Positions 1 through 62,915 of a DNA stretch of 62,915 nt are shown one piece after another; within the stretch, counting starts at the first letter, position 1; every line of letters starts with the position of its first letter. The notes under the pieces are model-generated. The model made no database searches and was not told where the DNA came from. It was given only the letters and a program-made list of their open reading frames with translations. The translations under genes and the position numbers were made by a program. The stretch is taken from positions 996-63,910 of the forward strand of contig NZ_JAUNSF010000006.1 in NCBI RefSeq assembly GCF_030539355.1, read 5' to 3'. This stretch comes from Sutterella sp. GTDB taxonomy: Bacteria; Pseudomonadota; Gammaproteobacteria; Burkholderiales; Burkholderiaceae_F.

Positions 1-1
1 C

Positions 2-64
2 CGACCCGGCACGCGGGTGATGGACGTGGGCACGGGCGGCGGTTTCCCCGGCATGCCCCGCTGA
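2..64 (+). pseudogene. RsmG-like methyltransferase fragment, truncated
   Basis: The window opens inside a reading frame that ends DVGTGGGFPGMPR followed by TGA. The DVGTGGGFPG stretch closely resembles the SAM-binding motif I of RsmG (GidB), the 16S rRNA guanine-N7 methyltransferase. In intact proteins this motif is followed by about 130 more residues beginning PLAI; here a stop comes at once, 17 bases before ruvC. Single-base shifts around the CCCC run do not restore a convincing RsmG continuation. It may be a remnant, or an unrelated open frame with a chance match. Only 20 codons are visible, so the call is tentative. Confidence 0.35.
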
Positions 65-81
65 TATCCCAAGCGATCGGA

Positions 82-675
82 ATGGTCCGCATCCTCGGTC
101 TTGACCCCGGTCTCAACCACACCGGCTGGGGCGTCGTGGCGATCGACGGCCCCCGGCAGACCTGGGTGGCCTCGGGCGTCATCGACGTGCCCGCGGGCGA
201 GACCTCGGCCAGGCTCGGGGTGATTGCGCGCGAACTCGCGCGCGTGATCGAGTCCCACTCGCCCACGCACGCTGCCTGCGAGCGCGTCTTCGTCAACATC
301 AACCCCCAGAGCACGCTGCTCCTCGGTCAGGCGAGGGGCGCGGCGCTCACGGCCGCGGATTTGGCGGGGCTTCCCGTCGAGGAGTTCACGCCGAGCGAGA
401 TCAAGCAGGCCGTCACGGGCACGGGCCGCGCGGACAAGCAGATGGTGCAGACGATGGTCGCGCGCCTCCTCGTGCTCCCGCACGAGCCCAAGACCGACGA
501 GGCCGACGCGCTCGCCTGCGCGCTCTGCGCGGCTTCGCAGATGAGGCTGAGAGCGCTCGAAAAGTCGGGCGGCACGAGCCGCATCTACGCCACCGCCCGC
601 CGCGGCGCGGCCGGCAAGGGCGCCCGCAGCGCCTGGACACGTCTCATTGAACGAAAAGGAGGAGGTTCCGAATGA
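82..675 (+). CDS. ruvC: Holliday junction resolvase RuvC
   Basis: This is the endonuclease that cuts four-way DNA junctions symmetrically during recombinational repair, acting with RuvAB. The four acidic catalytic residues are in canonical spacing: D8 in GLDPG, E67 in ACERVF, and D139 and D142 in [10 protein letters not shown]. The usual family length is about 170-180 residues; this one has 197 because of a basic C-terminal tail of about 25 residues, possibly extra DNA contact. Its TGA overlaps the ruvA start in an ATGA arrangement, so the two are probably translationally coupled. The start at 82 places the LGLDPG motif at the very N-terminus, as in the family. Confidence 0.97.
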
Positions 676-1250
676 TCGGACGCCTTCACGGAAAGCTTCT
701 GGAAAAGAATCCCCCGCAGGTGCTTGTTGACTGCATGGGCGTCGGCTACGAATGCGACGTGCCGATGTCGACCTTCTGCAACCTGCCCGCCGTGGGGAGC
801 GAAGTGACGCTCTTCACGCACCTCGTCGTCCGCGAGGACGCGCACCTGCTCTACGGGTTCGCCACCCGCGCCGAGCAGGCCGCCTTCCGCGCGCTCATCC
901 GCATCTCGGGCGTGGGCCCGCGCATCGCGCTCGCGGTGCTCTCCGGCATGACCGCCGACCAGCTCGCCGACGCGGTCGCGTCAGGCGAGACGGCCCTTCT
1001 CACGCGCGTGCCCGGCATCGGCAAGAAAACCTCCGAGCGCCTTGTGCTGGAACTCAAGGGCAAGCTCACGGGCGCGGCCTTCGCCGCGGGCGCGGGGTCG
1101 TCCTCCGTGGGTTCCCGCGCCGACATCATCGCCGCTCTTGTCGCCCTCGGTTACTCTGACCGCGAGGCGCAGGCCGCCGCGAAGAAGGTGCCCGAGGACG
1201 CGGGCGTCTCCGACGGCATCCGGCTCGCGCTCAAGAGCCTCGCGCACTGA
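672..1250 (+). CDS. ruvA: Holliday junction branch migration protein RuvA
   Basis: RuvA is the junction-binding subunit that loads RuvB rings onto Holliday junctions. The sequence starts [12 protein letters not shown], typical of the family, and shows the helix-hairpin-helix regions around residues 75-90 ([10 protein letters not shown]) and 110-120 ([12 protein letters not shown]). The C-terminal domain that contacts RuvB ends in LALKSLAH. At 192 residues it is of normal length. A strong AAAGGAGGAGG ribosome site lies inside the end of ruvC, just before the ATG that overlaps the ruvC stop. Confidence 0.97.
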
Positions 1251-1281
1251 CCGGCCTTCCTTTTTCACCCATCACTGACCG

Positions 1282-2334
1282 ATGACCATGTCCGAGAATT
1301 CCTCGCGCCTCATTGGAGGTGCCTGCGCCAATCCGAATGAAGAGAACATCGACCGCGCGCTGCGGCCGACGCGGCTCGCGGACTATGTCGGTCAGCGGGC
1401 GGTGAGGGAGCAGCTGCAGATCTTCATCGAGGCCGCCCGCCGCCGCGGCGAGGCCCTCGACCACCTGCTCCTCTTCGGGCCCCCGGGCTTGGGCAAGACC
1501 ACGCTCGCGCACATCGTCGCCGCCGAGATGGGCGTCAACCTCCGCCAGACCTCGGGCCCCGTGCTCGAGCGCCCCGGCGACCTCGCCGCCATCCTCACCA
1601 ACCTCGAGAAGAACGACGTTCTCTTCATCGACGAGATCCACCGCCTCTCGCCCGTCGTGGAGGAGATCCTCTACCCGGCGCTTGAGGACTTCCAGATCGA
1701 CATCATGATCGGCGAGGGCCCCGCGGCCCGTTCGATCAAGCTCGACCTCCCGCCCTTCACGCTGATCGGCGCCACGACCCGCGCGGGGTCGCTCACGAAC
1801 CCGCTGCGCGCCCGCTTCGGCATCGTGAACCAGCTGCAGTTCTACACGCCCGACGAGCTCATCACGATCGTGCGGCGCTCGGCGCGGCTGCTGAACGTCG
1901 AGATCGACGCCGGCGGCGCCGCCGAGATCGCCGGCCGCTCCCGCGGCACGCCGCGCGTGGCCAACCGCCTTCTGCGCCGAGTTCGCGACTACGCCGAGGT
2001 GAAGCACGACGGCGAGATCACCCGAGAGGTGGCCGCCGCCGCCCTCTCACTCCTTGACGTGGATCCCGCCGGCCTCGACTCGATCGACCGCAAGTTCCTG
2101 CTCACGATCCTCGAGAAGTTCAACGGCGGTCCGGTCGGCATCGACAACCTCGCCGCCGCGATCGGCGAGGACCGCGACACGCTCGAGGACGTGGTCGAGC
2201 CCTACCTCATTCAGCAGGGGTACCTCCAGAGGACGCCGCGCGGCCGCGTCGCGGCGCCGCTCGCCTGGGAGCACTTCCGGCTCACGCCCCCGAACCTCGC
2301 GGGCATGACGAGTTCGCTCTTCACGGGCGTATGA
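1282..2334 (+). CDS. ruvB: Holliday junction ATP-dependent DNA helicase RuvB
   Basis: RuvB is the hexameric AAA+ motor that drives branch migration with RuvA. The Walker A motif GPPGLGKTT is at residues 66-74, Walker B VLFIDEIH follows at about 114-121, and the sensor region [18 protein letters not shown] is intact. The C-terminal winged helix has the usual [10 protein letters not shown] ending. At 350 residues the length is normal. It lies 31 bases after ruvA in a ruvCAB order common in Betaproteobacteria. A second ATG two codons downstream (MSENSS) could also serve as start. Confidence 0.97.
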
Positions 2335-2345
2335 GGCCCCGTCGT

Positions 2346-2364
2346 CCGGACCCCGCGGGTCCGG
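2346..2364 (+). terminator. Hairpin downstream of ruvB
   Basis: CCGGACCC, loop CGC and GGGTCCGG form a perfect 8-bp stem 12 bases after the ruvB stop. No T-run follows, so it is a weak or Rho-assisted terminator at best. The next gene lies on the opposite strand and converges on this point. Confidence 0.5.
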
Positions 2365-2389
2365 GCGAGGCTTATCACGCTAGTGTGCC

Positions 2390-2848
2390 TTACTTCCCGA
2401 GAATCCCGGGAAGCGCGAGGATCGAGTCCATGTCGGCGGGCTTTCCCGCGCGCACGAGTTCGAAGTAGCGCAGGTGGAGCGAAATTGAGATCCGCATCGC
2501 ATAGATAGTGAGCTGGACGGTGATCGTCCGTGCGGCATCGTCCGCCTTGGGCCTGGTGCAGAAATGGAACATCGAGTAGGGCTTCTCGAGCGTGAAAGTA
2601 TGCTCGGAGAGCGCGTGTCCGGCTGCCTTGAAGGCGTCCCAGACCTCGGCGAACTCGGCCTCGGTCTCCCAGGTGCAGCCGACGCGCCGCATGTCCTCGG
2701 GCGTCAGCACCACGTCTTCGTTCCAGGAAAGATGTTGATCCCGACTCTGCGTCATGATGCTGAGCATGAAACGCTTCTCCATGTCGGAGAGCGCCTTGAT
2801 CTGCAGACCGGTCTCCCGGTTGAGCTTGAAAGCCATCAGAAAGAACAT
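2390..2848 (-). CDS. Hypothetical protein, 152 aa
   Basis: I do not recognise this protein. The ATG at 2848 is preceded by AAGGGG at a good distance (about 2855-2860), and the later in-frame Met (MAFKLN) has no such site, so the first start is preferred. The product is soluble-looking, mixed alpha/beta, with no signal peptide and no clear membrane segment. It is rich in Met, Trp and aromatic residues and has an acidic middle section (EDMRRVGCTWETEAEFAEVWDAF, shown only in part here). It converges with ruvB and is divergent from the flavodoxin gene. A 7-bp hairpin (2862-2868 with 2878-2884) sits just upstream of the ribosome site and could affect its translation. Confidence 0.7.
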   Translation of the reverse strand: MFFLMAFKLNRETGLQIKALSDMEKRFMLSIMTQSRDQHLSWNEDVVLTPEDMRRVGCTWETEAEFAEVWDAFKAAGHALSEHTFTLEKPYSMFHFCTRPKADDAARTITVQLTIYAMRISISLHLRYFELVRAGKPADMDSILALPGILGK

Positions 2849-3142
2849 GTGTAAACCCCTTGCTCCGGCACTTCAACCCGGAGCAGCCTTTCTGCTTTCA
2901 CCCTAGCAAACGAAGTTGACACAGCCCTTAATTTCCTGTCCGGCGGAACACTGACGGTCTTTTCCGAACAGCCTGTCACTCGGCTCACAAATTCGAAACA
3001 TTTCTTTCACCGGCGGGTGAACTTCGGCAGTTTCAGGCAAAGCGGCGGACGACAGCGTCAATAGCGAAAACGCCCCGGATGCGAGACTTTTCCTCAAAGA
3101 GGAAGGCCCCTGGCCTTCCGCAACCGCTCTGAGGACACCGCC
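2849..3142. other. Divergent intergenic region, 294 bp
   Basis: No gene is seen here. Structures noted: the hairpin at 2862-2884 upstream of the minus-strand gene; a TTCACC/GGTGAA inverted repeat at 3006-3021; and two overlapping hairpins at 3090-3119 in the leader of the flavodoxin gene. A perfect TTGACA at 2916-2921 has no matching -10 box at 16-18 bases. The region is richer in A+T than its neighbours, as expected for back-to-back promoters. Confidence 0.5.
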
Positions 3143-3820
3143 ATGACCCGCATCACTGCCTTCTCGTCGATCATCCTGAATTCGCCGATGCAGCGCCGCT
3201 CGGCCCTCCTTCTTGCCGCCGCGGGTGCGCTCGGTCTCTCGGCCCGCCCGGCCTTTTCCGCTCCCTCCGCGGCCGGCCGCATCCTCGTCGTCTACTTCAC
3301 CATGCCCGAAACGGACAAAGTCGGCCCCATGACGGGTGACGAGGACAACTCCTGCGTCGTCGTCGACGGCAAGGTGCTCGGCAACACGCAGTACGTCGCC
3401 CAGCTCATCGCCGAGCGCACGAAGGCGGACATCTTCCGTATCGAGCCCGCGAAACCCTATCCGCTCAATCACAGGACGCTCGTGGACCAGGCCGCCGAGG
3501 AGCAGCGCGCCAACCTCCGCCCCGCGCTGAAGTCGCTCCCCGACCTCTCCAAGTACGACACGGTCTTCTTCGGGTCCCCGATCTGGTGGGCCGACTATCC
3601 GATGCCGGTCTACACGTTCTTGGAAAGTGTCGACCTCTCGGGCAAGCGCGTGATCCCCTTCAGCACCCACGGCGGCAGCGGCTTCGCCGGCACGATCGAG
3701 ACGCTCGCCGAACTCGCCCCGAAGGCAAAGGTGAACCGCGACGGCCTCACGATCTCGCGCACCCGCATGGAGACGGCTCCGGAGCGCGTGAAGGAATGGC
3801 TCGACCGCCTCGGCTTCTGA
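3143..3820 (+). CDS. Flavodoxin-like protein with Tat-type signal peptide
   Basis: This is an exported flavodoxin-fold protein. Residues 16-40 read MQRRSALLLAAAGALGL followed by a small-residue cleavage region (FSA), a twin-arginine type leader. After it, RILVVYFTMPETDKVG and the GNTQYVAQLIAE helix form the FMN-phosphate region; FFGSPIWWADYPMPVYTFLE and FSTHGGSGF match the flavin-contact loops of the NAD(P)H-oxidoreductase-like flavodoxins. Export through Tat would fit a protein that binds its cofactor before transport. Function is unknown; a periplasmic quinone or thiol reduction role is possible. GAGGA precedes the chosen ATG; the internal Met16 has no ribosome site. The N-terminal extension of 15 residues before the RR motif is longer than usual. 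Confidence 0.85.
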   Translation: MTRITAFSSIILNSPMQRRSALLLAAAGALGLSARPAFSAPSAAGRILVVYFTMPETDKVGPMTGDEDNSCVVVDGKVLGNTQYVAQLIAERTKADIFRIEPAKPYPLNHRTLVDQAAEEQRANLRPALKSLPDLSKYDTVFFGSPIWWADYPMPVYTFLESVDLSGKRVIPFSTHGGSGFAGTIETLAELAPKAKVNRDGLTISRTRMETAPERVKEWLDRLGF

Positions 3821-3840
3821 TTTCCCAGCAGGCACCAGGC

Positions 3841-3884
3841 ATCAGGCCTCCGATCCCAGGGGATGACGGAGGCCTGATTCGTTT
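3841..3884 (+). terminator. Intrinsic terminator after flavodoxin gene
   Basis: ATCAGGCCTCCG at 3841-3852 pairs with CGGAGGCCTGAT at 3867-3878, with an inner ATCCC/GGGAT stem, followed by TCGTTTT. It is a strong stem with a short T-run on the plus strand and separates the flavodoxin gene from the convergent ABC operon. Confidence 0.85.
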
Positions 3885-3901
3885 TAAAACTACTTCAGCT
3901 T

Positions 3902-5761
3902 TCAGTCCGCGAGCCGCGGCACGCTCGCGAGAAGCCTCTGCGTGTAGGGGTGCTTCGCGCGGGTGAGCACTTCCTCACGCGTGCCCTCCTCGACAATCCT
4001 GCCGCCCTGCATCACGGCGATGCGGTCCGAGAAGTACTCGACGACGCCGAAGTTGTGGGTGATGAGGAGGAAGCTGAGTCCTCGCTCGCGCTTCAACTTC
4101 AGCAACAGATTCAGGATCTGCGCCTGCACGGAGACGTCGAGCGCCGAGGTCGGCTCGTCAAGCAGCACCACCTCGGGCTCCGCCGCGAGCGCACGCGCGA
4201 TCGCGATTCTCTGGCGCTGTCCGCCCGAGAACTCGTGCGGCAACCTCGCGGCGCTTCCCTCCGGAAGCCCCGTCTCAGCCAGAAGCGCATCGACGCGCGC
4301 CTTTCTCGCCTCCCTGTCGAGTTCGGGACGGAGCGCGGCGAGCGCCTCGCCAATGATCTCGCCCACGGTCATGCGGGGGTCGAGCGAGGAGAACGGGTCC
4401 TGGAAGACCACCTGGATCCTGCGGCGGAATTCCATCGGCCGCGGCGCGCTCACGGCCATCGTCTGAGTGCCCAGCGTCACCTCACCGGTGGCGAGCAGGC
4501 CGTCCGAGAGGAGTCCGAGCGCCGCGAGCGCTGCGGTCGTCTTGCCGCTCCCGGATTCACCGACCAAGGCGAGCGTCTCGCCCTTCAGGAGCGTGAGCGA
4601 GAGATCGGGAAGAATCACCCGGCCCTCGTGGTGCCCGAGCGCCGCCTTCACCGAGCCGATGAAGCCCTTCGGAGCGGTCTTCACCGTGATGTTTTTGAGC
4701 GTGAGCACCGGCTCTCCGGCGACAGCGTCATTGACGGCCGAAGTCTCCGGGGCCGCCGGCTGCACCGGAGCGGTGTTCCTCTCGCACGCGAGGAAGCACC
4801 TCACCTCGCCCTTTCCGTCCGGGCGCGCTGTCGCGGCCGGGGCGTTCCGGCGGCACTTCTGCCTGGCCAATGCACAGCGCGGCGCGAAGGGGCAGCCCTC
4901 GATTCGCCCAAGGAGCGACGGCACCGATCCCTCGATCGGGCGGAGTGCGCGCTCACCCGCGTTCCCTTTCGGGAGCGCCGCGAGGAGCGCCTGGGCATAG
5001 GGATGCGCGGGGGCTCGGAAGAAGTCGGCCGTGGGGGCGGTCTCGACGATCCCGCCCGCGTACATGAGCGCGACGCGGTCCGCGATGCCGGGCAGCAGCG
5101 CCAGGTCATGCGTGATGAGGAGCAGAGTGAGTCCCCGCTCGCGCTTCAGGCGCCCGAGAAGCTCGAGCACCTGAGCCTGCACGGTCACGTCGAGCGCCGT
5201 CGTGGGCTCGTCAGCGATCACCACCGCCGGCTCCGCCGAGAGCGCCATCGCGATCATGGCGCGCTGCTTGAGGCCTCCCGACAATTCATGCGGATAGGCC
5301 GAGTAGCAGCGCTCCGGATCCGGCACGCCCACGAGGCCGAGCCACTCGAGCGCCTTTGCCTTCGCGCCCGCGCGGTCGAGATCCCGGTGCGCACGGATCA
5401 TCTCGACGATCTGCGCGCCCACGGTCGCGACCGGATTGAAGCTCGTCGCGGGCTCCTGGAAGATGAGCGCGATGCCCGCGCCCCTCACCCCGCGCATCTC
5501 GGCCTCGGTAAGCGAGAGGAGCTCACGGCCCTCAAGCCACACCTCGCCCGACGGCGCACGCGCGCCCTCGGGGAGAAGGCGCGTGAGCGCGAGCGCGCAC
5601 ATGCTCTTCCCGCACCCCGACTCGCCGACGAGCGCGAGCGCCTCGCCGCGTCTGAGTTCAAAGGAGACGTTGCGCACGGGGCGCACCGCGCCCCCTTCGA
5701 GCGGGAGCTCGATCGTGAGGTCGCGGACCTGAAGAAGAAGGTCGGAATTCGTCTGCATCAC
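3902..5761 (-). CDS. yejF: Peptide ABC transporter ATPase, two fused NBDs (YejF type)
   Basis: This is the energising subunit of a peptide importer, with both nucleotide-binding domains in one chain. The first has Walker A GESGCGKS at 46-53, signature LSGGLKQR at 160-167 and Walker B VIADEPTTALD near 181-191. The second has GESGSGKT at 401-408, FSGGQRQR at 511-518 and VVLLDEPTSALD near 531-542. Between them is the oligopeptide C-terminal module with its conserved cysteines (CPFAPRCALARQKC, 290-303). The double-domain layout matches YejF rather than separate DppD/DppF. Its ATG overlaps the stop of the upstream permease (4 bases). It is the last gene of a four-gene minus-strand operon. The exact substrate cannot be read from sequence. 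Confidence 0.93.
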   Translation of the reverse strand: MMQTNSDLLLQVRDLTIELPLEGGAVRPVRNVSFELRRGEALALVGESGCGKSMCALALTRLLPEGARAPSGEVWLEGRELLSLTEAEMRGVRGAGIALIFQEPATSFNPVATVGAQIVEMIRAHRDLDRAGAKAKALEWLGLVGVPDPERCYSAYPHELSGGLKQRAMIAMALSAEPAVVIADEPTTALDVTVQAQVLELLGRLKRERGLTLLLITHDLALLPGIADRVALMYAGGIVETAPTADFFRAPAHPYAQALLAALPKGNAGERALRPIEGSVPSLLGRIEGCPFAPRCALARQKCRRNAPAATARPDGKGEVRCFLACERNTAPVQPAAPETSAVNDAVAGEPVLTLKNITVKTAPKGFIGSVKAALGHHEGRVILPDLSLTLLKGETLALVGESGSGKTTAALAALGLLSDGLLATGEVTLGTQTMAVSAPRPMEFRRRIQVVFQDPFSSLDPRMTVGEIIGEALAALRPELDREARKARVDALLAETGLPEGSAARLPHEFSGGQRQRIAIARALAAEPEVVLLDEPTSALDVSVQAQILNLLLKLKRERGLSFLLITHNFGVVEYFSDRIAVMQGGRIVEEGTREEVLTRAKHPYTQRLLASVPRLAD

Positions 5762-7227
5762 TTTTCCTCCTTCTTCCCGTCGTCATCATCCTTCACGGCT
5801 TTCTCAGATTTCGGAGCGCTTCTCGCCGCCCTCGGATCGAAGGCGTCGCGCACGGCCGAGGCGAAGAGGTTCGCGGAGAGCACGAGCGCGAGGAGGAACG
5901 CGAAGCTCGCCGCGAGGTTCCACCAGATCATCGGCGAGTGCGAGAGCTCGCTTCTCGCCGCGTTGATCATCGTGCCGAAGGAGTGCATCGTCGGATCGAC
6001 GCCGACGCCCACGTAGGAGAGCACGGCCTCGTAGAGCACGATCCCGGAGAAGTCGAGCACGGTCACGATGAGGACGATGTGCATGACGTTGGGCAGGATG
6101 TGCCGGCGCATGATCGTGAAGGGCTTCACGCCGAGCGCCCGCACTGCCGTCACGAAGTCGAGGGTCGAGAGTTTCATCGTCTCGGCGCGCAGCAGCCTCG
6201 CCAAGGTGGCCCACCCCGTCATGCCGATGATGACCGCGAGGAGCATGAGCCTCAGGTCCGCGCGCTCGAGGCTCGTCTGGTACCACTGCGGGTTCTTGTC
6301 GAGGAACACCTGGATCATCAGCACCGAGGCGGCGATCAGGAGCACGCTCGGGATCGAGGAGATCGTGGTGTAGATGTACTGGATCACGTCGTCGACGCGG
6401 TGCCTGAAATAGCCGGCGGCGATGCCGAGCGTGAGCGCGAACGGCAGTGTCGCGAGCGTCGCGAGCGTGCCGATCACGATGCCCGTGCGGATGCTCTTCA
6501 CGGCCTCGTAGAGGACGTCGTTCCCCACGGCGTCCGTGCCGAGCACGTGCCAGTTGGGCCAGACGAGGGCAAGCCAGACGCCGAGCAGCCAGAACACCGT
6601 GAGCGTCATCACGGCGGGCCGCCAGGGGAAACTGCCGTCACGGTTGGCGAGGGCCTTCAAACCCTCGGGGAGGCTCACGCGCCGGCGGCGCGCAACCAAG
6701 GCGCCGAGACCGATCCAGCCGAAGACGGCCGGCACGCCCCCGGCGATGGCGGCGAGGAGCGAGAGGCGGGCGAGCTCGACCGCGCGGCTCCGCCAGGGCG
6801 GCAGTTTCCCGGCGTGTTTGAGCGGCTGGTAGTCGCGCACGGGCTTGCCGTCCACGAGCACCGTCGTGCGGTCGAATTCTCTGAGCGCAAAGGGTCTCGA
6901 GTAGCTCCGCTCGTCCCCGGCGGCATTGAGGCCCTTGAGGACCACGACGTCGAGGAGCGAGGTCACCTCGGGCGAGTAGGCCGCGGGGGCGTCGGCGGCC
7001 GCTCCGGGCGCGGGCGGGAGCTCCTCGCGCCAGTGCACGCTGTCCATGAGGGCGGTCACGAGGAAGACCGCGAGCACCGCGGCCGAGGCGGCGGCCGCGG
7101 GCCGGTCAAAAACGCGCCGCCAGCGGCGCGAGAGTTCCTCGGAACGCCGCACGTGCCGGATCGCGAGGGCAATGAGCACGACGAGGCCCCAGGCGACGAT
7201 GTCCGTTGGCAGGATGACGGGAAGCAT
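5758..7227 (-). CDS. yejE: Peptide ABC transporter permease (YejE type)
   Basis: This is an inner-membrane permease of the binding-protein-dependent family. The C-terminal half carries the transport domain, with the coupling segment GMTGWATLARLLRAETMKLSTLD (quoted only in part: GWATLARLLRAE) and the typical VRALG..PFTIMRRHILPN region. At 489 residues it is about 150 longer than typical YejE. The extra part is an N-terminal region with two membrane segments (about 5-25 and 48-66) and a long periplasmic-looking loop (70-145) before the usual third membrane helix. The tail is highly charged (KDDDDGKKEEK). It lies between the YejB-type permease and the fused ATPase, overlapping the latter. Confidence 0.9.
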   Translation of the reverse strand: MLPVILPTDIVAWGLVVLIALAIRHVRRSEELSRRWRRVFDRPAAAASAAVLAVFLVTALMDSVHWREELPPAPGAAADAPAAYSPEVTSLLDVVVLKGLNAAGDERSYSRPFALREFDRTTVLVDGKPVRDYQPLKHAGKLPPWRSRAVELARLSLLAAIAGGVPAVFGWIGLGALVARRRRVSLPEGLKALANRDGSFPWRPAVMTLTVFWLLGVWLALVWPNWHVLGTDAVGNDVLYEAVKSIRTGIVIGTLATLATLPFALTLGIAAGYFRHRVDDVIQYIYTTISSIPSVLLIAASVLMIQVFLDKNPQWYQTSLERADLRLMLLAVIIGMTGWATLARLLRAETMKLSTLDFVTAVRALGVKPFTIMRRHILPNVMHIVLIVTVLDFSGIVLYEAVLSYVGVGVDPTMHSFGTMINAARSELSHSPMIWWNLAASFAFLLALVLSANLFASAVRDAFDPRAARSAPKSEKAVKDDDDGKKEEK

Positions 7228-7272
7228 GGTCTCTATCTTCTTGTTCTTGATTCAGTGTCGGGGATCACAGGG

Positions 7273-8250
7273 TCACGAGAGGCGGATGCGCGGATCCACC
7301 CACGCATAGACCACGTCCGTGAGAATGAGGCCGATGATGTAGGCAAGGGTTCCGAGGAACACCATCGTGCGCACGATCGAGAAGTCCTGGGCGCCGAGCG
7401 CATCGAGCGTGTAGCTGCCGAGCCCGGGGATGCCGAAGAAGTTCTCCATGATGAGGCTCCCCATGAAGAGCATCGGGATCACGGCGACCGACGACGTGAT
7501 GATGGGGAGCGCGGCGTTCCGGAGCACATGGCGGCGCAGCACCTCGCCCTCGGTCAAGCCCTTCGAGCGGGCCGTCCTCACGTAGTCGCGGCTCATCTCT
7601 TCCAAGAACATCGCGCGGTAGAGCAGCGTGTCGCTTCCCATGCGCGAGAAGACCGCGATCACGACGGGCACGATGAGGAAGGTGACCATCCCCGGTCCGT
7701 CCGTCCATCCCGAGACGGGAGCGAGCTGCATCACCTTCGAGAAGAGCCACTGCCCGACGATGATGTAGAAGAGCCCCGAGATCGACATCAGCACGACCGA
7801 GAACCCGATCGCCGCGGCCTCCACCTTCGTCCGTCGGAAAAAGACGACGAAGAGCGACCACGACACCATCACGATGAGGCCGAGGAGGAACGTCGGCACC
7901 GCGAGCGCGAGCGAGGGCCACATGCGGGTCTTTATCTCGTAGCCGATGTCGCGGCCCGAGTCGCTCCGGCCGAAGTCAAGGAAGAGGAGCGGGACGCTCT
8001 TCGTGAAGAAGACCGTCTCGGTCACCTTCCCGACGCCGGTGGCCTGCGCATTGATGAAGAGGGGCTTGTCGAGCCCGCGCGAGGCCTTCCAGGCCTCGAT
8101 CGCCTCGGCCGTCACGCGGCGGCCGCCGAGGTTCAATCGCGCCATGTCGTCGGGCGTGTTGACGGCGAAGAAGAGCACGAAGGTGAGGAGATTGACTCCG
8201 AGCAGAATCAGCACGCCGTAGGCGACGCGTCGCAGGAGATAGCTCAGCAT
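7273..8250 (-). CDS. yejB: Peptide ABC transporter permease (YejB type)
   Basis: This is the partner permease. The N-terminus MLSYLLRRVAYGVLILLGVN is the standard first membrane helix of DppB/YejB proteins. The transport domain follows, with SRDYVRTARSKGLTEGEVLRRHVLRN as the ATPase-contact (EAA-like) loop (first 20 residues quoted at most elsewhere) and a final DVVYAWVDPRIRLS that is diagnostic of this family. At 325 residues it is of expected size for DppB-like proteins. The ATG lies inside the end of the binding-protein gene (7-base overlap), so the two are probably coupled. A 45-base gap separates it from the next permease. Confidence 0.93.
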   Translation of the reverse strand: MLSYLLRRVAYGVLILLGVNLLTFVLFFAVNTPDDMARLNLGGRRVTAEAIEAWKASRGLDKPLFINAQATGVGKVTETVFFTKSVPLLFLDFGRSDSGRDIGYEIKTRMWPSLALAVPTFLLGLIVMVSWSLFVVFFRRTKVEAAAIGFSVVLMSISGLFYIIVGQWLFSKVMQLAPVSGWTDGPGMVTFLIVPVVIAVFSRMGSDTLLYRAMFLEEMSRDYVRTARSKGLTEGEVLRRHVLRNAALPIITSSVAVIPMLFMGSLIMENFFGIPGLGSYTLDALGAQDFSIVRTMVFLGTLAYIIGLILTDVVYAWVDPRIRLS

Positions 8251-10559
8251 TTCTTTGCCTCCTTCCGGTCAGTCGAAGCGGTTCCGCCCGGGACAGGCCG
8301 CAGCCTCGCAGCCTCGCGCCGCGCGACAAGTCCCGCCGCCCCGCGCACGAGCATCAGGAGCGCGAAGATGAAGACCGCGAGCGGCCACACGACGGGGTGG
8401 TTCCACTCGGCGATCTTGGCGACGCGCTTCTCCGCGTCGACCTTGTAGTACTGCAGGAGGTTATGCACCATGCCCGAGGGCTTCGCGTTTCCCACCCAGG
8501 ACTGGAACGCGGCCGCCCCCGGCGGGAAGTAGCCGAAGAGAATCGGCCCGTCCTGCTGCATGATCTCGATCATGCGGTCGATGAGCGCGGCCTTCTCGGG
8601 GCCGTCCTCAAGAAGCCGCATCCGCCGGAAGGCGGCGTCATATTCCGCGTTCTCGTAGTTCGCGGCGTTCTCGCCCTGGTGGCGCACCTTGCCGCCGGGA
8701 CCGTAGAAGAGGAAGAGGAAGTTCTCCGCGTCGGGATAGTCCGCGACCCACCCCCAGAGGAAGATCTGGGCGGCGCCCTTCATCATCTTCTCCTGGAAGC
8801 GGTTGTAGTCGGTCGCACGGATCTCGAGCTGGATGCCGAGCTTCCTGAACTGGCGCTGGAACCACTCGAGGTAGGCGCTGCCGCCCTGCGCGGCATTCTG
8901 GTAGTCGAAGTAGAGCACGAGCGGCACGCCCGTCTTCGCGTCCCGGCCGTCGGGGTAGCCGGCCTCGGCGAGCAGTTTCTTTGCCTCCTCGATCGAGCGC
9001 CTCTGGGCGCGGCCCTCCGCGTCCTTTTCGTACACGACCGGATTGAAGGCCGAGGGGCCGTCATCGCGCCAGCCGAAGAGCCCGGGCGGAATCGGCCCGT
9101 GCGCGGGCATTCCCTGGTTCTTCTGGAAGATCGCGATGTTCTCCTCCCAGTCGAGCGCGATCGCGATCGCCTGACGGAGAAGTCTGTTACGTTCCGCCTC
9201 CTCGGGCGTCTTGCCCGCGCCCACCACCGGGTCGAGCCAGTTGAAGCCCATGTACCAGAGCGAGGTCTGCACGGTCTTCGGGAACTTCAGCTCCCGCTCG
9301 GTGTAGAGGCTCGCCTTCTCCGGATCGTCCTCCATGGCGACGAGGAAACCGAGCCCCGAGTCCACGCGCTCGAGGAAGGGGCTGTCGTAGTAGCCCGCGA
9401 GGAACTTGGTCTGCAGCGGCATCGACTCCTTCTCGGCCTCGAAGACGATGCGGTCGACGAGGGGCAGGGGCTTGCCGCAGTCCTCGAGGAGCCCCGCCTC
9501 GCGGTCGCCCTTCTCTCCTTCGCAGGGATAGAAGCCGTGGCGGTAGAGGGGGTTCTTCTCGAGCACGTGCCGGCGGTTCTCCCGGAACTCCGCCATGCGG
9601 AAGGCACCCGTGCCGACGGGCCAGGTGTCGAGCGACACGTTGTTCGCTCTCAGCCCCGGCTGCGTGTAGAAGGCGTCCGCCTCGGGCGGCACCGGCGCGA
9701 AGAAGGTCATCGCGAGCCAGTACGGGAACTGCGGATCCTTGCCGAAGACGCGGATCTCAAGCGTGTGGTCATCGATGGCGTTCACGCCCGCGCAGGGCTC
9801 GCTCATGAGGTCGAGGAACGCGGCCTGGCCCGCCCCTTCGGCCTGCATCGCCTTCCAGCGCTCGGAGATGGCCTTCCTGTATTCCGTGAAGCCCACGATG
9901 CGCGAGGCCATCGAGCTGAAGATCGGGCTCACGATGCGCGGGCTCGCGATGCGGCGGATGCCCCAGGCGTAGTCGCGCGCGGTGAGATCGCGCGTGCCGG
10001 TCTCAGGCAGATCGAAGGGGCTGCGCACGCGCGCGGCCTCCTCGGCCGAAAGATGGTGGTAAAGGAATTTTCCCTCTCCGTCCTTCGCGAACGCGGGGTG
10101 CGGGGCGTACTGAATGCCGGGACGGATGTGAATCACATAGCGCGACTCGGCGATCGATTCGGCTGCCGCGTCGTCAGGGAGGCGGTTCCCTGCCTTGTCG
10201 TAGTACTCGGGGCGGGGGAGATCGGTCGCCGTGCGCGGCTCGAGCACGTAGGGGCGCTTGAGGTACGCGTACTGGTAGAGTGGCTCGCAGATCGCATAGG
10301 TGTAGGGAGACTCGTCCATCGAGTACGAGAGCTGCGGGTCGAGCGTGCGGGGGCTCCGGCCGCTGAAGGCCGTGTAGAGGGTCTTCGTCGCGTACTCGGC
10401 GAGCGGCCTCGGGCTCGTCGGCGCATCGGGAAGGAGCGCCGAGGCACCGAGCGCGACCGCGGCCGACACCGCGGCGAAAATGAGCGCCGCCTTCGGGAGC
10501 GAAAGCTCCGCGAGACGCGCGAGCGCTCCGCGCGCCCGCGTGGAATTCGATTCCGGCAT
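8244..10559 (-). CDS. Extracellular solute-binding protein of peptide ABC transporter, double membrane anchor
   Basis: This is a family-5 periplasmic binding protein for peptides or related solutes and the first gene of the operon. The core (about 50-690) carries SBP_bac_5 features such as WPVGTGAFRMAEF, VDRIVFEAEKESMPLQTKFL, LRQAIAIALDWEENI and AKKLLAEAGYPDGRDAKTG. Most such proteins have about 500-620 residues; this one has 771. It has an apparently uncleaved N-terminal helix (about 22-45) and a second membrane helix near the C-terminus (about 722-742, VVWPLAVFIFALLMLVRGAAG) followed by a basic cytoplasmic-looking tail. It would thus be tethered to the inner membrane at both ends. A good ribosome site (AAGAAGAG) precedes the ATG. 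Confidence 0.88.
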   Translation of the reverse strand: MPESNSTRARGALARLAELSLPKAALIFAAVSAAVALGASALLPDAPTSPRPLAEYATKTLYTAFSGRSPRTLDPQLSYSMDESPYTYAICEPLYQYAYLKRPYVLEPRTATDLPRPEYYDKAGNRLPDDAAAESIAESRYVIHIRPGIQYAPHPAFAKDGEGKFLYHHLSAEEAARVRSPFDLPETGTRDLTARDYAWGIRRIASPRIVSPIFSSMASRIVGFTEYRKAISERWKAMQAEGAGQAAFLDLMSEPCAGVNAIDDHTLEIRVFGKDPQFPYWLAMTFFAPVPPEADAFYTQPGLRANNVSLDTWPVGTGAFRMAEFRENRRHVLEKNPLYRHGFYPCEGEKGDREAGLLEDCGKPLPLVDRIVFEAEKESMPLQTKFLAGYYDSPFLERVDSGLGFLVAMEDDPEKASLYTERELKFPKTVQTSLWYMGFNWLDPVVGAGKTPEEAERNRLLRQAIAIALDWEENIAIFQKNQGMPAHGPIPPGLFGWRDDGPSAFNPVVYEKDAEGRAQRRSIEEAKKLLAEAGYPDGRDAKTGVPLVLYFDYQNAAQGGSAYLEWFQRQFRKLGIQLEIRATDYNRFQEKMMKGAAQIFLWGWVADYPDAENFLFLFYGPGGKVRHQGENAANYENAEYDAAFRRMRLLEDGPEKAALIDRMIEIMQQDGPILFGYFPPGAAAFQSWVGNAKPSGMVHNLLQYYKVDAEKRVAKIAEWNHPVVWPLAVFIFALLMLVRGAAGLVARREAARLRPVPGGTASTDRKEAKKC

Positions 10560-10699
10560 TTGATCTCTTCTTTTCCTTTTTGCAAAACTTTGCCGACGGG
10601 GTCTCCGAGGTCTCCCTATGGCGGCAACCCCCTATACTACGGGATGCTTTCGGCCCGGCAGGGCCGATCTCTCAGGAACTTCGTCTTTACTCATTGCAC

Positions 10700-11140
10700 A
10701 TGTCAGAATTCGTGGCCCGTTTCCCGGTTGAGGTCTACTGGGAGGACACCGATGCCGGCGGCATCGTCTATCACAGCAACTACCTCAAGTACATGGAGCG
10801 GGCCCGCTCCGACCTGATGCGAAAGCTCAACGTCTCGCAGGCCGCGGCGCTCACGGATCCGAACGGATACCTCTTCGTCGCCGCGAGCGTCACGATCCGC
10901 TACCGGCGCGCCGCGAAGCTCGATGACCGGCTCACCGTCGTCACCCGCGTGACGGCCCTGCGCCGTGCCTCGATCGTCTTCGAGCAGAACGTCATGCGCG
11001 GCGACGAACTCATCACCGAGGGTGAGGTCCGCGTCGGCTGCGTGAGCAGAAGCACGATGTCCCCGGCCGCCATGCCCGACGAGCTCTACGAGCGCATCCG
11101 CGCGCTCCTCGACGCCGCGGCCGCCGAGTCGGAGAGCTGA
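10700..11140 (+). CDS. ybgC: Acyl-CoA thioesterase YbgC (Tol-Pal associated)
   Basis: This is a hot-dog fold thioesterase of the 4-hydroxybenzoyl-CoA type. The motif YWEDTDAGGIVYHSNYLKYM contains the catalytic Asp of this subfamily. YbgC acts on short acyl-CoA or acyl-ACP and is usually the first gene of the tol-pal cluster, as here. An in-frame extension reaches back to 10580, but homology begins at MSEFVARFPVEVYWEDTD, so the ATG at 10700 is chosen, giving 146 residues. No clear ribosome site is visible. A TATACT -10 box lies at 10633-10638, with no good -35. Confidence 0.95.
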   Translation: MSEFVARFPVEVYWEDTDAGGIVYHSNYLKYMERARSDLMRKLNVSQAAALTDPNGYLFVAASVTIRYRRAAKLDDRLTVVTRVTALRRASIVFEQNVMRGDELITEGEVRVGCVSRSTMSPAAMPDELYERIRALLDAAAAESES

Positions 11141-11214
11141 TTTTCAGCTTCCCGCCTGAAGATTCCCTTTTTCCGAACAATCCAGTCCTTTCGTTTATTT
11201 CGTCTTTTCTCGTC

Positions 11215-11892
11215 ATGAACGCCACCGCAGATCTTTCGATCATCACGCTGATCTCCAACGCGAGCATCGTCGTGAAGGTCGTGCTTTCGATCCTCGTCCT
11301 GCTCTCGCTCGCGAGCTGGACGGTCATCTTCCGCAAGTTCTTCCAGATCACGCGCGCCACGCGCCAGACCGACGACTTCGAGTCGCGCTTCTGGAGCGGC
11401 ACCGAGCTCACGAAGCTTCTTGAGACCGCCAACCGCTCCCGCGACACCGCCGGCATGGAGGAGCGCATCTTCGCCGCGGGCATGAACGAGTTCATGAAGC
11501 AGCGCCAGTCGCCCGCCACGGGCGGCGACCTCGCCAACCGCGTCTCGCGCGCCATGCGCGCGGTCTACACCCGCGAGATGGACCATCTCGAGAGCGGCCT
11601 GCCGCTCCTCGCGTCGATCGGCTCGACCTCCCCCTACATCGGCCTCTTCGGCACGGTCTGGGGCATCATGAACGCCTTCACGGGCCTCTCGAGCCTTGAG
11701 AACGCGAGCCTCGCCGTCGTCGCCCCGGGCATCGCCGAGGCGCTCGTCGCCACCGCCATCGGCCTCTTCGCCGCCATCCCCGCGGTGGCCGCCTTCAACT
11801 ACTACAACAACCGCACGGGCCGGCTCTCCAACCGTGTCGAGGGCTTCAGCGAGGAGTTCCTCAACATCCTTGAGCGCCAGTCGCGCGGCTGA
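11215..11892 (+). CDS. tolQ: Tol-Pal system protein TolQ
   Basis: TolQ is the inner-membrane stator/motor subunit that uses proton motive force with TolR to energise TolA during cell division. Three membrane helices are visible: residues about 16-38, then after the long cytoplasmic loop about 130-155 (GSTSPYIGLFGTVWGIMNAF) and 165-190 (GIAEALVATAIGLFAAIPAV). The TolQ/ExbB signature GLFGTVWGIM and the AIGLFAAIPAVAAFNYY helix are intact. At 225 residues the length is normal. tolR follows after 5 bases. Confidence 0.97.
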   Translation: MNATADLSIITLISNASIVVKVVLSILVLLSLASWTVIFRKFFQITRATRQTDDFESRFWSGTELTKLLETANRSRDTAGMEERIFAAGMNEFMKQRQSPATGGDLANRVSRAMRAVYTREMDHLESGLPLLASIGSTSPYIGLFGTVWGIMNAFTGLSSLENASLAVVAPGIAEALVATAIGLFAAIPAVAAFNYYNNRTGRLSNRVEGFSEEFLNILERQSRG

Positions 11893-11897
11893 CCGCC

Positions 11898-12329
11898 ATG
11901 TCGCTCCGCAATTCCAGCCGCCGCCGCGGCATGATGGCCGAGATCAACGTCGTCCCCTACATCGACGTGATGCTCGTGCTCGTCGTCATCCTGATGGTCG
12001 CCGCGCCCTTCGTGAACCCGAGCGTGGTGAACCTCCCCTCGGTCAACAAGGCGTCGAACGCCCCCGAGAAGATCGTCGAGGTCATCGTCTACCCGGACGG
12101 GCGCATGGCGCTCCGTTCGGGGAAGCTCATGATCCCGACCGACATGCCGGGGCTGGTGAACGCCGTGCGCGAGGCGCAGGCCGATGACACCAAGACCCCC
12201 GTCGTCATCTCCGCGGACAAGGACGTCCGCTACGAGGATGTCATCAACGTGATGAAGGCGCTCCAGCGCGCCGAGATCGAGCGCGTCGGACTCTCGCTCA
12301 AGGTCGAGCGTCCGGCCGCCACGCGCTGA
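11898..12329 (+). CDS. tolR: Tol-Pal system protein TolR
   Basis: TolR is the ExbD-family partner of TolQ with one membrane helix and a periplasmic domain. MMAEINVVPYIDVMLVLVVIL (residues about 14-34) contains the proton-conducting Asp (VVPYIDV). The periplasmic part includes DMPGLVNAVREAQ and TPVVISADKDVRYEDVINVM, typical of the family. The product has 143 residues. The gene sits between tolQ and tolA, 20 bases before the latter. Confidence 0.97.
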   Translation: MSLRNSSRRRGMMAEINVVPYIDVMLVLVVILMVAAPFVNPSVVNLPSVNKASNAPEKIVEVIVYPDGRMALRSGKLMIPTDMPGLVNAVREAQADDTKTPVVISADKDVRYEDVINVMKALQRAEIERVGLSLKVERPAATR

Positions 12330-12349
12330 CCGCCCGAGGGCCGAACGAG

Positions 12350-13684
12350 ATGACACTTCAGATCGAGGACCAGACCACACAGCGATTCCGCAGCGACGAC
12401 CGCAGGGACACCCTTCCGGCGGCCGTGCTCTCCGTTTTCGCCCATGCACTGCTCGCAGTCGGTCTCGTCTACGGCATCCAGTGGAACACGACCTCCGAGA
12501 CGGTGTACGCCGAGCTCTGGGCACCCGAGGATGTTTCCGCGGGCGACGACCTCCAGGGCGTCGCCGAGAAGCAGCCCGAGGTGGAACAGGGAAAGGACGA
12601 GGAACAGGTCGAGGAGGAAAAGCCCGCCGAGCCTGAGCCCGCCCCCGAACCGGAGCCCAAGCCCGAACCCGAGCCGCAGCCTGAGCCTGAACCCGAGCCC
12701 GCGCCGCCGCCCGAGCCCGAGGGCCCCACGCCCGAGGAGCTTGCCGCGGCCGAGCAGGCGGCGGAAGCTCAGCGCCTCGAGGACGAGCGGATCGCCGAGG
12801 AGGCCCGCCAGGAGATGGAGGCCCGCCGTGCCGAGGCCGAACGCCTCGCCCTTGAGCGCGCCCGCGCCGAGGAGATCGAGCGCATGCGCGAGGAGGCCAT
12901 CCAGGCCGAGCGCCGCCGCGCCGAGGAGGAGCAGCGCCGTCTCGAGGAGGAGCGCCTCGCCCAGGAACGCCTCGCCGAGGCCGCCCGCAGGGCCGAGGAG
13001 GAGCGCAAGGCCGAGGAGGCCCGCCGTGCCGAGGAAGCCCGGATCGCCGAGGAAAAGCGCATTGCCGAGGAGAAGCGCATCGCTGAGGAGAAGGCCGCCG
13101 CCGAGGCCGAGGCGAAGCGGATCGCCGAGGAACTCAGAAAGGCCGAGGAGGAACGCGTTGCCGAGGAGAAGCGTCTCGCTGAAGAGAAGCGCATCGCCGA
13201 GGAAAAGCGTGTCGCCGAGGAGAAGGCCGCCGCCGAGCGCAAGGCCCGCGAGGAGGCCGAGCGCCGCCGCATCGCGCAGCGCTTCCGTCAGCAGGAGCTC
13301 GCTCGCCTCGCCGCCAAGGCCGATCCCGACGCCGCCCGGTCCGGTCTCACCACCGGCGACCAGAGGAACGTCCGGCGCCTCACCGGCACGGCTCTGGCGA
13401 CGTGGACGAGCCAGGTGCGCGCCTGCATCCGTCAGAACATCGTCTTCGACGTGCCCGCCACGACGAAGCGCGGCGAGATCACCGCGGAATACCGCCTCAG
13501 GCTCCTCCCCACGGGCGAGAAGCAGGGCGAGCCGCAGAAGCTCAAGGGCTCGCGCATGCCCGGCTACGACCGTGCGGTCGAGCGCGGCATCCGTCTCTGC
13601 AACTTTCCGCGCCCGCGCGGCGGCGAGCTGATCCCGCGCGAGATCACGCTCTCGTTCGACGCGGTAGAGGACAAGCAGCATTGA
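12350..13684 (+). CDS. tolA: Cell envelope protein TolA, low-complexity domain II
   Basis: TolA spans the periplasm and links TolQR to the outer membrane. Domain I is a single membrane helix (about residues 22-44, LPAAVLSVFAHALLAVGLVYG). Domain II begins with a Pro-Glu repeat (about 88-125, EPEPAPEPEPKPEPEPQ) and continues as a long charged helix with many AEEKRIAEEKRIAEEK units (about 130-325). Domain III (about 345-444) carries a C-terminal TonB/TolA-like fold with CIRQNIVFDVPA and paired cysteines. The 444 residues are in the family range. No tolB or pal follows; the next gene, proS, converges from the other strand. Confidence 0.93.
   Translation: MTLQIEDQTTQRFRSDDRRDTLPAAVLSVFAHALLAVGLVYGIQWNTTSETVYAELWAPEDVSAGDDLQGVAEKQPEVEQGKDEEQVEEEKPAEPEPAPEPEPKPEPEPQPEPEPEPAPPPEPEGPTPEELAAAEQAAEAQRLEDERIAEEARQEMEARRAEAERLALERARAEEIERMREEAIQAERRRAEEEQRRLEEERLAQERLAEAARRAEEERKAEEARRAEEARIAEEKRIAEEKRIAEEKAAAEAEAKRIAEELRKAEEERVAEEKRLAEEKRIAEEKRVAEEKAAAERKAREEAERRRIAQRFRQQELARLAAKADPDAARSGLTTGDQRNVRRLTGTALATWTSQVRACIRQNIVFDVPATTKRGEITAEYRLRLLPTGEKQGEPQKLKGSRMPGYDRAVERGIRLCNFPRPRGGELIPREITLSFDAVEDKQH
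12640..13240 (+). repeat. Low-complexity repeats inside tolA
   Basis: Two repeat tracts lie here: a GAGCC/CCCGA-rich stretch coding for alternating Pro-Glu (about 12640-12725), and repeated GCCGAGGAGAAGCGCAT-like units (about 13020-13220) coding for AEEKRI. The second tract is close to identical from unit to unit and may vary in copy number by slippage. Confidence 0.8.
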
Positions 13685-13711
13685 TGCTCGTCAGCGTTCA
13701 CTTCTGACTTC

Positions 13712-13752
13712 AGGCCCGGCATTCAGCTTCATGGATGCCGGGCCTTCCTTTT
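13712..13752 (+). terminator. Intrinsic terminator after tolA
   Basis: AGGCCCGGCAT at 13712-13722 pairs with ATGCCGGGCCT at 13735-13745, followed by TCCTTTT. It closes the ybgC-tolQRA unit, which implies that tolB and pal are not transcribed from here. Confidence 0.9.
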
Positions 13753-13813
13753 GCGGCCGCCCCAGACGGAAACGGGCCCGCCCCGGAGGACAGACCCGTT
13801 CAAAGAACTTGCT

Positions 13814-13834
13814 CAGTGCCCCGCCGGGGCACTG
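13814..13834 (-). terminator. Hairpin downstream of proS
   Basis: CAGTGCCCC, loop GCC and GGGGCACTG form a 9-bp stem 12 bases beyond the proS stop on the minus strand. The following minus-strand sequence has only a weak T-run (GTTCTTTG). It is the likely proS terminator. Confidence 0.65.
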
Positions 13835-13846
13835 TCAGGGTTCAAA

Positions 13847-15595
<1,749 letters not shown>

Positions 15596-15663
15596 AGGAA
15601 TGGAACTTGAGCTCCCGCGGGTCTCTCTGAAGAAGAGTCCGCAGGACCGTCATTGCAGTGAAA

Positions 15664-15693
15664 CCGCGCCTTTCCCCTCGGGGTCAGGCGCGG
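15664..15693 (-). terminator. Hairpin between proB and proS
   Basis: CCGCGCCT at 15664-15671 pairs with AGGCGCGG at 15686-15693, with an inner CCCC/GGGG stem. Read on the minus strand it is followed by TTTC only, so it would be a leaky terminator of the rplU-rpmA-obgE-proB unit or a leader structure of proS. Confidence 0.5.
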
Positions 15694-15721
15694 ACGGAAA
15701 AAGAATCGGGATATTTTAAGG

Positions 15722-16840
15722 TCAGAGCACCACGAGGTTGTCGCGGTGGATCATCTCGGGCGTGTCGCACGCGCCGAGGATCCGCACGATGTCCTCGGTG
15801 TGGGCGCGGCAGATGCGCTTCGCGTCATCGCTCGAGTAGCTCACGAGCCCGCGGGCGACCTCGCGGCCCTCGTCGTCGATGCAGCTGACGCACTCGCCGC
15901 GGACGAACTCGCCCTCGACCGAACGCACGCCCACGGGAAGAAGCGACGTGTGCCCGTCGCGCAGCGCCCGCACGGCGCCGGCGTCAAGGACGAGCTTCCC
16001 CGACGAGCGAAGGTGGTCGGCGATCCACTGCTTGCGGGCGTGGAGCACCGAGGCGGCGGGCTTCAGGTGCGTGCCGATCTGCTCGCCCGTGGCGAGGCGC
16101 ACGAGGACGTTCTCCTCGCGGCCCGAGGCGATGATCGTGCCGGCGCCGGAGCGCGCAGCGCGCTTCGCGGCGAGGATCTTCGTGATCATGCCGCCCTTGG
16201 AGAGCTTGCTCGCGGCACCGCCCGCCATGGCCTCGAGGGCCGGGTCGCCCGCGACGGCGTCGGAGACGAACTTCGCCTCCGGGTTCGAGCGGGGATCGGC
16301 CGTGTAGAGGCCCCTCTGGTCGGTGAGGATCACGAGGACGTCGGCCTCGATCAGGTTCGTGACGAGCGCGCCCAGGGTGTCGTTGTCGCCCACCTTGATT
16401 TCCTCGGTCACCACGGTGTCGTTCTCGTTGATGACGGGGACGACGCCGAGCGAGAGGAGCTCAATGAGGGTCATGCGGGCGTTGAGGTACTGCTCGCGGT
16501 CGGCGAGGTTCGCGTGCGTCAGCAGAATCTGCGCCGTGCCGATGCCGTGGCGGGCGAAGTGCTCCTCGTAGGCCTGCACGATGCCCATCTGGCCCACGGC
16601 GGCTGCAGCCTGCAGTTCACAGACGCGCGACGGTCGCTCGGTCCAGCCGAGGCGCTTCATGCCCTCGACGATGGCGCCCGAGCTCACGAGGACTACCTCG
16701 CGGCCCATGCGCCTCAGTTCCGAAATCTGGCGTGCCCAGAGCTCGATCGCCTTGATGTCGACGCCGCGCCCCTCGTTCGTGACGAGCGCGCTGCCGACCT
16801 TGACCACGATGCGTTTCGCGTCAGTGAGAAGTGATGCCAT
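15722..16840 (-). CDS. proB: Glutamate 5-kinase
   Basis: ProB performs the first step of proline synthesis: ATP-dependent phosphorylation of glutamate. The amino acid kinase domain (about 8-260) shows [49 protein letters not shown] and [18 protein letters not shown]-terminal PUA domain (about 283-360) starts at [21 protein letters not shown]. The length of 372 residues matches the PUA-containing form. It lies directly after obgE, as in many Betaproteobacteria. Confidence 0.97.
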
Positions 16841-16887
16841 TGGTTAGCCTTCCCGGTGTGTCAGTGCAGGTTGCGTGAGAGGAGATG

Positions 16888-18153
<1,266 letters not shown>

Positions 18154-18169
18154 TCAGTGATGCGGGAGA

Positions 18170-18433
18170 TCAGAGGGCCGTCGGCTCGACGTGAACGTAC
18201 TGGCGATGGAACGCGCCCTTCACCTCGAAACGGACGATGCCGTCGCAGAGAGCGTAGAGGGTGTAGTCCTTGCCCGTGCCGACATTGTCGCCGGCGTGGA
18301 ACTGCGTGCCGCGCTGACGGACGATGATGCCGCCGGCGTTGATGGCCGCGTTGCCGAAAACCTTCACACCAAGGCGCTTCGCCTTGGAATCACGACCGTT
18401 GCGGGTGGAGCCGCCGCCTTTCTTATGTGCCAT
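18170..18433 (-). CDS. rpmA: 50S ribosomal protein L27
   Basis: L27 reaches toward the peptidyl transferase centre of the 50S subunit. The N-terminus [20 protein letters not shown] is diagnostic, and the body contains [20 protein letters not shown]. It has 87 residues, normal size, and no N-terminal extension that would need proteolytic removal as in Firmicutes. It lies 35 bases after rplU. Confidence 0.98.
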
Positions 18434-18468
18434 TTTTCAGTGCTCTAGAAAGAAAAGGATTGATTGAA

Positions 18469-18780
18469 TCAAGCGTTGATCGCGTCGATGCGGACCTCGG
18501 CGAAGTACTGGCGATGACCGCCCGACTTCATGGAGTGCTTGCGACGACGGAACTTGAAGATGCGGACCTTGTCGGTGCGGCCGATGCGAACGATCGTGCC
18601 CTTGACGGAGGCGCCCTCGACGACGGGCTTGCCGACCTTGAGGCCGTCCTCGCCGGAGACGGCGAGCACTTCGCTGAAGGTCACTTCCGTGTCGGCGTCC
18701 TGGCCGAGAAGCTCGACCTGAACGAGATCGCCGACGCTCACGCGGTACTGCTTACCGCCGGTCTTGATGATTGCGTACAT
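18469..18780 (-). CDS. rplU: 50S ribosomal protein L21
   Basis: L21 is a 23S rRNA-binding protein of the 50S subunit. The sequence starts MYAIIKTGGKQYRVSVGDLV and carries VRIGRTDKVRIFKFRRRKHSMKS (first part of the signature KFRRRKHSMKSGGHRQ). It has 103 residues. A GAGG ribosome site precedes the ATG. It is the first gene of the unit and is transcribed from the strong promoter at 18937-18966, leaving a leader of about 150 nucleotides. Confidence 0.98.
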   Translation of the reverse strand: MYAIIKTGGKQYRVSVGDLVQVELLGQDADTEVTFSEVLAVSGEDGLKVGKPVVEGASVKGTIVRIGRTDKVRIFKFRRRKHSMKSGGHRQYFAEVRIDAINA

Positions 18781-18936
18781 TGGATAAAACCTCGCCGCCC
18801 TGCTTCGGCTTCCCTCACTGCCCGGAGGCAGATCGGTCTGCGTTTGCAGAGCCTTTTTGTACTCGGCGTGCCCTCGTGGCCGGAGCGGATCCCCGGAACC
18901 GCACGGCGGGAACGCCCAATGCGTGGAAAGACGCGC

Positions 18937-18966
18937 ATTATTTCACCCGCGCATTCCGCGCGTCAA
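18937..18966 (-). promoter_or_regulatory. Sigma-70 promoter of rplU-rpmA
   Basis: On the minus strand TTGACG (18961-18966) and AATAAT (18937-18942) are separated by 18 bases. This is among the best-matching promoters in the window and faces rplU. The predicted 5' leader is about 150 nucleotides and may carry a ribosomal-protein control structure, which I could not identify. Confidence 0.75.
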
Positions 18967-19234
18967 GCGCAACGGCCGAATTTTTTTAGTTTTTCCGCCG
19001 CCCCGCGGGACCGCCCCGGAAACGCCGTCCGGGGCGCCCCGGATCCCGCCCCTCGGGCGTGTCCGGGTCAGTGTTCCGTATTCCTCCCGCAGCCCCGGAT
19101 CCCCTGTCGCAGTTTGCTTCCGGGCATGCCGCCTGCGGCAGATGCCTTCGCTATACTTTTTCTTTCGTTTGACGGAATTTCTCCGGCGGGCCTTCCCTGC
19201 CCGCCCAACCCGAACCGAATTCAACGGACAACTG
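18967..19234 (+). other. Non-coding region upstream of ispB
   Basis: No gene is seen. On the plus strand TATACT at 19152-19157 is a good -10 box for ispB without a recognisable -35. A GGCGGGC/GCCCGCC hairpin (19185-19205) lies in the presumed ispB leader. The rest is very GC-rich, with a T-run at about 18975-18988. Confidence 0.5.
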
Positions 19235-20236
19235 ATGACGACCCAGACCTCTCCCTCCGAGGATCCCAAGGCGCTTGTTCGCAAACTGCTCGCGCCGATC
19301 GCCGCCGACATGAAGGCCGTGGATGACTGCATCCGCGCCGAGCTCGCGAGCGACGTGAGCCGCATGCACGAGATCAGCGACTACATCACGAGCGCCGGCG
19401 GCAAGCGCATGCGCCCCGCGCTCCTCATCCTCATCTGCCGCGCGCTCGGCTACAAGGGTGATCTCTGCAACTACCTCGGCGCGACGATCGAGCTGCTGCA
19501 CACCGCCACGCTCATGCACGACGACGTGGTCGACAAGAGCGAGATGCGCCGCGGCCGCCCGACGGCCAACGCCCGCTGGGGCAACGGCGCCGCGGTTTTG
19601 GTCGGTGACTTCCTCTACACGCGCAGCTTCCAGATGATGGTCCGCGCGGGGAACCTCCGCGTGATGAAGGCGCTCGCCGACGCGGCGAACCGCCTCTCCG
19701 AGGGCGAGGTGATCCAGATGGTGAACGCCCACGACCCGACGGTCGACGAGGCGCGCTACTTCCGCGTGATCGAGCGCAAGACCGCCTGCCTCTTCGAGGC
19801 CGGCGCCCGCATGGCTGCGGCAATCGCCGACTGCCCCTCCGAGCAGGAGGAGGCCGTCGCCGAGTACGCGCTCGCGCTCGGCAACGCCTTCCAGATCGCC
19901 GACGACATCCTTGACTACACGGGTGTCGCGGCCGACATCGGCAAGAACCTCGGCGGCGACCTCGCCGAGGGCAAGATGACGCTCCCGCTCATCTACGCCC
20001 GCGACCTCTCCGCCCCCGAGGACCGTGCTCTGATCGAGGAGGCGGTGAAGGCCGGTCACGGAGACTTTGACAAAATCACTTCGATTGTGATAAAGTGCGG
20101 AGCTCTTGACCGATGCAAGACGCGAGCGGAAGCGGAGCTCGAGCGAGGCCGAAAGGCTCTTTCGAAACTTCCCCCTTCCATTTTCAACTCAAGTCTGCTA
20201 GAATTGCTGTCCTTCACTGTTCGACGTGATCGATAA
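19235..20236 (+). CDS. ispB: Polyprenyl (octaprenyl) diphosphate synthase
   Basis: This enzyme builds the long isoprenoid chain of ubiquinone by adding isopentenyl units to an allylic diphosphate. The first aspartate-rich motif is in LMHDDVVDKSEMRRGRP and the second in IADDILDYTG. The frame is open far upstream, but homology starts at MTTQTSPSEDPKALVRKLL, so the ATG at 19235 is used (333 residues). Chain length cannot be fixed by eye; octaprenyl is usual in this group. Its position next to the divergent rplU-rpmA-obgE-proB unit and tRNA-Pro is conserved in Betaproteobacteria. Confidence 0.95.
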   Translation: MTTQTSPSEDPKALVRKLLAPIAADMKAVDDCIRAELASDVSRMHEISDYITSAGGKRMRPALLILICRALGYKGDLCNYLGATIELLHTATLMHDDVVDKSEMRRGRPTANARWGNGAAVLVGDFLYTRSFQMMVRAGNLRVMKALADAANRLSEGEVIQMVNAHDPTVDEARYFRVIERKTACLFEAGARMAAAIADCPSEQEEAVAEYALALGNAFQIADDILDYTGVAADIGKNLGGDLAEGKMTLPLIYARDLSAPEDRALIEEAVKAGHGDFDKITSIVIKCGALDRCKTRAEAELERGRKALSKLPPSIFNSSLLELLSFTVRRDR

Positions 20237-20255
20237 GCGAGAACGGTAAAGAAAT

Positions 20256-20332
<77 letters not shown>

Positions 20333-20339
20333 GGATTTC

Positions 20340-20374
20340 AAAAAGGCGCTGTTCCAATGGAACGGCGCCTTTTT
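20340..20374 (+). terminator. Intrinsic terminator after tRNA-Pro
   Basis: AAAAAGGCGC at 20340-20349 pairs with GCGCCTTTTT at 20365-20374, with inner GTTCC/GGAAC. A strong T-run follows. The 193 bases from here to coaE hold no gene. Confidence 0.92.
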
Positions 20375-20567
20375 CTTTGCCTGAAAATCATGCAGTTGCG
20401 GAATTCCACCTCGCGCGGACTTGCACAATTCTGTCCGGATCACTGCACAGCGAAAGTTTTTTGCTCACAAGGATGCTCACAACGGGGCAGGACGGCTCCG
20501 GGCGATACACTTTCGCAGACGGCCGCTCGTCGGCCGGTCTTTTCTCTCTCGGAATTCGGAGGTGCGC

Positions 20568-21170
20568 ATGGGCTGGGTACTCGGACTCACGGGCGGAGCG
20601 GGCTCAGGAAAGAGCACCGCGGCCGCGGTGCTCTCACAGATGGGCTTCCCCATTGTTGACGCCGACGCGGTCTCGCGTTCGCTCACCGCCGCGGGCGGCG
20701 GCGCGATGCCGGCGATCGTCGAGCGTTTCGGCGCGGAGATGGCGGCGCCTGACGGTGCGCTTGACCGTGCGCGCATGCGCGAGCTTGTCTTCCGCGACCC
20801 GGCGGCCCGCCGCGACCTCGAGGCGATCATTCACTCGAGGCTAGAGAAAATCGTCGCTGAGCAGTTCGCGGAAGCGTTCCGCACCTTTCCCATCGCGGTC
20901 TATGACTGCCCCCTCCTCATCGAGAGTCCCGCGGCCCGTGCAAGAGCTCAGCGCATCCTCGTCATTGACACGCCCGAGGAGATTCAGATCGCCCGCCTCG
21001 GCACCCGCTCCGGTCTTTCGCCCGACGCAGCCCGAAGACTTCTGGCCGCCCAGGTTTCGCGCCGCGACAGGCTTCTCGCGGCCGACGACATCATCGTCAA
21101 CGACTGCGGCAGAGCGGAGTTCGAGGCCCGTGTGCATCGCTACGGCGAGACACTCTTGAATAGTCTCTGA
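20568..21170 (+). CDS. coaE: Dephospho-CoA kinase
   Basis: CoaE catalyses the last step of coenzyme A synthesis, phosphorylating the ribose 3'-OH of dephospho-CoA. The P-loop GLTGGAGSGKST is at the N-terminus, followed by VDADAVSRSLTA and the lid/CoA region YDCPLLIES. The reading frame is open upstream, but GGAGG at 20558-20562 sits just before the ATG at 20568, giving 200 residues. In many relatives pilB, pilC and pilD lie between tRNA-Pro and coaE; they are absent here. Confidence 0.96.
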   Translation: MGWVLGLTGGAGSGKSTAAAVLSQMGFPIVDADAVSRSLTAAGGGAMPAIVERFGAEMAAPDGALDRARMRELVFRDPAARRDLEAIIHSRLEKIVAEQFAEAFRTFPIAVYDCPLLIESPAARARAQRILVIDTPEEIQIARLGTRSGLSPDAARRLLAAQVSRRDRLLAADDIIVNDCGRAEFEARVHRYGETLLNSL

Positions 21171-21286
21171 AATGTTTTCCACATTTAAAGAAATCACACA
21201 AGCCTCGCCTCTCTAGGGTAGGATTGAGAGGTTGCAACCAACATTTCACTGTCAGCGCGGCCTCCCCTCAGCCCATCCCACGCCAC

Positions 21287-22063
21287 ATGCAGACATCCGG
21301 CCAGCTTCTTTACGAGTTTCCCTTCAGCGAGAAGGTTCGCTTCTATCTGAGGTTCGAGACGCTCGCCCGTCGCTATCTGTGGTTCGTTGAGCAGAACTCC
21401 CCGATCGCCCACCAGTCCGCGATCGGCACGCTCTTTGATCTCTCGGACGTCGCCGCCCGCAGCGACCTGAAGAACGACCTTGTGAAGGAGCTCTCGCGCG
21501 AGCAGCGCGACCTCGAGGCGCAGCGCGCCCAGAGCGCAGGGGACGCCGTGACAAGCGACGAGCTCACGCGCCGCATCGAGGAGCTGAAGCTCGTCTCCCG
21601 GCAGGTCACGCAGATCGTCGGCCGCTCGGGCCAGAACATCCGCGACCTGCAGTGGCTGCAGCTCGTGCGGAACCGCCAGCCCCTGCCGGGCGGCACGTGC
21701 GAGTTCGACATGCCGTTCCTGCATTTCTGGCTCGCCCAGTCCGCCGAGGAACGCCGCCGCGAGCTCCGCGAGCTCTCCGCGACCCTCTCCCCCACGATCA
21801 ATGCCGTGGCGATCATCCTGCGCCATCTGCGCAGCACGACCGAGATGCACAATGCCCACGCCGTCAAGGGCGTGGCACAGGTTCCGGTGAACGGCCGCAA
21901 CTACAGCCTCTGCCGCATCTGGATCCGCTCCGGGAGCAACCTGATCCCCGAGGTGAGCGCGAACAAGTTCGCCCTCTTCATCCGCCTCTCGCGCCCGGAC
22001 GAACAGCACATCCTCCACTACACGACCGAGGAGATAGACTTTCAGATCGGCCTTTGCCACTGA
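21287..22063 (+). CDS. zapD: Cell division protein ZapD
   Basis: ZapD (formerly YacF) bundles FtsZ filaments at the division site. The protein begins MQTSGQLLYEFPFSEKVRFYL and shows family blocks LRFETLARR, SDLKNDLVKELSREQRDLE, PGGTCEFDMPFLHFWL and FIRLSRPDEQ. At 258 residues it is close to the usual size. The start at 21287 is set by homology. It sits in the conserved coaE-zapD-yacG order. Confidence 0.95.
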   Translation: MQTSGQLLYEFPFSEKVRFYLRFETLARRYLWFVEQNSPIAHQSAIGTLFDLSDVAARSDLKNDLVKELSREQRDLEAQRAQSAGDAVTSDELTRRIEELKLVSRQVTQIVGRSGQNIRDLQWLQLVRNRQPLPGGTCEFDMPFLHFWLAQSAEERRRELRELSATLSPTINAVAIILRHLRSTTEMHNAHAVKGVAQVPVNGRNYSLCRIWIRSGSNLIPEVSANKFALFIRLSRPDEQHILHYTTEEIDFQIGLCH

Positions 22064-22098
22064 GAAAGTCCTTCTCTCCCAAGCTGAAACCATTTTCT

Positions 22099-22120
22099 GA
22101 AGCGCCCGGTCGGGCGCTTC
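22099..22120 (+). terminator. Hairpin between zapD and yacG
   Basis: GAAGCGCCC and GGGCGCTTC pair around GGTC, followed by TGCTTCTC. The stem is strong but the T-run is poor; it may attenuate read-through from zapD into yacG. Confidence 0.5.
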
Positions 22121-22133
22121 TGCTTCTCAAACG

Positions 22134-22400
22134 ATGAAAGTCCCCTGCCCCGTCTGCGGCACGACCGCGGAGTACTCCCCCTCGAACCCCTGGCGCCCGT
22201 TCTGCAGCGAGCGCTGCAAGTTGATCGACCTCGGCGAATGGGGGACCGACGGCTACCGTATCGCGGGCGAGCCGGGCAGCGCCGACCGCATGTCGCCCGA
22301 GGACCTCGAGGACGCCGCCCTGCGCGCCGCCGAGCTGGCCGCGAAGAACGCGGCCCGTGAGGGCGCCCGCAAAAACGGCGCCCGAGGGCGCCGTCGCTGA
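22134..22400 (+). CDS. yacG: DNA gyrase inhibitor / zinc-binding protein YacG
   Basis: This small zinc protein binds GyrB and inhibits DNA gyrase in E. coli. The zinc ligands are CPVC near the N-terminus and CSERC further on, within [19 protein letters not shown], the family signature. It has 88 residues; the C-terminal third (about 58-88) is an Ala/Arg-rich tail not seen in shorter homologues. It is the last gene of the coaE-zapD-yacG run. Confidence 0.96.
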
Positions 22401-22440
22401 TCGCCCGGATTTTCTCCCCCGGGCGGGGAATTTCTCGCGG

Positions 22441-22461
22441 GGCTCCGTCCGTGACGGAGCC
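22441..22461 (+). terminator. Hairpin between yacG and Nudix gene
   Basis: GGCTCCGTC and GACGGAGCC form a perfect 9-bp stem with loop CGT, followed by TTCC. It separates two convergent genes and could serve both strands weakly. Confidence 0.6.
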
Positions 22462-22475
22462 TTCCGGAGAGTGAT

Positions 22476-23213
22476 TTAAAGCACCGGCTTCACGCCGTGC
22501 GCGCCGCGTGCCTGCCACTTGGCGAGGTCAGCGGCGGGAGCGCCGTCCACATAGGTCGGGATGCGCGGCTCGCCCTTGTCAAGCAGGCTGTCGAAGGCCT
22601 CGGGCGGGACGATGACGAAGTCATAGTCCATGGCGACGGCCTTGAGCACGTCGTCGAGCGTCTCGGCGCGGGCGCCGACCCAGCGGTAGTGACGGTCACG
22701 GATGATCGTCGCCTGAAGCGCGTGGCGCGAGAGCGTCAGCGTGTCGGCGTCCTCCTCGAAGACCTCGGGGAGCTCGACGCGGTTGACGATCGCAAGGTCA
22801 ACGGGGAGCATCACGCCGGGCGTGCGCTCGCTCGCGGCGAAGAAGCCGCACTGCTGGCCTTCCTTCGGCTCCGGGGTGCCGACGAACTCGTGCGAGCGAC
22901 GGAAATGAAGACGCACGTGCGCATGCGGATAGCGGTGCTCCTTGACGAACCAGGGGGTGGAATCCGCCAGCGCCACGCCGAGCTCCTCGCTGAGCTCACG
23001 CGCGAGCGCCTGATGAACGGACTCGCCGTCCTCAAGCTTGCCGCCCGGGAACTCCCAGTAGCCGGCGTAGGGCTTGCCCTCGGGGCGGGAAGCCAGAAGC
23101 ATCTTGCCGTCTTCGCGAATCAGCACGCCGACGGCGACATCAACAACCTTGTCGCTCACAATATTCTCCATGTGTGCGCGCATGTTCTTGCATTTTGCGC
23201 GCGCAATCTTCAT
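22476..23213 (-). CDS. Nudix hydrolase (MutT-like) with degenerate TenI-like C-terminus
   Basis: The N-terminal half is a MutT-type Nudix domain. The Nudix box reads GGKLEDGESVHQALARELSE, continuing EELGV. 8-oxo-dGTP hydrolysis is the likely activity. In Betaproteobacteria this locus often encodes MutT fused to a thiamine-phosphate-synthase-like (TenI) domain. Here residues about 165-245 (RHYRWVGARAETLDDVLKAV, then DYDFVIVPP and GAHGVKPVL) look like a shortened TenI half without its substrate motifs. The first ATG (23213) has AGGAG only 3 bases upstream; Met15 (MENIVSDK) would give the family's usual N-terminus. It is divergent from the araC gene. Confidence 0.88.
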   Translation of the reverse strand: MKIARAKCKNMRAHMENIVSDKVVDVAVGVLIREDGKMLLASRPEGKPYAGYWEFPGGKLEDGESVHQALARELSEELGVALADSTPWFVKEHRYPHAHVRLHFRRSHEFVGTPEPKEGQQCGFFAASERTPGVMLPVDLAIVNRVELPEVFEEDADTLTLSRHALQATIIRDRHYRWVGARAETLDDVLKAVAMDYDFVIVPPEAFDSLLDKGEPRIPTYVDGAPAADLAKWQARGAHGVKPVL

Positions 23214-23224
23214 TGTCTCCTATT

Positions 23225-23261
23225 CGCGAGATTTTTGCCTCGACCGATTGCTTATCTCGCG
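23225..23261. promoter_or_regulatory. Inverted repeat in araC leader
   Basis: CGCGAGAT at 23225-23232 is repeated in inverse orientation as ATCTCGCG at 23254-23261, ending next to the GAGG ribosome site of the AraC gene. A second perfect palindrome, TTGCGCGCGCAA, lies at 23195-23206. They may be operators for the divergent pair or an RNA stem that hides the ribosome site. Confidence 0.45.
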
Positions 23262-23275
23262 CAGAGGAACCTCAA

Positions 23276-24235
23276 ATGACCGACCTTCTCTCCGGATTCC
23301 TGGAGGCGCTCTCGCCGCGCTGCTACGTCACGACGGGCTTCTCCGCCCGCACGGGCCTCGCCTGGCTCTTCCCCGGCTTCGACGGCCTCAAGCTCATCAG
23401 CGTCGAGCGCGGCGCCTTCTTCTGCTCGCCGGGCGAGGGCGTGCCGCGCCTCGAGCTCGCGCCCGGCGACTGCATCGCGCTCCTGCGGCCCCACAACTAC
23501 GTGCTCGCCACCTCGGCCGATGCGGAGGCGGTGCTCGCCTCAACCGTTCCCTACCGGCGCGAGCACGGACTCGCGCAGTACGGCGGCGACGACGTGATCA
23601 CGTTCGCGGGCAAGATGATGCCCGACCCCGCGGTGGCGGAGCTCTTCTTCGCGGCTCTGCCCGCCCACTTCGTCATTCCGCGCGAGGCCGGGGGCGAATC
23701 GATCGGGCGGCTGATGCGCGAGATCCATGCCGAGCGCGAGGAGGAGCGCCCGGGCGGCGAGTGGGCCGTGAAGCGCCTGATTGACCTCGTGATGCTCTCA
23801 GTGCTCCGCTTCGCGCTCGAGCACGAGTCGGTCGTGAGCACGGGGCTCTTCCGGGCGATGCGCGCCCCCGGTCTGCGCCGGGCGCTCATCGGCATCCACG
23901 ACGCGCCCGAGCGCGCTTGGACACTCGCCGACCTCGCGCACGAGGCGGGCATGTCGCGCTCGCGCTTTGCCGAGCACTTCCGCACGGCCATGGGCGTGCC
24001 GCCCCTCGAATACCTGATGCGCTGGCGCGTGCGGCTCGCCGTCCGGCGACTGCGCGACACGGACGAGCCCGTCAAGGCCGTCGCCGCGAAGCTCGGGTTC
24101 TCGTCCGCCAACACGTTCTCCAACGCCTTCCGGCGCATTGAAGGCATGTCGCCGGTCGAGAGCCGCGAAAAGACGCGCGAGCTGCTCTCGGCCCGCCTCG
24201 GGCCCTATGCGCCGCCCGACGAATCTGGATTCTGA
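23276..24235 (+). CDS. AraC-family transcriptional regulator
   Basis: This is a DNA-binding regulator with a cupin-type N-terminal sensor (about 15-190, with RLELAPGDCIALLRPHNYVL resembling the AraC-binding/cupin_6 group) and two C-terminal helix-turn-helix motifs. The first HTH is WTLADLAHEAGMSRSRFAEHF and the second is KAVAAKLGFSSANTFSNAFR (about 215-305). The ATG at 23276 follows AGAGGA; the frame continues upstream without support. It has 319 residues. It precedes an MFS transporter on the same strand by 84 bases and most likely controls it. The ligand is unknown. Confidence 0.9.
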   Translation: MTDLLSGFLEALSPRCYVTTGFSARTGLAWLFPGFDGLKLISVERGAFFCSPGEGVPRLELAPGDCIALLRPHNYVLATSADAEAVLASTVPYRREHGLAQYGGDDVITFAGKMMPDPAVAELFFAALPAHFVIPREAGGESIGRLMREIHAEREEERPGGEWAVKRLIDLVMLSVLRFALEHESVVSTGLFRAMRAPGLRRALIGIHDAPERAWTLADLAHEAGMSRSRFAEHFRTAMGVPPLEYLMRWRVRLAVRRLRDTDEPVKAVAAKLGFSSANTFSNAFRRIEGMSPVESREKTRELLSARLGPYAPPDESGF

Positions 24236-24247
24236 GTGTAGAAAAAC

Positions 24248-24289
24248 GGATTTTCAGCCATCGAAAATCCCATCCGTGGTTCCTAGACT
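24248..24289 (+). promoter_or_regulatory. Promoter with overlapping palindromic operator for MFS gene
   Basis: GGATTTTC at 24248-24255 and GAAAATCC at 24263-24270 form an 8-bp inverted repeat with 7-base spacing. A promoter overlaps it: TCGAAA (24261-24266), 17 bases, TAGACT (24284-24289). The right arm covers the -35 region, a typical position for a regulator site. Confidence 0.5.
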
Positions 24290-24319
24290 GACCTCCGACA
24301 TCTCTTCGGTCCCGGAACC

Positions 24320-25552
24320 ATGCAGCCTGACAGCATCCCGCGCCGCGGTCTCACCTTCGCCGCGGCCACGCTCTCCATCCTCCTCGCCTTCGGCGCCTCG
24401 GCGCTTCCCGTGCCGCTCATGGGGCTCTGGACGGCGGAGTTCGGTCTCGACACCGCCGAAGTCGGCATGACGGTGATCGCCTATGTCGTCGGCTGTTTCC
24501 TTACGTTGCTGACGCTCGCGCGCCTCTCCGAGGCGGTCGGCCGCCGCATGGCGGTGATGATCTCGGCGGCCCTCGGCTGCGCGGCGACGCTCTGCTTCCT
24601 CTTCGCCGACTCGGCCGTGCTCCTCATGATCGGGCGGCTGCTTCAGGGCTTTGCCTGCGGACTCGTCAGCACGGCCGCGATGAGCTGGGCCGTCGACAGC
24701 GCGCCCGACCGCGCGCCCTGGCTCGGCACTGCTGTGAGCGCCGCCGGACCGCTCACGGGCTTCATCATCGCCACGGTCGCGGGAGGCGCGCTCCTCTCGG
24801 GCGGCCTCGCCGGCCCGGTCGGCATCTTCGCGGGGCTTCTCGTGATTCAGGTGCTCTCGGCCGCACTTGTTCTCGCCGCCTCGGAGACGCTTCCCGCCCG
24901 CGGCTTCGGCGGGTTCCTGCGGCCCGGCTTCATTCCGCCTGCCGGGAGCGGCAGAAAACTCTTGCTCGCAGGCGTCGGACTCGTCAGCACCAACGCGCTC
25001 ACCTGCTTCTTCCAGGGGTTCTCCGCGCGCGTTGCGCTTGAGCTCTGGGGCGCGGACGCGCCGGTTGCGATGCTCGCGAGCGTCGTCTATCTCGCGCTCA
25101 TCGTCCCCAACGCCGCCGCAGGGTTCGCCGTCTCGAAGTTCAATCCCCTCAGGTTCTACCTTCCGCTCGGGATTCTCTACGCCGTCACGGGAAGCCTCGC
25201 CTTTCTCGCGATCGCGGAAACCTGCGCCGCGGGTTTCCTCATCTCCGTGATGATCTGCGGCATCGCGCAGGGCGGCCTCAACGCGTTCTCGCTCAAGATC
25301 CTGCTCGCGGGCTCAAGGATCGAGGAACGCGCGCGGCTCCTCGCCGCGGTCTACCTCGTGAGCTACCTCGGCACCGGCATCCCGAACCTCGTCATCATGA
25401 GCTTCGGGCGGGATGCAGACTTCACGATGATCGCGCTCGGGTTCGCCGGCTGGTTCGCGATGACACTGATTGCGATCTGTTTTTCTCTAGCCCGCGTTCG
25501 GCGCGAAGCGACAGCTCACGGTGAGGCTCTGCGCACCTGCCCGTCCGCCTAG
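24320..25552 (+). CDS. MFS transporter (efflux-type)
   Basis: This major facilitator protein has 410 residues and about 12 membrane helices. The motif between helices 2 and 3 is LARLSEAVGRRMAVMISAAL, a variant of motif A in which the usual GxLaDrxGrr is altered. The AraC regulator directly upstream suggests inducible export, perhaps of a drug or sugar-like compound; the substrate cannot be inferred. Its TAG stop lies in a CTAG tetramer that also encodes the stop of the convergent ArgJ-like gene, so no terminator separates them. Confidence 0.88.
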   Translation: MQPDSIPRRGLTFAAATLSILLAFGASALPVPLMGLWTAEFGLDTAEVGMTVIAYVVGCFLTLLTLARLSEAVGRRMAVMISAALGCAATLCFLFADSAVLLMIGRLLQGFACGLVSTAAMSWAVDSAPDRAPWLGTAVSAAGPLTGFIIATVAGGALLSGGLAGPVGIFAGLLVIQVLSAALVLAASETLPARGFGGFLRPGFIPPAGSGRKLLLAGVGLVSTNALTCFFQGFSARVALELWGADAPVAMLASVVYLALIVPNAAAGFAVSKFNPLRFYLPLGILYAVTGSLAFLAIAETCAAGFLISVMICGIAQGGLNAFSLKILLAGSRIEERARLLAAVYLVSYLGTGIPNLVIMSFGRDADFTMIALGFAGWFAMTLIAICFSLARVRREATAHGEALRTCPSA

Positions 25553-26676
25553 GCCCGGACGCGGAAGACGCCGCCCGAGCGGCCACGGCCGAGCTCAACG
25601 CGGAGCGGCTTGCCGCCCGCGAGCCAGGCCGCGACGGCTTCCGGCGAGAGCTTTCCCGCCGGGCGCATGCCCGTGAGGAAGACCTCGTCGCCCACCATCG
25701 CCCGCACAGGCGTACGCTCGAGTCCCACGGCCTCCGAGGTGAGGAGCGCCGCCCAGATGCGGTCGGAGAGCGTCTCCGCGGCGTTCTCCGCGCCCTCGAT
25801 CTCCGAGCGGACGCCGGCGAGCGCCTGCGCGAGGCGCGCCATCATGAGCGCGCCCTCGGCGGGGCTTTCCGTCCCCTCGAGCTGTACCGCGAGAGTTCCC
25901 CTTGCAGCGGTGCGTCGCGCGAGCTGCTCGAGCGCAATCCGCATGCCCGCCTGCAGGGGCTCGAGTCGCGGATCCTCCACGGAATCGATCTCGAGGAGCC
26001 CGTGCGTGCCGAGCGCGAGCACGATAAGCGCGTCCCCGGGCGCAGGGCCTTCGCAGGCGCGCTCCGCCGCGGGGCCGGCGAGCCAGAGCGCCTCGATGAG
26101 CCACTCAAGCACGGGGCGGGTCACCGCGGCGTTCGTGGCGACGATCCACACGCGCGAGCCGAAACGCGGCGCGGTGAGCGACCCCGCGCCGATCTCCACC
26201 GGGCCCTCGCCCGTGAAGAAGGGCACGCCCACGAACTCGCATCCCGCGCCCGCGGGCGCCGCCTTTTCCTCGGCCGCGAGCGCCGCCTTCAGGTCCTCCC
26301 AGCGCGCCGCCATCGGCGCGTGAACCATCGCGGGGCCGGCCGCGGCGGTGACGAGGTTCGTCTCCGCCACCGAGAGCAGCTCCGCGGCGCCGTGCCGGAA
26401 ACCCTCCGCGGCGCCCGTCGAGACCGGGCCCATGCCCGTCATGCCTTCGGAGAGCGTGACCACGAGCCGCGTGCAGATCGTGCGCTCGCGGTCGCCCGCG
26501 GCCTGCGTGAGGAGCAGTGGCATCCCGTCCTCGGCGACAACGCCCTGGCCGAGGCCCGCCCTCGCGGTCCGGGCGGTCCAGGTCGCGGTCGCGGGGAGGA
26601 AAGCAATGTGCGCCTTGCCCGAGGGCGCCGAGCGCCAGACGAGGCCGCTCACGTTGAAGTCCTGGGAAAAGCGCAT
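25549..26676 (-). CDS. ArgJ-like protein lacking key catalytic residues
   Basis: It sits at the conserved argJ position after secA and resembles glutamate N-acetyltransferase ArgJ throughout: an STG oxyanion-type motif (86-88), IVATNAAVTRPVLEWLIEAL (178-197, matching the ArgJ block after the cleavage site), EIDSVEDPRLEPLQAGM and LSDRIWAALL. Yet the KGAGM segment reads EIGAGSL, with Ile162 at the Lys position, and the invariant A-T cleavage dipeptide aligns with Gly173-Ser174. The NTGNAN segment is replaced by LLTQAAGDR, and the protein ends early without the SINADYR-type tail. It has 375 residues against about 405. The start at 26676 follows AAGGAA. It may be a divergent Ser-nucleophile enzyme or a decaying gene with another role. 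Confidence 0.7.
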   Translation of the reverse strand: MRFSQDFNVSGLVWRSAPSGKAHIAFLPATATWTARTARAGLGQGVVAEDGMPLLLTQAAGDRERTICTRLVVTLSEGMTGMGPVSTGAAEGFRHGAAELLSVAETNLVTAAAGPAMVHAPMAARWEDLKAALAAEEKAAPAGAGCEFVGVPFFTGEGPVEIGAGSLTAPRFGSRVWIVATNAAVTRPVLEWLIEALWLAGPAAERACEGPAPGDALIVLALGTHGLLEIDSVEDPRLEPLQAGMRIALEQLARRTAARGTLAVQLEGTESPAEGALMMARLAQALAGVRSEIEGAENAAETLSDRIWAALLTSEAVGLERTPVRAMVGDEVFLTGMRPAGKLSPEAVAAWLAGGKPLRVELGRGRSGGVFRVRA

Positions 26677-26704
26677 GGGAGTTTCCTTTTGGGAAGGAGA
26701 AGAA

Positions 26705-26762
26705 AAAACTTCGCCCGGCCGCCGATGCATTTCTTTTCGAAAGCACACCGGAAAAGCCGGGC
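26705..26762 (-). terminator. secA terminator
   Basis: Read on the minus strand, GCCCGGC (26756-26762) pairs with GCCGGGC (26713-26719). The loop can itself form a CTTTTC/GAAAAG stem, and GAAGTTTTTTC follows. It ends secA transcription before the ArgJ-like gene. Confidence 0.7.
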
Positions 26763-26816
26763 GTTCTTCCGGGAGCCTCGGAGGAGGTCCCCGGTCAGGC
26801 AGTCACGATCCTGCTA

Positions 26817-29534
<2,718 letters not shown>

Positions 29535-29886
29535 CGTTACTCTGATCGAGGAATTCGCGCGCCGCCCTCATTGCTGAGGGGCGCATCATGCGCCTGAGGG
29601 CTCACCTCTTCCCGAGGGAACCCGCTCCGGCGGTGCATTGATAGACTTCCGTTCATGAGCGGCCGGGGCGCGTTTCAACTGCGCCGCTGCCCGTACGCTT
29701 CTGAGGCCGCGGCGGCTCGAATGCCCGTCGCGCCCGCGCATACATTTCCGCCCGGGAAGCATAACCGCAGGATTATCGCAGATTCTCTGCGGCGTCTCCC
29801 TTAAGCGGAGCTCCTCAATTCGGCGGAAAGGCATCCATTTCTTTCCGCCCGCCCGTAACCCCTCTTCGAAGAAGGACGTCCTTTAA
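29535..29886. other. Divergent region between secA and DciA-like gene
   Basis: The 352 bases hold no supported gene. A GGCGGAAAG/CTTTCCGCC hairpin lies at 29822-29849. A perfect 12-bp palindrome, AAGGACGTCCTT, at 29872-29883 contains the likely ribosome site of the plus-strand gene. In many relatives an M23 peptidase gene lies in this area; no trace was seen. Confidence 0.55.
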
Positions 29887-32298
29887 GTGCCGAAACTGCG
29901 CAGACTTCCCGCCGACTTCGAGATCCGCAGCCGGGGCTTCCGCTCCCCGCAGGCCTCGCTCAAGGGCGGCGAGCGCACCGAGGACCTCATCGCGTCCTAC
30001 GAGCTCGCCTGCCGCGCCGGCCGATCGATCCAGCCGATCGTGCGATCGATGGGCCTGCCCCTGGACTTCTCGAACGGGACGGGCGTGAGAATCGAGCAGA
30101 ACCAGGTGGTGCTCGTGCTTGAGAGCGCCGCGGTCCAGACGCGCCTCAAGAACCTTCAGAACCGGCTCCTCGAGAAACTCGTCGCCGACGGCGTTCCCGT
30201 CACGGGCATCAACTTCCGCGTGCGCGGCCGCCGGCGCCCCGTCGAGGAGGAGGAGAAGCCCGAGCCCGTGCGCACGCCGTCGATCATCGCGGCGGCTGAG
30301 CTGCACAATGCCGCGAAGAGCCTCATGAACCGCGATCTCGGCGCCCAGATCGAGGCCCTCGCGCGAACGCTCGAGCCCTCGGAGGGCGAGCTCCCCTTCT
30401 GCGTGCTGCAGTCTGCGGGCTCGCAGCGCGAGCGCTTGACGCGCCTCGGCGCCCTCGCCCGCGCCATCACGGAGAAGCTCCCGAATGCGCCCGGCATGAA
30501 CCTCATTCCCTCGGAGGAGAGGACCCGGGGGAACCCGGAGTTCGCGGCGGTCCGCGAGCGCATGCTTGCCCGCCTCGCGCGCCGTCAGGAGGCCGAGGCA
30601 GCCGCGGACGCGGCGACCTCCGCCATGAAGACGCTCACCGCGCGGCTCGACGACCTCGAGGCCCGCGTGCTTGCCGAGGAGACGGGCCTGCCCGAGAACT
30701 TCCGCCCGCTCGCCGACGAGGTGATCGCCCTCTCGAAGGACATCACCGTCGCGATCCGCGCGGCCGAGGAGTCGATCCGCGTGCTCGACGACCGCGCCGC
30801 GGAGGCCGAGCTTGAGAAGGCGAGAAAGAAGAAGGTGAAGACGGAGTCGACCTCGGCCGAGGCCGACGAGGAGGTCGCGACCGCACTCTCCGAGACGGGC
30901 ACGGCCTCGCCCGCGGCGGCGGCGCTCCGCGCCAACCTGCGCGACCAGACGCCGGCGCTGAAGAAATCCGTCCGCTCGGCCCGCGAGCTCATCGCGAAGG
31001 CGCTCAAAAGGCTCCCCTCTCCCGAGGAGACGCCCGAGCACGACGAGCGGCTTGCCGCGGAGCTCGCCCGCTTCGCCGCGCTCACCGCACGCGGCACGCG
31101 GCGCGGCGCCGCCGACCAGCAGGAGGCAATCAAGAACGCGCTCACCCCGGAGAGCACCCGCAGGCTCCTCGTCTGGGAGGAGCGGCAGGCAATCGAGGAC
31201 CGGCTCCACGAGATTGACGACGGATTCGCGGCGATGGAGAAGGCGCTCGACGACGACCGCGCCGTGCTCCGGATCCCGAGGAAGTTCACCGCGAGCGCGC
31301 TCGCCGCGGACTTCGCGGCGCTCAAATCAGTTGACGCGCGCCGCACGGCCGACATGGAGCGCCTCGGCGTCGAGTCCGCCGAGTCGGAGACCCTCGCCGA
31401 GGCCGTGGAGATCCTTGCCGAGGCCGCGGCCCACGGCGAGAGCGCCGCAAATCTCAGCCAGCGCGAGATCGGACAGAAGCGCGCCGCCGATGAACTGAAG
31501 AAGTTCCTGCGAGAGGTGCGCGTCGCGCTCGGGAGCCACCCGAACGAGCTGATCATCCCGAGCGAGGAGGAGGCCGCGGTCTCCAAAGAGGAGGCAGGGC
31601 TCCGCGAACGGCTCCTCGCCCGCCTCGCCGTCTGGAAGGAAAAGGAAGCCGCGCTCGCCGAGGCCGAGACCGCGCTCGCCAACGTCCGCAAGGTTCTTCA
31701 GTCTCCCCGCGACGGGGCCGTCCCGGGCACGGAGCTCGACGGCCGCGAGAAGGCGCTCCGCCATGCGTTCGCCCTCGCCGCGGCTGCAGCGGAGAAGATC
31801 TCTCCGGCGCTCACGGCTCCCGACTTTGACAAGGCCTCGGCCGAGGAGCTCCCCGGCGTAGTCCCGGATCTGAATGCCGGGAAGCCCGCAGGTCACGGAA
31901 AGGCCGCCGGGGCCCCGTCCGCTGCCCAGCCGTCGCTCTTCCCCGAGACCGTGCCGGTCGGGGACCTTGACGACCACACGGTCGAGCTTCTCGAGGCCAC
32001 CCGCGACATCCTTCCCGTCTGGGAGGACCGGCTGCCGAAGAAGCCCGTCCCCGAACTCATTCCGCCCGAGGAGGACTGCGTCAATGACGAGACGCTCCGT
32101 CTCGCGCGCACCCGCATGCTCGCCCGCGGCGAGCGCCGGGCCGCCCTGGAGGCGCGCCTCAGAGCCATTGACGAGGAGCTCAGGGCGGTTGAGGCTTTGC
32201 GCCACAATCCGTTGAGGAACCCCGCCGAGGTTGCCCGGCGCGCGAAGGCCGTGCTTGAGGAGGCCGACAGGTTCTCCGCGGATCTCGCGAAGAAGTGA
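29887..32298 (+). CDS. DciA/DUF721-like protein fused to four large helical repeats
   Basis: Residues about 30-115 match the DUF721/DciA fold, with LIASYELACRAGRSIQPIV, the strand VRIEQNQVVLVLESAAVQTR, LLEKLVADGVPVTGINFRVR. DciA supports loading or activity of the replicative helicase DnaB, and its gene commonly lies near lpxC and secA, as here. Ordinary DciA has 100-180 residues; this protein has 803. Residues about 168-803 contain repeating units of about 172 residues. Each has a helical lead-in, an L(I)P-x-EE element (205, 376, 554 and 723), a basic helix such as LRERMLARLARRQEAEAA and a long helical tail; the fourth unit is truncated. An in-frame TAA directly precedes the GTG start. The extension has no membrane segment or signal. 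Its function is unknown; a scaffold role at replication forks is speculation. Confidence 0.75.
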   Translation: MPKLRRLPADFEIRSRGFRSPQASLKGGERTEDLIASYELACRAGRSIQPIVRSMGLPLDFSNGTGVRIEQNQVVLVLESAAVQTRLKNLQNRLLEKLVADGVPVTGINFRVRGRRRPVEEEEKPEPVRTPSIIAAAELHNAAKSLMNRDLGAQIEALARTLEPSEGELPFCVLQSAGSQRERLTRLGALARAITEKLPNAPGMNLIPSEERTRGNPEFAAVRERMLARLARRQEAEAAADAATSAMKTLTARLDDLEARVLAEETGLPENFRPLADEVIALSKDITVAIRAAEESIRVLDDRAAEAELEKARKKKVKTESTSAEADEEVATALSETGTASPAAAALRANLRDQTPALKKSVRSARELIAKALKRLPSPEETPEHDERLAAELARFAALTARGTRRGAADQQEAIKNALTPESTRRLLVWEERQAIEDRLHEIDDGFAAMEKALDDDRAVLRIPRKFTASALAADFAALKSVDARRTADMERLGVESAESETLAEAVEILAEAAAHGESAANLSQREIGQKRAADELKKFLREVRVALGSHPNELIIPSEEEAAVSKEEAGLRERLLARLAVWKEKEAALAEAETALANVRKVLQSPRDGAVPGTELDGREKALRHAFALAAAAAEKISPALTAPDFDKASAEELPGVVPDLNAGKPAGHGKAAGAPSAAQPSLFPETVPVGDLDDHTVELLEATRDILPVWEDRLPKKPVPELIPPEEDCVNDETLRLARTRMLARGERRAALEARLRAIDEELRAVEALRHNPLRNPAEVARRAKAVLEEADRFSADLAKK
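30388..32295 (+). repeat. Four protein-level tandem repeats in the DciA-like fusion
   Basis: Marker elements NLIPSEE (205), LPSPEE (376), LIIPSEE (555) and LIPPEED (724) recur at intervals of about 171, 178 and 169 residues. Each is followed within 12-20 residues by an R/E-rich helix (RERMLARLARR, AELARFAALTARG, RERLLARLAVW, RTRMLARGERR). Preceding lead-ins also align. The DNA is diverged, so this is an old internal duplication. Confidence 0.7.
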
Positions 32299-32301
32299 CC
32301 G

Positions 32302-33363
32302 TCAGCCGTCGGTCAAGGTATAGAAGGTCCCCTTGCCGACGCCGTGCCGGGCGAGTCTTCCGGACTCGACCAGTTTCCTCAGGTGTTTGCCCAGCGTGAT
32401 GCGGCTCGCCCCCGTCTTCCTCACGAGATCGGCCATCCTGAAGCTTCGTACTTCGCGGGCGAGCATCAGGATCCGGAACGAGAGCTGCGGCACGTCCGAG
32501 AGCAACCAGTCTCCGTCCTCGATCCGTTTCTCAAGCCGCTGGGTCTCCCACCTGAGCACGTCAAGGAAGAACCTGAGCCAGTGCTCCCACTGCGGCTCCT
32601 CCGAACCGAGTGTCGTCTGTGTCCTCCTGAGGGAGAGGTAGTAGCCCCGCCTGCGCGTCTCCATCCCGCGCTCGAGCGACGCATAAGCGACGAACCCGTA
32701 GCCGCTTTTGAGCAGCAACAATGTGGTGAGCGCCCGGGCGAGACGGCCGTTGCCGTCCGCGAACGGATGAATCGCAAGGTACGCGGCAGCGAACATGCCG
32801 ATCGCGACGAGCGGATGCACCATGGGGTCCTCCGCCTGCCTGTGATACCACTCGAGGAGCTCCCGCATCAGCGCGGGCGTCTCGTCGGCCGGGGCGGTCC
32901 TCAGAACGACCCCGAGGCAGCGGCCCTCCGCATCAAACGCGGCGACGCTGTTGTCGACCGTCTTCCAGCGGCCCCGATGTGCGGCGTCCGCTTCCCCGTG
33001 CCCCGTGAGGATCGCATGCAGTTTGAGGACGGTCTCCTCGGTGACCGGCATGGCTCCCCAAGAGCCGAGGATTTTCTCCATGACCTCGGCGCAGCCGATC
33101 ACGTCCGCCTCGTCGGGCGAGAGGCACGGGCGGTCCGGGGCGGCGAGCACCTTCGCGACCTGCCGCTCGTCGAGCGCACTGCCTTCGATGCGCGTGGAGG
33201 CCGTGACGCTCTCAAGGAACGCCGTGCGCCTGAGCGCTGCGAAGCGCGCTGAAGCAGACGACTCACGCACCTTCCAGGCGCCCTTGAACTCATCGATCTC
33301 GCCGATGAGCCGGACGAGGTCCCCGGAGAATTTCATGCGGGTCGTGTCGAGACTGATCTTCAT
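32302..33363 (-). CDS. Fic domain protein (class II, self-inhibited type) with winged helix
   Basis: This is a Fic-family enzyme that probably transfers AMP from ATP to a protein hydroxyl group. The active motif HPFADGNGRLAR is complete at residues 199-210, with catalytic His199. An N-terminal inhibitory helix carries the S-x-x-x-E-G motif (S56-TRI-E60-G61), typical of class II enzymes held inactive by the Glu. The C-terminus (about 300-353) resembles a winged helix (DLVRKTGASRITLGKHLRKL), suggesting DNA binding and self-regulation. It has 353 residues. The gene lies between lpxC and the DciA-like fusion, ending 3 bases from the end of the latter. No separate antitoxin gene is seen. Confidence 0.93.
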   Translation of the reverse strand: MKISLDTTRMKFSGDLVRLIGEIDEFKGAWKVRESSASARFAALRRTAFLESVTASTRIEGSALDERQVAKVLAAPDRPCLSPDEADVIGCAEVMEKILGSWGAMPVTEETVLKLHAILTGHGEADAAHRGRWKTVDNSVAAFDAEGRCLGVVLRTAPADETPALMRELLEWYHRQAEDPMVHPLVAIGMFAAAYLAIHPFADGNGRLARALTTLLLLKSGYGFVAYASLERGMETRRRGYYLSLRRTQTTLGSEEPQWEHWLRFFLDVLRWETQRLEKRIEDGDWLLSDVPQLSFRILMLAREVRSFRMADLVRKTGASRITLGKHLRKLVESGRLARHGVGKGTFYTLTDG

Positions 33364-33380
33364 GAGTGCTGTTCTCTCAA

Positions 33381-33444
33381 GGATGCATATCCGTGGTCAT
33401 AAGGATGCAGAAGGATTCATAAATACACAGAACGGATGCATATC
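33381..33444 (-). promoter_or_regulatory. Phased repeats upstream of fic gene
   Basis: GGATGCATATC occurs at 33381-33391 and 33434-33444, with related GGATGCAG at 33403 and GGATTCATA at 33413. Starts are 22, 10 and 21 bases apart, close to whole helical turns. They surround the promoter at 33420-33448 and look like binding sites for a regulator, possibly the Fic protein itself. Confidence 0.55.
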
Positions 33445-33448
33445 TCAA
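33420..33448 (-). promoter_or_regulatory. Promoter of fic gene
   Basis: On the minus strand TTGAGA (33443-33448) and TATTTA (33420-33425) are separated by exactly 17 bases, 57 bases before the fic ATG. The right-hand GGATGCATATC repeat overlaps the -35 box. The area is clearly more A+T-rich than its surroundings. Confidence 0.6.
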
Positions 33449-33548
33449 CCGATCAATGAGAAAGGCGGCAGGAGAAAGCGAAAACCGCCCGCGGCACTTC
33501 ACCACGAGCGGCTTCATTGTCCTTGATTGACTTTGTCCTGCCGGTTCC

Positions 33549-34499
33549 TCACCGGAAGATCGGGTCCTTCAGGTCGTCGTCGTTCGCGTACTGGACCGCG
33601 GGCTGCGGCCAGAAGTCGACGGGGCAGTCCTTCGCGTGCTCGAAGGTCACCTCCTCCCAGGCGTCGGGCTCGGAGAGGAGTTTCCTCAGCAGCTGGTTGT
33701 TGAGCCCGTGGCCGGACTTCTCGGCGACGTAGTGCGCGAGAAGCGGGTGCCCGAGCACATAGAGGTCGCCCATCGCGTCGAGGATCTTGTGCTTCACGAA
33801 CTCGCCGGACTCGCGCAGGCCGCCCGGGTTGAGCACGCGGAACTCGTCCATCACGATCGCGTTCTCGAGCGACCCGCCCTGGGCGAGGCCGATGCGGCGG
33901 AGCATCTCCACGTCCTGCACGAAGCCGAAGGTGCGGCAGCGCGCCACGCTCTGCTCGTAGTTGACCTTGGAGAAGTCGATGTCGGCCGTCTGGTCGGTCG
34001 CGTCGATCGCGGGATGTCCGAAGGCGATGCGGAAGGAGAGGCGGAAGCCCTCGTGGGGCTCGAGCCGCGCGAGCTTGTCGCCCTCGCGGACCTCGATCGG
34101 GCGCTTGATGCGCACGAACTTCCTCGGCGCGTCCTGCTCGACGAGTCCCGCGCTGTGAATGAGGTACGCGAAGCTCGTCCCCGAACCGTCCATGATCGGG
34201 ATCTCGGGGGCGTTCACCTCGACGATGCAGTTGTCGACGCCCAAGCCGCTGAAGGCGCTCATCAGGTGCTCGATCGTCGCGACGGCCGCGCGCCCGATGT
34301 TCACCGTGGTCGCCATGCGGGTGTCGTTCACATTGAGCGGCTGCGCCGGGATGTCCACCGCCGGGGAAAGGTCCACGCGGCGGTAGAGAATGCCCGTGTT
34401 CACGGGCGCCGGACGGAGCACGAGACGGACCTTGCGGCCGCTGTGCAGTCCGATGCCCACTGCGGCGACGGATTCGCCGAGCGTTCGCTGACAGAACAT
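33549..34499 (-). CDS. lpxC: UDP-3-O-acyl-N-acetylglucosamine deacetylase
   Basis: LpxC is the committed zinc-dependent step of lipid A synthesis. The N-terminus [21 protein letters not shown] is typical. Zinc and catalytic residues lie in [33 protein letters not shown] and GHGLNNQLL. It has 316 residues, slightly longer than the E. coli enzyme, with a C-terminal tail of about 30 residues. It follows ftsZ by 17 bases, the standard end of the division cluster. No classic terminator is seen before the fic promoter region. Confidence 0.97.
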
Positions 34500-34516
34500 G
34501 ACGGGGCTCCGCTTCT

Positions 34517-35725
34517 TCAGCTGCCCGAGCGCAGATAGGTCGGGATCGTGTAGCCCGTCGAGGAGGTCACCGTGGGAGCGGGCTCCTTCTTCGGGGCCTC
34601 GGTCTTTGCCGGGCCGTCGATGGTCGGGACGCGCGGCGCCTCACCCGAGGTCGCGGCCGCGGCCGCCTGGCCGAAGGTCGGGGGAACGTAGCCCGTGCCG
34701 CCGATCGTGGGGGCGACGCCGCCCGCGAGCTGCGTGCCAAGGTCGGGCGCGGCTCCGGTGTCGAGGTCCATCGGGCGGTCAAGGCCGGTCGCGACGACGG
34801 TGACGCGCACCTCGTCGCCCATCTCCTCGGAGATGGCCGAGCCGAAGATGACGTTGGCCTGCTTCTCGACGAAGGTGTTCAGAACGTTCATGCCCTCGCG
34901 GATCTCGGCGAGCGTGAGCGAGTCGTTGCCCGTGAAGTAGACGAGCATGCCGCGGGCGCCCTGGAGGTTCGCGCCCTCGAGGAGCGGGCAGGCGATGGCC
35001 TGCTCGGCCGCAACCTTCGCGCGGTCCGGGCCCGAGGCGGTGGCGAGACCGATGATGGCGCTGCCGCGCTCACTCATGACGGTCTTCAGATCCTCGAAGT
35101 CGACGTTGATCGTGCCCGGCGTGTGGATGATCTCGGCGATGCCGACGCAGGCCTTGTAGAGCACCTCGTTCGAGGTCTCGAAGCACTCGACCATCGTCGC
35201 GTTGGGCGGGCACTGCTCCTCGAGCTTTTCGTTCAGGATCACGATCATCGAGTCGACCTTGGCCTTCAGGTTCTCGATGCCGGTCTCGGCGGTGCGCATG
35301 CGGCGGGCGCCCTCGAAGCTGAAGGGCTTCGTGACGACGGCCACCGTGAGGATGCCGAGCTCGCGGGCGATCTCGGCGATCACGGGCGCGGCGCCCGTGC
35401 CGGTGCCGCCGCCCATGCCGGCGGTGATGAAGAGCAGGTTCGCGCCGCGGATCGCATCGGCGATCTGCTCACGCTTCTCCTGCGCGGCCGCGGCGCCGAT
35501 CTCGGGGCGGGCACCCGCGCCGAGGCCCGTGCTGCCGAGCTGAATGTTGACGTGCGCCTTCGAGCGCTGCAGCGCCTGATGATCCGTGTTGGCCGCGATG
35601 AACTCAATGCTCTTCGCGCCGTGGGTGATCATGTGCTCGACGGCATTGCCGCCGCCGCCGCCGACGCCGATCACCTTGATGACGGTCTTGAGCGGATCGA
35701 ATTCGGGAAGGACTTCAAAAGGCAT
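34517..35725 (-). CDS. ftsZ: Cell division GTPase FtsZ
   Basis: FtsZ is the tubulin-like GTPase that forms the division ring. The tubulin signature [20 protein letters not shown] is present near residue 105-125, with the T7 loop region [11 protein letters not shown] linker rich in Pro, Ala and Thr (about 325-388) leads to the conserved C-terminal peptide YTIPTYLR, the docking site for FtsA, ZipA and ZapD-type partners. It has 402 residues. A TATAAT box (35765-35770, minus strand) lies 40 bases upstream. Confidence 0.98.
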
Positions 35726-35764
35726 GGCTCTTTAGCTACCTGTGGAGAAACGGTTTAACTTTTG

Positions 35765-35770
35765 ATTATA
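35765..35770 (-). promoter_or_regulatory. -10 box upstream of ftsZ
   Basis: A perfect TATAAT on the minus strand in the 125-base ftsA-ftsZ gap, where many bacteria have an internal ftsZ promoter. No good -35 is found at 16-18 bases. Confidence 0.5.
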
Positions 35771-35850
35771 GAAAATAGCCGGGAAGGTCTGTTCCCCGAG
35801 AGCGCCCGAAGCGCACGGAAATGACGCTTGCCCGCGTGTATACATCGGTT

Positions 35851-37089
35851 TCAGTAATCGCCCACGAAGAAGGTCTTCAGCTTCCCCATGAAGGAGAGTG
35901 ACCGGCGCGCGCCGTAGGCGCGCTCGGGGCCGTAGATCCGCTGCTCGATCGCGCAGCGTATGAGTCCCGCCGCGACGGCCGAGTCCGGCTTCTGCAGGAG
36001 AGGCGTCTCACCTTCCACCCCGAGCGGGATGCCGAGCCGCACGCGTTTGCCGAGGAACTTCTGCGCCTCCTCGACGAAGCCGGGGAGCTTCGCGCCGCCG
36101 CCCGTGAGGACGACGAGCCGTATGTCATCGAAGTGACCGGCCTTCACGAGCACGTCGCGGTAGTTGCGCAGCACGTTGATCGCGCGCGTCGAGAGCGTCT
36201 GCACGAGCAGGTCCCTTGAGTAGGAGCGCGAGGGAACGCCGCGGCGGTCGAACTGCACGAGCTCGTCGGGCAGCACCTCGTCACGGCGGCAGTCGCCGGC
36301 GTTGAGTTTCAGCTCCTCGGCCTCCTCGAGGTCAATGCCGAGCACGACCGAGAGATCGCCCGTGAAGAGCGACGCGCCGAAGGGGCGCACGCAGGAGAAC
36401 CGCGCGAGCCCGTCGGTGAAGACGATCATCGAGCTCGTCTCCGCGCCGATGTCTATGAGCGCCGTGCCGACCATGCGCTCGCTCTCGGTGAGCGCGGCCT
36501 TCGCCGCGGCCCAGGGATGGGGCTCGTACTCGAGGAGCTCGACGCCCGCGCGCTCGATGCAGCGCTTGAGGTTCTTCACATTGGACGAGGACCCGTAGAG
36601 CGCGTGCACGTTCGCCTCGAGCCTTTCGCCGACGAGTCCCTCGGGACGGTCGCTCACCACGTCGCCGCAGCGGAAGCCCTGCGGGATGAGCTTGAGCATC
36701 GTGCCGCCCCGCGCGCCGTGGATCGCCGACTGTCTTGCGTTCTCCTCGGCGAGATCCATGTCCTCGCGGGTCACCTCGCGGCCGCGCAGCACCGTCTGTC
36801 CCGAGCAGTTCGCGCTCTCGAGCGTTCCGCCGCCGATCGCGGTCCAGACGCCGAGGATCTGCACCTCGGCGGTGGCCTGCGCCTCGCGGATCGCCTCTCG
36901 GATTGCCTCCACGGCCTCGGAGACGATGTTGACGCACCCGTTGGCGACGCCGCGCGAGCGCTGGTCGCCGATGCCCATCACGCGCATCGTGCCGGGCTCC
37001 GCGCCGGGGCGGGCCACGAGACAGATCACCCTGTCCGAGCCCACGTCAAGCGCGGTGAAGAATTCCTGACTTTCCCTCTGCTGTTTCAT
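35851..37089 (-). CDS. ftsA: Cell division protein FtsA
   Basis: FtsA is the actin-like protein that ties FtsZ to the membrane. It starts with an ALDVGSDRVICLVA phosphate-loop strand and has IDIGAETSSMIVFTDG and VVLTGGGAKLPGF nucleotide motifs. The C-terminal amphipathic helix is seen in SFMGKLKTFFVGDY. The length of 412 residues is normal. Its start overlaps the ftsQ stop by 4 bases. A 125-base gap with a -10 box separates it from ftsZ. Confidence 0.97.
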   Translation of the reverse strand: MKQQRESQEFFTALDVGSDRVICLVARPGAEPGTMRVMGIGDQRSRGVANGCVNIVSEAVEAIREAIREAQATAEVQILGVWTAIGGGTLESANCSGQTVLRGREVTREDMDLAEENARQSAIHGARGGTMLKLIPQGFRCGDVVSDRPEGLVGERLEANVHALYGSSSNVKNLKRCIERAGVELLEYEPHPWAAAKAALTESERMVGTALIDIGAETSSMIVFTDGLARFSCVRPFGASLFTGDLSVVLGIDLEEAEELKLNAGDCRRDEVLPDELVQFDRRGVPSRSYSRDLLVQTLSTRAINVLRNYRDVLVKAGHFDDIRLVVLTGGGAKLPGFVEEAQKFLGKRVRLGIPLGVEGETPLLQKPDSAVAAGLIRCAIEQRIYGPERAYGARRSLSFMGKLKTFFVGDY

Positions 37090-38099
37090 TCGGCTCGCTG
37101 CGAATTCGTCTCGGCCGCGGTATTACCGCCGCCCGTTGTCTGGTTCACGGAGTCCGCGGCGTCGTCCGCGTCATCCCCGTCCTCGTTCTGCTGTCCTGTC
37201 GTTTCCGCGGACTCCGGCGCCTGCGCCGGGCGGGTGTTCTCGGCGAGGTACGCCTCGAGCGCCGCGCGGTCGGTCTTCCTCGCGGAGATCGCCCGGCGGT
37301 AGCGCGCGTCGATCGCCGAGGGCGGTCCGCCGAAGACCTCGACCATTCTCGGCCAGGCGGCGGCGACCTGCCGCAGGCGCTCCTCGAGCGCCGTGCCGGA
37401 GCGGTCGCGCCCGAGCTCGATCCGCGTGGGCGGCACCTCGGGCCCCTGCACCGTGAGCGACCACCCGCCGCGGTCGGAGAGCGCGATCTCCGTGATGCGG
37501 AAGGGGAGCCCCGAGAAAAGCGAGGAGAAGCGGCGCCAGCGGCGCAGAATCTCCGGCACTTCCTCGGCGGCGCCCGAGAAGCTCGGGAGCGCCCCCGCCT
37601 CCGCGCCCTCGTCGGGATTCGCGGCGAAGAGCTTTCCCTCGATGCTCACGAGGCGCCCGTCCTCGTACTGCGCCACGGCCTCGTAGACCTCCACCCGCAC
37701 GATCACCCGGTCGGGCCAGATGCGCCGCACGGCGGCGCGCTTCACCCACGGCACCGTCTCGGCGGCGGTGCGCACCTCCTCGAGGTTCACCGTGAAGAAG
37801 CTCCGGCCCTCGAGCACGGGCTCCACGGCCTCCTTGAGGCGCACGAGCGGCACCTTCGCGGTGTCGCCCTCCATCTCGAGGCGCTTGAGTCTCACGTAGT
37901 CCACGCGCTCGAGCTCCGGGATGTGCTCGACGCCGTACCAGATGCCGCAGCCGAGGAGAACCACGAGGAGGAAGGCAAGGAAACGCCTCAGGCCCCCCGC
38001 GCGTCGCCGGGCGGCCGCCTCCTCCGGGTCCTCCCCGAGCGGGATCTGGCGCAGCGCGCCGCCTCCCTGTTTGATCGCGATGAGCGCCTCGTCAGCCAT
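37086..38099 (-). CDS. ftsQ: Cell division protein FtsQ with acidic C-terminal tail
   Basis: FtsQ is a single-pass inner-membrane protein of the FtsQLB complex. The helix FLAFLLVVLLGCGIWYGV is near residues 40-57, followed by the POTRA domain (YVRLKRLEMEGDTAKVPLVR) and the beta domain (about 130-265). After the usual end, about 60 more residues are present: a polar, acidic, Gln/Asn-rich tail (APESAETTGQQNEDGDDADD and beyond) with no known counterpart. The product has 337 residues. The gene overlaps ftsA and follows ddlB by 31 bases. Confidence 0.95.
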   Translation of the reverse strand: MADEALIAIKQGGGALRQIPLGEDPEEAAARRRAGGLRRFLAFLLVVLLGCGIWYGVEHIPELERVDYVRLKRLEMEGDTAKVPLVRLKEAVEPVLEGRSFFTVNLEEVRTAAETVPWVKRAAVRRIWPDRVIVRVEVYEAVAQYEDGRLVSIEGKLFAANPDEGAEAGALPSFSGAAEEVPEILRRWRRFSSLFSGLPFRITEIALSDRGGWSLTVQGPEVPPTRIELGRDRSGTALEERLRQVAAAWPRMVEVFGGPPSAIDARYRRAISARKTDRAALEAYLAENTRPAQAPESAETTGQQNEDGDDADDAADSVNQTTGGGNTAAETNSQRAE

Positions 38100-38130
38100 C
38101 TCGCCCCTGGATCAGCTTCGGAAGTAAAGC

Positions 38131-39075
38131 TCAGTCCGTCTCGGCGAGGCCGAGCACCTTCATGCAGAGACCCGCGTAGTCGAGCCCCGTGGCACGCGCG
38201 GCCATCGGAACGAGCGAGTGCGGCGTCATGCCGGGCGAGGTGTTGATCTCGAGGAGCGCGAAGCTGCCGTCCGGGCGCTGCATCGCGTCGACGCGCGCCC
38301 AGCCGCGGCAGCCTATGGCGGCGAAGCCGCGCTCGCAGGCGTCCTGCAGCTCGCGCGTCTCTTGGTCGGTCAACTTCGCCGGGCACTCGTAGCGCACGCT
38401 GTCCGTGTAGTACTTGTTCTGGAAGTCGTAGCTTCCCTCGGGGGCGATGATTTCGATCACGGGCAGGGCCTTGCCGTCCACCAGGGCGATCGTGAGCTCG
38501 CGGCCGCGGATGTACTCCTCGACGAGCACCTCGCCGGCGTCATAGTCCGCGGCGTGCTTCACAGCCTCGCGGAGCACCTCGACCGAAAGCTTCCCGGCAT
38601 CAAGCTTCGTGACGCCGATCGACGAGCCGTCGTGGCCGGGCTTGACCACGAGACCCGTGGCGCCGAAGTCGCGGATGATCTGCGCGAGCTTCTCGTCGGT
38701 CGCATCGGCCGCGGTGATGCAGACGCCCGCGGGGACGGCGACGCCGGCGTCGCGCCAGAGCGTCTTCGTCATCTCCTTGTCCATCGCGATCGCGGAGGCC
38801 GCGACGCCCGGGCCCGTGTAGGGGAGGCCGATGCAGTTCATCAGGCCCTGCACGGAGCCGTCCTCGCCCAATTTGCCATGGAGCGCGATGAAGGCCGCGT
38901 CATAGCCGCCCTCCTCGAGCGCGCCCACGCTGTCCGTGGCCGGATCCCAGGTCTCGACCTCGAGACCCTTCGAGCGGAGCGCCTCGGTGACGCCCGTGCC
39001 CGAGAGAATCGAGACCTCGCGCTCGGACGAGATGCCGCCCATGAGGACGACGACGCGCTTCAGTTCATTCACCAT
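38131..39075 (-). CDS. ddlB: D-alanine--D-alanine ligase
   Basis: Ddl makes D-Ala-D-Ala for the peptidoglycan stem peptide. The ATP-grasp fold shows VVVLMGGISSEREVSILSG at the start, then LPYTGPGVAASAIAMDKEMT, GLVVKPGHDGSSIGVTK and LEINTSPGMTPHSLVP. The frame is open upstream, but AAGGAAGAA before the ATG at 39075 and homology fix the start, giving 314 residues. It stands between murC and ftsQ, as usual for this cluster. Confidence 0.96.
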   Translation of the reverse strand: MVNELKRVVVLMGGISSEREVSILSGTGVTEALRSKGLEVETWDPATDSVGALEEGGYDAAFIALHGKLGEDGSVQGLMNCIGLPYTGPGVAASAIAMDKEMTKTLWRDAGVAVPAGVCITAADATDEKLAQIIRDFGATGLVVKPGHDGSSIGVTKLDAGKLSVEVLREAVKHAADYDAGEVLVEEYIRGRELTIALVDGKALPVIEIIAPEGSYDFQNKYYTDSVRYECPAKLTDQETRELQDACERGFAAIGCRGWARVDAMQRPDGSFALLEINTSPGMTPHSLVPMAARATGLDYAGLCMKVLGLAETD

Positions 39076-39199
39076 TTGGATTCTTCCTTTCTGAAATTTT
39101 TCTTCTTCACGCCGCCCGCTTCTCCCGGACGGCGGCTCCCCTCTCCGTGCCTTCTCACGGTTCCGAGGGGAATTCAATGTGTTCTCTTCTGCCTGTCCG

Positions 39200-40597
39200 T
39201 CAGGCGCGGCCGGCGATCTTCGGCGCGACGCGGCCGATCGAGCCCGCGCCCATCGTCACGACGACGTCGCCGTCGCGCGCGATCTGGGCGATGGCCTCGG
39301 GCACGCCCTCGACGGGCACCACGACGGGCTTGTGGAAGCCCTGCGCGGCGATCGCCTGCGCGAGGTGCGCGCTGTCGGCGCCCTCGATGGGCGCCTCGCC
39401 CGCGGGATAGACCTCGGCGAGGACCAGGCCGTCGACGTCCTCGAGCACCTTCACGAAGGCGTCGAAGCAGTCGCGGGTGCGCGTGTAGCGGTGCGGCTGG
39501 AAGGCGACGATCACACGCCGGCCCGGATAGGCGCCGCGGATCGCGGCGAGCGTCGCCGCCATCTCATGCGGATGGTGGCCGTAGTCGTCGATCAACGTGT
39601 AGGTGCCCTTCACGCGGCCCTCGTCATCGCGCGCGGCGATCTCGCCCCACTGCGCGAAGCGCCGGCCGACGCCGCGGAATTCCGCGAGGCCGCGGCGGAT
39701 CGCCTCGTCCTTGACGCCCGCGAGGGTCGCGATCGCGACCGCGGCGAGGGCGTTCCTCACGTTGTGCAGACCGGGCAAGTTCAGCACCACGGGAAGCGGC
39801 GGATGGTCGGGGCGGAGCACCGTGAAGCGCATCTGCGTGCCCGCGGGTTCGATGTCGATCGCGCGCACCGTCGCCTCGGGCGAGAGGCCGTAGCCGATCA
39901 CGGGCTTCGTGACGCGCGGGCGGATCGAGCGGACGTTCTCGTCGTCGACGCAGAGCACCGCGACGCCGTAGAAGGGCAGGCGCTCGAGGAAGTCGACGAA
40001 GGCGCTCTTGAGCCTCTCGAAGTCGTGCCCGTACGTGTCCATGTGATCCTCGTCGATGTTCGTCACCGCCGAGATCACCGGAGTGAGGTTGAGGAACGAG
40101 GCATCGGACTCGTCGGCCTCGGCGACGAGGAACTCGCCCGTGCCGAGACGGGCGTTGGCGCCCGCGCTGTTCAGTTTCCCGCCGATCACGAAGGTCGGGT
40201 CGAGGCCGCCCGCCGCAAGCAGCGACGCCGTGAGCGAGGTGGTCGTGGTCTTGCCGTGGGCGCCGGCGATCGCGATGCCGCGTCTCAGGCGCATCAGTTC
40301 GGCGAGCATCACGGCGCGCGGCACCACGGGGATGCCGAGCTCGCGGGCGGCGACCACCTCCGGATTGTCGGCCTTCACCGCCGAGGAGATGATCACGGCG
40401 TCCGCGCCGCGGATGTTCTTCTTGTCATGGCCGCAGGCGACGCGCGCTCCGAGCTGCTGGAGACGCTCGGTCACCGCCGTGCGGGCGATGTCGGAGCCGC
40501 TCACGACGTAGCCGAGATTGAGGAGCACCTCGGCGATGCCGCTCATGCCGGCGCCGCCGATGCCTACGAAATGCAGATGGTTGACGAGAAACTTCAC
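39200..40597 (-). CDS. murC: UDP-N-acetylmuramate--L-alanine ligase
   Basis: MurC adds L-Ala to UDP-MurNAc. It has [16 protein letters not shown] at the N-terminus, the P-loop [18 protein letters not shown] and [10 protein letters not shown] in the central domain. The chosen start is GTG at 40597 ([12 protein letters not shown]), after GAAGAAG, giving 465 residues. Another GTG at 40657 overlaps the murG stop (GTGA) and would add 20 residues that lack family resemblance; coupling from murG keeps that option open. Confidence 0.95.
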
Positions 40598-40653
40598 TTG
40601 AATGTCTTCTTCGGTGTGTGTTCGGTTCTTGTTTTCCGGAGAGCCGCTTGGGA

Positions 40654-41799
40654 TCACTTCTTCGCGGCCGCCGCGGCGATGCGGGCCGCGAGCGTCTGCT
40701 CGATCAGGTCGGCGACCTTCCCGGCGGCGTCGGGCGCGGCGATCGCACGCGCGGCCTTCGCGATCCCGAGGGCCTTCTCGCGGGTCATGCCGCCGATGAG
40801 TTCTGCGGCCTTCTCCGCGGTGAAGCCGGACTGCTCGACCAAGACCGCCGCACCGCGGTCGGCGAGGTACCTGGCGTTGCCGAGCTGGTGGCGCGTCGTC
40901 TTGGCGATGAAGGGCACGAGGACGGCGGCGGCGCCGGCGGCGCAGAGCTCAGAGCAGCTCGTCGCGCCCGAGCGGCAGATGACGAGGTCGCTCTCGCGGT
41001 AGCGCGCGGCCATGTCATCGATGAAGGGCACGACCTCGGCCTTGACGCCGAGCTTTTCGTAATGTTCGCGGACTTCCTTGTCGCGGTTGCGGCCCGTCTG
41101 GTGGAGCACCACGGGGCGCTTCTCCTCGGGGATGAGGGCGAGCGCCTCGGGGATCACGTCGTTCAGAACCTGGGCACCGAGGCTGCCGCCGAAGACGAAG
41201 AGCTTCAAGGGGCCCTCGCGGCCGGCGAAGCGCTCCTCGGGAGCGGGCACGGCGGCGATCTCGGCGCGCACGGGGTTCCCCGTCGTATGGCCCTTCGGGC
41301 CCGCGAACGTGCGCGCGCCGCCCGCGAACCCGCAGGCGAGCGCGTCGGTGAAGGGCATGAGCGTGTTGGTCGACATCAGGATGTCGGCGTCGCAGTTCAT
41401 CAGCACGATCGGGCGCTTGATGCTCTGCGCGGCGAAGCCCACGGGGACGGCGACGTAGCCGCCCGTCGAGAAGACGAGGTCGGGACGGATCTTTTTGAGG
41501 ATCGAGCGGCTCTGCCAGATGGCCTTCACCATCTTGAGGAGCCCGAGGATCGCGCCCGAGAGGCCCTTGCCCCGGACGCCCTGGAAATTGAGCGGATGAA
41601 ACGGGATCTCCTCGCGTGCGACGAGCCCGCCCTCCATGCCGGTGGTGGTGCCGATCCACTCGATCTTCCAGCCGCGTGCGCGCATCACGCGCGCCACGGC
41701 GAGGCCGGGCATCACATGACCGCCCGTGCCGGCGGCGACAATGACGAGCACCCGGCTGTCGTTCGTTTCGAGTGCCTGATTGTTGTCCTGCTTAGTCAC
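40654..41799 (-). CDS. murG: UDP-GlcNAc:lipid I GlcNAc transferase MurG
   Basis: MurG converts lipid I to lipid II on the cytoplasmic face of the membrane. The N-terminal donor motif [19 protein letters not shown] and C-terminal [12 protein letters not shown] and [20 protein letters not shown] are intact. It starts at GTG (41799), overlapping the ftsW stop, with an N-terminal extension of about 16 polar residues before the first strand. It has 381 residues. Confidence 0.96.
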
Positions 41800-42968
41800 A
41801 CCTGACCTCCACGCATCAGAATCTTGTTCTCACGGTCCACCCGCATCAGCAGCCCGATGGCGATCATCGACGAGAGCAGCGCCGAGCCGCCGAAGCTCAC
41901 GAAGGGCAGCGTCAGTCCCTTCGTGGGCAGCGCCCCGGAGGCGACGCCGACGTTAATGATCACCTGGACGCCGTACCAGAGCCCGACGCCCTGCGCGAGG
42001 AGTCCCGCGAAGTAGCGCTCGAGCTTGATCGACTGCCGGCCGATCTCAAACGCCCGGCGGATGAGCCAGTAAAAAATGAAGAGCACGAGGATAACACCGC
42101 AAAACCCGGTTTCCTCTGCAATCACGGCCATGATGAAGTCCGTATGGGCTTCGGGAAGATAGTTGAGCTTCTCTACCGACCCACCGAGCCCCACGCCGAA
42201 GAGCTCGCCGCGGCCGAAGGCGATGAGCGAGTGCGAGAGCTGGTAGGACTGGCCGAGCACGTAGTCCTTCGACCAGGGGTCGAGATAAGCGAGCACGCGG
42301 GAGAGCCTCCACGGCGTCCAGTAGATCATCAGCGCCACGCCCGCGACCACGACCGCGCCCACCGAGAAGAAGATCTGGAGCGCGAGTCCCCCGAGGAAGA
42401 GCACGCCCATCGTCTCGGCGGCGATCACCACGGTCGCGCCGAGGTCGGGCTGCTGCATCAGCAGGTACGCGATGCAGAGCACGGGGAGCGCGATCGGGAG
42501 GAACCCCTTCGAGAAGGAGTGCATGAAATTCTGCTGCTTCACGGTGAAGGCCGCGGCGAAGATGAGCGCGCCCACCTTCACGAGTTCGGAAACCTGAATC
42601 GAAAAGCCGCCGAGGGCGATCCACCTTCGGGCGCCGTTCACGCTCTTGCCCACGCCGGGCACGAAGATGAGACAGAGAAGCAGCAGACAGGCGACGCCGA
42701 TCCAGTTGGAGTAGCGCAGCCAGAACGAGAGCGGCACGCGATAGACGACCGCGCCCGCGCAGAGCGCGACCGCGATGCTCGTCAGGTGACGGCGGAGCTC
42801 TCCCATATTCGCCTGCGCGAACGAAGCCCCCGAGCCGATTGAGCTCGTGGCGGAGAAGACCATCACCGTCCCGAACGCAAGGAGGGCCGCCACGCAGAGC
42901 AGCACCTCCCAGTTGAGCCCCGGGACGGCGGATGATGTGCCGTCCCAGTCGTCATCCCACTGACTCAC
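41796..42968 (-). CDS. ftsW: Lipid II polymerase FtsW
   Basis: FtsW is the SEDS-family glycosyltransferase of septal wall synthesis and works with FtsI. Ten membrane segments are apparent. Conserved blocks include GARRWIALGGFSIQVSELVK, QQPDLGATVVI, YQLSHSLIAFGRGELFGVGL and SFGGSALLSSMIAIGLLM. It has 390 residues. It overlaps murD upstream and murG downstream, so tight translational coupling is likely. Confidence 0.97.
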   Translation of the reverse strand: MSQWDDDWDGTSSAVPGLNWEVLLCVAALLAFGTVMVFSATSSIGSGASFAQANMGELRRHLTSIAVALCAGAVVYRVPLSFWLRYSNWIGVACLLLLCLIFVPGVGKSVNGARRWIALGGFSIQVSELVKVGALIFAAAFTVKQQNFMHSFSKGFLPIALPVLCIAYLLMQQPDLGATVVIAAETMGVLFLGGLALQIFFSVGAVVVAGVALMIYWTPWRLSRVLAYLDPWSKDYVLGQSYQLSHSLIAFGRGELFGVGLGGSVEKLNYLPEAHTDFIMAVIAEETGFCGVILVLFIFYWLIRRAFEIGRQSIKLERYFAGLLAQGVGLWYGVQVIINVGVASGALPTKGLTLPFVSFGGSALLSSMIAIGLLMRVDRENKILMRGGQV

Positions 42969-44485
42969 GCCTCGGGCTCCTTGCCCTCACGGGCGGCGAT
43001 CGCCTCGGCGCAGGCCTTGAAGCGGGCGCTGCGCTCGGCGTAGTCACGGAACATGTCCCAGGAGGCGCAGGCGGGCGAGAGCAGAATGATGTCGCCCTCG
43101 GCGCTTCCCTCCCAGAGCCAGTCGACGGCCGCCTCGAGCGTCGGGAACTTCCTCATCTCGGCCCCGGCGGGCGCGATCGCCTCGCCGATCGGGTCGGCGT
43201 CCTTGCCGATGAGCGCGACGGCGTCGGCACGGCCCTTGAGCACCTCGGCGAGCGGCCCGAAGTCCTGACCCTTGCCGTCGCCGCCCATCAGGATGCGGAT
43301 GCGGCGGCCCTGGCCGGCGAGACCGGTGACGGCCGCCGCGACGGCGCCGACGTTCGTGCCCTTGGAGTCATCGATGAAGTCGCGGCCCGCGACGGTGCGC
43401 ACGAGCTCGACGCGGTGCGGCTCGCCCGTGTAGGTGCGCAGCGGCACAAGCACCGACTGCCGCTCGATGCCGATCGCGGCCGTGAGCGCGAGCGCGGCGA
43501 GCGCGTTCATCGTGTTGTGGCGGCCGCGGATCTTCAGTTCCTGCTCGGGGAGGTAGAGCACCTCGATCTCGTACTCGTCCAAGGCGGCGAGCCACCAGCC
43601 CTGCGAGGCGTGCGCGGCCATGTCGAGGCCGAACTCGCCCTTCTTCCTCGGGATGCCGCCGCCGAAGGAGCAGATGCGGTCCGTCTCCAGGGCGCCCTTC
43701 GTGCCCCACTCGAGCGCGAGCGGATCCTCGCGGTTCACGACGCGCACGGTGCCGGGCGAGAAGATGCGGGCCTTGGCGGCCGCATACACTTCGAGAGACC
43801 CGTGCCAGTCGATGTGGTCCTCGGTGATGTTCAGAAGCGCCGCCGCGTCGCAGAAGAGCGTGTGCGTGGTCTCAAGCTGGAAGCTCGAGAGCTCGAGCAC
43901 CCAGACGTCAGGGAGTTCCCTCGCGTCCTCGGCGCGCGTGAGTTCCGCGATGGCATTGGGACCGATGTTGCCCGCGGCGACCACCGTGCGGCCCGAGCCG
44001 GCGACGAGCCGGGCGGTCAAGGACGTGGTCGTGGTCTTTCCGTTCGTGCCCGTGATGGCGACGACCTTGGGTTCATAGCCCTTCGTCGCCCGCAGGTGCG
44101 CCAGGTGCTGCGCGAAGAGCTCGATCTCACCCGCGACCGGGACGCCGGCCTCGCGCGCCGACGCGCAGAGCGGCGCCGCGGCGCCGAAGAGGGGCGAGAT
44201 GCCGGGCGACATCACGACGAGGTCAACGCCCTCGGGAACGGTCTGCGGGAGTCCCCCGAGATGAACCGTCACCGCGGGGTTGGATTCGCGAAAGGCGTCC
44301 GAGCCGGCCACCGTCGCGCGGGTGTCCCAAACCTCGACGGTCCAGCCCTGCCGCACGAGATAGGCGGCGGCGGCGCGTCCCGAGGCGCCGAGCCCCACGA
44401 CGAGCGCGCGGCGCCCGGCCCCTTCGGCCGCATGAAGTTCACGGTAGGCGAGATCCTCAGCTTCGAGCATTCGAACTTGTCCCAA
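42965..44485 (-). CDS. murD: UDP-N-acetylmuramoyl-L-alanine--D-glutamate ligase
   Basis: MurD adds D-Glu to the nucleotide precursor. The P-loop is [20 protein letters not shown], followed by LELSSFQLETTHTL and NITEDHIDWHGSLEVYAAAK. The N-terminal Rossmann part contains VVGLGASGRAAAAYL. It has 506 residues, in the usual range for Betaproteobacteria, and ends overlapping ftsW by 4 bases. Confidence 0.97.
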   Translation of the reverse strand: MGQVRMLEAEDLAYRELHAAEGAGRRALVVGLGASGRAAAAYLVRQGWTVEVWDTRATVAGSDAFRESNPAVTVHLGGLPQTVPEGVDLVVMSPGISPLFGAAAPLCASAREAGVPVAGEIELFAQHLAHLRATKGYEPKVVAITGTNGKTTTTSLTARLVAGSGRTVVAAGNIGPNAIAELTRAEDARELPDVWVLELSSFQLETTHTLFCDAAALLNITEDHIDWHGSLEVYAAAKARIFSPGTVRVVNREDPLALEWGTKGALETDRICSFGGGIPRKKGEFGLDMAAHASQGWWLAALDEYEIEVLYLPEQELKIRGRHNTMNALAALALTAAIGIERQSVLVPLRTYTGEPHRVELVRTVAGRDFIDDSKGTNVGAVAAAVTGLAGQGRRIRILMGGDGKGQDFGPLAEVLKGRADAVALIGKDADPIGEAIAPAGAEMRKFPTLEAAVDWLWEGSAEGDIILLSPACASWDMFRDYAERSARFKACAEAIAAREGKEPEA

Positions 44486-44517
44486 AAAAACTTGTACTCA
44501 GTGAAAACAGGCCTTCA

Positions 44518-45672
44518 TCAGCGGATCTTGAGGGTCGAGAGACCGACGATCACGAGAATGAAGGTGATGATCCAGAAGCGGGTGACGACCTGCGTCTCCT
44601 TCCAGCCCTTCAGCTCAAAGTGATGGTGGATCGGGGCCATCAGGAAGACGCGCTTGCCGTGGGAGAGCCTGAAGTACGTGGTCTGGATCATCACGGAGAG
44701 CGTCTCCGCGACGAAGACGCCGCCCATGATCGCGAGCGCGATCTCCTGGCGGGTGACGACCGCCATGGTGCCGAGACAGCCGCCGAGCGCGAGCGCGCCC
44801 ACGTCACCCATGAAGACCTGCGCGGGGTGCGCGTTGTACCAGAGGAAGGCGAGGCCCGCGCCGATCAGAGCGCCGGCGATCACGACGAGTTCGCCCGCGC
44901 CCGGGATGAACGGAATGAGGAGGTAGTTCGAGAAGTCCGGGCGACCGCAGACGTAGGCGAAGATGCCGAGCGCGGCGCCGACCAAGACCGTCGGCAGGAT
45001 CGCGAGGCCGTCGAGGCCGTCGGTGAGGTTGACCGCATTGCTCGAGCCCACGATCACGATGTAGGTGAAGACGAGGAAGCCGATCAGCCCGAAGGGCAGC
45101 ATGATGTCCTTGAAGAAGGGCACGAGCAGGTGGAGGTTCCTCGAGAGATCGAGCGGGAAGCGGTCGGCGTACCAGTTCGAGGCCGCCTCGGCGAGCGTGC
45201 CGCCCGGCTCGACGGCGAGCGCGAAGGCGAGGTAGAAGGCCGCGATCACGCCGATCACGGACTGCCAGCCGAACTTCTCGCGCGCGCTCATGCCGCGCGG
45301 GTTGTGGTAGACGACCTTGCGATAGTCATCGATCCAGCCGATGGCGCCGAAGCCGAGCGTGACGAAGAGCACGACCCAGATGAAGCGGTTCGAGAGGTCG
45401 GCCCAGAGGAGGGTCGACACGGTGATGCCGAGAAGAATCAGCGCGCCGCCCATCGTCGGCGTTCCCTCCTTCACGAGGTGCGTCTTCGGGCCGTCCGTGC
45501 GCACGGCCTGGCCGAAGTGGAGCTTCTTCAGCTCCCGGATCATCCAGGGCCCGAAGGCGAAGCCGATCGCGAGCGCCGTGAGGCAGGCGAGCATCGCGCG
45601 CAGCGTCAGGTAGTTGAAGACGCCGAAAGCGGACCAGCTCGACGAGAGCGAGCGGAAAAGTTCAAGCAGCAT
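44518..45672 (-). CDS. mraY: Phospho-MurNAc-pentapeptide transferase MraY
   Basis: MraY makes lipid I by transferring phospho-MurNAc-pentapeptide to undecaprenyl phosphate. Ten membrane helices are predicted. Signatures are [32 protein letters not shown] with the catalytic Asp residues, and [19 protein letters not shown] near the C-terminus. It has 384 residues. The 35-base gap to murF is unusually A+T-rich for this region and shows no strong ribosome site. Confidence 0.97.
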
Positions 45673-45707
45673 GATTGTTTGTCAGCTTTATAAAAATTTT
45701 TCTTTTG

Positions 45708-47108
45708 TCAGAGAGCACGGAGCGCCGCGACGACCTTCGAGAAGCCCGATGAATTGCTCGCCTTGACGGTCACGGTCGCGCCTGCGAGCGGAAGCTCCCG
45801 CAGGGCGGCCACAAGTTCATCGCGCTTGTCGAACGCCCGGCCGCCGTCGCCGCCGAACGCCTGAGCGGCGTTGCGCGAAAGCGGCCCCGCCGTCCAGAGG
45901 ATGTCGACGCCCGCGGCCTTCGCGGCCGCACCGACCTCGGCGTGCCAGAGCGGAGCTCGGTCGCCGAGCTCGGCCATGTCGCCGAAGAGGAAGATGCGCG
46001 GAGCGGTCTCCATCCCAAGCATTTTCACAGACGCGACGGCGCTGTCGGGATTGCAGTTGTAAGCATCATCGATGAGCGTGAACTCACCGACCGAGGACTT
46101 CACGGTCTCGCGCGCGCCGCGGCCGGGAAGCGCCCGGAAGGCGGCGAGCGCCCGCTCGATGACGTCGATGCCGATGCCCTGCGCGAGGCACGCGGCGGCG
46201 GCGCCCAAGGCGTTTCTCGCGTTGTGCTCGCCCGCGATCGAGAGGGCGATCGAGAGCTTCTGTCCCTGCGGGCCCGTCGCGGTGAGGACGCCCTTCTCAA
46301 AGGTGCCCTGCCAGTCGGCGGCGACCGCGGGGTCGAAGGAATAGGTCACCGTGCGCACGCCTCGCGCGAGCGCGAGCGACTGCCACACGTCCGCGCTCGG
46401 GTCGTCGGCGGGATAGACCGCCCACCCGCCCTCGGGGAGCGCGGTGATCATGAGTCCGTTCTCGAAGGCGCACTCGGCCACGGTCTCGAGGTTCGCCTGG
46501 TGCTCGCGCTGCGCGTTCGTCACCAGAACGATCGTCGGGCGGATCATGTCTGCGAGCGGAGCCATCTCCCCGCGGTGGTTCATGCCGGCCTCGATGACGG
46601 CCGCACGGTGCTCGAAGGCGAGCCCGAGAAGCGTCCTCGGCACGCCCACGGCGTTGTTGAAGTTCCCCCGGGTCGCATGGAAGCGCCCCTCGCCCCAGCG
46701 TTCGGCGAGGATCGCGGCCACCATCTGGGTGGTCGTGGTCTTTCCGTTGCTTCCCACCACGGCGGTGAGCGCGAGCGAGAAGCGGGCGCGCCAGACCTGC
46801 GCGATGCGGCCGTAGGCGGCGAGCGAGTCCTTCACGACAAACTGCACGGCACCGGCCTCGGCGACGCCGGGGACCTCGCGCTCGCAGACGACGGCGACGG
46901 CGCCCTGCCGCGCCGCGCCCGCGGCGAAGTCATGGGCGTCGAACTTCTCGCCTTTGAGCGCCACGAACACGTCGCCCGGCGCGGCCGCGCGGGAGTCCGT
47001 CGTGATGCGCGACCACAAGCGCGCCATCGCGCCCTCGGGCGCGACGACCTGAAGAAGCATTCCGCCCAGGGCCTCGGCGATCCAGCCGAGCGTTTCGACC
47101 TGTTGCAT
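45708..47108 (-). CDS. murF: UDP-MurNAc-tripeptide--D-alanyl-D-alanine ligase
   Basis: MurF adds D-Ala-D-Ala to complete the pentapeptide. The P-loop is VVGSNGKTTTTQMVAAILAE. Other blocks include VIEAGMNHRGEMAPLADMIR, GEHNARNALGAAAACLAQGI and TLIDDAYNCNPDSAVASVKM. It has 466 residues. It follows murE by 44 bases. Confidence 0.97.
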   Translation of the reverse strand: MQQVETLGWIAEALGGMLLQVVAPEGAMARLWSRITTDSRAAAPGDVFVALKGEKFDAHDFAAGAARQGAVAVVCEREVPGVAEAGAVQFVVKDSLAAYGRIAQVWRARFSLALTAVVGSNGKTTTTQMVAAILAERWGEGRFHATRGNFNNAVGVPRTLLGLAFEHRAAVIEAGMNHRGEMAPLADMIRPTIVLVTNAQREHQANLETVAECAFENGLMITALPEGGWAVYPADDPSADVWQSLALARGVRTVTYSFDPAVAADWQGTFEKGVLTATGPQGQKLSIALSIAGEHNARNALGAAAACLAQGIGIDVIERALAAFRALPGRGARETVKSSVGEFTLIDDAYNCNPDSAVASVKMLGMETAPRIFLFGDMAELGDRAPLWHAEVGAAAKAAGVDILWTAGPLSRNAAQAFGGDGGRAFDKRDELVAALRELPLAGATVTVKASNSSGFSKVVAALRAL

Positions 47109-47152
47109 TTCTTTCTTCCTGTCCTTTTCCTGCGGGAATGAAGCCGCCCCGC

Positions 47153-48679
47153 TCAGGAGCGGGCACGGAAGAGCGACGCGCGGCGTTCGTTGAAGGCCTC
47201 GCGGAGCACCTCGGCGTCAAGGAAATGGTGCGGGCCGTCGGCGAGAATCTGCTCGCTCTCGTGGCCCTTGCCCGCCACGAGGATCAGGTCCTCGGGAGCG
47301 GCCTCGAGCACCGCGCGGTGAATGGCCTCGCGGCGGTCCGTGATCGTGCGGACGTTCTTCGCGCCCGCGCAGCCCGCCGCGATCGCGGCGACGATCGCCT
47401 CGGGATCCTCCGTCCTGGGGTTGTCGCTCGTGATCACGACCTCGTCCGCGAGACGGGCCGCGATGCCGCCCATGATCGGGCGCTTGCCGGAATCGCGGTC
47501 GCCGCCGCAGCCGAAGACCGTCCAGAGACGGCCCCCGCGGGCGCGCACGCCCGGGATGAGGCTCTCGATCGTCTTCTCAAGGGCGTCCGGCGTGTGGCAG
47601 AAGTCCACGATGCCGAGCGGCATCCCTTCGGCGGCCACGGGCTGCATGCGCCCGGGCGGGGGCTCAAGAGCGGCGACGTGGCGCACGGTCTCGGCGGCGT
47701 CAAAGCCCAGCGCGACCGCGGACGCGATGACCTCGATCACGTTGTCGACGTTGAAGGTGCCGATGGCGGGGAAGCTCACCTCATGGTCCTGCCCGTCAAT
47801 CGAGAGCGTGAACGCCTGTCCGTGGCCCGCCGGGCGGATCGCGCGGGCGTCAAGCCAGTGCGCGGCGCCCTCCTTCTCGGCGAAGGCGCGCGCCGCGCCC
47901 TCGCGGCCGCACACCCAGACGGCGGTGCCGTTCTTTCGTGCGAGGGCGGCGAAGCGCACCGACACCGGGTCGGCGGCGTTCACGACCGCGGCCTCCATGC
48001 CGGGCCAGGAGAAGAGAATCGCCTTGGCGTCGGCATAGGCCTCCATCGTGTGATGGAAGTCGAGATGGTCGCGCGAGAGGTTCGTGAACATGCCCACGCG
48101 GATGTGCGATCCCGAGAGACGCCCCTGGAGCAGCCCCTCCGAGCTCGCCTCGACGGCGAAGGCCTTCGCGCCCTCGGCGACGAGCTGCGCGTAGATGCCC
48201 TCGAGCGAGATCGCGTCGGGGGTGGTGAGATGCGGGCCCGGGATGCGCTTTCCGTTGAAGAAATTGCCGACCGTGCCGATCACACCGCAGGGGGCGCCGA
48301 GCTTCGTGAGGAGCTGGCTGAGCCACGTCGTCGTGGTGGTCTTTCCGTTCGTGCCCGTGACCGCGACGCCCATGAGCTTCGCCGACGGGTCGCCGTAGAA
48401 GAGCGCCGCGATGGCGCCGAGCCGCTCGTGCAGGTTCGCCACGCCGAGGGAGGCGAGCGGATAGTGCTCGGCGCGCGCCGAGCCGTCCGTCTCGTAGATC
48501 ACGCCCGCGGCGCCGCGGGCCTCCGCGACGCGGATGAAGGTGCGTCCGTCGGCCTTCGTGCCGGGGATGGCGCAGAAGATGTCGCCCGGGAGCACCTCGC
48601 GGCTGTCGAGCCTCAGCTTCGCTCCCTCATGCACGAGGGAGAGCATCCACTCGGCGACCTTTTCGTTCGTCATGTCCAT
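47153..48679 (-). CDS. murE: UDP-MurNAc-tripeptide synthetase (meso-DAP type)
   Basis: MurE adds the third residue of the stem peptide. P-loop GVAVTGTNGKTTTTTWLSQL and VEASSEGLLQGRL are present. The DNPR motif (VVITSDNPRTEDPEAI) indicates meso-diaminopimelate as substrate. The frame is open upstream, but the start MDMTNEKVAEWMLSLVHEG at 48679 fits the family and follows GAAGAG (508 residues). A second ATG two codons on is possible. Confidence 0.96.
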   Translation of the reverse strand: MDMTNEKVAEWMLSLVHEGAKLRLDSREVLPGDIFCAIPGTKADGRTFIRVAEARGAAGVIYETDGSARAEHYPLASLGVANLHERLGAIAALFYGDPSAKLMGVAVTGTNGKTTTTTWLSQLLTKLGAPCGVIGTVGNFFNGKRIPGPHLTTPDAISLEGIYAQLVAEGAKAFAVEASSEGLLQGRLSGSHIRVGMFTNLSRDHLDFHHTMEAYADAKAILFSWPGMEAAVVNAADPVSVRFAALARKNGTAVWVCGREGAARAFAEKEGAAHWLDARAIRPAGHGQAFTLSIDGQDHEVSFPAIGTFNVDNVIEVIASAVALGFDAAETVRHVAALEPPPGRMQPVAAEGMPLGIVDFCHTPDALEKTIESLIPGVRARGGRLWTVFGCGGDRDSGKRPIMGGIAARLADEVVITSDNPRTEDPEAIVAAIAAGCAGAKNVRTITDRREAIHRAVLEAAPEDLILVAGKGHESEQILADGPHHFLDAEVLREAFNERRASLFRARS

Positions 48680-48736
48680 TCGTATCTCTTCTCGGTTCTC
48701 TTCGTTCCTGAATTCGGCGCGGCGTCCCTGACGCAC

Positions 48737-48774
48737 GAGGCGCGCCCCGGGTTCTCCGGGCCGCGCCGCGCCTC
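48737..48774 (-). other. Hairpin between ftsI and murE
   Basis: GAGGCGCG at 48737-48744 pairs with CGCGCCTC at 48767-48774 and can extend with inner GC pairs. No T-run follows on the minus strand. It lies in the only gap of about 100 bases in the upstream half of the cluster and might tune read-through or mRNA stability. Confidence 0.45.
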
Positions 48775-48781
48775 TTTCCAA

Positions 48782-50665
48782 TTAATTCCTGATCCTGGCG
48801 AGGAAGCCGCCTCCGCCTGAAAGATGGTCCTCGTCGGGCGTCACCATCAGCGTGCGCAGAGCGCCCTCCGCGACCTCGCTGAAGACGGGGCCCGCCACGG
48901 TTCCGCCGTAGCGGCTGCCCTTCGTCGGCTCGTCGATCATCACCGCGACGATGAACCTCGGGTTCACCGCCGGCACGATGCCGACGAAGCTTGCCACGGT
49001 GTCCTTCGTGTAGCGGCCGTTCTTCACCTTGTTGGCCGTTCCGGTTTTTCCCGCGACCGTGTAGCCCTCGACCCTGACGCGGCTCGCGGTGCCGCCCGTG
49101 CCCACGGTCTTCATCATCATGGCGCGGATGCGGCGCGCGGTCTCGCCCTTGAAGACGCGCTCGCCCGTGACCGTCTCGCCGAGCTTTCTCTTGTAGAGCG
49201 TGAGGTCGATCACGTCGCCGTCGCGCGCGATCGCCGTGTAGGCGCGCACGAGCTGCATGAGCGAGACGCTCACGCCGTGGCCGTAGGAAATCGTCGCCTG
49301 CTCGATCGGGCGCCAGGACTTCGCGGGCCTGAGACGCCCCGCGGTCGCGCCGGGGAAGCCGATGCGCGGCGCCTGACCGAAGCCGAGCGCGGCGTACATG
49401 TCCCAGAGCGTCTGCGGCGTCATCTCGAGCGCGATCTTCGCGGTGCCGATGTTCGAGGACTTCGCGACGATCTCGCTCACCGTGAGGAGCCCGTAGTCAT
49501 GCGTGTCGCCGATCGTGCGGTCGTTGATCGTGAGCTTGCCGGGAGCGGTCTGCACGGTGGTCGTCGGATCGACGAGGCCCATGTCCAGCGCCTTCGCGAT
49601 CGCGAAGGGCTTCATCGTCGAGCCCGGCTCGAACTGGTCGGTGAGCACGCGGTTGCGCATCTGCTCGAAGAGCATCGTCGAGCGGTCGTTCGGGTCGTAG
49701 GTCGGGACGTTCGCGAGCGCAAGCACCTCGCCCGTCTCGACGTCGGCGACGACGACGGCGCCGGCAAGCGCCCCGGTCTTCTCGACCTGCGCGGCGAGCG
49801 ACTGGTAGGCGAGGAACTGCACGCGCGAATCGATCGAGAGCGTGACGTCCTTCCCCGGGACGGCCTCCTTCTGCCAGATGTCGTCGATGATGCGGCCCTT
49901 CGGGTCGCGGATCACGCGGCGCGCGCCGGGGCTGCCGGAGAGAACGCGGTCGCTCGCGAGCTCGATCCCTTCCTGGCCGTGGTCATTGCGGCCCGTGAAA
50001 CCGATCACGTGGGCCGTCACGGGGCCGTCCGGGTACGCGCGGAGTACCTCGGGCGAGATGCCCACGCCCGGGATCCCGAGGCCGCGGACCTCCTCGGCGG
50101 TGCGGACGTCGCAGCCGCGGGCGAGGTAGACGAACTGGGGCGAGGAGGCGTTGTTGAGCTTCCCGCGCAGTGTCCTGAGATTCATGCCGAGGGCTTCGGC
50201 GAGCTTCTTCAGGTCCTCCGCAGGCACCTTCTTCGTGAAGGTCGGGTCGGCCCAGATGCTGCGCACGGGCTGGCTCGCGGCGAGCACGACGCCGTTGCGG
50301 TCGAGGATCTCGCCGCGCACGCCCGAAATCGTGAGCGTGCGCGCATAGCGCTTCTCGCCCTCGTCCTGCAGGAACTCGTTCGAGACGACCTGCAGCCAGA
50401 AGGCGCGGCCGATGAGGCAGAGGAAGAAGAACGTGATGAGGCCGAAGGCCCAGTAGGTGCGCTTGCGCGGGATCTGGATCACGATGAGCGGGCTCGCCGC
50501 GCTCGCGGGCGCGGCCTCGCGCGCGGAGCTGTCGCGCTGCGCGAAGGCCTTCACCACGTCCCAGGCGCGCTCGACGCCCGAGAAGACGAAGTCAATCGCA
50601 TCGATGACGATGTTGCGGAGCACCGAGAGGATGCGGTCGGCGGCCGTGCGTTCACGTTCCGTCAT
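48782..50665 (-). CDS. ftsI: Septal peptidoglycan transpeptidase FtsI (PBP3)
   Basis: FtsI cross-links septal peptidoglycan. It has an N-terminal helix YWAFGLITFFFLCLIGRAFW (about 73-92), a pedestal domain (VRSIWADPTFTKKVP) and the transpeptidase motifs STMKPF (active Ser), SSN and KTGTANKV. It has 627 residues; the 70-residue cytoplasmic N-terminus is longer than in E. coli. Its ATG overlaps the ftsL stop. Confidence 0.97.
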   Translation of the reverse strand: MTERERTAADRILSVLRNIVIDAIDFVFSGVERAWDVVKAFAQRDSSAREAAPASAASPLIVIQIPRKRTYWAFGLITFFFLCLIGRAFWLQVVSNEFLQDEGEKRYARTLTISGVRGEILDRNGVVLAASQPVRSIWADPTFTKKVPAEDLKKLAEALGMNLRTLRGKLNNASSPQFVYLARGCDVRTAEEVRGLGIPGVGISPEVLRAYPDGPVTAHVIGFTGRNDHGQEGIELASDRVLSGSPGARRVIRDPKGRIIDDIWQKEAVPGKDVTLSIDSRVQFLAYQSLAAQVEKTGALAGAVVVADVETGEVLALANVPTYDPNDRSTMLFEQMRNRVLTDQFEPGSTMKPFAIAKALDMGLVDPTTTVQTAPGKLTINDRTIGDTHDYGLLTVSEIVAKSSNIGTAKIALEMTPQTLWDMYAALGFGQAPRIGFPGATAGRLRPAKSWRPIEQATISYGHGVSVSLMQLVRAYTAIARDGDVIDLTLYKRKLGETVTGERVFKGETARRIRAMMMKTVGTGGTASRVRVEGYTVAGKTGTANKVKNGRYTKDTVASFVGIVPAVNPRFIVAVMIDEPTKGSRYGGTVAGPVFSEVAEGALRTLMVTPDEDHLSGGGGFLARIRN

Positions 50666-51045
50666 TTCCTCTCCCCCTTGCCGTCCGCGTCGTCCCCGGC
50701 CTCGGCGGCGAGGAACTCATCGAGCTGGCGGCGGGTCTCCGGCAGGAAGTCGATGCTGCCGTCGGCCTGCTCGACGAGCGTCACCGTGTTCACGGCCGTG
50801 ACGCCCTCGAGGTCGAGCATCGCCGCGCCCGCGCCAATGTTTCCGGGCAGAGACGCGCGGCGGACCTTCATCTCGAGGTCGGCCTTGTCATCGAGAAGCC
50901 TGCGGTGGATGTCGAGCTCATGCTCGTGCTCGACATAGAGCTGCCTCGCCTGGCAGTGCAGCTGCACAAGCATGAAGGCGCTCCCCACGAGCACGGTGCC
51001 CATGAAGGCGGCCCAGCCGAGTTCCTTGCGCGATACGGTCGTCAC
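50662..51045 (-). CDS. ftsL: Cell division protein FtsL
   Basis: FtsL is a small bitopic protein of the FtsQLB complex. The start is GTG (51045), overlapping the rsmH stop, with GGAGG 4 bases upstream. Residues about 9-30 form the membrane helix ([20 protein letters not shown]), and a coiled coil follows ([20 protein letters not shown]). It has 127 residues, with a polar charged tail. Position between rsmH and ftsI supports the call, since sequence conservation in this family is low. Confidence 0.9.
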
Positions 51046-52007
51046 CGGACCTCCCCCGGCGCGTCCTCCCAGGGACGCGCCGTGCGCACGGCGACGCGCA
51101 GCACCGACGAGCGGGCGCGCGGATTCGTTTCGGCCTCCTCCTTCGAGGGGAGGATGCGGCGGGGCGCCTCGAACCAGGGCTCGGCGTTGAAGCCCGCGGG
51201 CATCGGGAGCCTCGGATCGATGGCGCGCTCGGGGTGCGCCGCACGATCGAGGAACCTCTTCACGATGCGGTCCTCGAGCGAATGGAAGCTGATCACGGCG
51301 AGGCGGCCGGCGGGCGCGAGGATCGCGCTCGCGGCGGCGAGCGCACGCTCGAGCTCGTCGAGCTCGTGGTTCACCTCGATGCGGATCGCCTGGAAGGTGC
51401 GCGTCGCGGGATGCTGCATCGCATCGCGGCGGTTGCGCGGCACCGTCGCCTCGACGAGCTTCGCGAGCTCGGAGGTGGTCGCGAGCGGTGCCGTCTTCCG
51501 GCGCTCGACGATGGCCTGAGCAATGCGACGCGCGAACTTCTCCTCGCCGTAGTCGGCGAGCACCCGCGTGATCTCGCCCGCGTCCGCGCGCGCGAGCCAC
51601 TCGGCCGCGGTCTCGCCCGTCGTGGTGTCCATGCGCATGTCAAGGGGCCCGTCGAAGCGGAACGAGAACCCGCGCTGCGGGTCATCGATCTGCGGCGACG
51701 AGACGCCGATGTCGAGGAAGACGCCGTCAACCTGCGTGATGCCGGTTTCGGCGAGCTTTTCCCTCATCGAGGAGAAGGGCGCGTGGATGATCGAGAAGCG
51801 CGGATCGGTGATCTCGCGCGAGGCCGCGATCGCCTCCGGATCGCGGTCAAAGGCGATGAGGCGCCCCTCGGGCGAGAGCCGCCCGAGGATCAGGCGGCTG
51901 TGCCCGCCGCGCCCGAAGGTTCCGTCCACATAGAGCCCGTCCGGACGCGCGACGAGCGCTTCCGGGGCTTCCTGGCGAAGTACGGGCAGATGAACGAAGA
52001 CGGACAT
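51042..52007 (-). CDS. rsmH: 16S rRNA (cytosine-N4) methyltransferase RsmH
   Basis: RsmH (MraW) methylates C1402 of 16S rRNA. Motif I is [20 protein letters not shown], followed by [11 protein letters not shown] and [40 protein letters not shown] near residue 240 is diagnostic. It has 321 residues. It lies 66 bases after mraZ. Confidence 0.97.
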
Positions 52008-52073
52008 TTCGGGGCGATGAGGGTGATCGAAATTTTTGTGAGCGGCCTTCCCCCGCAGGGAAGGCAGTCGTTT

Positions 52074-52493
52074 TCAGAAGGTGAAGTCCCCCGCGTCCAC
52101 GCCGGCCGCGAGCGCCTCGGCCTCGTTCTCGCGCAGACGCGCGCGGTCCCAGAGCTCGAAATGCTCTCCGAGACCGACGAGCGCGCATTCGCGTCCGAGT
52201 CCGGCTGCCTCGCGCAGCTCCGACGGGATCAGCACACGTCCGGCGGCGTCGGGTTTGAGTTCCACGGCGCTCCCGAGCACGAGACGCACGAAGCCGCGTG
52301 CGCTCCAGGGGAGCGCGAGTAGCTTCTCGCGCCTCGGCGTCCAGGCCTCCCGGGGATAGAGCACAAGGCAGCCGTCGGGATGCCGCGTGGCGACGAGCGT
52401 GCCGCCGCGGGCCTCGATCTCGCCGCGCAGGTGCCTCGGCAGTGCGAGGCGCCCCTTGTCGTCGAGCAGGATGTTGGACGTGCCTTGGAACAT
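52074..52493 (-). CDS. mraZ: Transcriptional regulator MraZ
   Basis: MraZ is the first gene product of the division cluster and represses it by binding its own promoter. Two SpoVT/AbrB-like halves are visible, with MFQGTSNILLDDKGRLALPR at the start and LKPDAAGRVLIPSELREAAG in the second half. The frame is open upstream, but homology sets the ATG at 52493, giving 139 residues. No strong ribosome site is visible. A three-repeat MraZ box lies 54 bases upstream. Confidence 0.96.
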   Translation of the reverse strand: MFQGTSNILLDDKGRLALPRHLRGEIEARGGTLVATRHPDGCLVLYPREAWTPRREKLLALPWSARGFVRLVLGSAVELKPDAAGRVLIPSELREAAGLGRECALVGLGEHFELWDRARLRENEAEALAAGVDAGDFTF

Positions 52494-52546
52494 CGTTCCG
52501 GGATACCGATGGGGAAGCTGAAGAAACGCTGGAGAGGGAGAAACTT

Positions 52547-52571
52547 TCCCACTTAATCCCATATTTTCCCA
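52547..52571 (-). promoter_or_regulatory. MraZ box: three TGGGA direct repeats
   Basis: On the minus strand TGGGA occurs at 52567-52571, 52557-52561 and 52547-52551, exactly 10 bases apart. This is the known arrangement of MraZ operators, so autorepression of the division cluster is expected. A matching sigma-70 promoter could not be assigned with confidence. Confidence 0.85.
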
Positions 52572-52705
52572 CACCCGGGCACAGGCAGTGACATATTCGA
52601 GCGATCCGGGACCGCCGAATTTGCAAACAGTTGCGTAAGGTCGTGCCCGGGGTGGCTCATCCGCAGGGATGAGGGCGGGCCAGGGCACGTTAAAGGCCGG
52701 TGGAA

Positions 52706-52728
52706 GTCCCCTGTAAACGCGCAGGGAC
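52706..52728 (-). terminator. Hairpin downstream of rnpB
   Basis: GTCCC...GGGAC with 5-6 bp and an 11-base loop lies about 22 bases beyond the rnpB 3' end on the minus strand. A further CTCATCC/GGATGAG stem is at 52656-52673. Neither has a clear T-run, so rnpB transcription might read through toward mraZ. Confidence 0.4.
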
Positions 52729-52749
52729 TGAGGCCTGAGAAGAGGAAGA

Positions 52750-53083
52750 GGGGTGTGCAGCGCGGTGGGTTCCCGTGTAAGCCGGATTCTGTCGGCGGGA
52801 AGCGGACTCCCCGTCGGCGGCCATTCGTCTAGGACGGCGCTCACGCGCCGCCTCAAGCCATCTACCCGCAGCCGGACCGGGCCGGTCCGTCGGCTGCCTA
52901 TTTGATGTTGCTCCCCGTAGAGATTGCCCGTTTCACCCGGCCCGAAGCCGGCTCGTCTCTGTTGCTCTGATCCGCGCCTTTCGGCGGAGAGGTGTTACCT
53001 CCTACGGTGCCCTGCGGAGTCCGGACTTTCCTCCCGCGACATTGCTGTCGCCGACGACCGCCCGGGGAACTGCGCGCTGCAGG
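52750..53083 (-). ncRNA. rnpB: RNase P RNA (class A)
   Basis: This is the catalytic RNA of RNase P, which trims tRNA 5' leaders. Read on the minus strand the conserved blocks are GAGGAAAGTCCGGACTCC (near 53018-53036), GCAACAGAGA, GGGTGAAACGGGCAATCTC, AGCAACATCAAATAGG and ACAGAATCCGGCTTACA. P1 is formed by TGCAGCGCG with its GTTCCC extension at the 5' end and GGGAAC and CGCGCTGCA at the 3' end. Size is about 330 nucleotides. It lies directly upstream of mraZ on the same strand and is transcribed from the promoter at 53090-53118. Ends are estimated from P1. Confidence 0.93.
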
Positions 53084-53089
53084 AGCGCA

Positions 53090-53118
53090 ACTTTACTCAC
53101 ATCGGCCTTTCGGAGCAA
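53090..53118 (-). promoter_or_regulatory. Promoter of rnpB
   Basis: On the minus strand TTGCTC (53113-53118), 17 bases, TAAAGT (53090-53095). The same boxes with the same spacing are preserved in the duplicated relic at 54455-54556 (TTGCTC, 17, TAAAGC), which supports the assignment. Confidence 0.65.
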
Positions 53119-53218
53119 CCCGGCGGCAGTTTCGAATACCGTCTGCAGGATCTCCCGCGAGCGCCGCAATGTGCGAGAATGGCAACCCCATTCCCAACTG
53201 AACGGTTGTTCGCTCATC

Positions 53219-54370
53219 ATGCGCAGCATTTTCACCGTCGGAGCCGCCGTCTCCGCAGCGCTTCTCACCGCCTCTGCGGCCCAAGCCAGTGTCTGGACCG
53301 AAATCATCGACACGACGCCCGCAGGCCTCGTGAAATCCTCCGCTGACCGCCCGGGCGACTGGGCGAGCTTCTGGAGCGACACGGTGGAAGGCGCCAGGAT
53401 GATCATGGAGAACGGAAAGACCACGCTGGTGATCCCGACCTACACGAACCACGTCGCCTGGGACTGGGAAGACCGCGCTGAGGAAAACGGCTGGCCGATG
53501 GGCATGGGCCTCGCTCGCGAGGTGATCGATGACCGCGGCAACGAGCGCCTGCTTTTCCTCATCAACTTCGTCGACTCGAACTACCGCCCCGAGCCGATGG
53601 TGGGCTACCAGTGGGTCGCGCGCTGGCCGCTCGGCGCCTCGGGCCTCCACGTGGGCGCGGGGTATCTGGTCGGCATCACCGCCCGCGGCGACTCCAGCTG
53701 GATCCCCGTCGCGGGACCGCTTCCCGTCGCCAAGATCGGCACGGACAGCGTCTCCTTCTACGGCACCTTCATTCCGATCTCGAACGTTCTCTTCTTCTAC
53801 ACGACCATCACCACGGACGACTCGGAGAGCCGGAAGATGCCTCTGCCCGCCTCGAGCCCCTGGGTGAAGTCCCCCACCCTCCTCTACGGCTCCTCGGGAG
53901 GGCAGTATGTGGACAACGGCGAGGAGTATTCGCCCTCGAAGATCGGGAACGGCCCGGTCTGGGGCGTGGGCCTGCGCCACTACTCGGGCCGGAACTGGCA
54001 GACAGACGTGAAGTACTCGCGCTCGAAGCACAACATTGACCGCTCAGTGCGGGGCGGCACCGAGGGCGTTCGGTTCGAGACGTGGTCGCTCACCGTCGCC
54101 TACAACCTCGACATGACGAGCCGCTTCCGCCTCTTCGGCGGCGCCGGCTTCGGCTGGTCCGAGGCGAAGAGCCTCACCGGGAGCGACTCGAGCGTCCACC
54201 CAACCACGACGCTCGGCTTCACCTGGGCGGTGCTCGACAACCTCTTCATCACGGGCTCGATGGACACCCACTGGGCGCGCTTCAAAGGCGTGACGCCTGA
54301 CCGGGGCTCGGGCTACACACTCCGCTCGATGCCGACCTCCTTCACGATCGGCCTCGGCCTCGCGTTCTGA
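53219..54370 (+). CDS. PagP-like domain fused to outer-membrane barrel, copy 1
   Basis: A signal peptide (residues 1-23, ending AAQA) is followed by a PagP-type domain (about 45-200). PagP transfers palmitate to lipid A in the outer membrane. Matching blocks are [40 protein letters not shown] with the Asp-Ser pair (D119, S120), and [15 protein letters not shown] with IP and LP turns. The expected TYHNR reads TYTNH, so His78 is shifted by two positions. Residues about 215-383 form a second beta-rich domain ([31 protein letters not shown]; ending GLAF with terminal Phe), like an OmpW/OmpX-type barrel. The product has 383 residues against about 160-190 for PagP. Function as an acyltransferase is probable but unproven. 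Confidence 0.8.
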   Translation: MRSIFTVGAAVSAALLTASAAQASVWTEIIDTTPAGLVKSSADRPGDWASFWSDTVEGARMIMENGKTTLVIPTYTNHVAWDWEDRAEENGWPMGMGLAREVIDDRGNERLLFLINFVDSNYRPEPMVGYQWVARWPLGASGLHVGAGYLVGITARGDSSWIPVAGPLPVAKIGTDSVSFYGTFIPISNVLFFYTTITTDDSESRKMPLPASSPWVKSPTLLYGSSGGQYVDNGEEYSPSKIGNGPVWGVGLRHYSGRNWQTDVKYSRSKHNIDRSVRGGTEGVRFETWSLTVAYNLDMTSRFRLFGGAGFGWSEAKSLTGSDSSVHPTTTLGFTWAVLDNLFITGSMDTHWARFKGVTPDRGSGYTLRSMPTSFTIGLGLAF

Positions 54371-54454
54371 CGCGAAGCGCCGATTTCAGCGCATTTTTCT
54401 CCTCCCCGGCGGCCTCCGGAACCCTTCGAATTCCAACAAGGCTGCCTGGCCGAA

Positions 54455-54556
54455 CCCTGCGGAGTCCTGTGACACGGCCGTCGCCGAAGACCGCGCGGGG
54501 AGCCGCGCGCTCCGGGAGCGCAGCTTTACTCGCATCCTTCATTCCGAGCAATCCGG
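54455..54556 (-). pseudogene. Decayed copy of rnpB 5' end and promoter
   Basis: This stretch aligns with 53010-53123. Shared pieces include CCCTGCGGAGTCC, GTCGCCGA-GACCGC, the GGAGCGCA-CTTTACTC block and GAGCAA-CCGG. About 16 bases holding the conserved GGAGGAAAG element are deleted. The promoter boxes remain (minus strand). It marks a tandem duplication that carried the start of rnpB along with the downstream barrel gene. Confidence 0.8.
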
Positions 54557-54649
54557 ATGCGCTTTAGAGATACCATTGAGGCCATGGCGGTGCACCTTCG
54601 TGCGCCGCGAATTCCAATTACACAGAATCGACCTCAAGTTCTTCCCATC

Positions 54650-55801
54650 ATGCGCAGCATCCACTCCCTCGGAGCCGCCGTCTCCGCAGCGCTTCTCGCC
54701 GCCGCCCTCCCTGCCGAGGCGAGCGTCTGGACCGAAATCATCGACACCACGCCCGCAGGCCTTGCACGATCCTCCGCCGACCGTCCGGGCGACTGGGCGA
54801 GCTTCTGGAGCGACACCAAGGAAGGCGCGGCGAAGATCATGGACGGGCAGACCATGCTCGTGATCCCGACCTACACGAACCACGTCGCCTGGGACTGGCC
54901 TGACAGGGCCGAGGAAAACGAATGGCCGATGGGCGTCGGCATCGCGCGCCAGGTGATCGATGACCGCGGCAACGAGCGCATGTTCTTCGCGATCAGCTTC
55001 GTGGACTCGAACTACCGCTTTGAGCCGATGGTGGGCTACCAGTGGGTGGCCCGCTGGCCCTTGGGCAGCACGGGCCTCCACGTGGGCGCGGGCTATCTCG
55101 TCGGCATCACCGCCCGCGGCGACTACGGCTGGATCCCGTTCGGCGGGCCGCTTCCGGTGGCGAAGATCGGCACGGACAACATCTCGTTCTACGGCACCTT
55201 TATTCCGTTCACTAACGTGCTCTTCTTCTACACGTCCATCACCACGGATGACACGGAGAGCAGGAAGATGCCTCTGCCGGCCTCGAGCCCGTGGGTGAAG
55301 TCCCCCACGCTCGTCTACGGCTCCTGGGGTGGGCAATACACCGACAACGGCGAGGAATATTCGCCCTCGAAGATCGGCAACGGCCCGGTCTGGGGCGTCG
55401 GCATCCGCCACTACTCGGGCAGAAACTGGCAGACCGACATCAAGTACTCTCGCTCGAAGCACTTGATCGACCGCGCCGTGCGGGGCGGCACCGAGGGCGT
55501 TCGCTTCGAGACGTGGTCGCTCACCGTCGCCTACAACCTCGACGTGACGAGTCGCTTCCGCCTCTTCGGCGGCGCCGGCTTCGGCTGGTCCTGGGGCAAG
55601 AGCGTCACCGGCAGCGACTCGAGCGTGCACCCCTCCACGACGCTAGGCTTCACCTGGGCTGCGCTCGACAACCTCTTCATCACGGGCTCGATGGACACGC
55701 ACTGGGCGCGCTTCAAGGGCGTCACGCCCGACCGCGCGTCCGACTACACGCTCCGCTCGATGCCGACCTCCTTCACGATCGGCCTCGGCCTCGCGTTCTG
55801 A
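54650..55801 (+). CDS. PagP-like domain fused to outer-membrane barrel, copy 2
   Basis: This is a tandem duplicate of the gene at 53219, also 383 residues and by eye roughly 85-90 percent identical. Differences cluster in the signal peptide ([20 protein letters not shown]) and the PagP half, for instance [10 protein letters not shown] and [13 protein letters not shown]; the C-terminal barrel is nearly unchanged. His78, D119 and S120 are kept. The leader between the rnpB relic and the ATG is a diverged copy of the first one. No clear ribosome site is seen in either copy. The two may differ in regulation or acyl or acceptor choice. An intrinsic terminator follows. Confidence 0.8.
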
Positions 55802-55837
55802 CCCCGGACACGCAGAATCCGACGCATTTTTCCTCAG

Positions 55838-55864
55838 AGGGCGGCCTTCAGGCCGCCCTTTTAA
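55838..55864 (+). terminator. Intrinsic terminator after second PagP-barrel gene
   Basis: AGGGCGGCC, loop TTCA, GGCCGCCCT, then TTTTAA. A strong stem with a T-run, closing the duplicated pair. Confidence 0.92.
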
Positions 55865-55991
55865 CGTTCTGCTAATCCGTCGCTCCTTAGAATCGCGCCT
55901 GACACAGAATTTTCCTCGCCGGACCCGGGTGACGGCTTCCCGCCGCTTCCCCGGCTTTGTTCCGCCAATCATCCTTCCAGGAGTTTCAAGC

Positions 55992-57275
55992 ATGGATCGC
56001 AACCAGGCGCTCATCGAACGCGCACAGAAAGTCATCCCCGGCGGCGTCAACTCGCCCGTCCGCGCCTTCGGTTCGGTGGGCGGCGCCCCGCGCTTCATCG
56101 AGCGCGCCCAGGGTCCCTACATGTGGGACGCCGAAGACAAGCGCTTCATCGACTACGTCTGCTCCTGGGGCCCGATGATCCTCGGCCACAACGACCCCGA
56201 GGTCGTCGAGGCCGTGCACGCCGCCGTTGACCGCGGCCTCTCCTTCGGCGCCGCCACGCGCGCCGAGGTCGAGATCGCCGAGGAGCTCACCCGCCTCATC
56301 CCCGCGATGGAGGAAGTGCGCCTCGTGAGTTCCGGCACCGAGGCCGGCATGTCCGCCATCCGCCTCGCGCGCGGCTTCACGGGTCGCAACCGCATCATCA
56401 AGTTCGAGGGCTGCTACCACGGCCACTCCGACGCTCTGCTCGTCAAGGCCGGCTCCGGTCTTCTCACCTTCGGCAATCCCTCCTCCGCCGGCGTTCCCGC
56501 CTCGGTGACCGAGCACACGCTCGTGCTCGAGTACAACAACCCGCAGCAGCTCGAGGACGCCTTCAAGAAGTACGGCGACGAGATCGCCTGCGTGATCGTC
56601 GAGGCGTTCGCGGGCAACATGAACCTCGTGCGCGGCACGCAGGAGTTCATCGACACGATGAGGCGTCTGTGCACGCAGTACGGCGCGCTCCTGATCGTCG
56701 ACGAGGTGATGACGGGCTTCCGCGTTGCTTTGAAGGGCGCCCAGTCGCTCTTCAACGTGACCCCTGACATCACGATGTTCGGCAAGGTGATCGGCGGCGG
56801 CATGCCGGTCGCGGCCTTCGGCGGCCGTCGCGACATCATGGAGAAGATCGCCCCGTGCGGCCCGGTCTATCAGGCGGGCACGCTCTCGGGCAACCCCGTC
56901 GCGGTCGCCTGCGGCATGGCCACCTTGAAGAAGATCCAGGCCCCGGGCTTCTACGACCGCCTCGGCGCCCAGACCGCCCGCCTCGTCACCGGCCTCACGG
57001 CCGCGGCGAAGGAAGCGGGCGTGCCCTTCTGCGCCGATTCCGTCGGCGGCATGTTCGGCATCTACTTCCTCCCGGAGCGCCCGCAGGGCTTCGCCGACGT
57101 GATGAAGGCCGACACGAAGGCCTTCAACACCTTCTTCCACGGCATGCTCGACCGCGGCTGCTACTTCGCGCCCTCGACCTTCGAGGCGGGCTTCGTCTCG
57201 ATCGCCCACAGCGACGAGGTGATCGACGCGACCGTCGCCGCCGCGCGCGAGGTGTTCGCCGGGATGGCGAAGTAA
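55992..57275 (+). CDS. hemL: Glutamate-1-semialdehyde 2,1-aminomutase
   Basis: HemL makes 5-aminolevulinate for haem from glutamate-1-semialdehyde. It begins [20 protein letters not shown] and shows [19 protein letters not shown], the Asp of [15 protein letters not shown] and the PLP lysine in [17 protein letters not shown]. It has 427 residues. AGGAG lies just before the ATG; the open frame upstream has no support. A TAGAAT -10 box is at 55888-55893. Confidence 0.97.
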
Positions 57276-57446
57276 TTCGTCACGGCTGACAGACCGGGGG
57301 CGGCCAGGTGTTTTTCCGCCGCCTCCGTACAATCTGAAGCGCACCCAGGGCGGCGTGTTCTTCCCGAACGGTCTTTTTTCGAAAGGCCTTTCCGGCAGGC
57401 GCGCCGCGCTGATGTTTTTCTCCCACGAAGCATTCTCAAACCCCAC

Positions 57447-59642
57447 ATGCCCCACCTCGACGGAATTCTCCGACGCCTCGGGCGGGCTGCCCTCTGCGCA
57501 GCCGCCCTCGTGATCTCCGCCACCTCGCTCGCCGCCCCGGACGCCGACGGCTGGATGAGCGCGCTCGACCGCGGCAGCCGCCAGAAGAGCGGCCCCCACG
57601 CGACCGTGGAGATCATCAGCGCCAAGTCCGCGCTCACGCCTCAGGCGGAGAACCGCCTCGCGGTCCGCTTCACGCACGAGGAGGGCTGGCACACCTACTG
57701 GCGCATGCCGGGCGACGCGGGCCTGCCTCCGGAATTCACCTTCACCCTTCCCCCCGGACTCAAAGCCACGGCCCCTGAGTTCCCGCTCCCCGAGCGCACC
57801 GTCACCTCCGGCCTCGTGAGCTTCGGCTACGGCGACGTCGTGGACTTCCCCTTCCGCGTCGAGGTGCCGCGCGGCGCCTCCGGAAACGCCACGATCAGGC
57901 TCCACGTCGAATACCTCGTCTGCCGCGAGATGTGCGTGCCCGAGACGGCCGACGTGTCGCTCCGCCTCCCCATCGCCGTCTCCGGCAGGGACCTCCCCGA
58001 GGGCGCCGACATCGAGCGCGCGATCCGGGATCTTCCGGAGCGCGTCAACAACATCGGCTCGATCACCGCGACGATCGAGGAAACGCGTCTGCGCATCGAC
58101 GTCTCCGACAGCGCGGTTGTCTCGAGGAGCCTCGACTTCCTGCCCTTTGAGAAGATCCTGAAGCTCGCGGACGCCCCGGTCTCCGCGCCCGCCGAGGGCG
58201 GCGGCCAGAGCCTCTGGCTCACCGCGGACGAGAAGTTCGCCGCGGCCCCGGCCGAGTCGATCGAGGGCGTCATCATCGCCGACGGCGGCCCGATGCGGGG
58301 CGGCTGGGCGATCGAGACGAAGATCCCGCTCGCGCGCGGCACCGTCACCCCGCCGCCCGAGGACGCCCGTGAAAACCCGGCGCCCGCCCCGGCTCCTGCC
58401 GCTCCGGTGCCGCAGCAGGGCGCCGTCTCGATCAGCACCGCCGCGGCGATTCTCTTCGCCTTCCTCGGAGGCCTCATCCTCAACCTGATGCCCTGCGTCT
58501 TCCCGGTGCTGTCCTTGAAGCTCCTTGACCTCATCAAGGGCGCGAACTCGCAGGTGAAGCTCGTCAACCACGGCGTCGCCTTCACCGGGGGCGTCGTGCT
58601 CACGATGCTCGTGCTCTCGGGGCTTCTCATCGCGCTGCGCGGCGCCGGTCACGCGCTCGGCTGGGGCTTCCAGCTGCAGTCGCCGTGGGTCGTCGCGACA
58701 TTGATCCTCCTCTTCGCCGCGATCACCTTCAATCTGCTCGGCTTCTACGAATTCACGTTCGGGAGCCGCGTCGCCGACGCCGAGGCCGTCCGCAAGGGCC
58801 CGAAGTCAGGTCCCGCGGCCTCGTTCCTCACGGGTGTGCTCGCCGTGATCGTGGCGAGCCCCTGCACCGCGCCCTTCATGGGCGCCGCGCTCGGCTACGC
58901 CCTCACGCAGCCCGCCCTCGAAGCGCTCGCGGTCTTCGTAGCGCTGGGGCTGGGCATGTCGCTCCCCTGGCTCCTGCTCTGCCTCTTCCCCGGGTGGGCG
59001 AGGAAGCTCCCGAAGCCCGGTCCCTGGATGGAGACCTTCCGCCGCGTGATGGCCATTCCGATGGCGCTCGCCGGGCTCTGGCTCGCCTGGGTGCTCTCGC
59101 GCCAGGTTGACTACCGGGGCGTCCTCGTCGTGCTCTGCGGCATCGGCGCGCTCGGCGTCTTCTGCTGGCTCTTCGGGCGCCGTCAGTACGGCCGCGCCTC
59201 GAGCGTCCCCGTGATGTGCGTGATGCTCGCCCTCACCGCGGTCTCCGTCGTCTGGGCGGGGAGCGGCGCCTTCGAGCAGGCGCCCGAGTCGCGCGCCGAC
59301 GCGGGCTGGGCGCCCTGGAGCGAGGCTGCCGTCGCGAGCGCCCTCGAGGAAGGCCACCCCGTCTTCGTCGACTTCACCGCCGCGTGGTGCCTCACCTGCC
59401 AGGCGAACAAGCTTTCGGCCCTGGACCGCGACGAGGTGGTCGAGCGCATGAACGCGCTCGGCTTCGTCCGTCTCGAAGGCGACTGGACCAACCGCAACGC
59501 CGAGATCTCGCGCGTCCTCGCGCAGTACGGCAGGAGCGGCGTGCCGCTCTACCTCATCTACCGCACGGACGGCACCGTTTCGGTGCTCCCCGAGCTCCTC
59601 ACCCCGGGCATCGTTCTGGACGCACTCGAGGGCAAGCGCTGA
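57447..59642 (+). CDS. Thiol:disulfide interchange protein, DsbD/ScsB type
   Basis: This membrane reductant carrier passes electrons from cytoplasmic thioredoxin to periplasmic partners. After a signal peptide (1-30) comes a beta-rich periplasmic domain (about 45-310) with the cysteine pair CREMC (near 160). The membrane domain (about 330-580) has its redox cysteines in LNLMPCVFPVLSLKL and ASPCTAPFMGAAL. The C-terminal thioredoxin-like domain has the CLTC centre in FTAAWCLTCQANKL. The N-terminal domain is more like ScsB than classical E. coli DsbD. It has 731 residues. A TACAAT -10 box is at 57328-57333. Confidence 0.92.
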   Translation: MPHLDGILRRLGRAALCAAALVISATSLAAPDADGWMSALDRGSRQKSGPHATVEIISAKSALTPQAENRLAVRFTHEEGWHTYWRMPGDAGLPPEFTFTLPPGLKATAPEFPLPERTVTSGLVSFGYGDVVDFPFRVEVPRGASGNATIRLHVEYLVCREMCVPETADVSLRLPIAVSGRDLPEGADIERAIRDLPERVNNIGSITATIEETRLRIDVSDSAVVSRSLDFLPFEKILKLADAPVSAPAEGGGQSLWLTADEKFAAAPAESIEGVIIADGGPMRGGWAIETKIPLARGTVTPPPEDARENPAPAPAPAAPVPQQGAVSISTAAAILFAFLGGLILNLMPCVFPVLSLKLLDLIKGANSQVKLVNHGVAFTGGVVLTMLVLSGLLIALRGAGHALGWGFQLQSPWVVATLILLFAAITFNLLGFYEFTFGSRVADAEAVRKGPKSGPAASFLTGVLAVIVASPCTAPFMGAALGYALTQPALEALAVFVALGLGMSLPWLLLCLFPGWARKLPKPGPWMETFRRVMAIPMALAGLWLAWVLSRQVDYRGVLVVLCGIGALGVFCWLFGRRQYGRASSVPVMCVMLALTAVSVVWAGSGAFEQAPESRADAGWAPWSEAAVASALEEGHPVFVDFTAAWCLTCQANKLSALDRDEVVERMNALGFVRLEGDWTNRNAEISRVLAQYGRSGVPLYLIYRTDGTVSVLPELLTPGIVLDALEGKR

Positions 59643-59684
59643 TCGAAGCGTCTTTCCGAAGCACTGCGTCTTACAAATTCATCG

Positions 59685-59726
59685 GGCGTTCCGCTTAGTT
59701 CTCTAGGCGGGACGCCTTAATTTTTT
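59685..59726 (+). terminator. Intrinsic terminator after dsbD-like gene
   Basis: GGCGTTCCGC at 59685-59694 pairs with GCGGGACGCC at 59707-59716 (one G-T pair), followed by TTAATTTTTTG. Confidence 0.9.
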
Positions 59727-59760
59727 GTTCAAGGCGCATCCTTTCGCTTCGCCTTCCGCC

Positions 59761-59814
59761 CCGCGGCACCTGGCTTGCTTTTAAATAAGCACGTGTTGAA
59801 GCCAGGTTCCGCGG
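59761..59814 (+). promoter_or_regulatory. Long inverted repeat in leader of symporter gene
   Basis: CCGCGGCACCTGGCTT at 59761-59776 and AAGCCAGGTTCCGCGG at 59799-59814 form a 16-bp stem with one mismatch. The 22-base loop holds a second small stem, GCTT/AAGC. No T-run follows. It could be an RNA control structure or an operator for the symporter gene 92 bases downstream. Confidence 0.55.
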
Positions 59815-59905
59815 CAGGCACAACCCAAGAAAAACCTTCCGCCCCGGAAACCCGATGACCTGTCTTCCGCCGTCGTTTCCCTCTCATTTCTCTCTCAAAA
59901 ACAAA

Positions 59906-61408
59906 ATGGAAGACATCATCAACTTTCTGAACGGGATCATCTGGTCCCCATTTCTGGTCGGCCTCTGCCTCTGCACGGGGCTTTTCTTTACCTTGCGCTC
60001 CAGAGTGGTGCAGCTGCGCCTCATACCGGAGATGTGGCACCTCATCTTCCAGAAGCGCGAGGACGAGACGGGCATCTCGAGCTTCCAGGCGCTCGCCCTC
60101 ACCCTCGCCGGCCGTGTCGGCACGGGCAACATCGCCGGCGTCGCGACCGCCATCTGCTTCGGCGGCCCGGGCGCGCTCTTCTGGATGTGGATGGTCGCCT
60201 TCCTCGGCGCCTCCTCGGCCTTCGTCGAATCGACGCTCGGCCAGATCTACAAGGAGAAGACTGGCGACCAGTACCGCGGCGGCCCGTCCTACTACATCGA
60301 GAAGGGCCTCAACTGCAAGCCCTACGCCTGGCTCTTCGCCATCGTCACCATCGTCTCGGCCGCCTTCCTCTGCCCGGGCGTGCAGAGCAACACGATCGCC
60401 GCCGCGTGGAAGCAGGCCTTTGACCTCGACTTCACGGTCTCGGCCGCGATCATCACCTCGCTCCTCTGCTTCATCATCTTCGGCGGCCTCAAGCGCATCG
60501 CGAGCTTCACCACGCTCGTCGTTCCCTTCATGGCGCAGGCCTACATCATCTTCGCGATCGTCATCATCGGCGCGAACTACGAGCAGGTCCCGCACGTCCT
60601 CAGCCTCATCTTCCAGAGCGCCTTCGGCGCCGACTCCGTCTTCGGCGGCATGATCGGCCTCGCGATCTCCTGGGGCGTCAAGCGCGGCATCTACTCGAAC
60701 GAAGCCGGCCAGGGCACGGCCCCGCACGCCTCGTCGGCGGCCGCCGTCTCGCACCCCGTGAAGCAGGGTCTCGTGCAGGCCTTCTCGGTCTACATTGACA
60801 CGCTCTTCGTCTGCTCTGCCACGGGCTTCATGGTCCTGATGACGGACTGCTACAACGTCGTCAACCCCGAGGGCGGGTTCCTGCACCAGGCGCTTGAGGG
60901 CGTCGAGGCGGGCCCGGTCTACACGCAGCTCGCCATAGACTCGCTGATGCCCGGCTGGGGCGGCCCCTTCATCGGCATCGCGATCTTCTTCTTCGCCTTC
61001 ACGACGATTCTCGGCTACTACTACATGGCCGAAACGTGCGTCGCGTACGTCAACCGCGTGCTCAAGGCCCCGGTGCTCATGCTCATCATGCGGCTCATCT
61101 TCCTCGCCACGATCGCCTTAGCCACGCTGCGCGCCTCGACCTTCATCTGGTCGATGGCCGACGTGGGCATCGGCATGATGGCCTGGCTCAACCTCATCGC
61201 GATCCTGCTCCTGCAGGGCACGGCCTTCAAGGCTCTGAAGGACTACGAGGAGCAGATGAACGCCGGCATCAACCCGGTCTTCCATCCGGAGAAGCTCGGC
61301 ATCAAGAACGCCACCTACTGGGAAGGCAACCGCGCCGAGCGCAACGAAGTGATCGAGGAGGAGCTCGGCGTCGACAACCTCGACGGCATCACGCGTCCGC
61401 ACAAATAA
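59906..61408 (+). CDS. Alanine/glycine:cation symporter (AGCS family)
   Basis: This sodium-coupled uptake carrier of small amino acids has about ten membrane helices. The family signatures are FQALALTLAGRVGTGNIAGV, ALFWMWMVAFLGASSAFVES and GVKRGIYSNEAGQGTAPHAS. The ATG at 59906 (MEDIINFLNGIIW) fits AlsT-type proteins; the upstream in-frame ATG at 59855 adds 17 residues without support. It has 500 residues. The leader carries a long inverted repeat and no glycine riboswitch was recognised. A terminator follows. Confidence 0.95.
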   Translation: MEDIINFLNGIIWSPFLVGLCLCTGLFFTLRSRVVQLRLIPEMWHLIFQKREDETGISSFQALALTLAGRVGTGNIAGVATAICFGGPGALFWMWMVAFLGASSAFVESTLGQIYKEKTGDQYRGGPSYYIEKGLNCKPYAWLFAIVTIVSAAFLCPGVQSNTIAAAWKQAFDLDFTVSAAIITSLLCFIIFGGLKRIASFTTLVVPFMAQAYIIFAIVIIGANYEQVPHVLSLIFQSAFGADSVFGGMIGLAISWGVKRGIYSNEAGQGTAPHASSAAAVSHPVKQGLVQAFSVYIDTLFVCSATGFMVLMTDCYNVVNPEGGFLHQALEGVEAGPVYTQLAIDSLMPGWGGPFIGIAIFFFAFTTILGYYYMAETCVAYVNRVLKAPVLMLIMRLIFLATIALATLRASTFIWSMADVGIGMMAWLNLIAILLLQGTAFKALKDYEEQMNAGINPVFHPEKLGIKNATYWEGNRAERNEVIEEELGVDNLDGITRPHK

Positions 61409-61462
61409 GGAAACCGTGCACCGATCGGGCAGGGAATTGGTCCTCCTTCCCGATCTCTGCTG

Positions 61463-61500
61463 AACGGCCCCGTCTGTGTGAATCAGTCGGGGCCGTTTTC
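61463..61500 (+). terminator. Intrinsic terminator after AGCS symporter
   Basis: AACGGCCCCG at 61463-61472 pairs with CGGGGCCGTT at 61488-61497, followed by TTCATT. Confidence 0.88.
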
Positions 61501-61652
61501 ATTGCGCCTTGCGAAATTCAAGCCGGTGCATCCGGGCGAGGACGGCGGGGGACTTCCGCACGACGGAGATGCTGCACAATGTCTATCGACCCCCGTGACA
61601 TGAGGTCAGCATTCTTCTTCATCCGTCCCGATTCAAAAAAGGAGCAACTCCT

Positions 61653-62915
61653 ATGTCCGCTGTCTACCCCTGGCTCGGCATCGCCGTGCTCGTCCTCTGC
61701 GGCTTTGCCGTCGTCAAGAAGTACCAGGTCAACATGGTCATTCTTCTGGGCGGCATCGTCCTGAATGCCCTCGCCCTGATGGCCGGCGCCGACGTCTTCC
61801 CCAAGAAGTTCACGGCCACCGGCATCGAGGCCTTTGACCTGATCGAGCTCTTCCGCACGATCTCCGTCTCCCAGGTGGCGGGCGTGGGATTCATCATCCT
61901 CATCTCGGGCGGCTTCGCCGCCTACATGCAGGAGATCGGCGCCTCGGACCGCTTCGTCACGGTCTGCGCGAAACCGCTCGCCTTCATCAGGAATCCCTAC
62001 ATCATCCTCGCCGCGGTCTTCATCGTGGGCCACTGCCTCGGCCTCGTCATCACCTCCGCCGCAGGACTCGCCATGCTGATGGTGGTCACCGTCTACCCGC
62101 TCATCATCCGCGTGGGCTGTTCGAGCCTCGCCGCCGCGGCGGTCGTCGCGAGCGTGCTCGCCATCGGCTACGCCCCGGCGTCGGGCACGGCGAACCTCGC
62201 CTCCCAGCTCGTTCATCTCGACCCGATCGAGTATCTCGTGCGCTACCAGCTCCCGATGGCGGTTCCGACGATCCTTGCCATGGCGGTCGCGCATGTCTTC
62301 ACGCAGTACTACTTCGACCGCAAAGACGGCACGGGCGAGGTCGCGAACCTCGCCGACCTCGAAGCGAAGCGCGAGAAGCTCGAGGAGGTCCCGGCGCTGT
62401 ACGCGTTGATGCCGCTCTTTCCGATCATCCTGCTCCTCATCTTCAACAAGTTCGTGTACGGCGTCGCGATGAACGTCGCGACCGCGATGTTCCTCTCCTG
62501 GATCATCGCCTTCCTGATTGACCTCGTCGTGCGGCGCGACGTCAGGGCCTCCTTTGACAAGAGCTTCGCGCTCTTCAAGGGCATGGGTTCGATCCTCACC
62601 TCGACCGTGGGTCTGATCTTCGTCGCCGCCTTCTTCGCGAAGGGCCTGCAGAACGTGGGCATCGTCGATATGCTGCTCACGGCCGCGAAGTCCGTCGGCA
62701 TCGGCGAGCTCGGCACCGGCGTCGTCCTCTCGGCGATCGTCGGCCTCGTCACCGTCCTCACGGGTTCCGGCGTGGCCGCCTTCACGAGCCTTGCGCCCAT
62801 CGTCCCTGAGATTGCCAAGGGCTACGGCTCGACCGGCATCGACATCATGCTCATGATTCATACCGCGAGCGAGATGCTCCGCGCCATGTCGCCGGTGGCC
62901 GGCGTGATTCTCATC
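61653..62915 (+). CDS. dcuC: C4-dicarboxylate transporter, DcuC family (partial, runs off window)
   Basis: This anaerobic dicarboxylate carrier (succinate efflux or fumarate exchange) is cut by the window end after 421 codons. The N-terminus MSAVYPWLGIAVLVLCGFAV and later blocks SGGFAAYMQEIGASDRFV, VGHCLGLVITSAAGLAML, GYAPASGTANLASQLV and VLTGSGVAAFTSLAPIVPEI match DcuC/YfcC-type proteins. About 10-11 membrane helices are visible. GGAG lies upstream of the ATG. Presence fits an anaerobic or microaerobic lifestyle. Confidence 0.92.
   Translation, partial: MSAVYPWLGIAVLVLCGFAVVKKYQVNMVILLGGIVLNALALMAGADVFPKKFTATGIEAFDLIELFRTISVSQVAGVGFIILISGGFAAYMQEIGASDRFVTVCAKPLAFIRNPYIILAAVFIVGHCLGLVITSAAGLAMLMVVTVYPLIIRVGCSSLAAAAVVASVLAIGYAPASGTANLASQLVHLDPIEYLVRYQLPMAVPTILAMAVAHVFTQYYFDRKDGTGEVANLADLEAKREKLEEVPALYALMPLFPIILLLIFNKFVYGVAMNVATAMFLSWIIAFLIDLVVRRDVRASFDKSFALFKGMGSILTSTVGLIFVAAFFAKGLQNVGIVDMLLTAAKSVGIGELGTGVVLSAIVGLVTVLTGSGVAAFTSLAPIVPEIAKGYGSTGIDIMLMIHTASEMLRAMSPVAGVILI

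Follow-up and report, generated by a model that had tools for sequence, protein, structure and literature searches.

A genus-restricted C-terminal arm with a repeated module on the DciA protein of Sutterella

A single open frame in a 62,915-nucleotide stretch of Sutterella sp. DNA (the window) encodes a protein that synteny and profile comparison identify as the DciA of the lpxC-secA locus, and this protein continues, past an intact copy of the tail with which studied DciAs bind DnaB, into a long arm carrying copies of a repeated module. Among the genomes searched the arm is restricted to one genus, its modules appear to have been gained stepwise, and it is under purifying selection. DciA is the helicase loader described for most bacteria. 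We tentatively favor the view that the Sutterella protein is a normal DciA loader with a helix-prone, multivalent docking arm; the docking, its valency, and its partner are the parts of this view that we infer.

The locus and the DciA core

The protein, designated P0001, is read from a GTG start codon with the sequence AGAAGGA about 10 bases 5' of it. In the window, the neighbors of dciA are the divergently transcribed secA, a Fic-domain gene, lpxC, ftsZ, and ftsA; Table 1 gives the positions of secA and lpxC together with those of the parts of dciA. The Fic-domain gene (32302-33363, minus strand; Pfam Fic, 8.2e-16; PADLOC SoFic, 3.8e-40) separates dciA from lpxC, and when used as a query it found no match in 11 related loci, 10 of which span the whole dciA-lpxC interval. 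Beyond secA lies a 399-aa ORF (25549-26748, minus strand) for which Pfam gave no direct match; when five homologs were aligned, three of them proved to match ArgJ (best values of 9.5e-4 for PF01960 and 1.7e-4 for NF003802), and the window copy, which does not, looks like a strongly diverged ArgJ.

Table 1. Features of the dciA locus; all coordinates are window positions, and residues are those of P0001
Feature	Residues	Position	Strand	Basis
Extended dciA gene (803 aa; starts with GTG)	1-803	29887..32298	+	open frame
DciA core: predicted KH-like DUF721 domain, linker, tail	1-166	29887..30384	+	profile and PDB-sequence matches
C-terminal tail segment, L151-x3-I155-x2-L158	132-166	30280..30384	+	A1 alignment, 8a3v_C match
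Genus-specific arm	167-803	30385..32295	+	without counterpart in other genera; dN/dS 0.183 (G007/G004)
Module copy 1	about 191-260	30457..30666	+	module model
Helix-prone conserved stretch, unsupported as module copy	376-454	31012..31248	+	model and profile comparison
Module copy 2 (third unit of the earlier note)	about 543-610	31513..31716	+	model and profile-profile comparison
Module copy 3 (fourth unit of the earlier note)	about 713-771	32023..32199	+	model and profile-profile comparison
secA, divergent locus-marking neighbor		26817..29534	-	family match, synteny
lpxC, neighbor on the opposite side from secA		33549..34499	-	family match, synteny

The Pfam DciA model matched P0001 weakly, over residues 67-109 (E 0.027; 15.1 bits, with a cut-off of 24), and its cut-off was not reached by any of the 12 genomes of the genus or the 67 of the family; at E ≤ 1, some match was obtained in 10 of the 12 genus genomes, 9 of these at the secA locus. 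We regard the identity of the protein as settled by several lines of evidence: (i) the ORF has the place between lpxC and secA that dciA keeps in betaproteobacteria, adjoining secA in all 12 genus genomes and having the lpxC side in 11, the contig of the remaining genome (G004) stopping before lpxC; (ii) a genus model, made from residues 1-200 of each of the 12 genus proteins, found an ORF upstream of secA and on the opposite strand in 37 of 47 loci elsewhere in the family, these 47 coming from the 50 non-genus genomes in which secA was matched, less G070, G079, and G082, where the match was at the end of a contig; (iii) an extended model, to which the proteins so found were added, located DciA at 67 of 80 named secA loci, including two from Sutterella, and within alignment A1 there are PF05258 matches (E ≤ 0.01) for 50 of the 57 members, P0001 being one of those without; and (iv) the profile of A1 matches the Vibrio cholerae DciA chain of the DnaB-DciA crystal (PDB 8a3v, chain 8a3v_C) over profile positions 18-160, with an E value of 8.3e-9. 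A1 is a 57-row alignment headed by P0001, from which five tail-less DciA rows were excluded; 22 of its members also match the flagellar hook family PF02120. The match to 8a3v_C takes in both the KH-like domain and the tail, and it is on this sequence match that the predicted KH-like fold of the core rests. Ten loci gave no DciA match upstream of secA with the genus model (L075, L077, L079, L081, L083, L085, L086, L088, L099, and L100); L081 and L085 are short contig ends, and the others may carry very diverged DciAs.

The boundary of the core is set by comparison with other genera. In 63 of 65 non-Sutterella loci, the ORF stops no more than 9 residues past the last profile-matched position, the exceptions with longer ends being L150 (26 residues) and L196 (66 residues). 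P0001 retains the tail of the A1 alignment, including L151, whose column is nearly invariant (90% or more), I155, and L158. Since the tail is kept and the ORFs of other genera end there, the arm begins just past the DnaB-binding element, at about residue 167. This tail is the counterpart of the hairpin through which studied DciAs bind DnaB: in V. cholerae, the tail is a helix hairpin on the LH-DH module of DnaB (PMC9912922), and in Caulobacter crescentus, leucines 163, 167, and 170 are required for DnaB binding (PMC9825169), with the same i, i+4, i+7 spacing as L151, I155, and L158 of P0001. Arg106 and Leu119 are reported as the residues of Caulobacter DciA for single-stranded DNA binding. At five of the 63 loci (L201, L205, L206, L208, and L209), short DciA frames end at profile positions 108-114 and appear to be without the DnaB-binding tail.

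An earlier note on this DNA, made from the sequence alone, had proposed a DciA/DUF721 protein at its usual place near lpxC and secA, and synteny, the extended profile, and the crystal-chain match bear this out; the DUF721 domain itself is hardly visible to Pfam and becomes clear with the A1 profile. The note had confined the DciA part to the first 115 residues, which is too short by about 50, as the core reaches about residue 166 with the DnaB-binding tail inside it. What it described as a giant extension of the remaining 690 residues is indeed a helix-prone C-terminal extension, with a length of 637 residues.

There is one DnaB gene in each of the 12 genus genomes. DciA and DnaC/DnaI are described as mutually exclusive (PMC9912922). 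In one alternative reading, DnaB is loaded by some other factor, perhaps a DnaC-like ATPase, and the protein is no longer a loader. Matches to IstB/DnaC-like ATPases (E ≤ 1e-5) do occur in 9 of the 12 genus genomes, two of them in the window's own genome. At the same threshold none was found in G010, G011, or G007, the last a single-contig genome, so DciA is likely to be the loader at least in G007; moreover, the core is the most constrained part of the protein (dN/dS, 0.085 and 0.11 in two genome pairs) and the tail pattern is kept, which makes replacement of the loader highly improbable. A co-change in DnaB was also sought at the presumed Ser/Gly site of the DH helix, where Ser marks DciA-type DnaB; Sutterella has Ala (nine genomes) or Lys (three genomes) there. 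The site proved uninformative since it varies across the family, with E in 12, T in 4, A in 3, Q in 2, and S, G, N, and D in one each of 25 readable DnaBs.

The repeated module and its spread in the genus

In a scan of the whole protein, a module model built from seven relatives, with the four longest proteins left out, found copies in P0001 at residues 194-255 (46.9 bits), 546-597 (26.7 bits), and 713-769 (24.4 bits), compared with maxima of 10.0 bits in 2,000 full shuffles of residues 263-803 and 6.5 bits in 2,000 local shuffles. Profile-profile comparison of units cut from four long proteins gave E values of 5.5e-9 for unit 1 versus unit 3, 1.5e-13 for unit 1 versus unit 4, and 1.8e-6 for unit 3 versus unit 4, the similarity spanning 73-77 columns. 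By these sequence statistics, the module is about 75 residues long and occurs securely three times in P0001. The second unit (residues 376-454) is not supported as a module copy: it scores 6.9-7.5 bits at residues 432-454, within the shuffle range, and its profile-profile E values with the other units are only 0.025-0.16.

The earlier note had seen four diverged units of about 172 residues each. The presence of repeats above shuffled sequence is confirmed (26.7 and 24.4 bits versus a best shuffle of 10.0), as is the position, to within one residue, of the L(I)P-x-EE elements that it had put at 205, 376, 554, and 723 and that we find at 206, 376, 555, and 724; three of its units survive, the second does not, and four equal repeats of 172 residues are replaced by the three shorter copies.

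The consensus of the module is LP-x2-PD-x2-LIPSEE-x-AA-x2-P-x-LA-x2-R-x-RMLAR, and its layout comprises a helix-prone stretch, the LP-x2-PD-x2-LIPSEE loop, and a basic R-x-R-ML-x-R stretch leading into a coiled-coil-like segment. One Pro and two Arg are invariant across 20 module copies. Neither the arm, searched against Pfam, NCBIfam, PHROGs, PADLOC, and PDB sequences, gave a convincing match, nor did the module show likeness to anything of known function in the libraries scanned. The best candidates were set aside: (i) a Jun bZIP helix for the module in the PDB, at chance level (E 0.05); (ii) an engineered protein for the arm in the PDB by phmmer, not believed (E 0.0077); and (iii) an arabinose isomerase domain in Pfam, obtained with a single one of the 20 copies and likewise not believed (E 0.0042).

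A further explanation is that the arm supplies additional elements for docking on DnaB, by which the hexamer would be gripped multivalently. It draws on G010 (L009), whose protein has, after its module, a second tail-like segment at residues 286-320 scoring 17.7 bits with a genus tail model (shuffle maximum, 10.7). With a tail model of 103 sequences, however, the same segment scores 10.8 bits, under the shuffle maximum of 13.1, P0001 has no significant second tail copy, and profile comparison does not support the modules as copies of the tail (E of 0.05; score of 10.7 versus a shuffled-column maximum of 14.6). We therefore hold extra docking elements to be very unlikely; the second tail copy of G010 may be a different kind of addition.

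With P0001 as the query, the 12 genus genomes were matched and none of 49 others. A 20-copy module model, which includes the copies of P0001 itself, found the module at dciA in every one of the 12 Sutterella genomes and in none of 55 other family genomes (E ≤ 1e-3); further Sutterella matches had E values of 0.018 or worse, and the best in the 55 other genomes was 0.0037. In a set of 300 genomes from the order, strong matches came from two Sutterella genomes, and four genomes of other genera gave E values of 5e-4 to 7.5e-3, which were taken as chance. On these searches the arm appears confined to Sutterella, and in this sense the extension is as unusual as had been supposed from the sequence. 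G002 gave a weak match (E 2.7e-4), which is in a different frame, directly after the stop of its dciA frame (L033, 7978-8492, 171 aa); sequence errors are likely in this record, because its ftsQ is also in pieces, three of them, overlapping.

DciA length varies widely within the genus, and so does copy number, with three copies in G000, G007, G004, and G008, two in G006 and G011, and one in the remaining six genomes. In a SecA-FtsZ-LpxC tree, the three-copy genomes group together, as do those with at least two copies (FastTree support of 1.0 each), and both groups were recovered when the tree was rooted with 11 family outgroups. The rooted tree and the copy counts make 0, 1, 2, 3 the simplest history, and the data fit a stepwise rise in module number. 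DciAs are usually short: in the survey of named secA loci, 53 of 67 stop-to-stop DciA frames are of 200 aa or less. A survey of Pseudomonadota gave a DciA match at E ≤ 1e-5 in 319 of 398 genomes; among the matches listed, eight frames have at least 311 aa, seven of them with the excess upstream of the domain and 60-70 aa after the match, and G497, with 124 aa after its DciA match, has a modest extension.

Selection on the arm and its possible role

Simple counting estimates of dN/dS in two genome pairs gave 0.085 for the core and 0.183 for the arm in G007/G004, and 0.11 and 0.161, respectively, in G001/G009. The arm is thus coding and under purifying selection, and it is less constrained than the core. 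Between G000 and G007, identity is 38.8% in the arm versus 61.2% in the core. The arm is rich in helix-favoring residues and highly charged, with 98 K+R and 116 D+E in 637 aa, and its value in a home-made heptad score, which is not a structure prediction, exceeds those of 298 of 300 shuffles.

These properties can be set against a reading in which the arm is a tolerated spacer: dciA would have lost its stop and run into the gap before lpxC, and a helix-prone tail that arose de novo would have grown by duplication with little function of its own. The restriction of the arm to one genus among the genomes searched, its want of a homolog in the libraries scanned, and its variable length would all suit such an origin, and a loose spacer would show the same faster evolution relative to the core. 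On the other hand, dN/dS stays well below 1 along the arm (0.078-0.343 across 80-codon windows in G007/G004; the pair of windows that covers residues 407-566 has 0.114 and 0.078), the invariant Pro and Arg residues persist through all 20 module copies, and at least one module is kept in each of the 12 genomes, weakly in G002. We consider a mere spacer unlikely.

An autoregulatory arm, folding back on the KH domain, the tail, or DnaB to control the loading or release of DciA, seems to us similarly improbable. Such a role would draw on the start of the arm right after the DnaB-binding tail, which makes it adjoin that surface, and on its helix-prone and charged nature, but it would need neither repeated copies nor stepwise growth.

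A tethering or docking role fits best, because the arm lies beyond the DnaB-bound hairpin, contains a conserved repeated module, and grew stepwise. In this model, which we hold tentatively, residues 1-166 most likely function as they do in DciAs generally, with the KH-like domain handling single-stranded DNA and the tail hairpin sitting on the LH-DH surface of DnaB and promoting loading. As the arm would have grown out of the end of the hairpin, every DciA on DnaB would extend a helix-rich tether, whose one to three modules may bind one another or a partner in the replisome or nucleoid, with the effect that DnaB-DciA would be concentrated or anchored. The scaffold at replication initiation or at the fork that the earlier note had in mind is possible. 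A bolder version, in which an essential loader acquired a de novo multivalent arm and became self-scaffolded, anchoring or clustering DnaB at replisomes or on the nucleoid, is conceivable, though we are rather doubtful of it.

Variation in N- and C-terminal extensions is known among DciAs, and the survey of Blaine et al. 2022, as described in PMC9865707, distinguishes four groups by extension length. The V. cholerae protein in the crystal is a chain of 163 residues, whereas the Sutterella protein adds 637 residues past the tail; in Caulobacter crescentus, by contrast, the functional extra extension (PMC12547741) is N-terminal and not past the tail. A full-text literature search found no paper with both Sutterella and DciA, and a clustering or anchoring mode of a loader was not found described in the literature searched, although Blaine et al. 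2022 may list such proteins.

To conclude, the DciAs of Sutterella form a natural series in which an otherwise standard loader bears one, two, or three copies of an orphan module, with none in sister genera. Such a series can be used to ask how a core replication protein gains a new domain, and whether the valency or tethering of a loader alters helicase loading.
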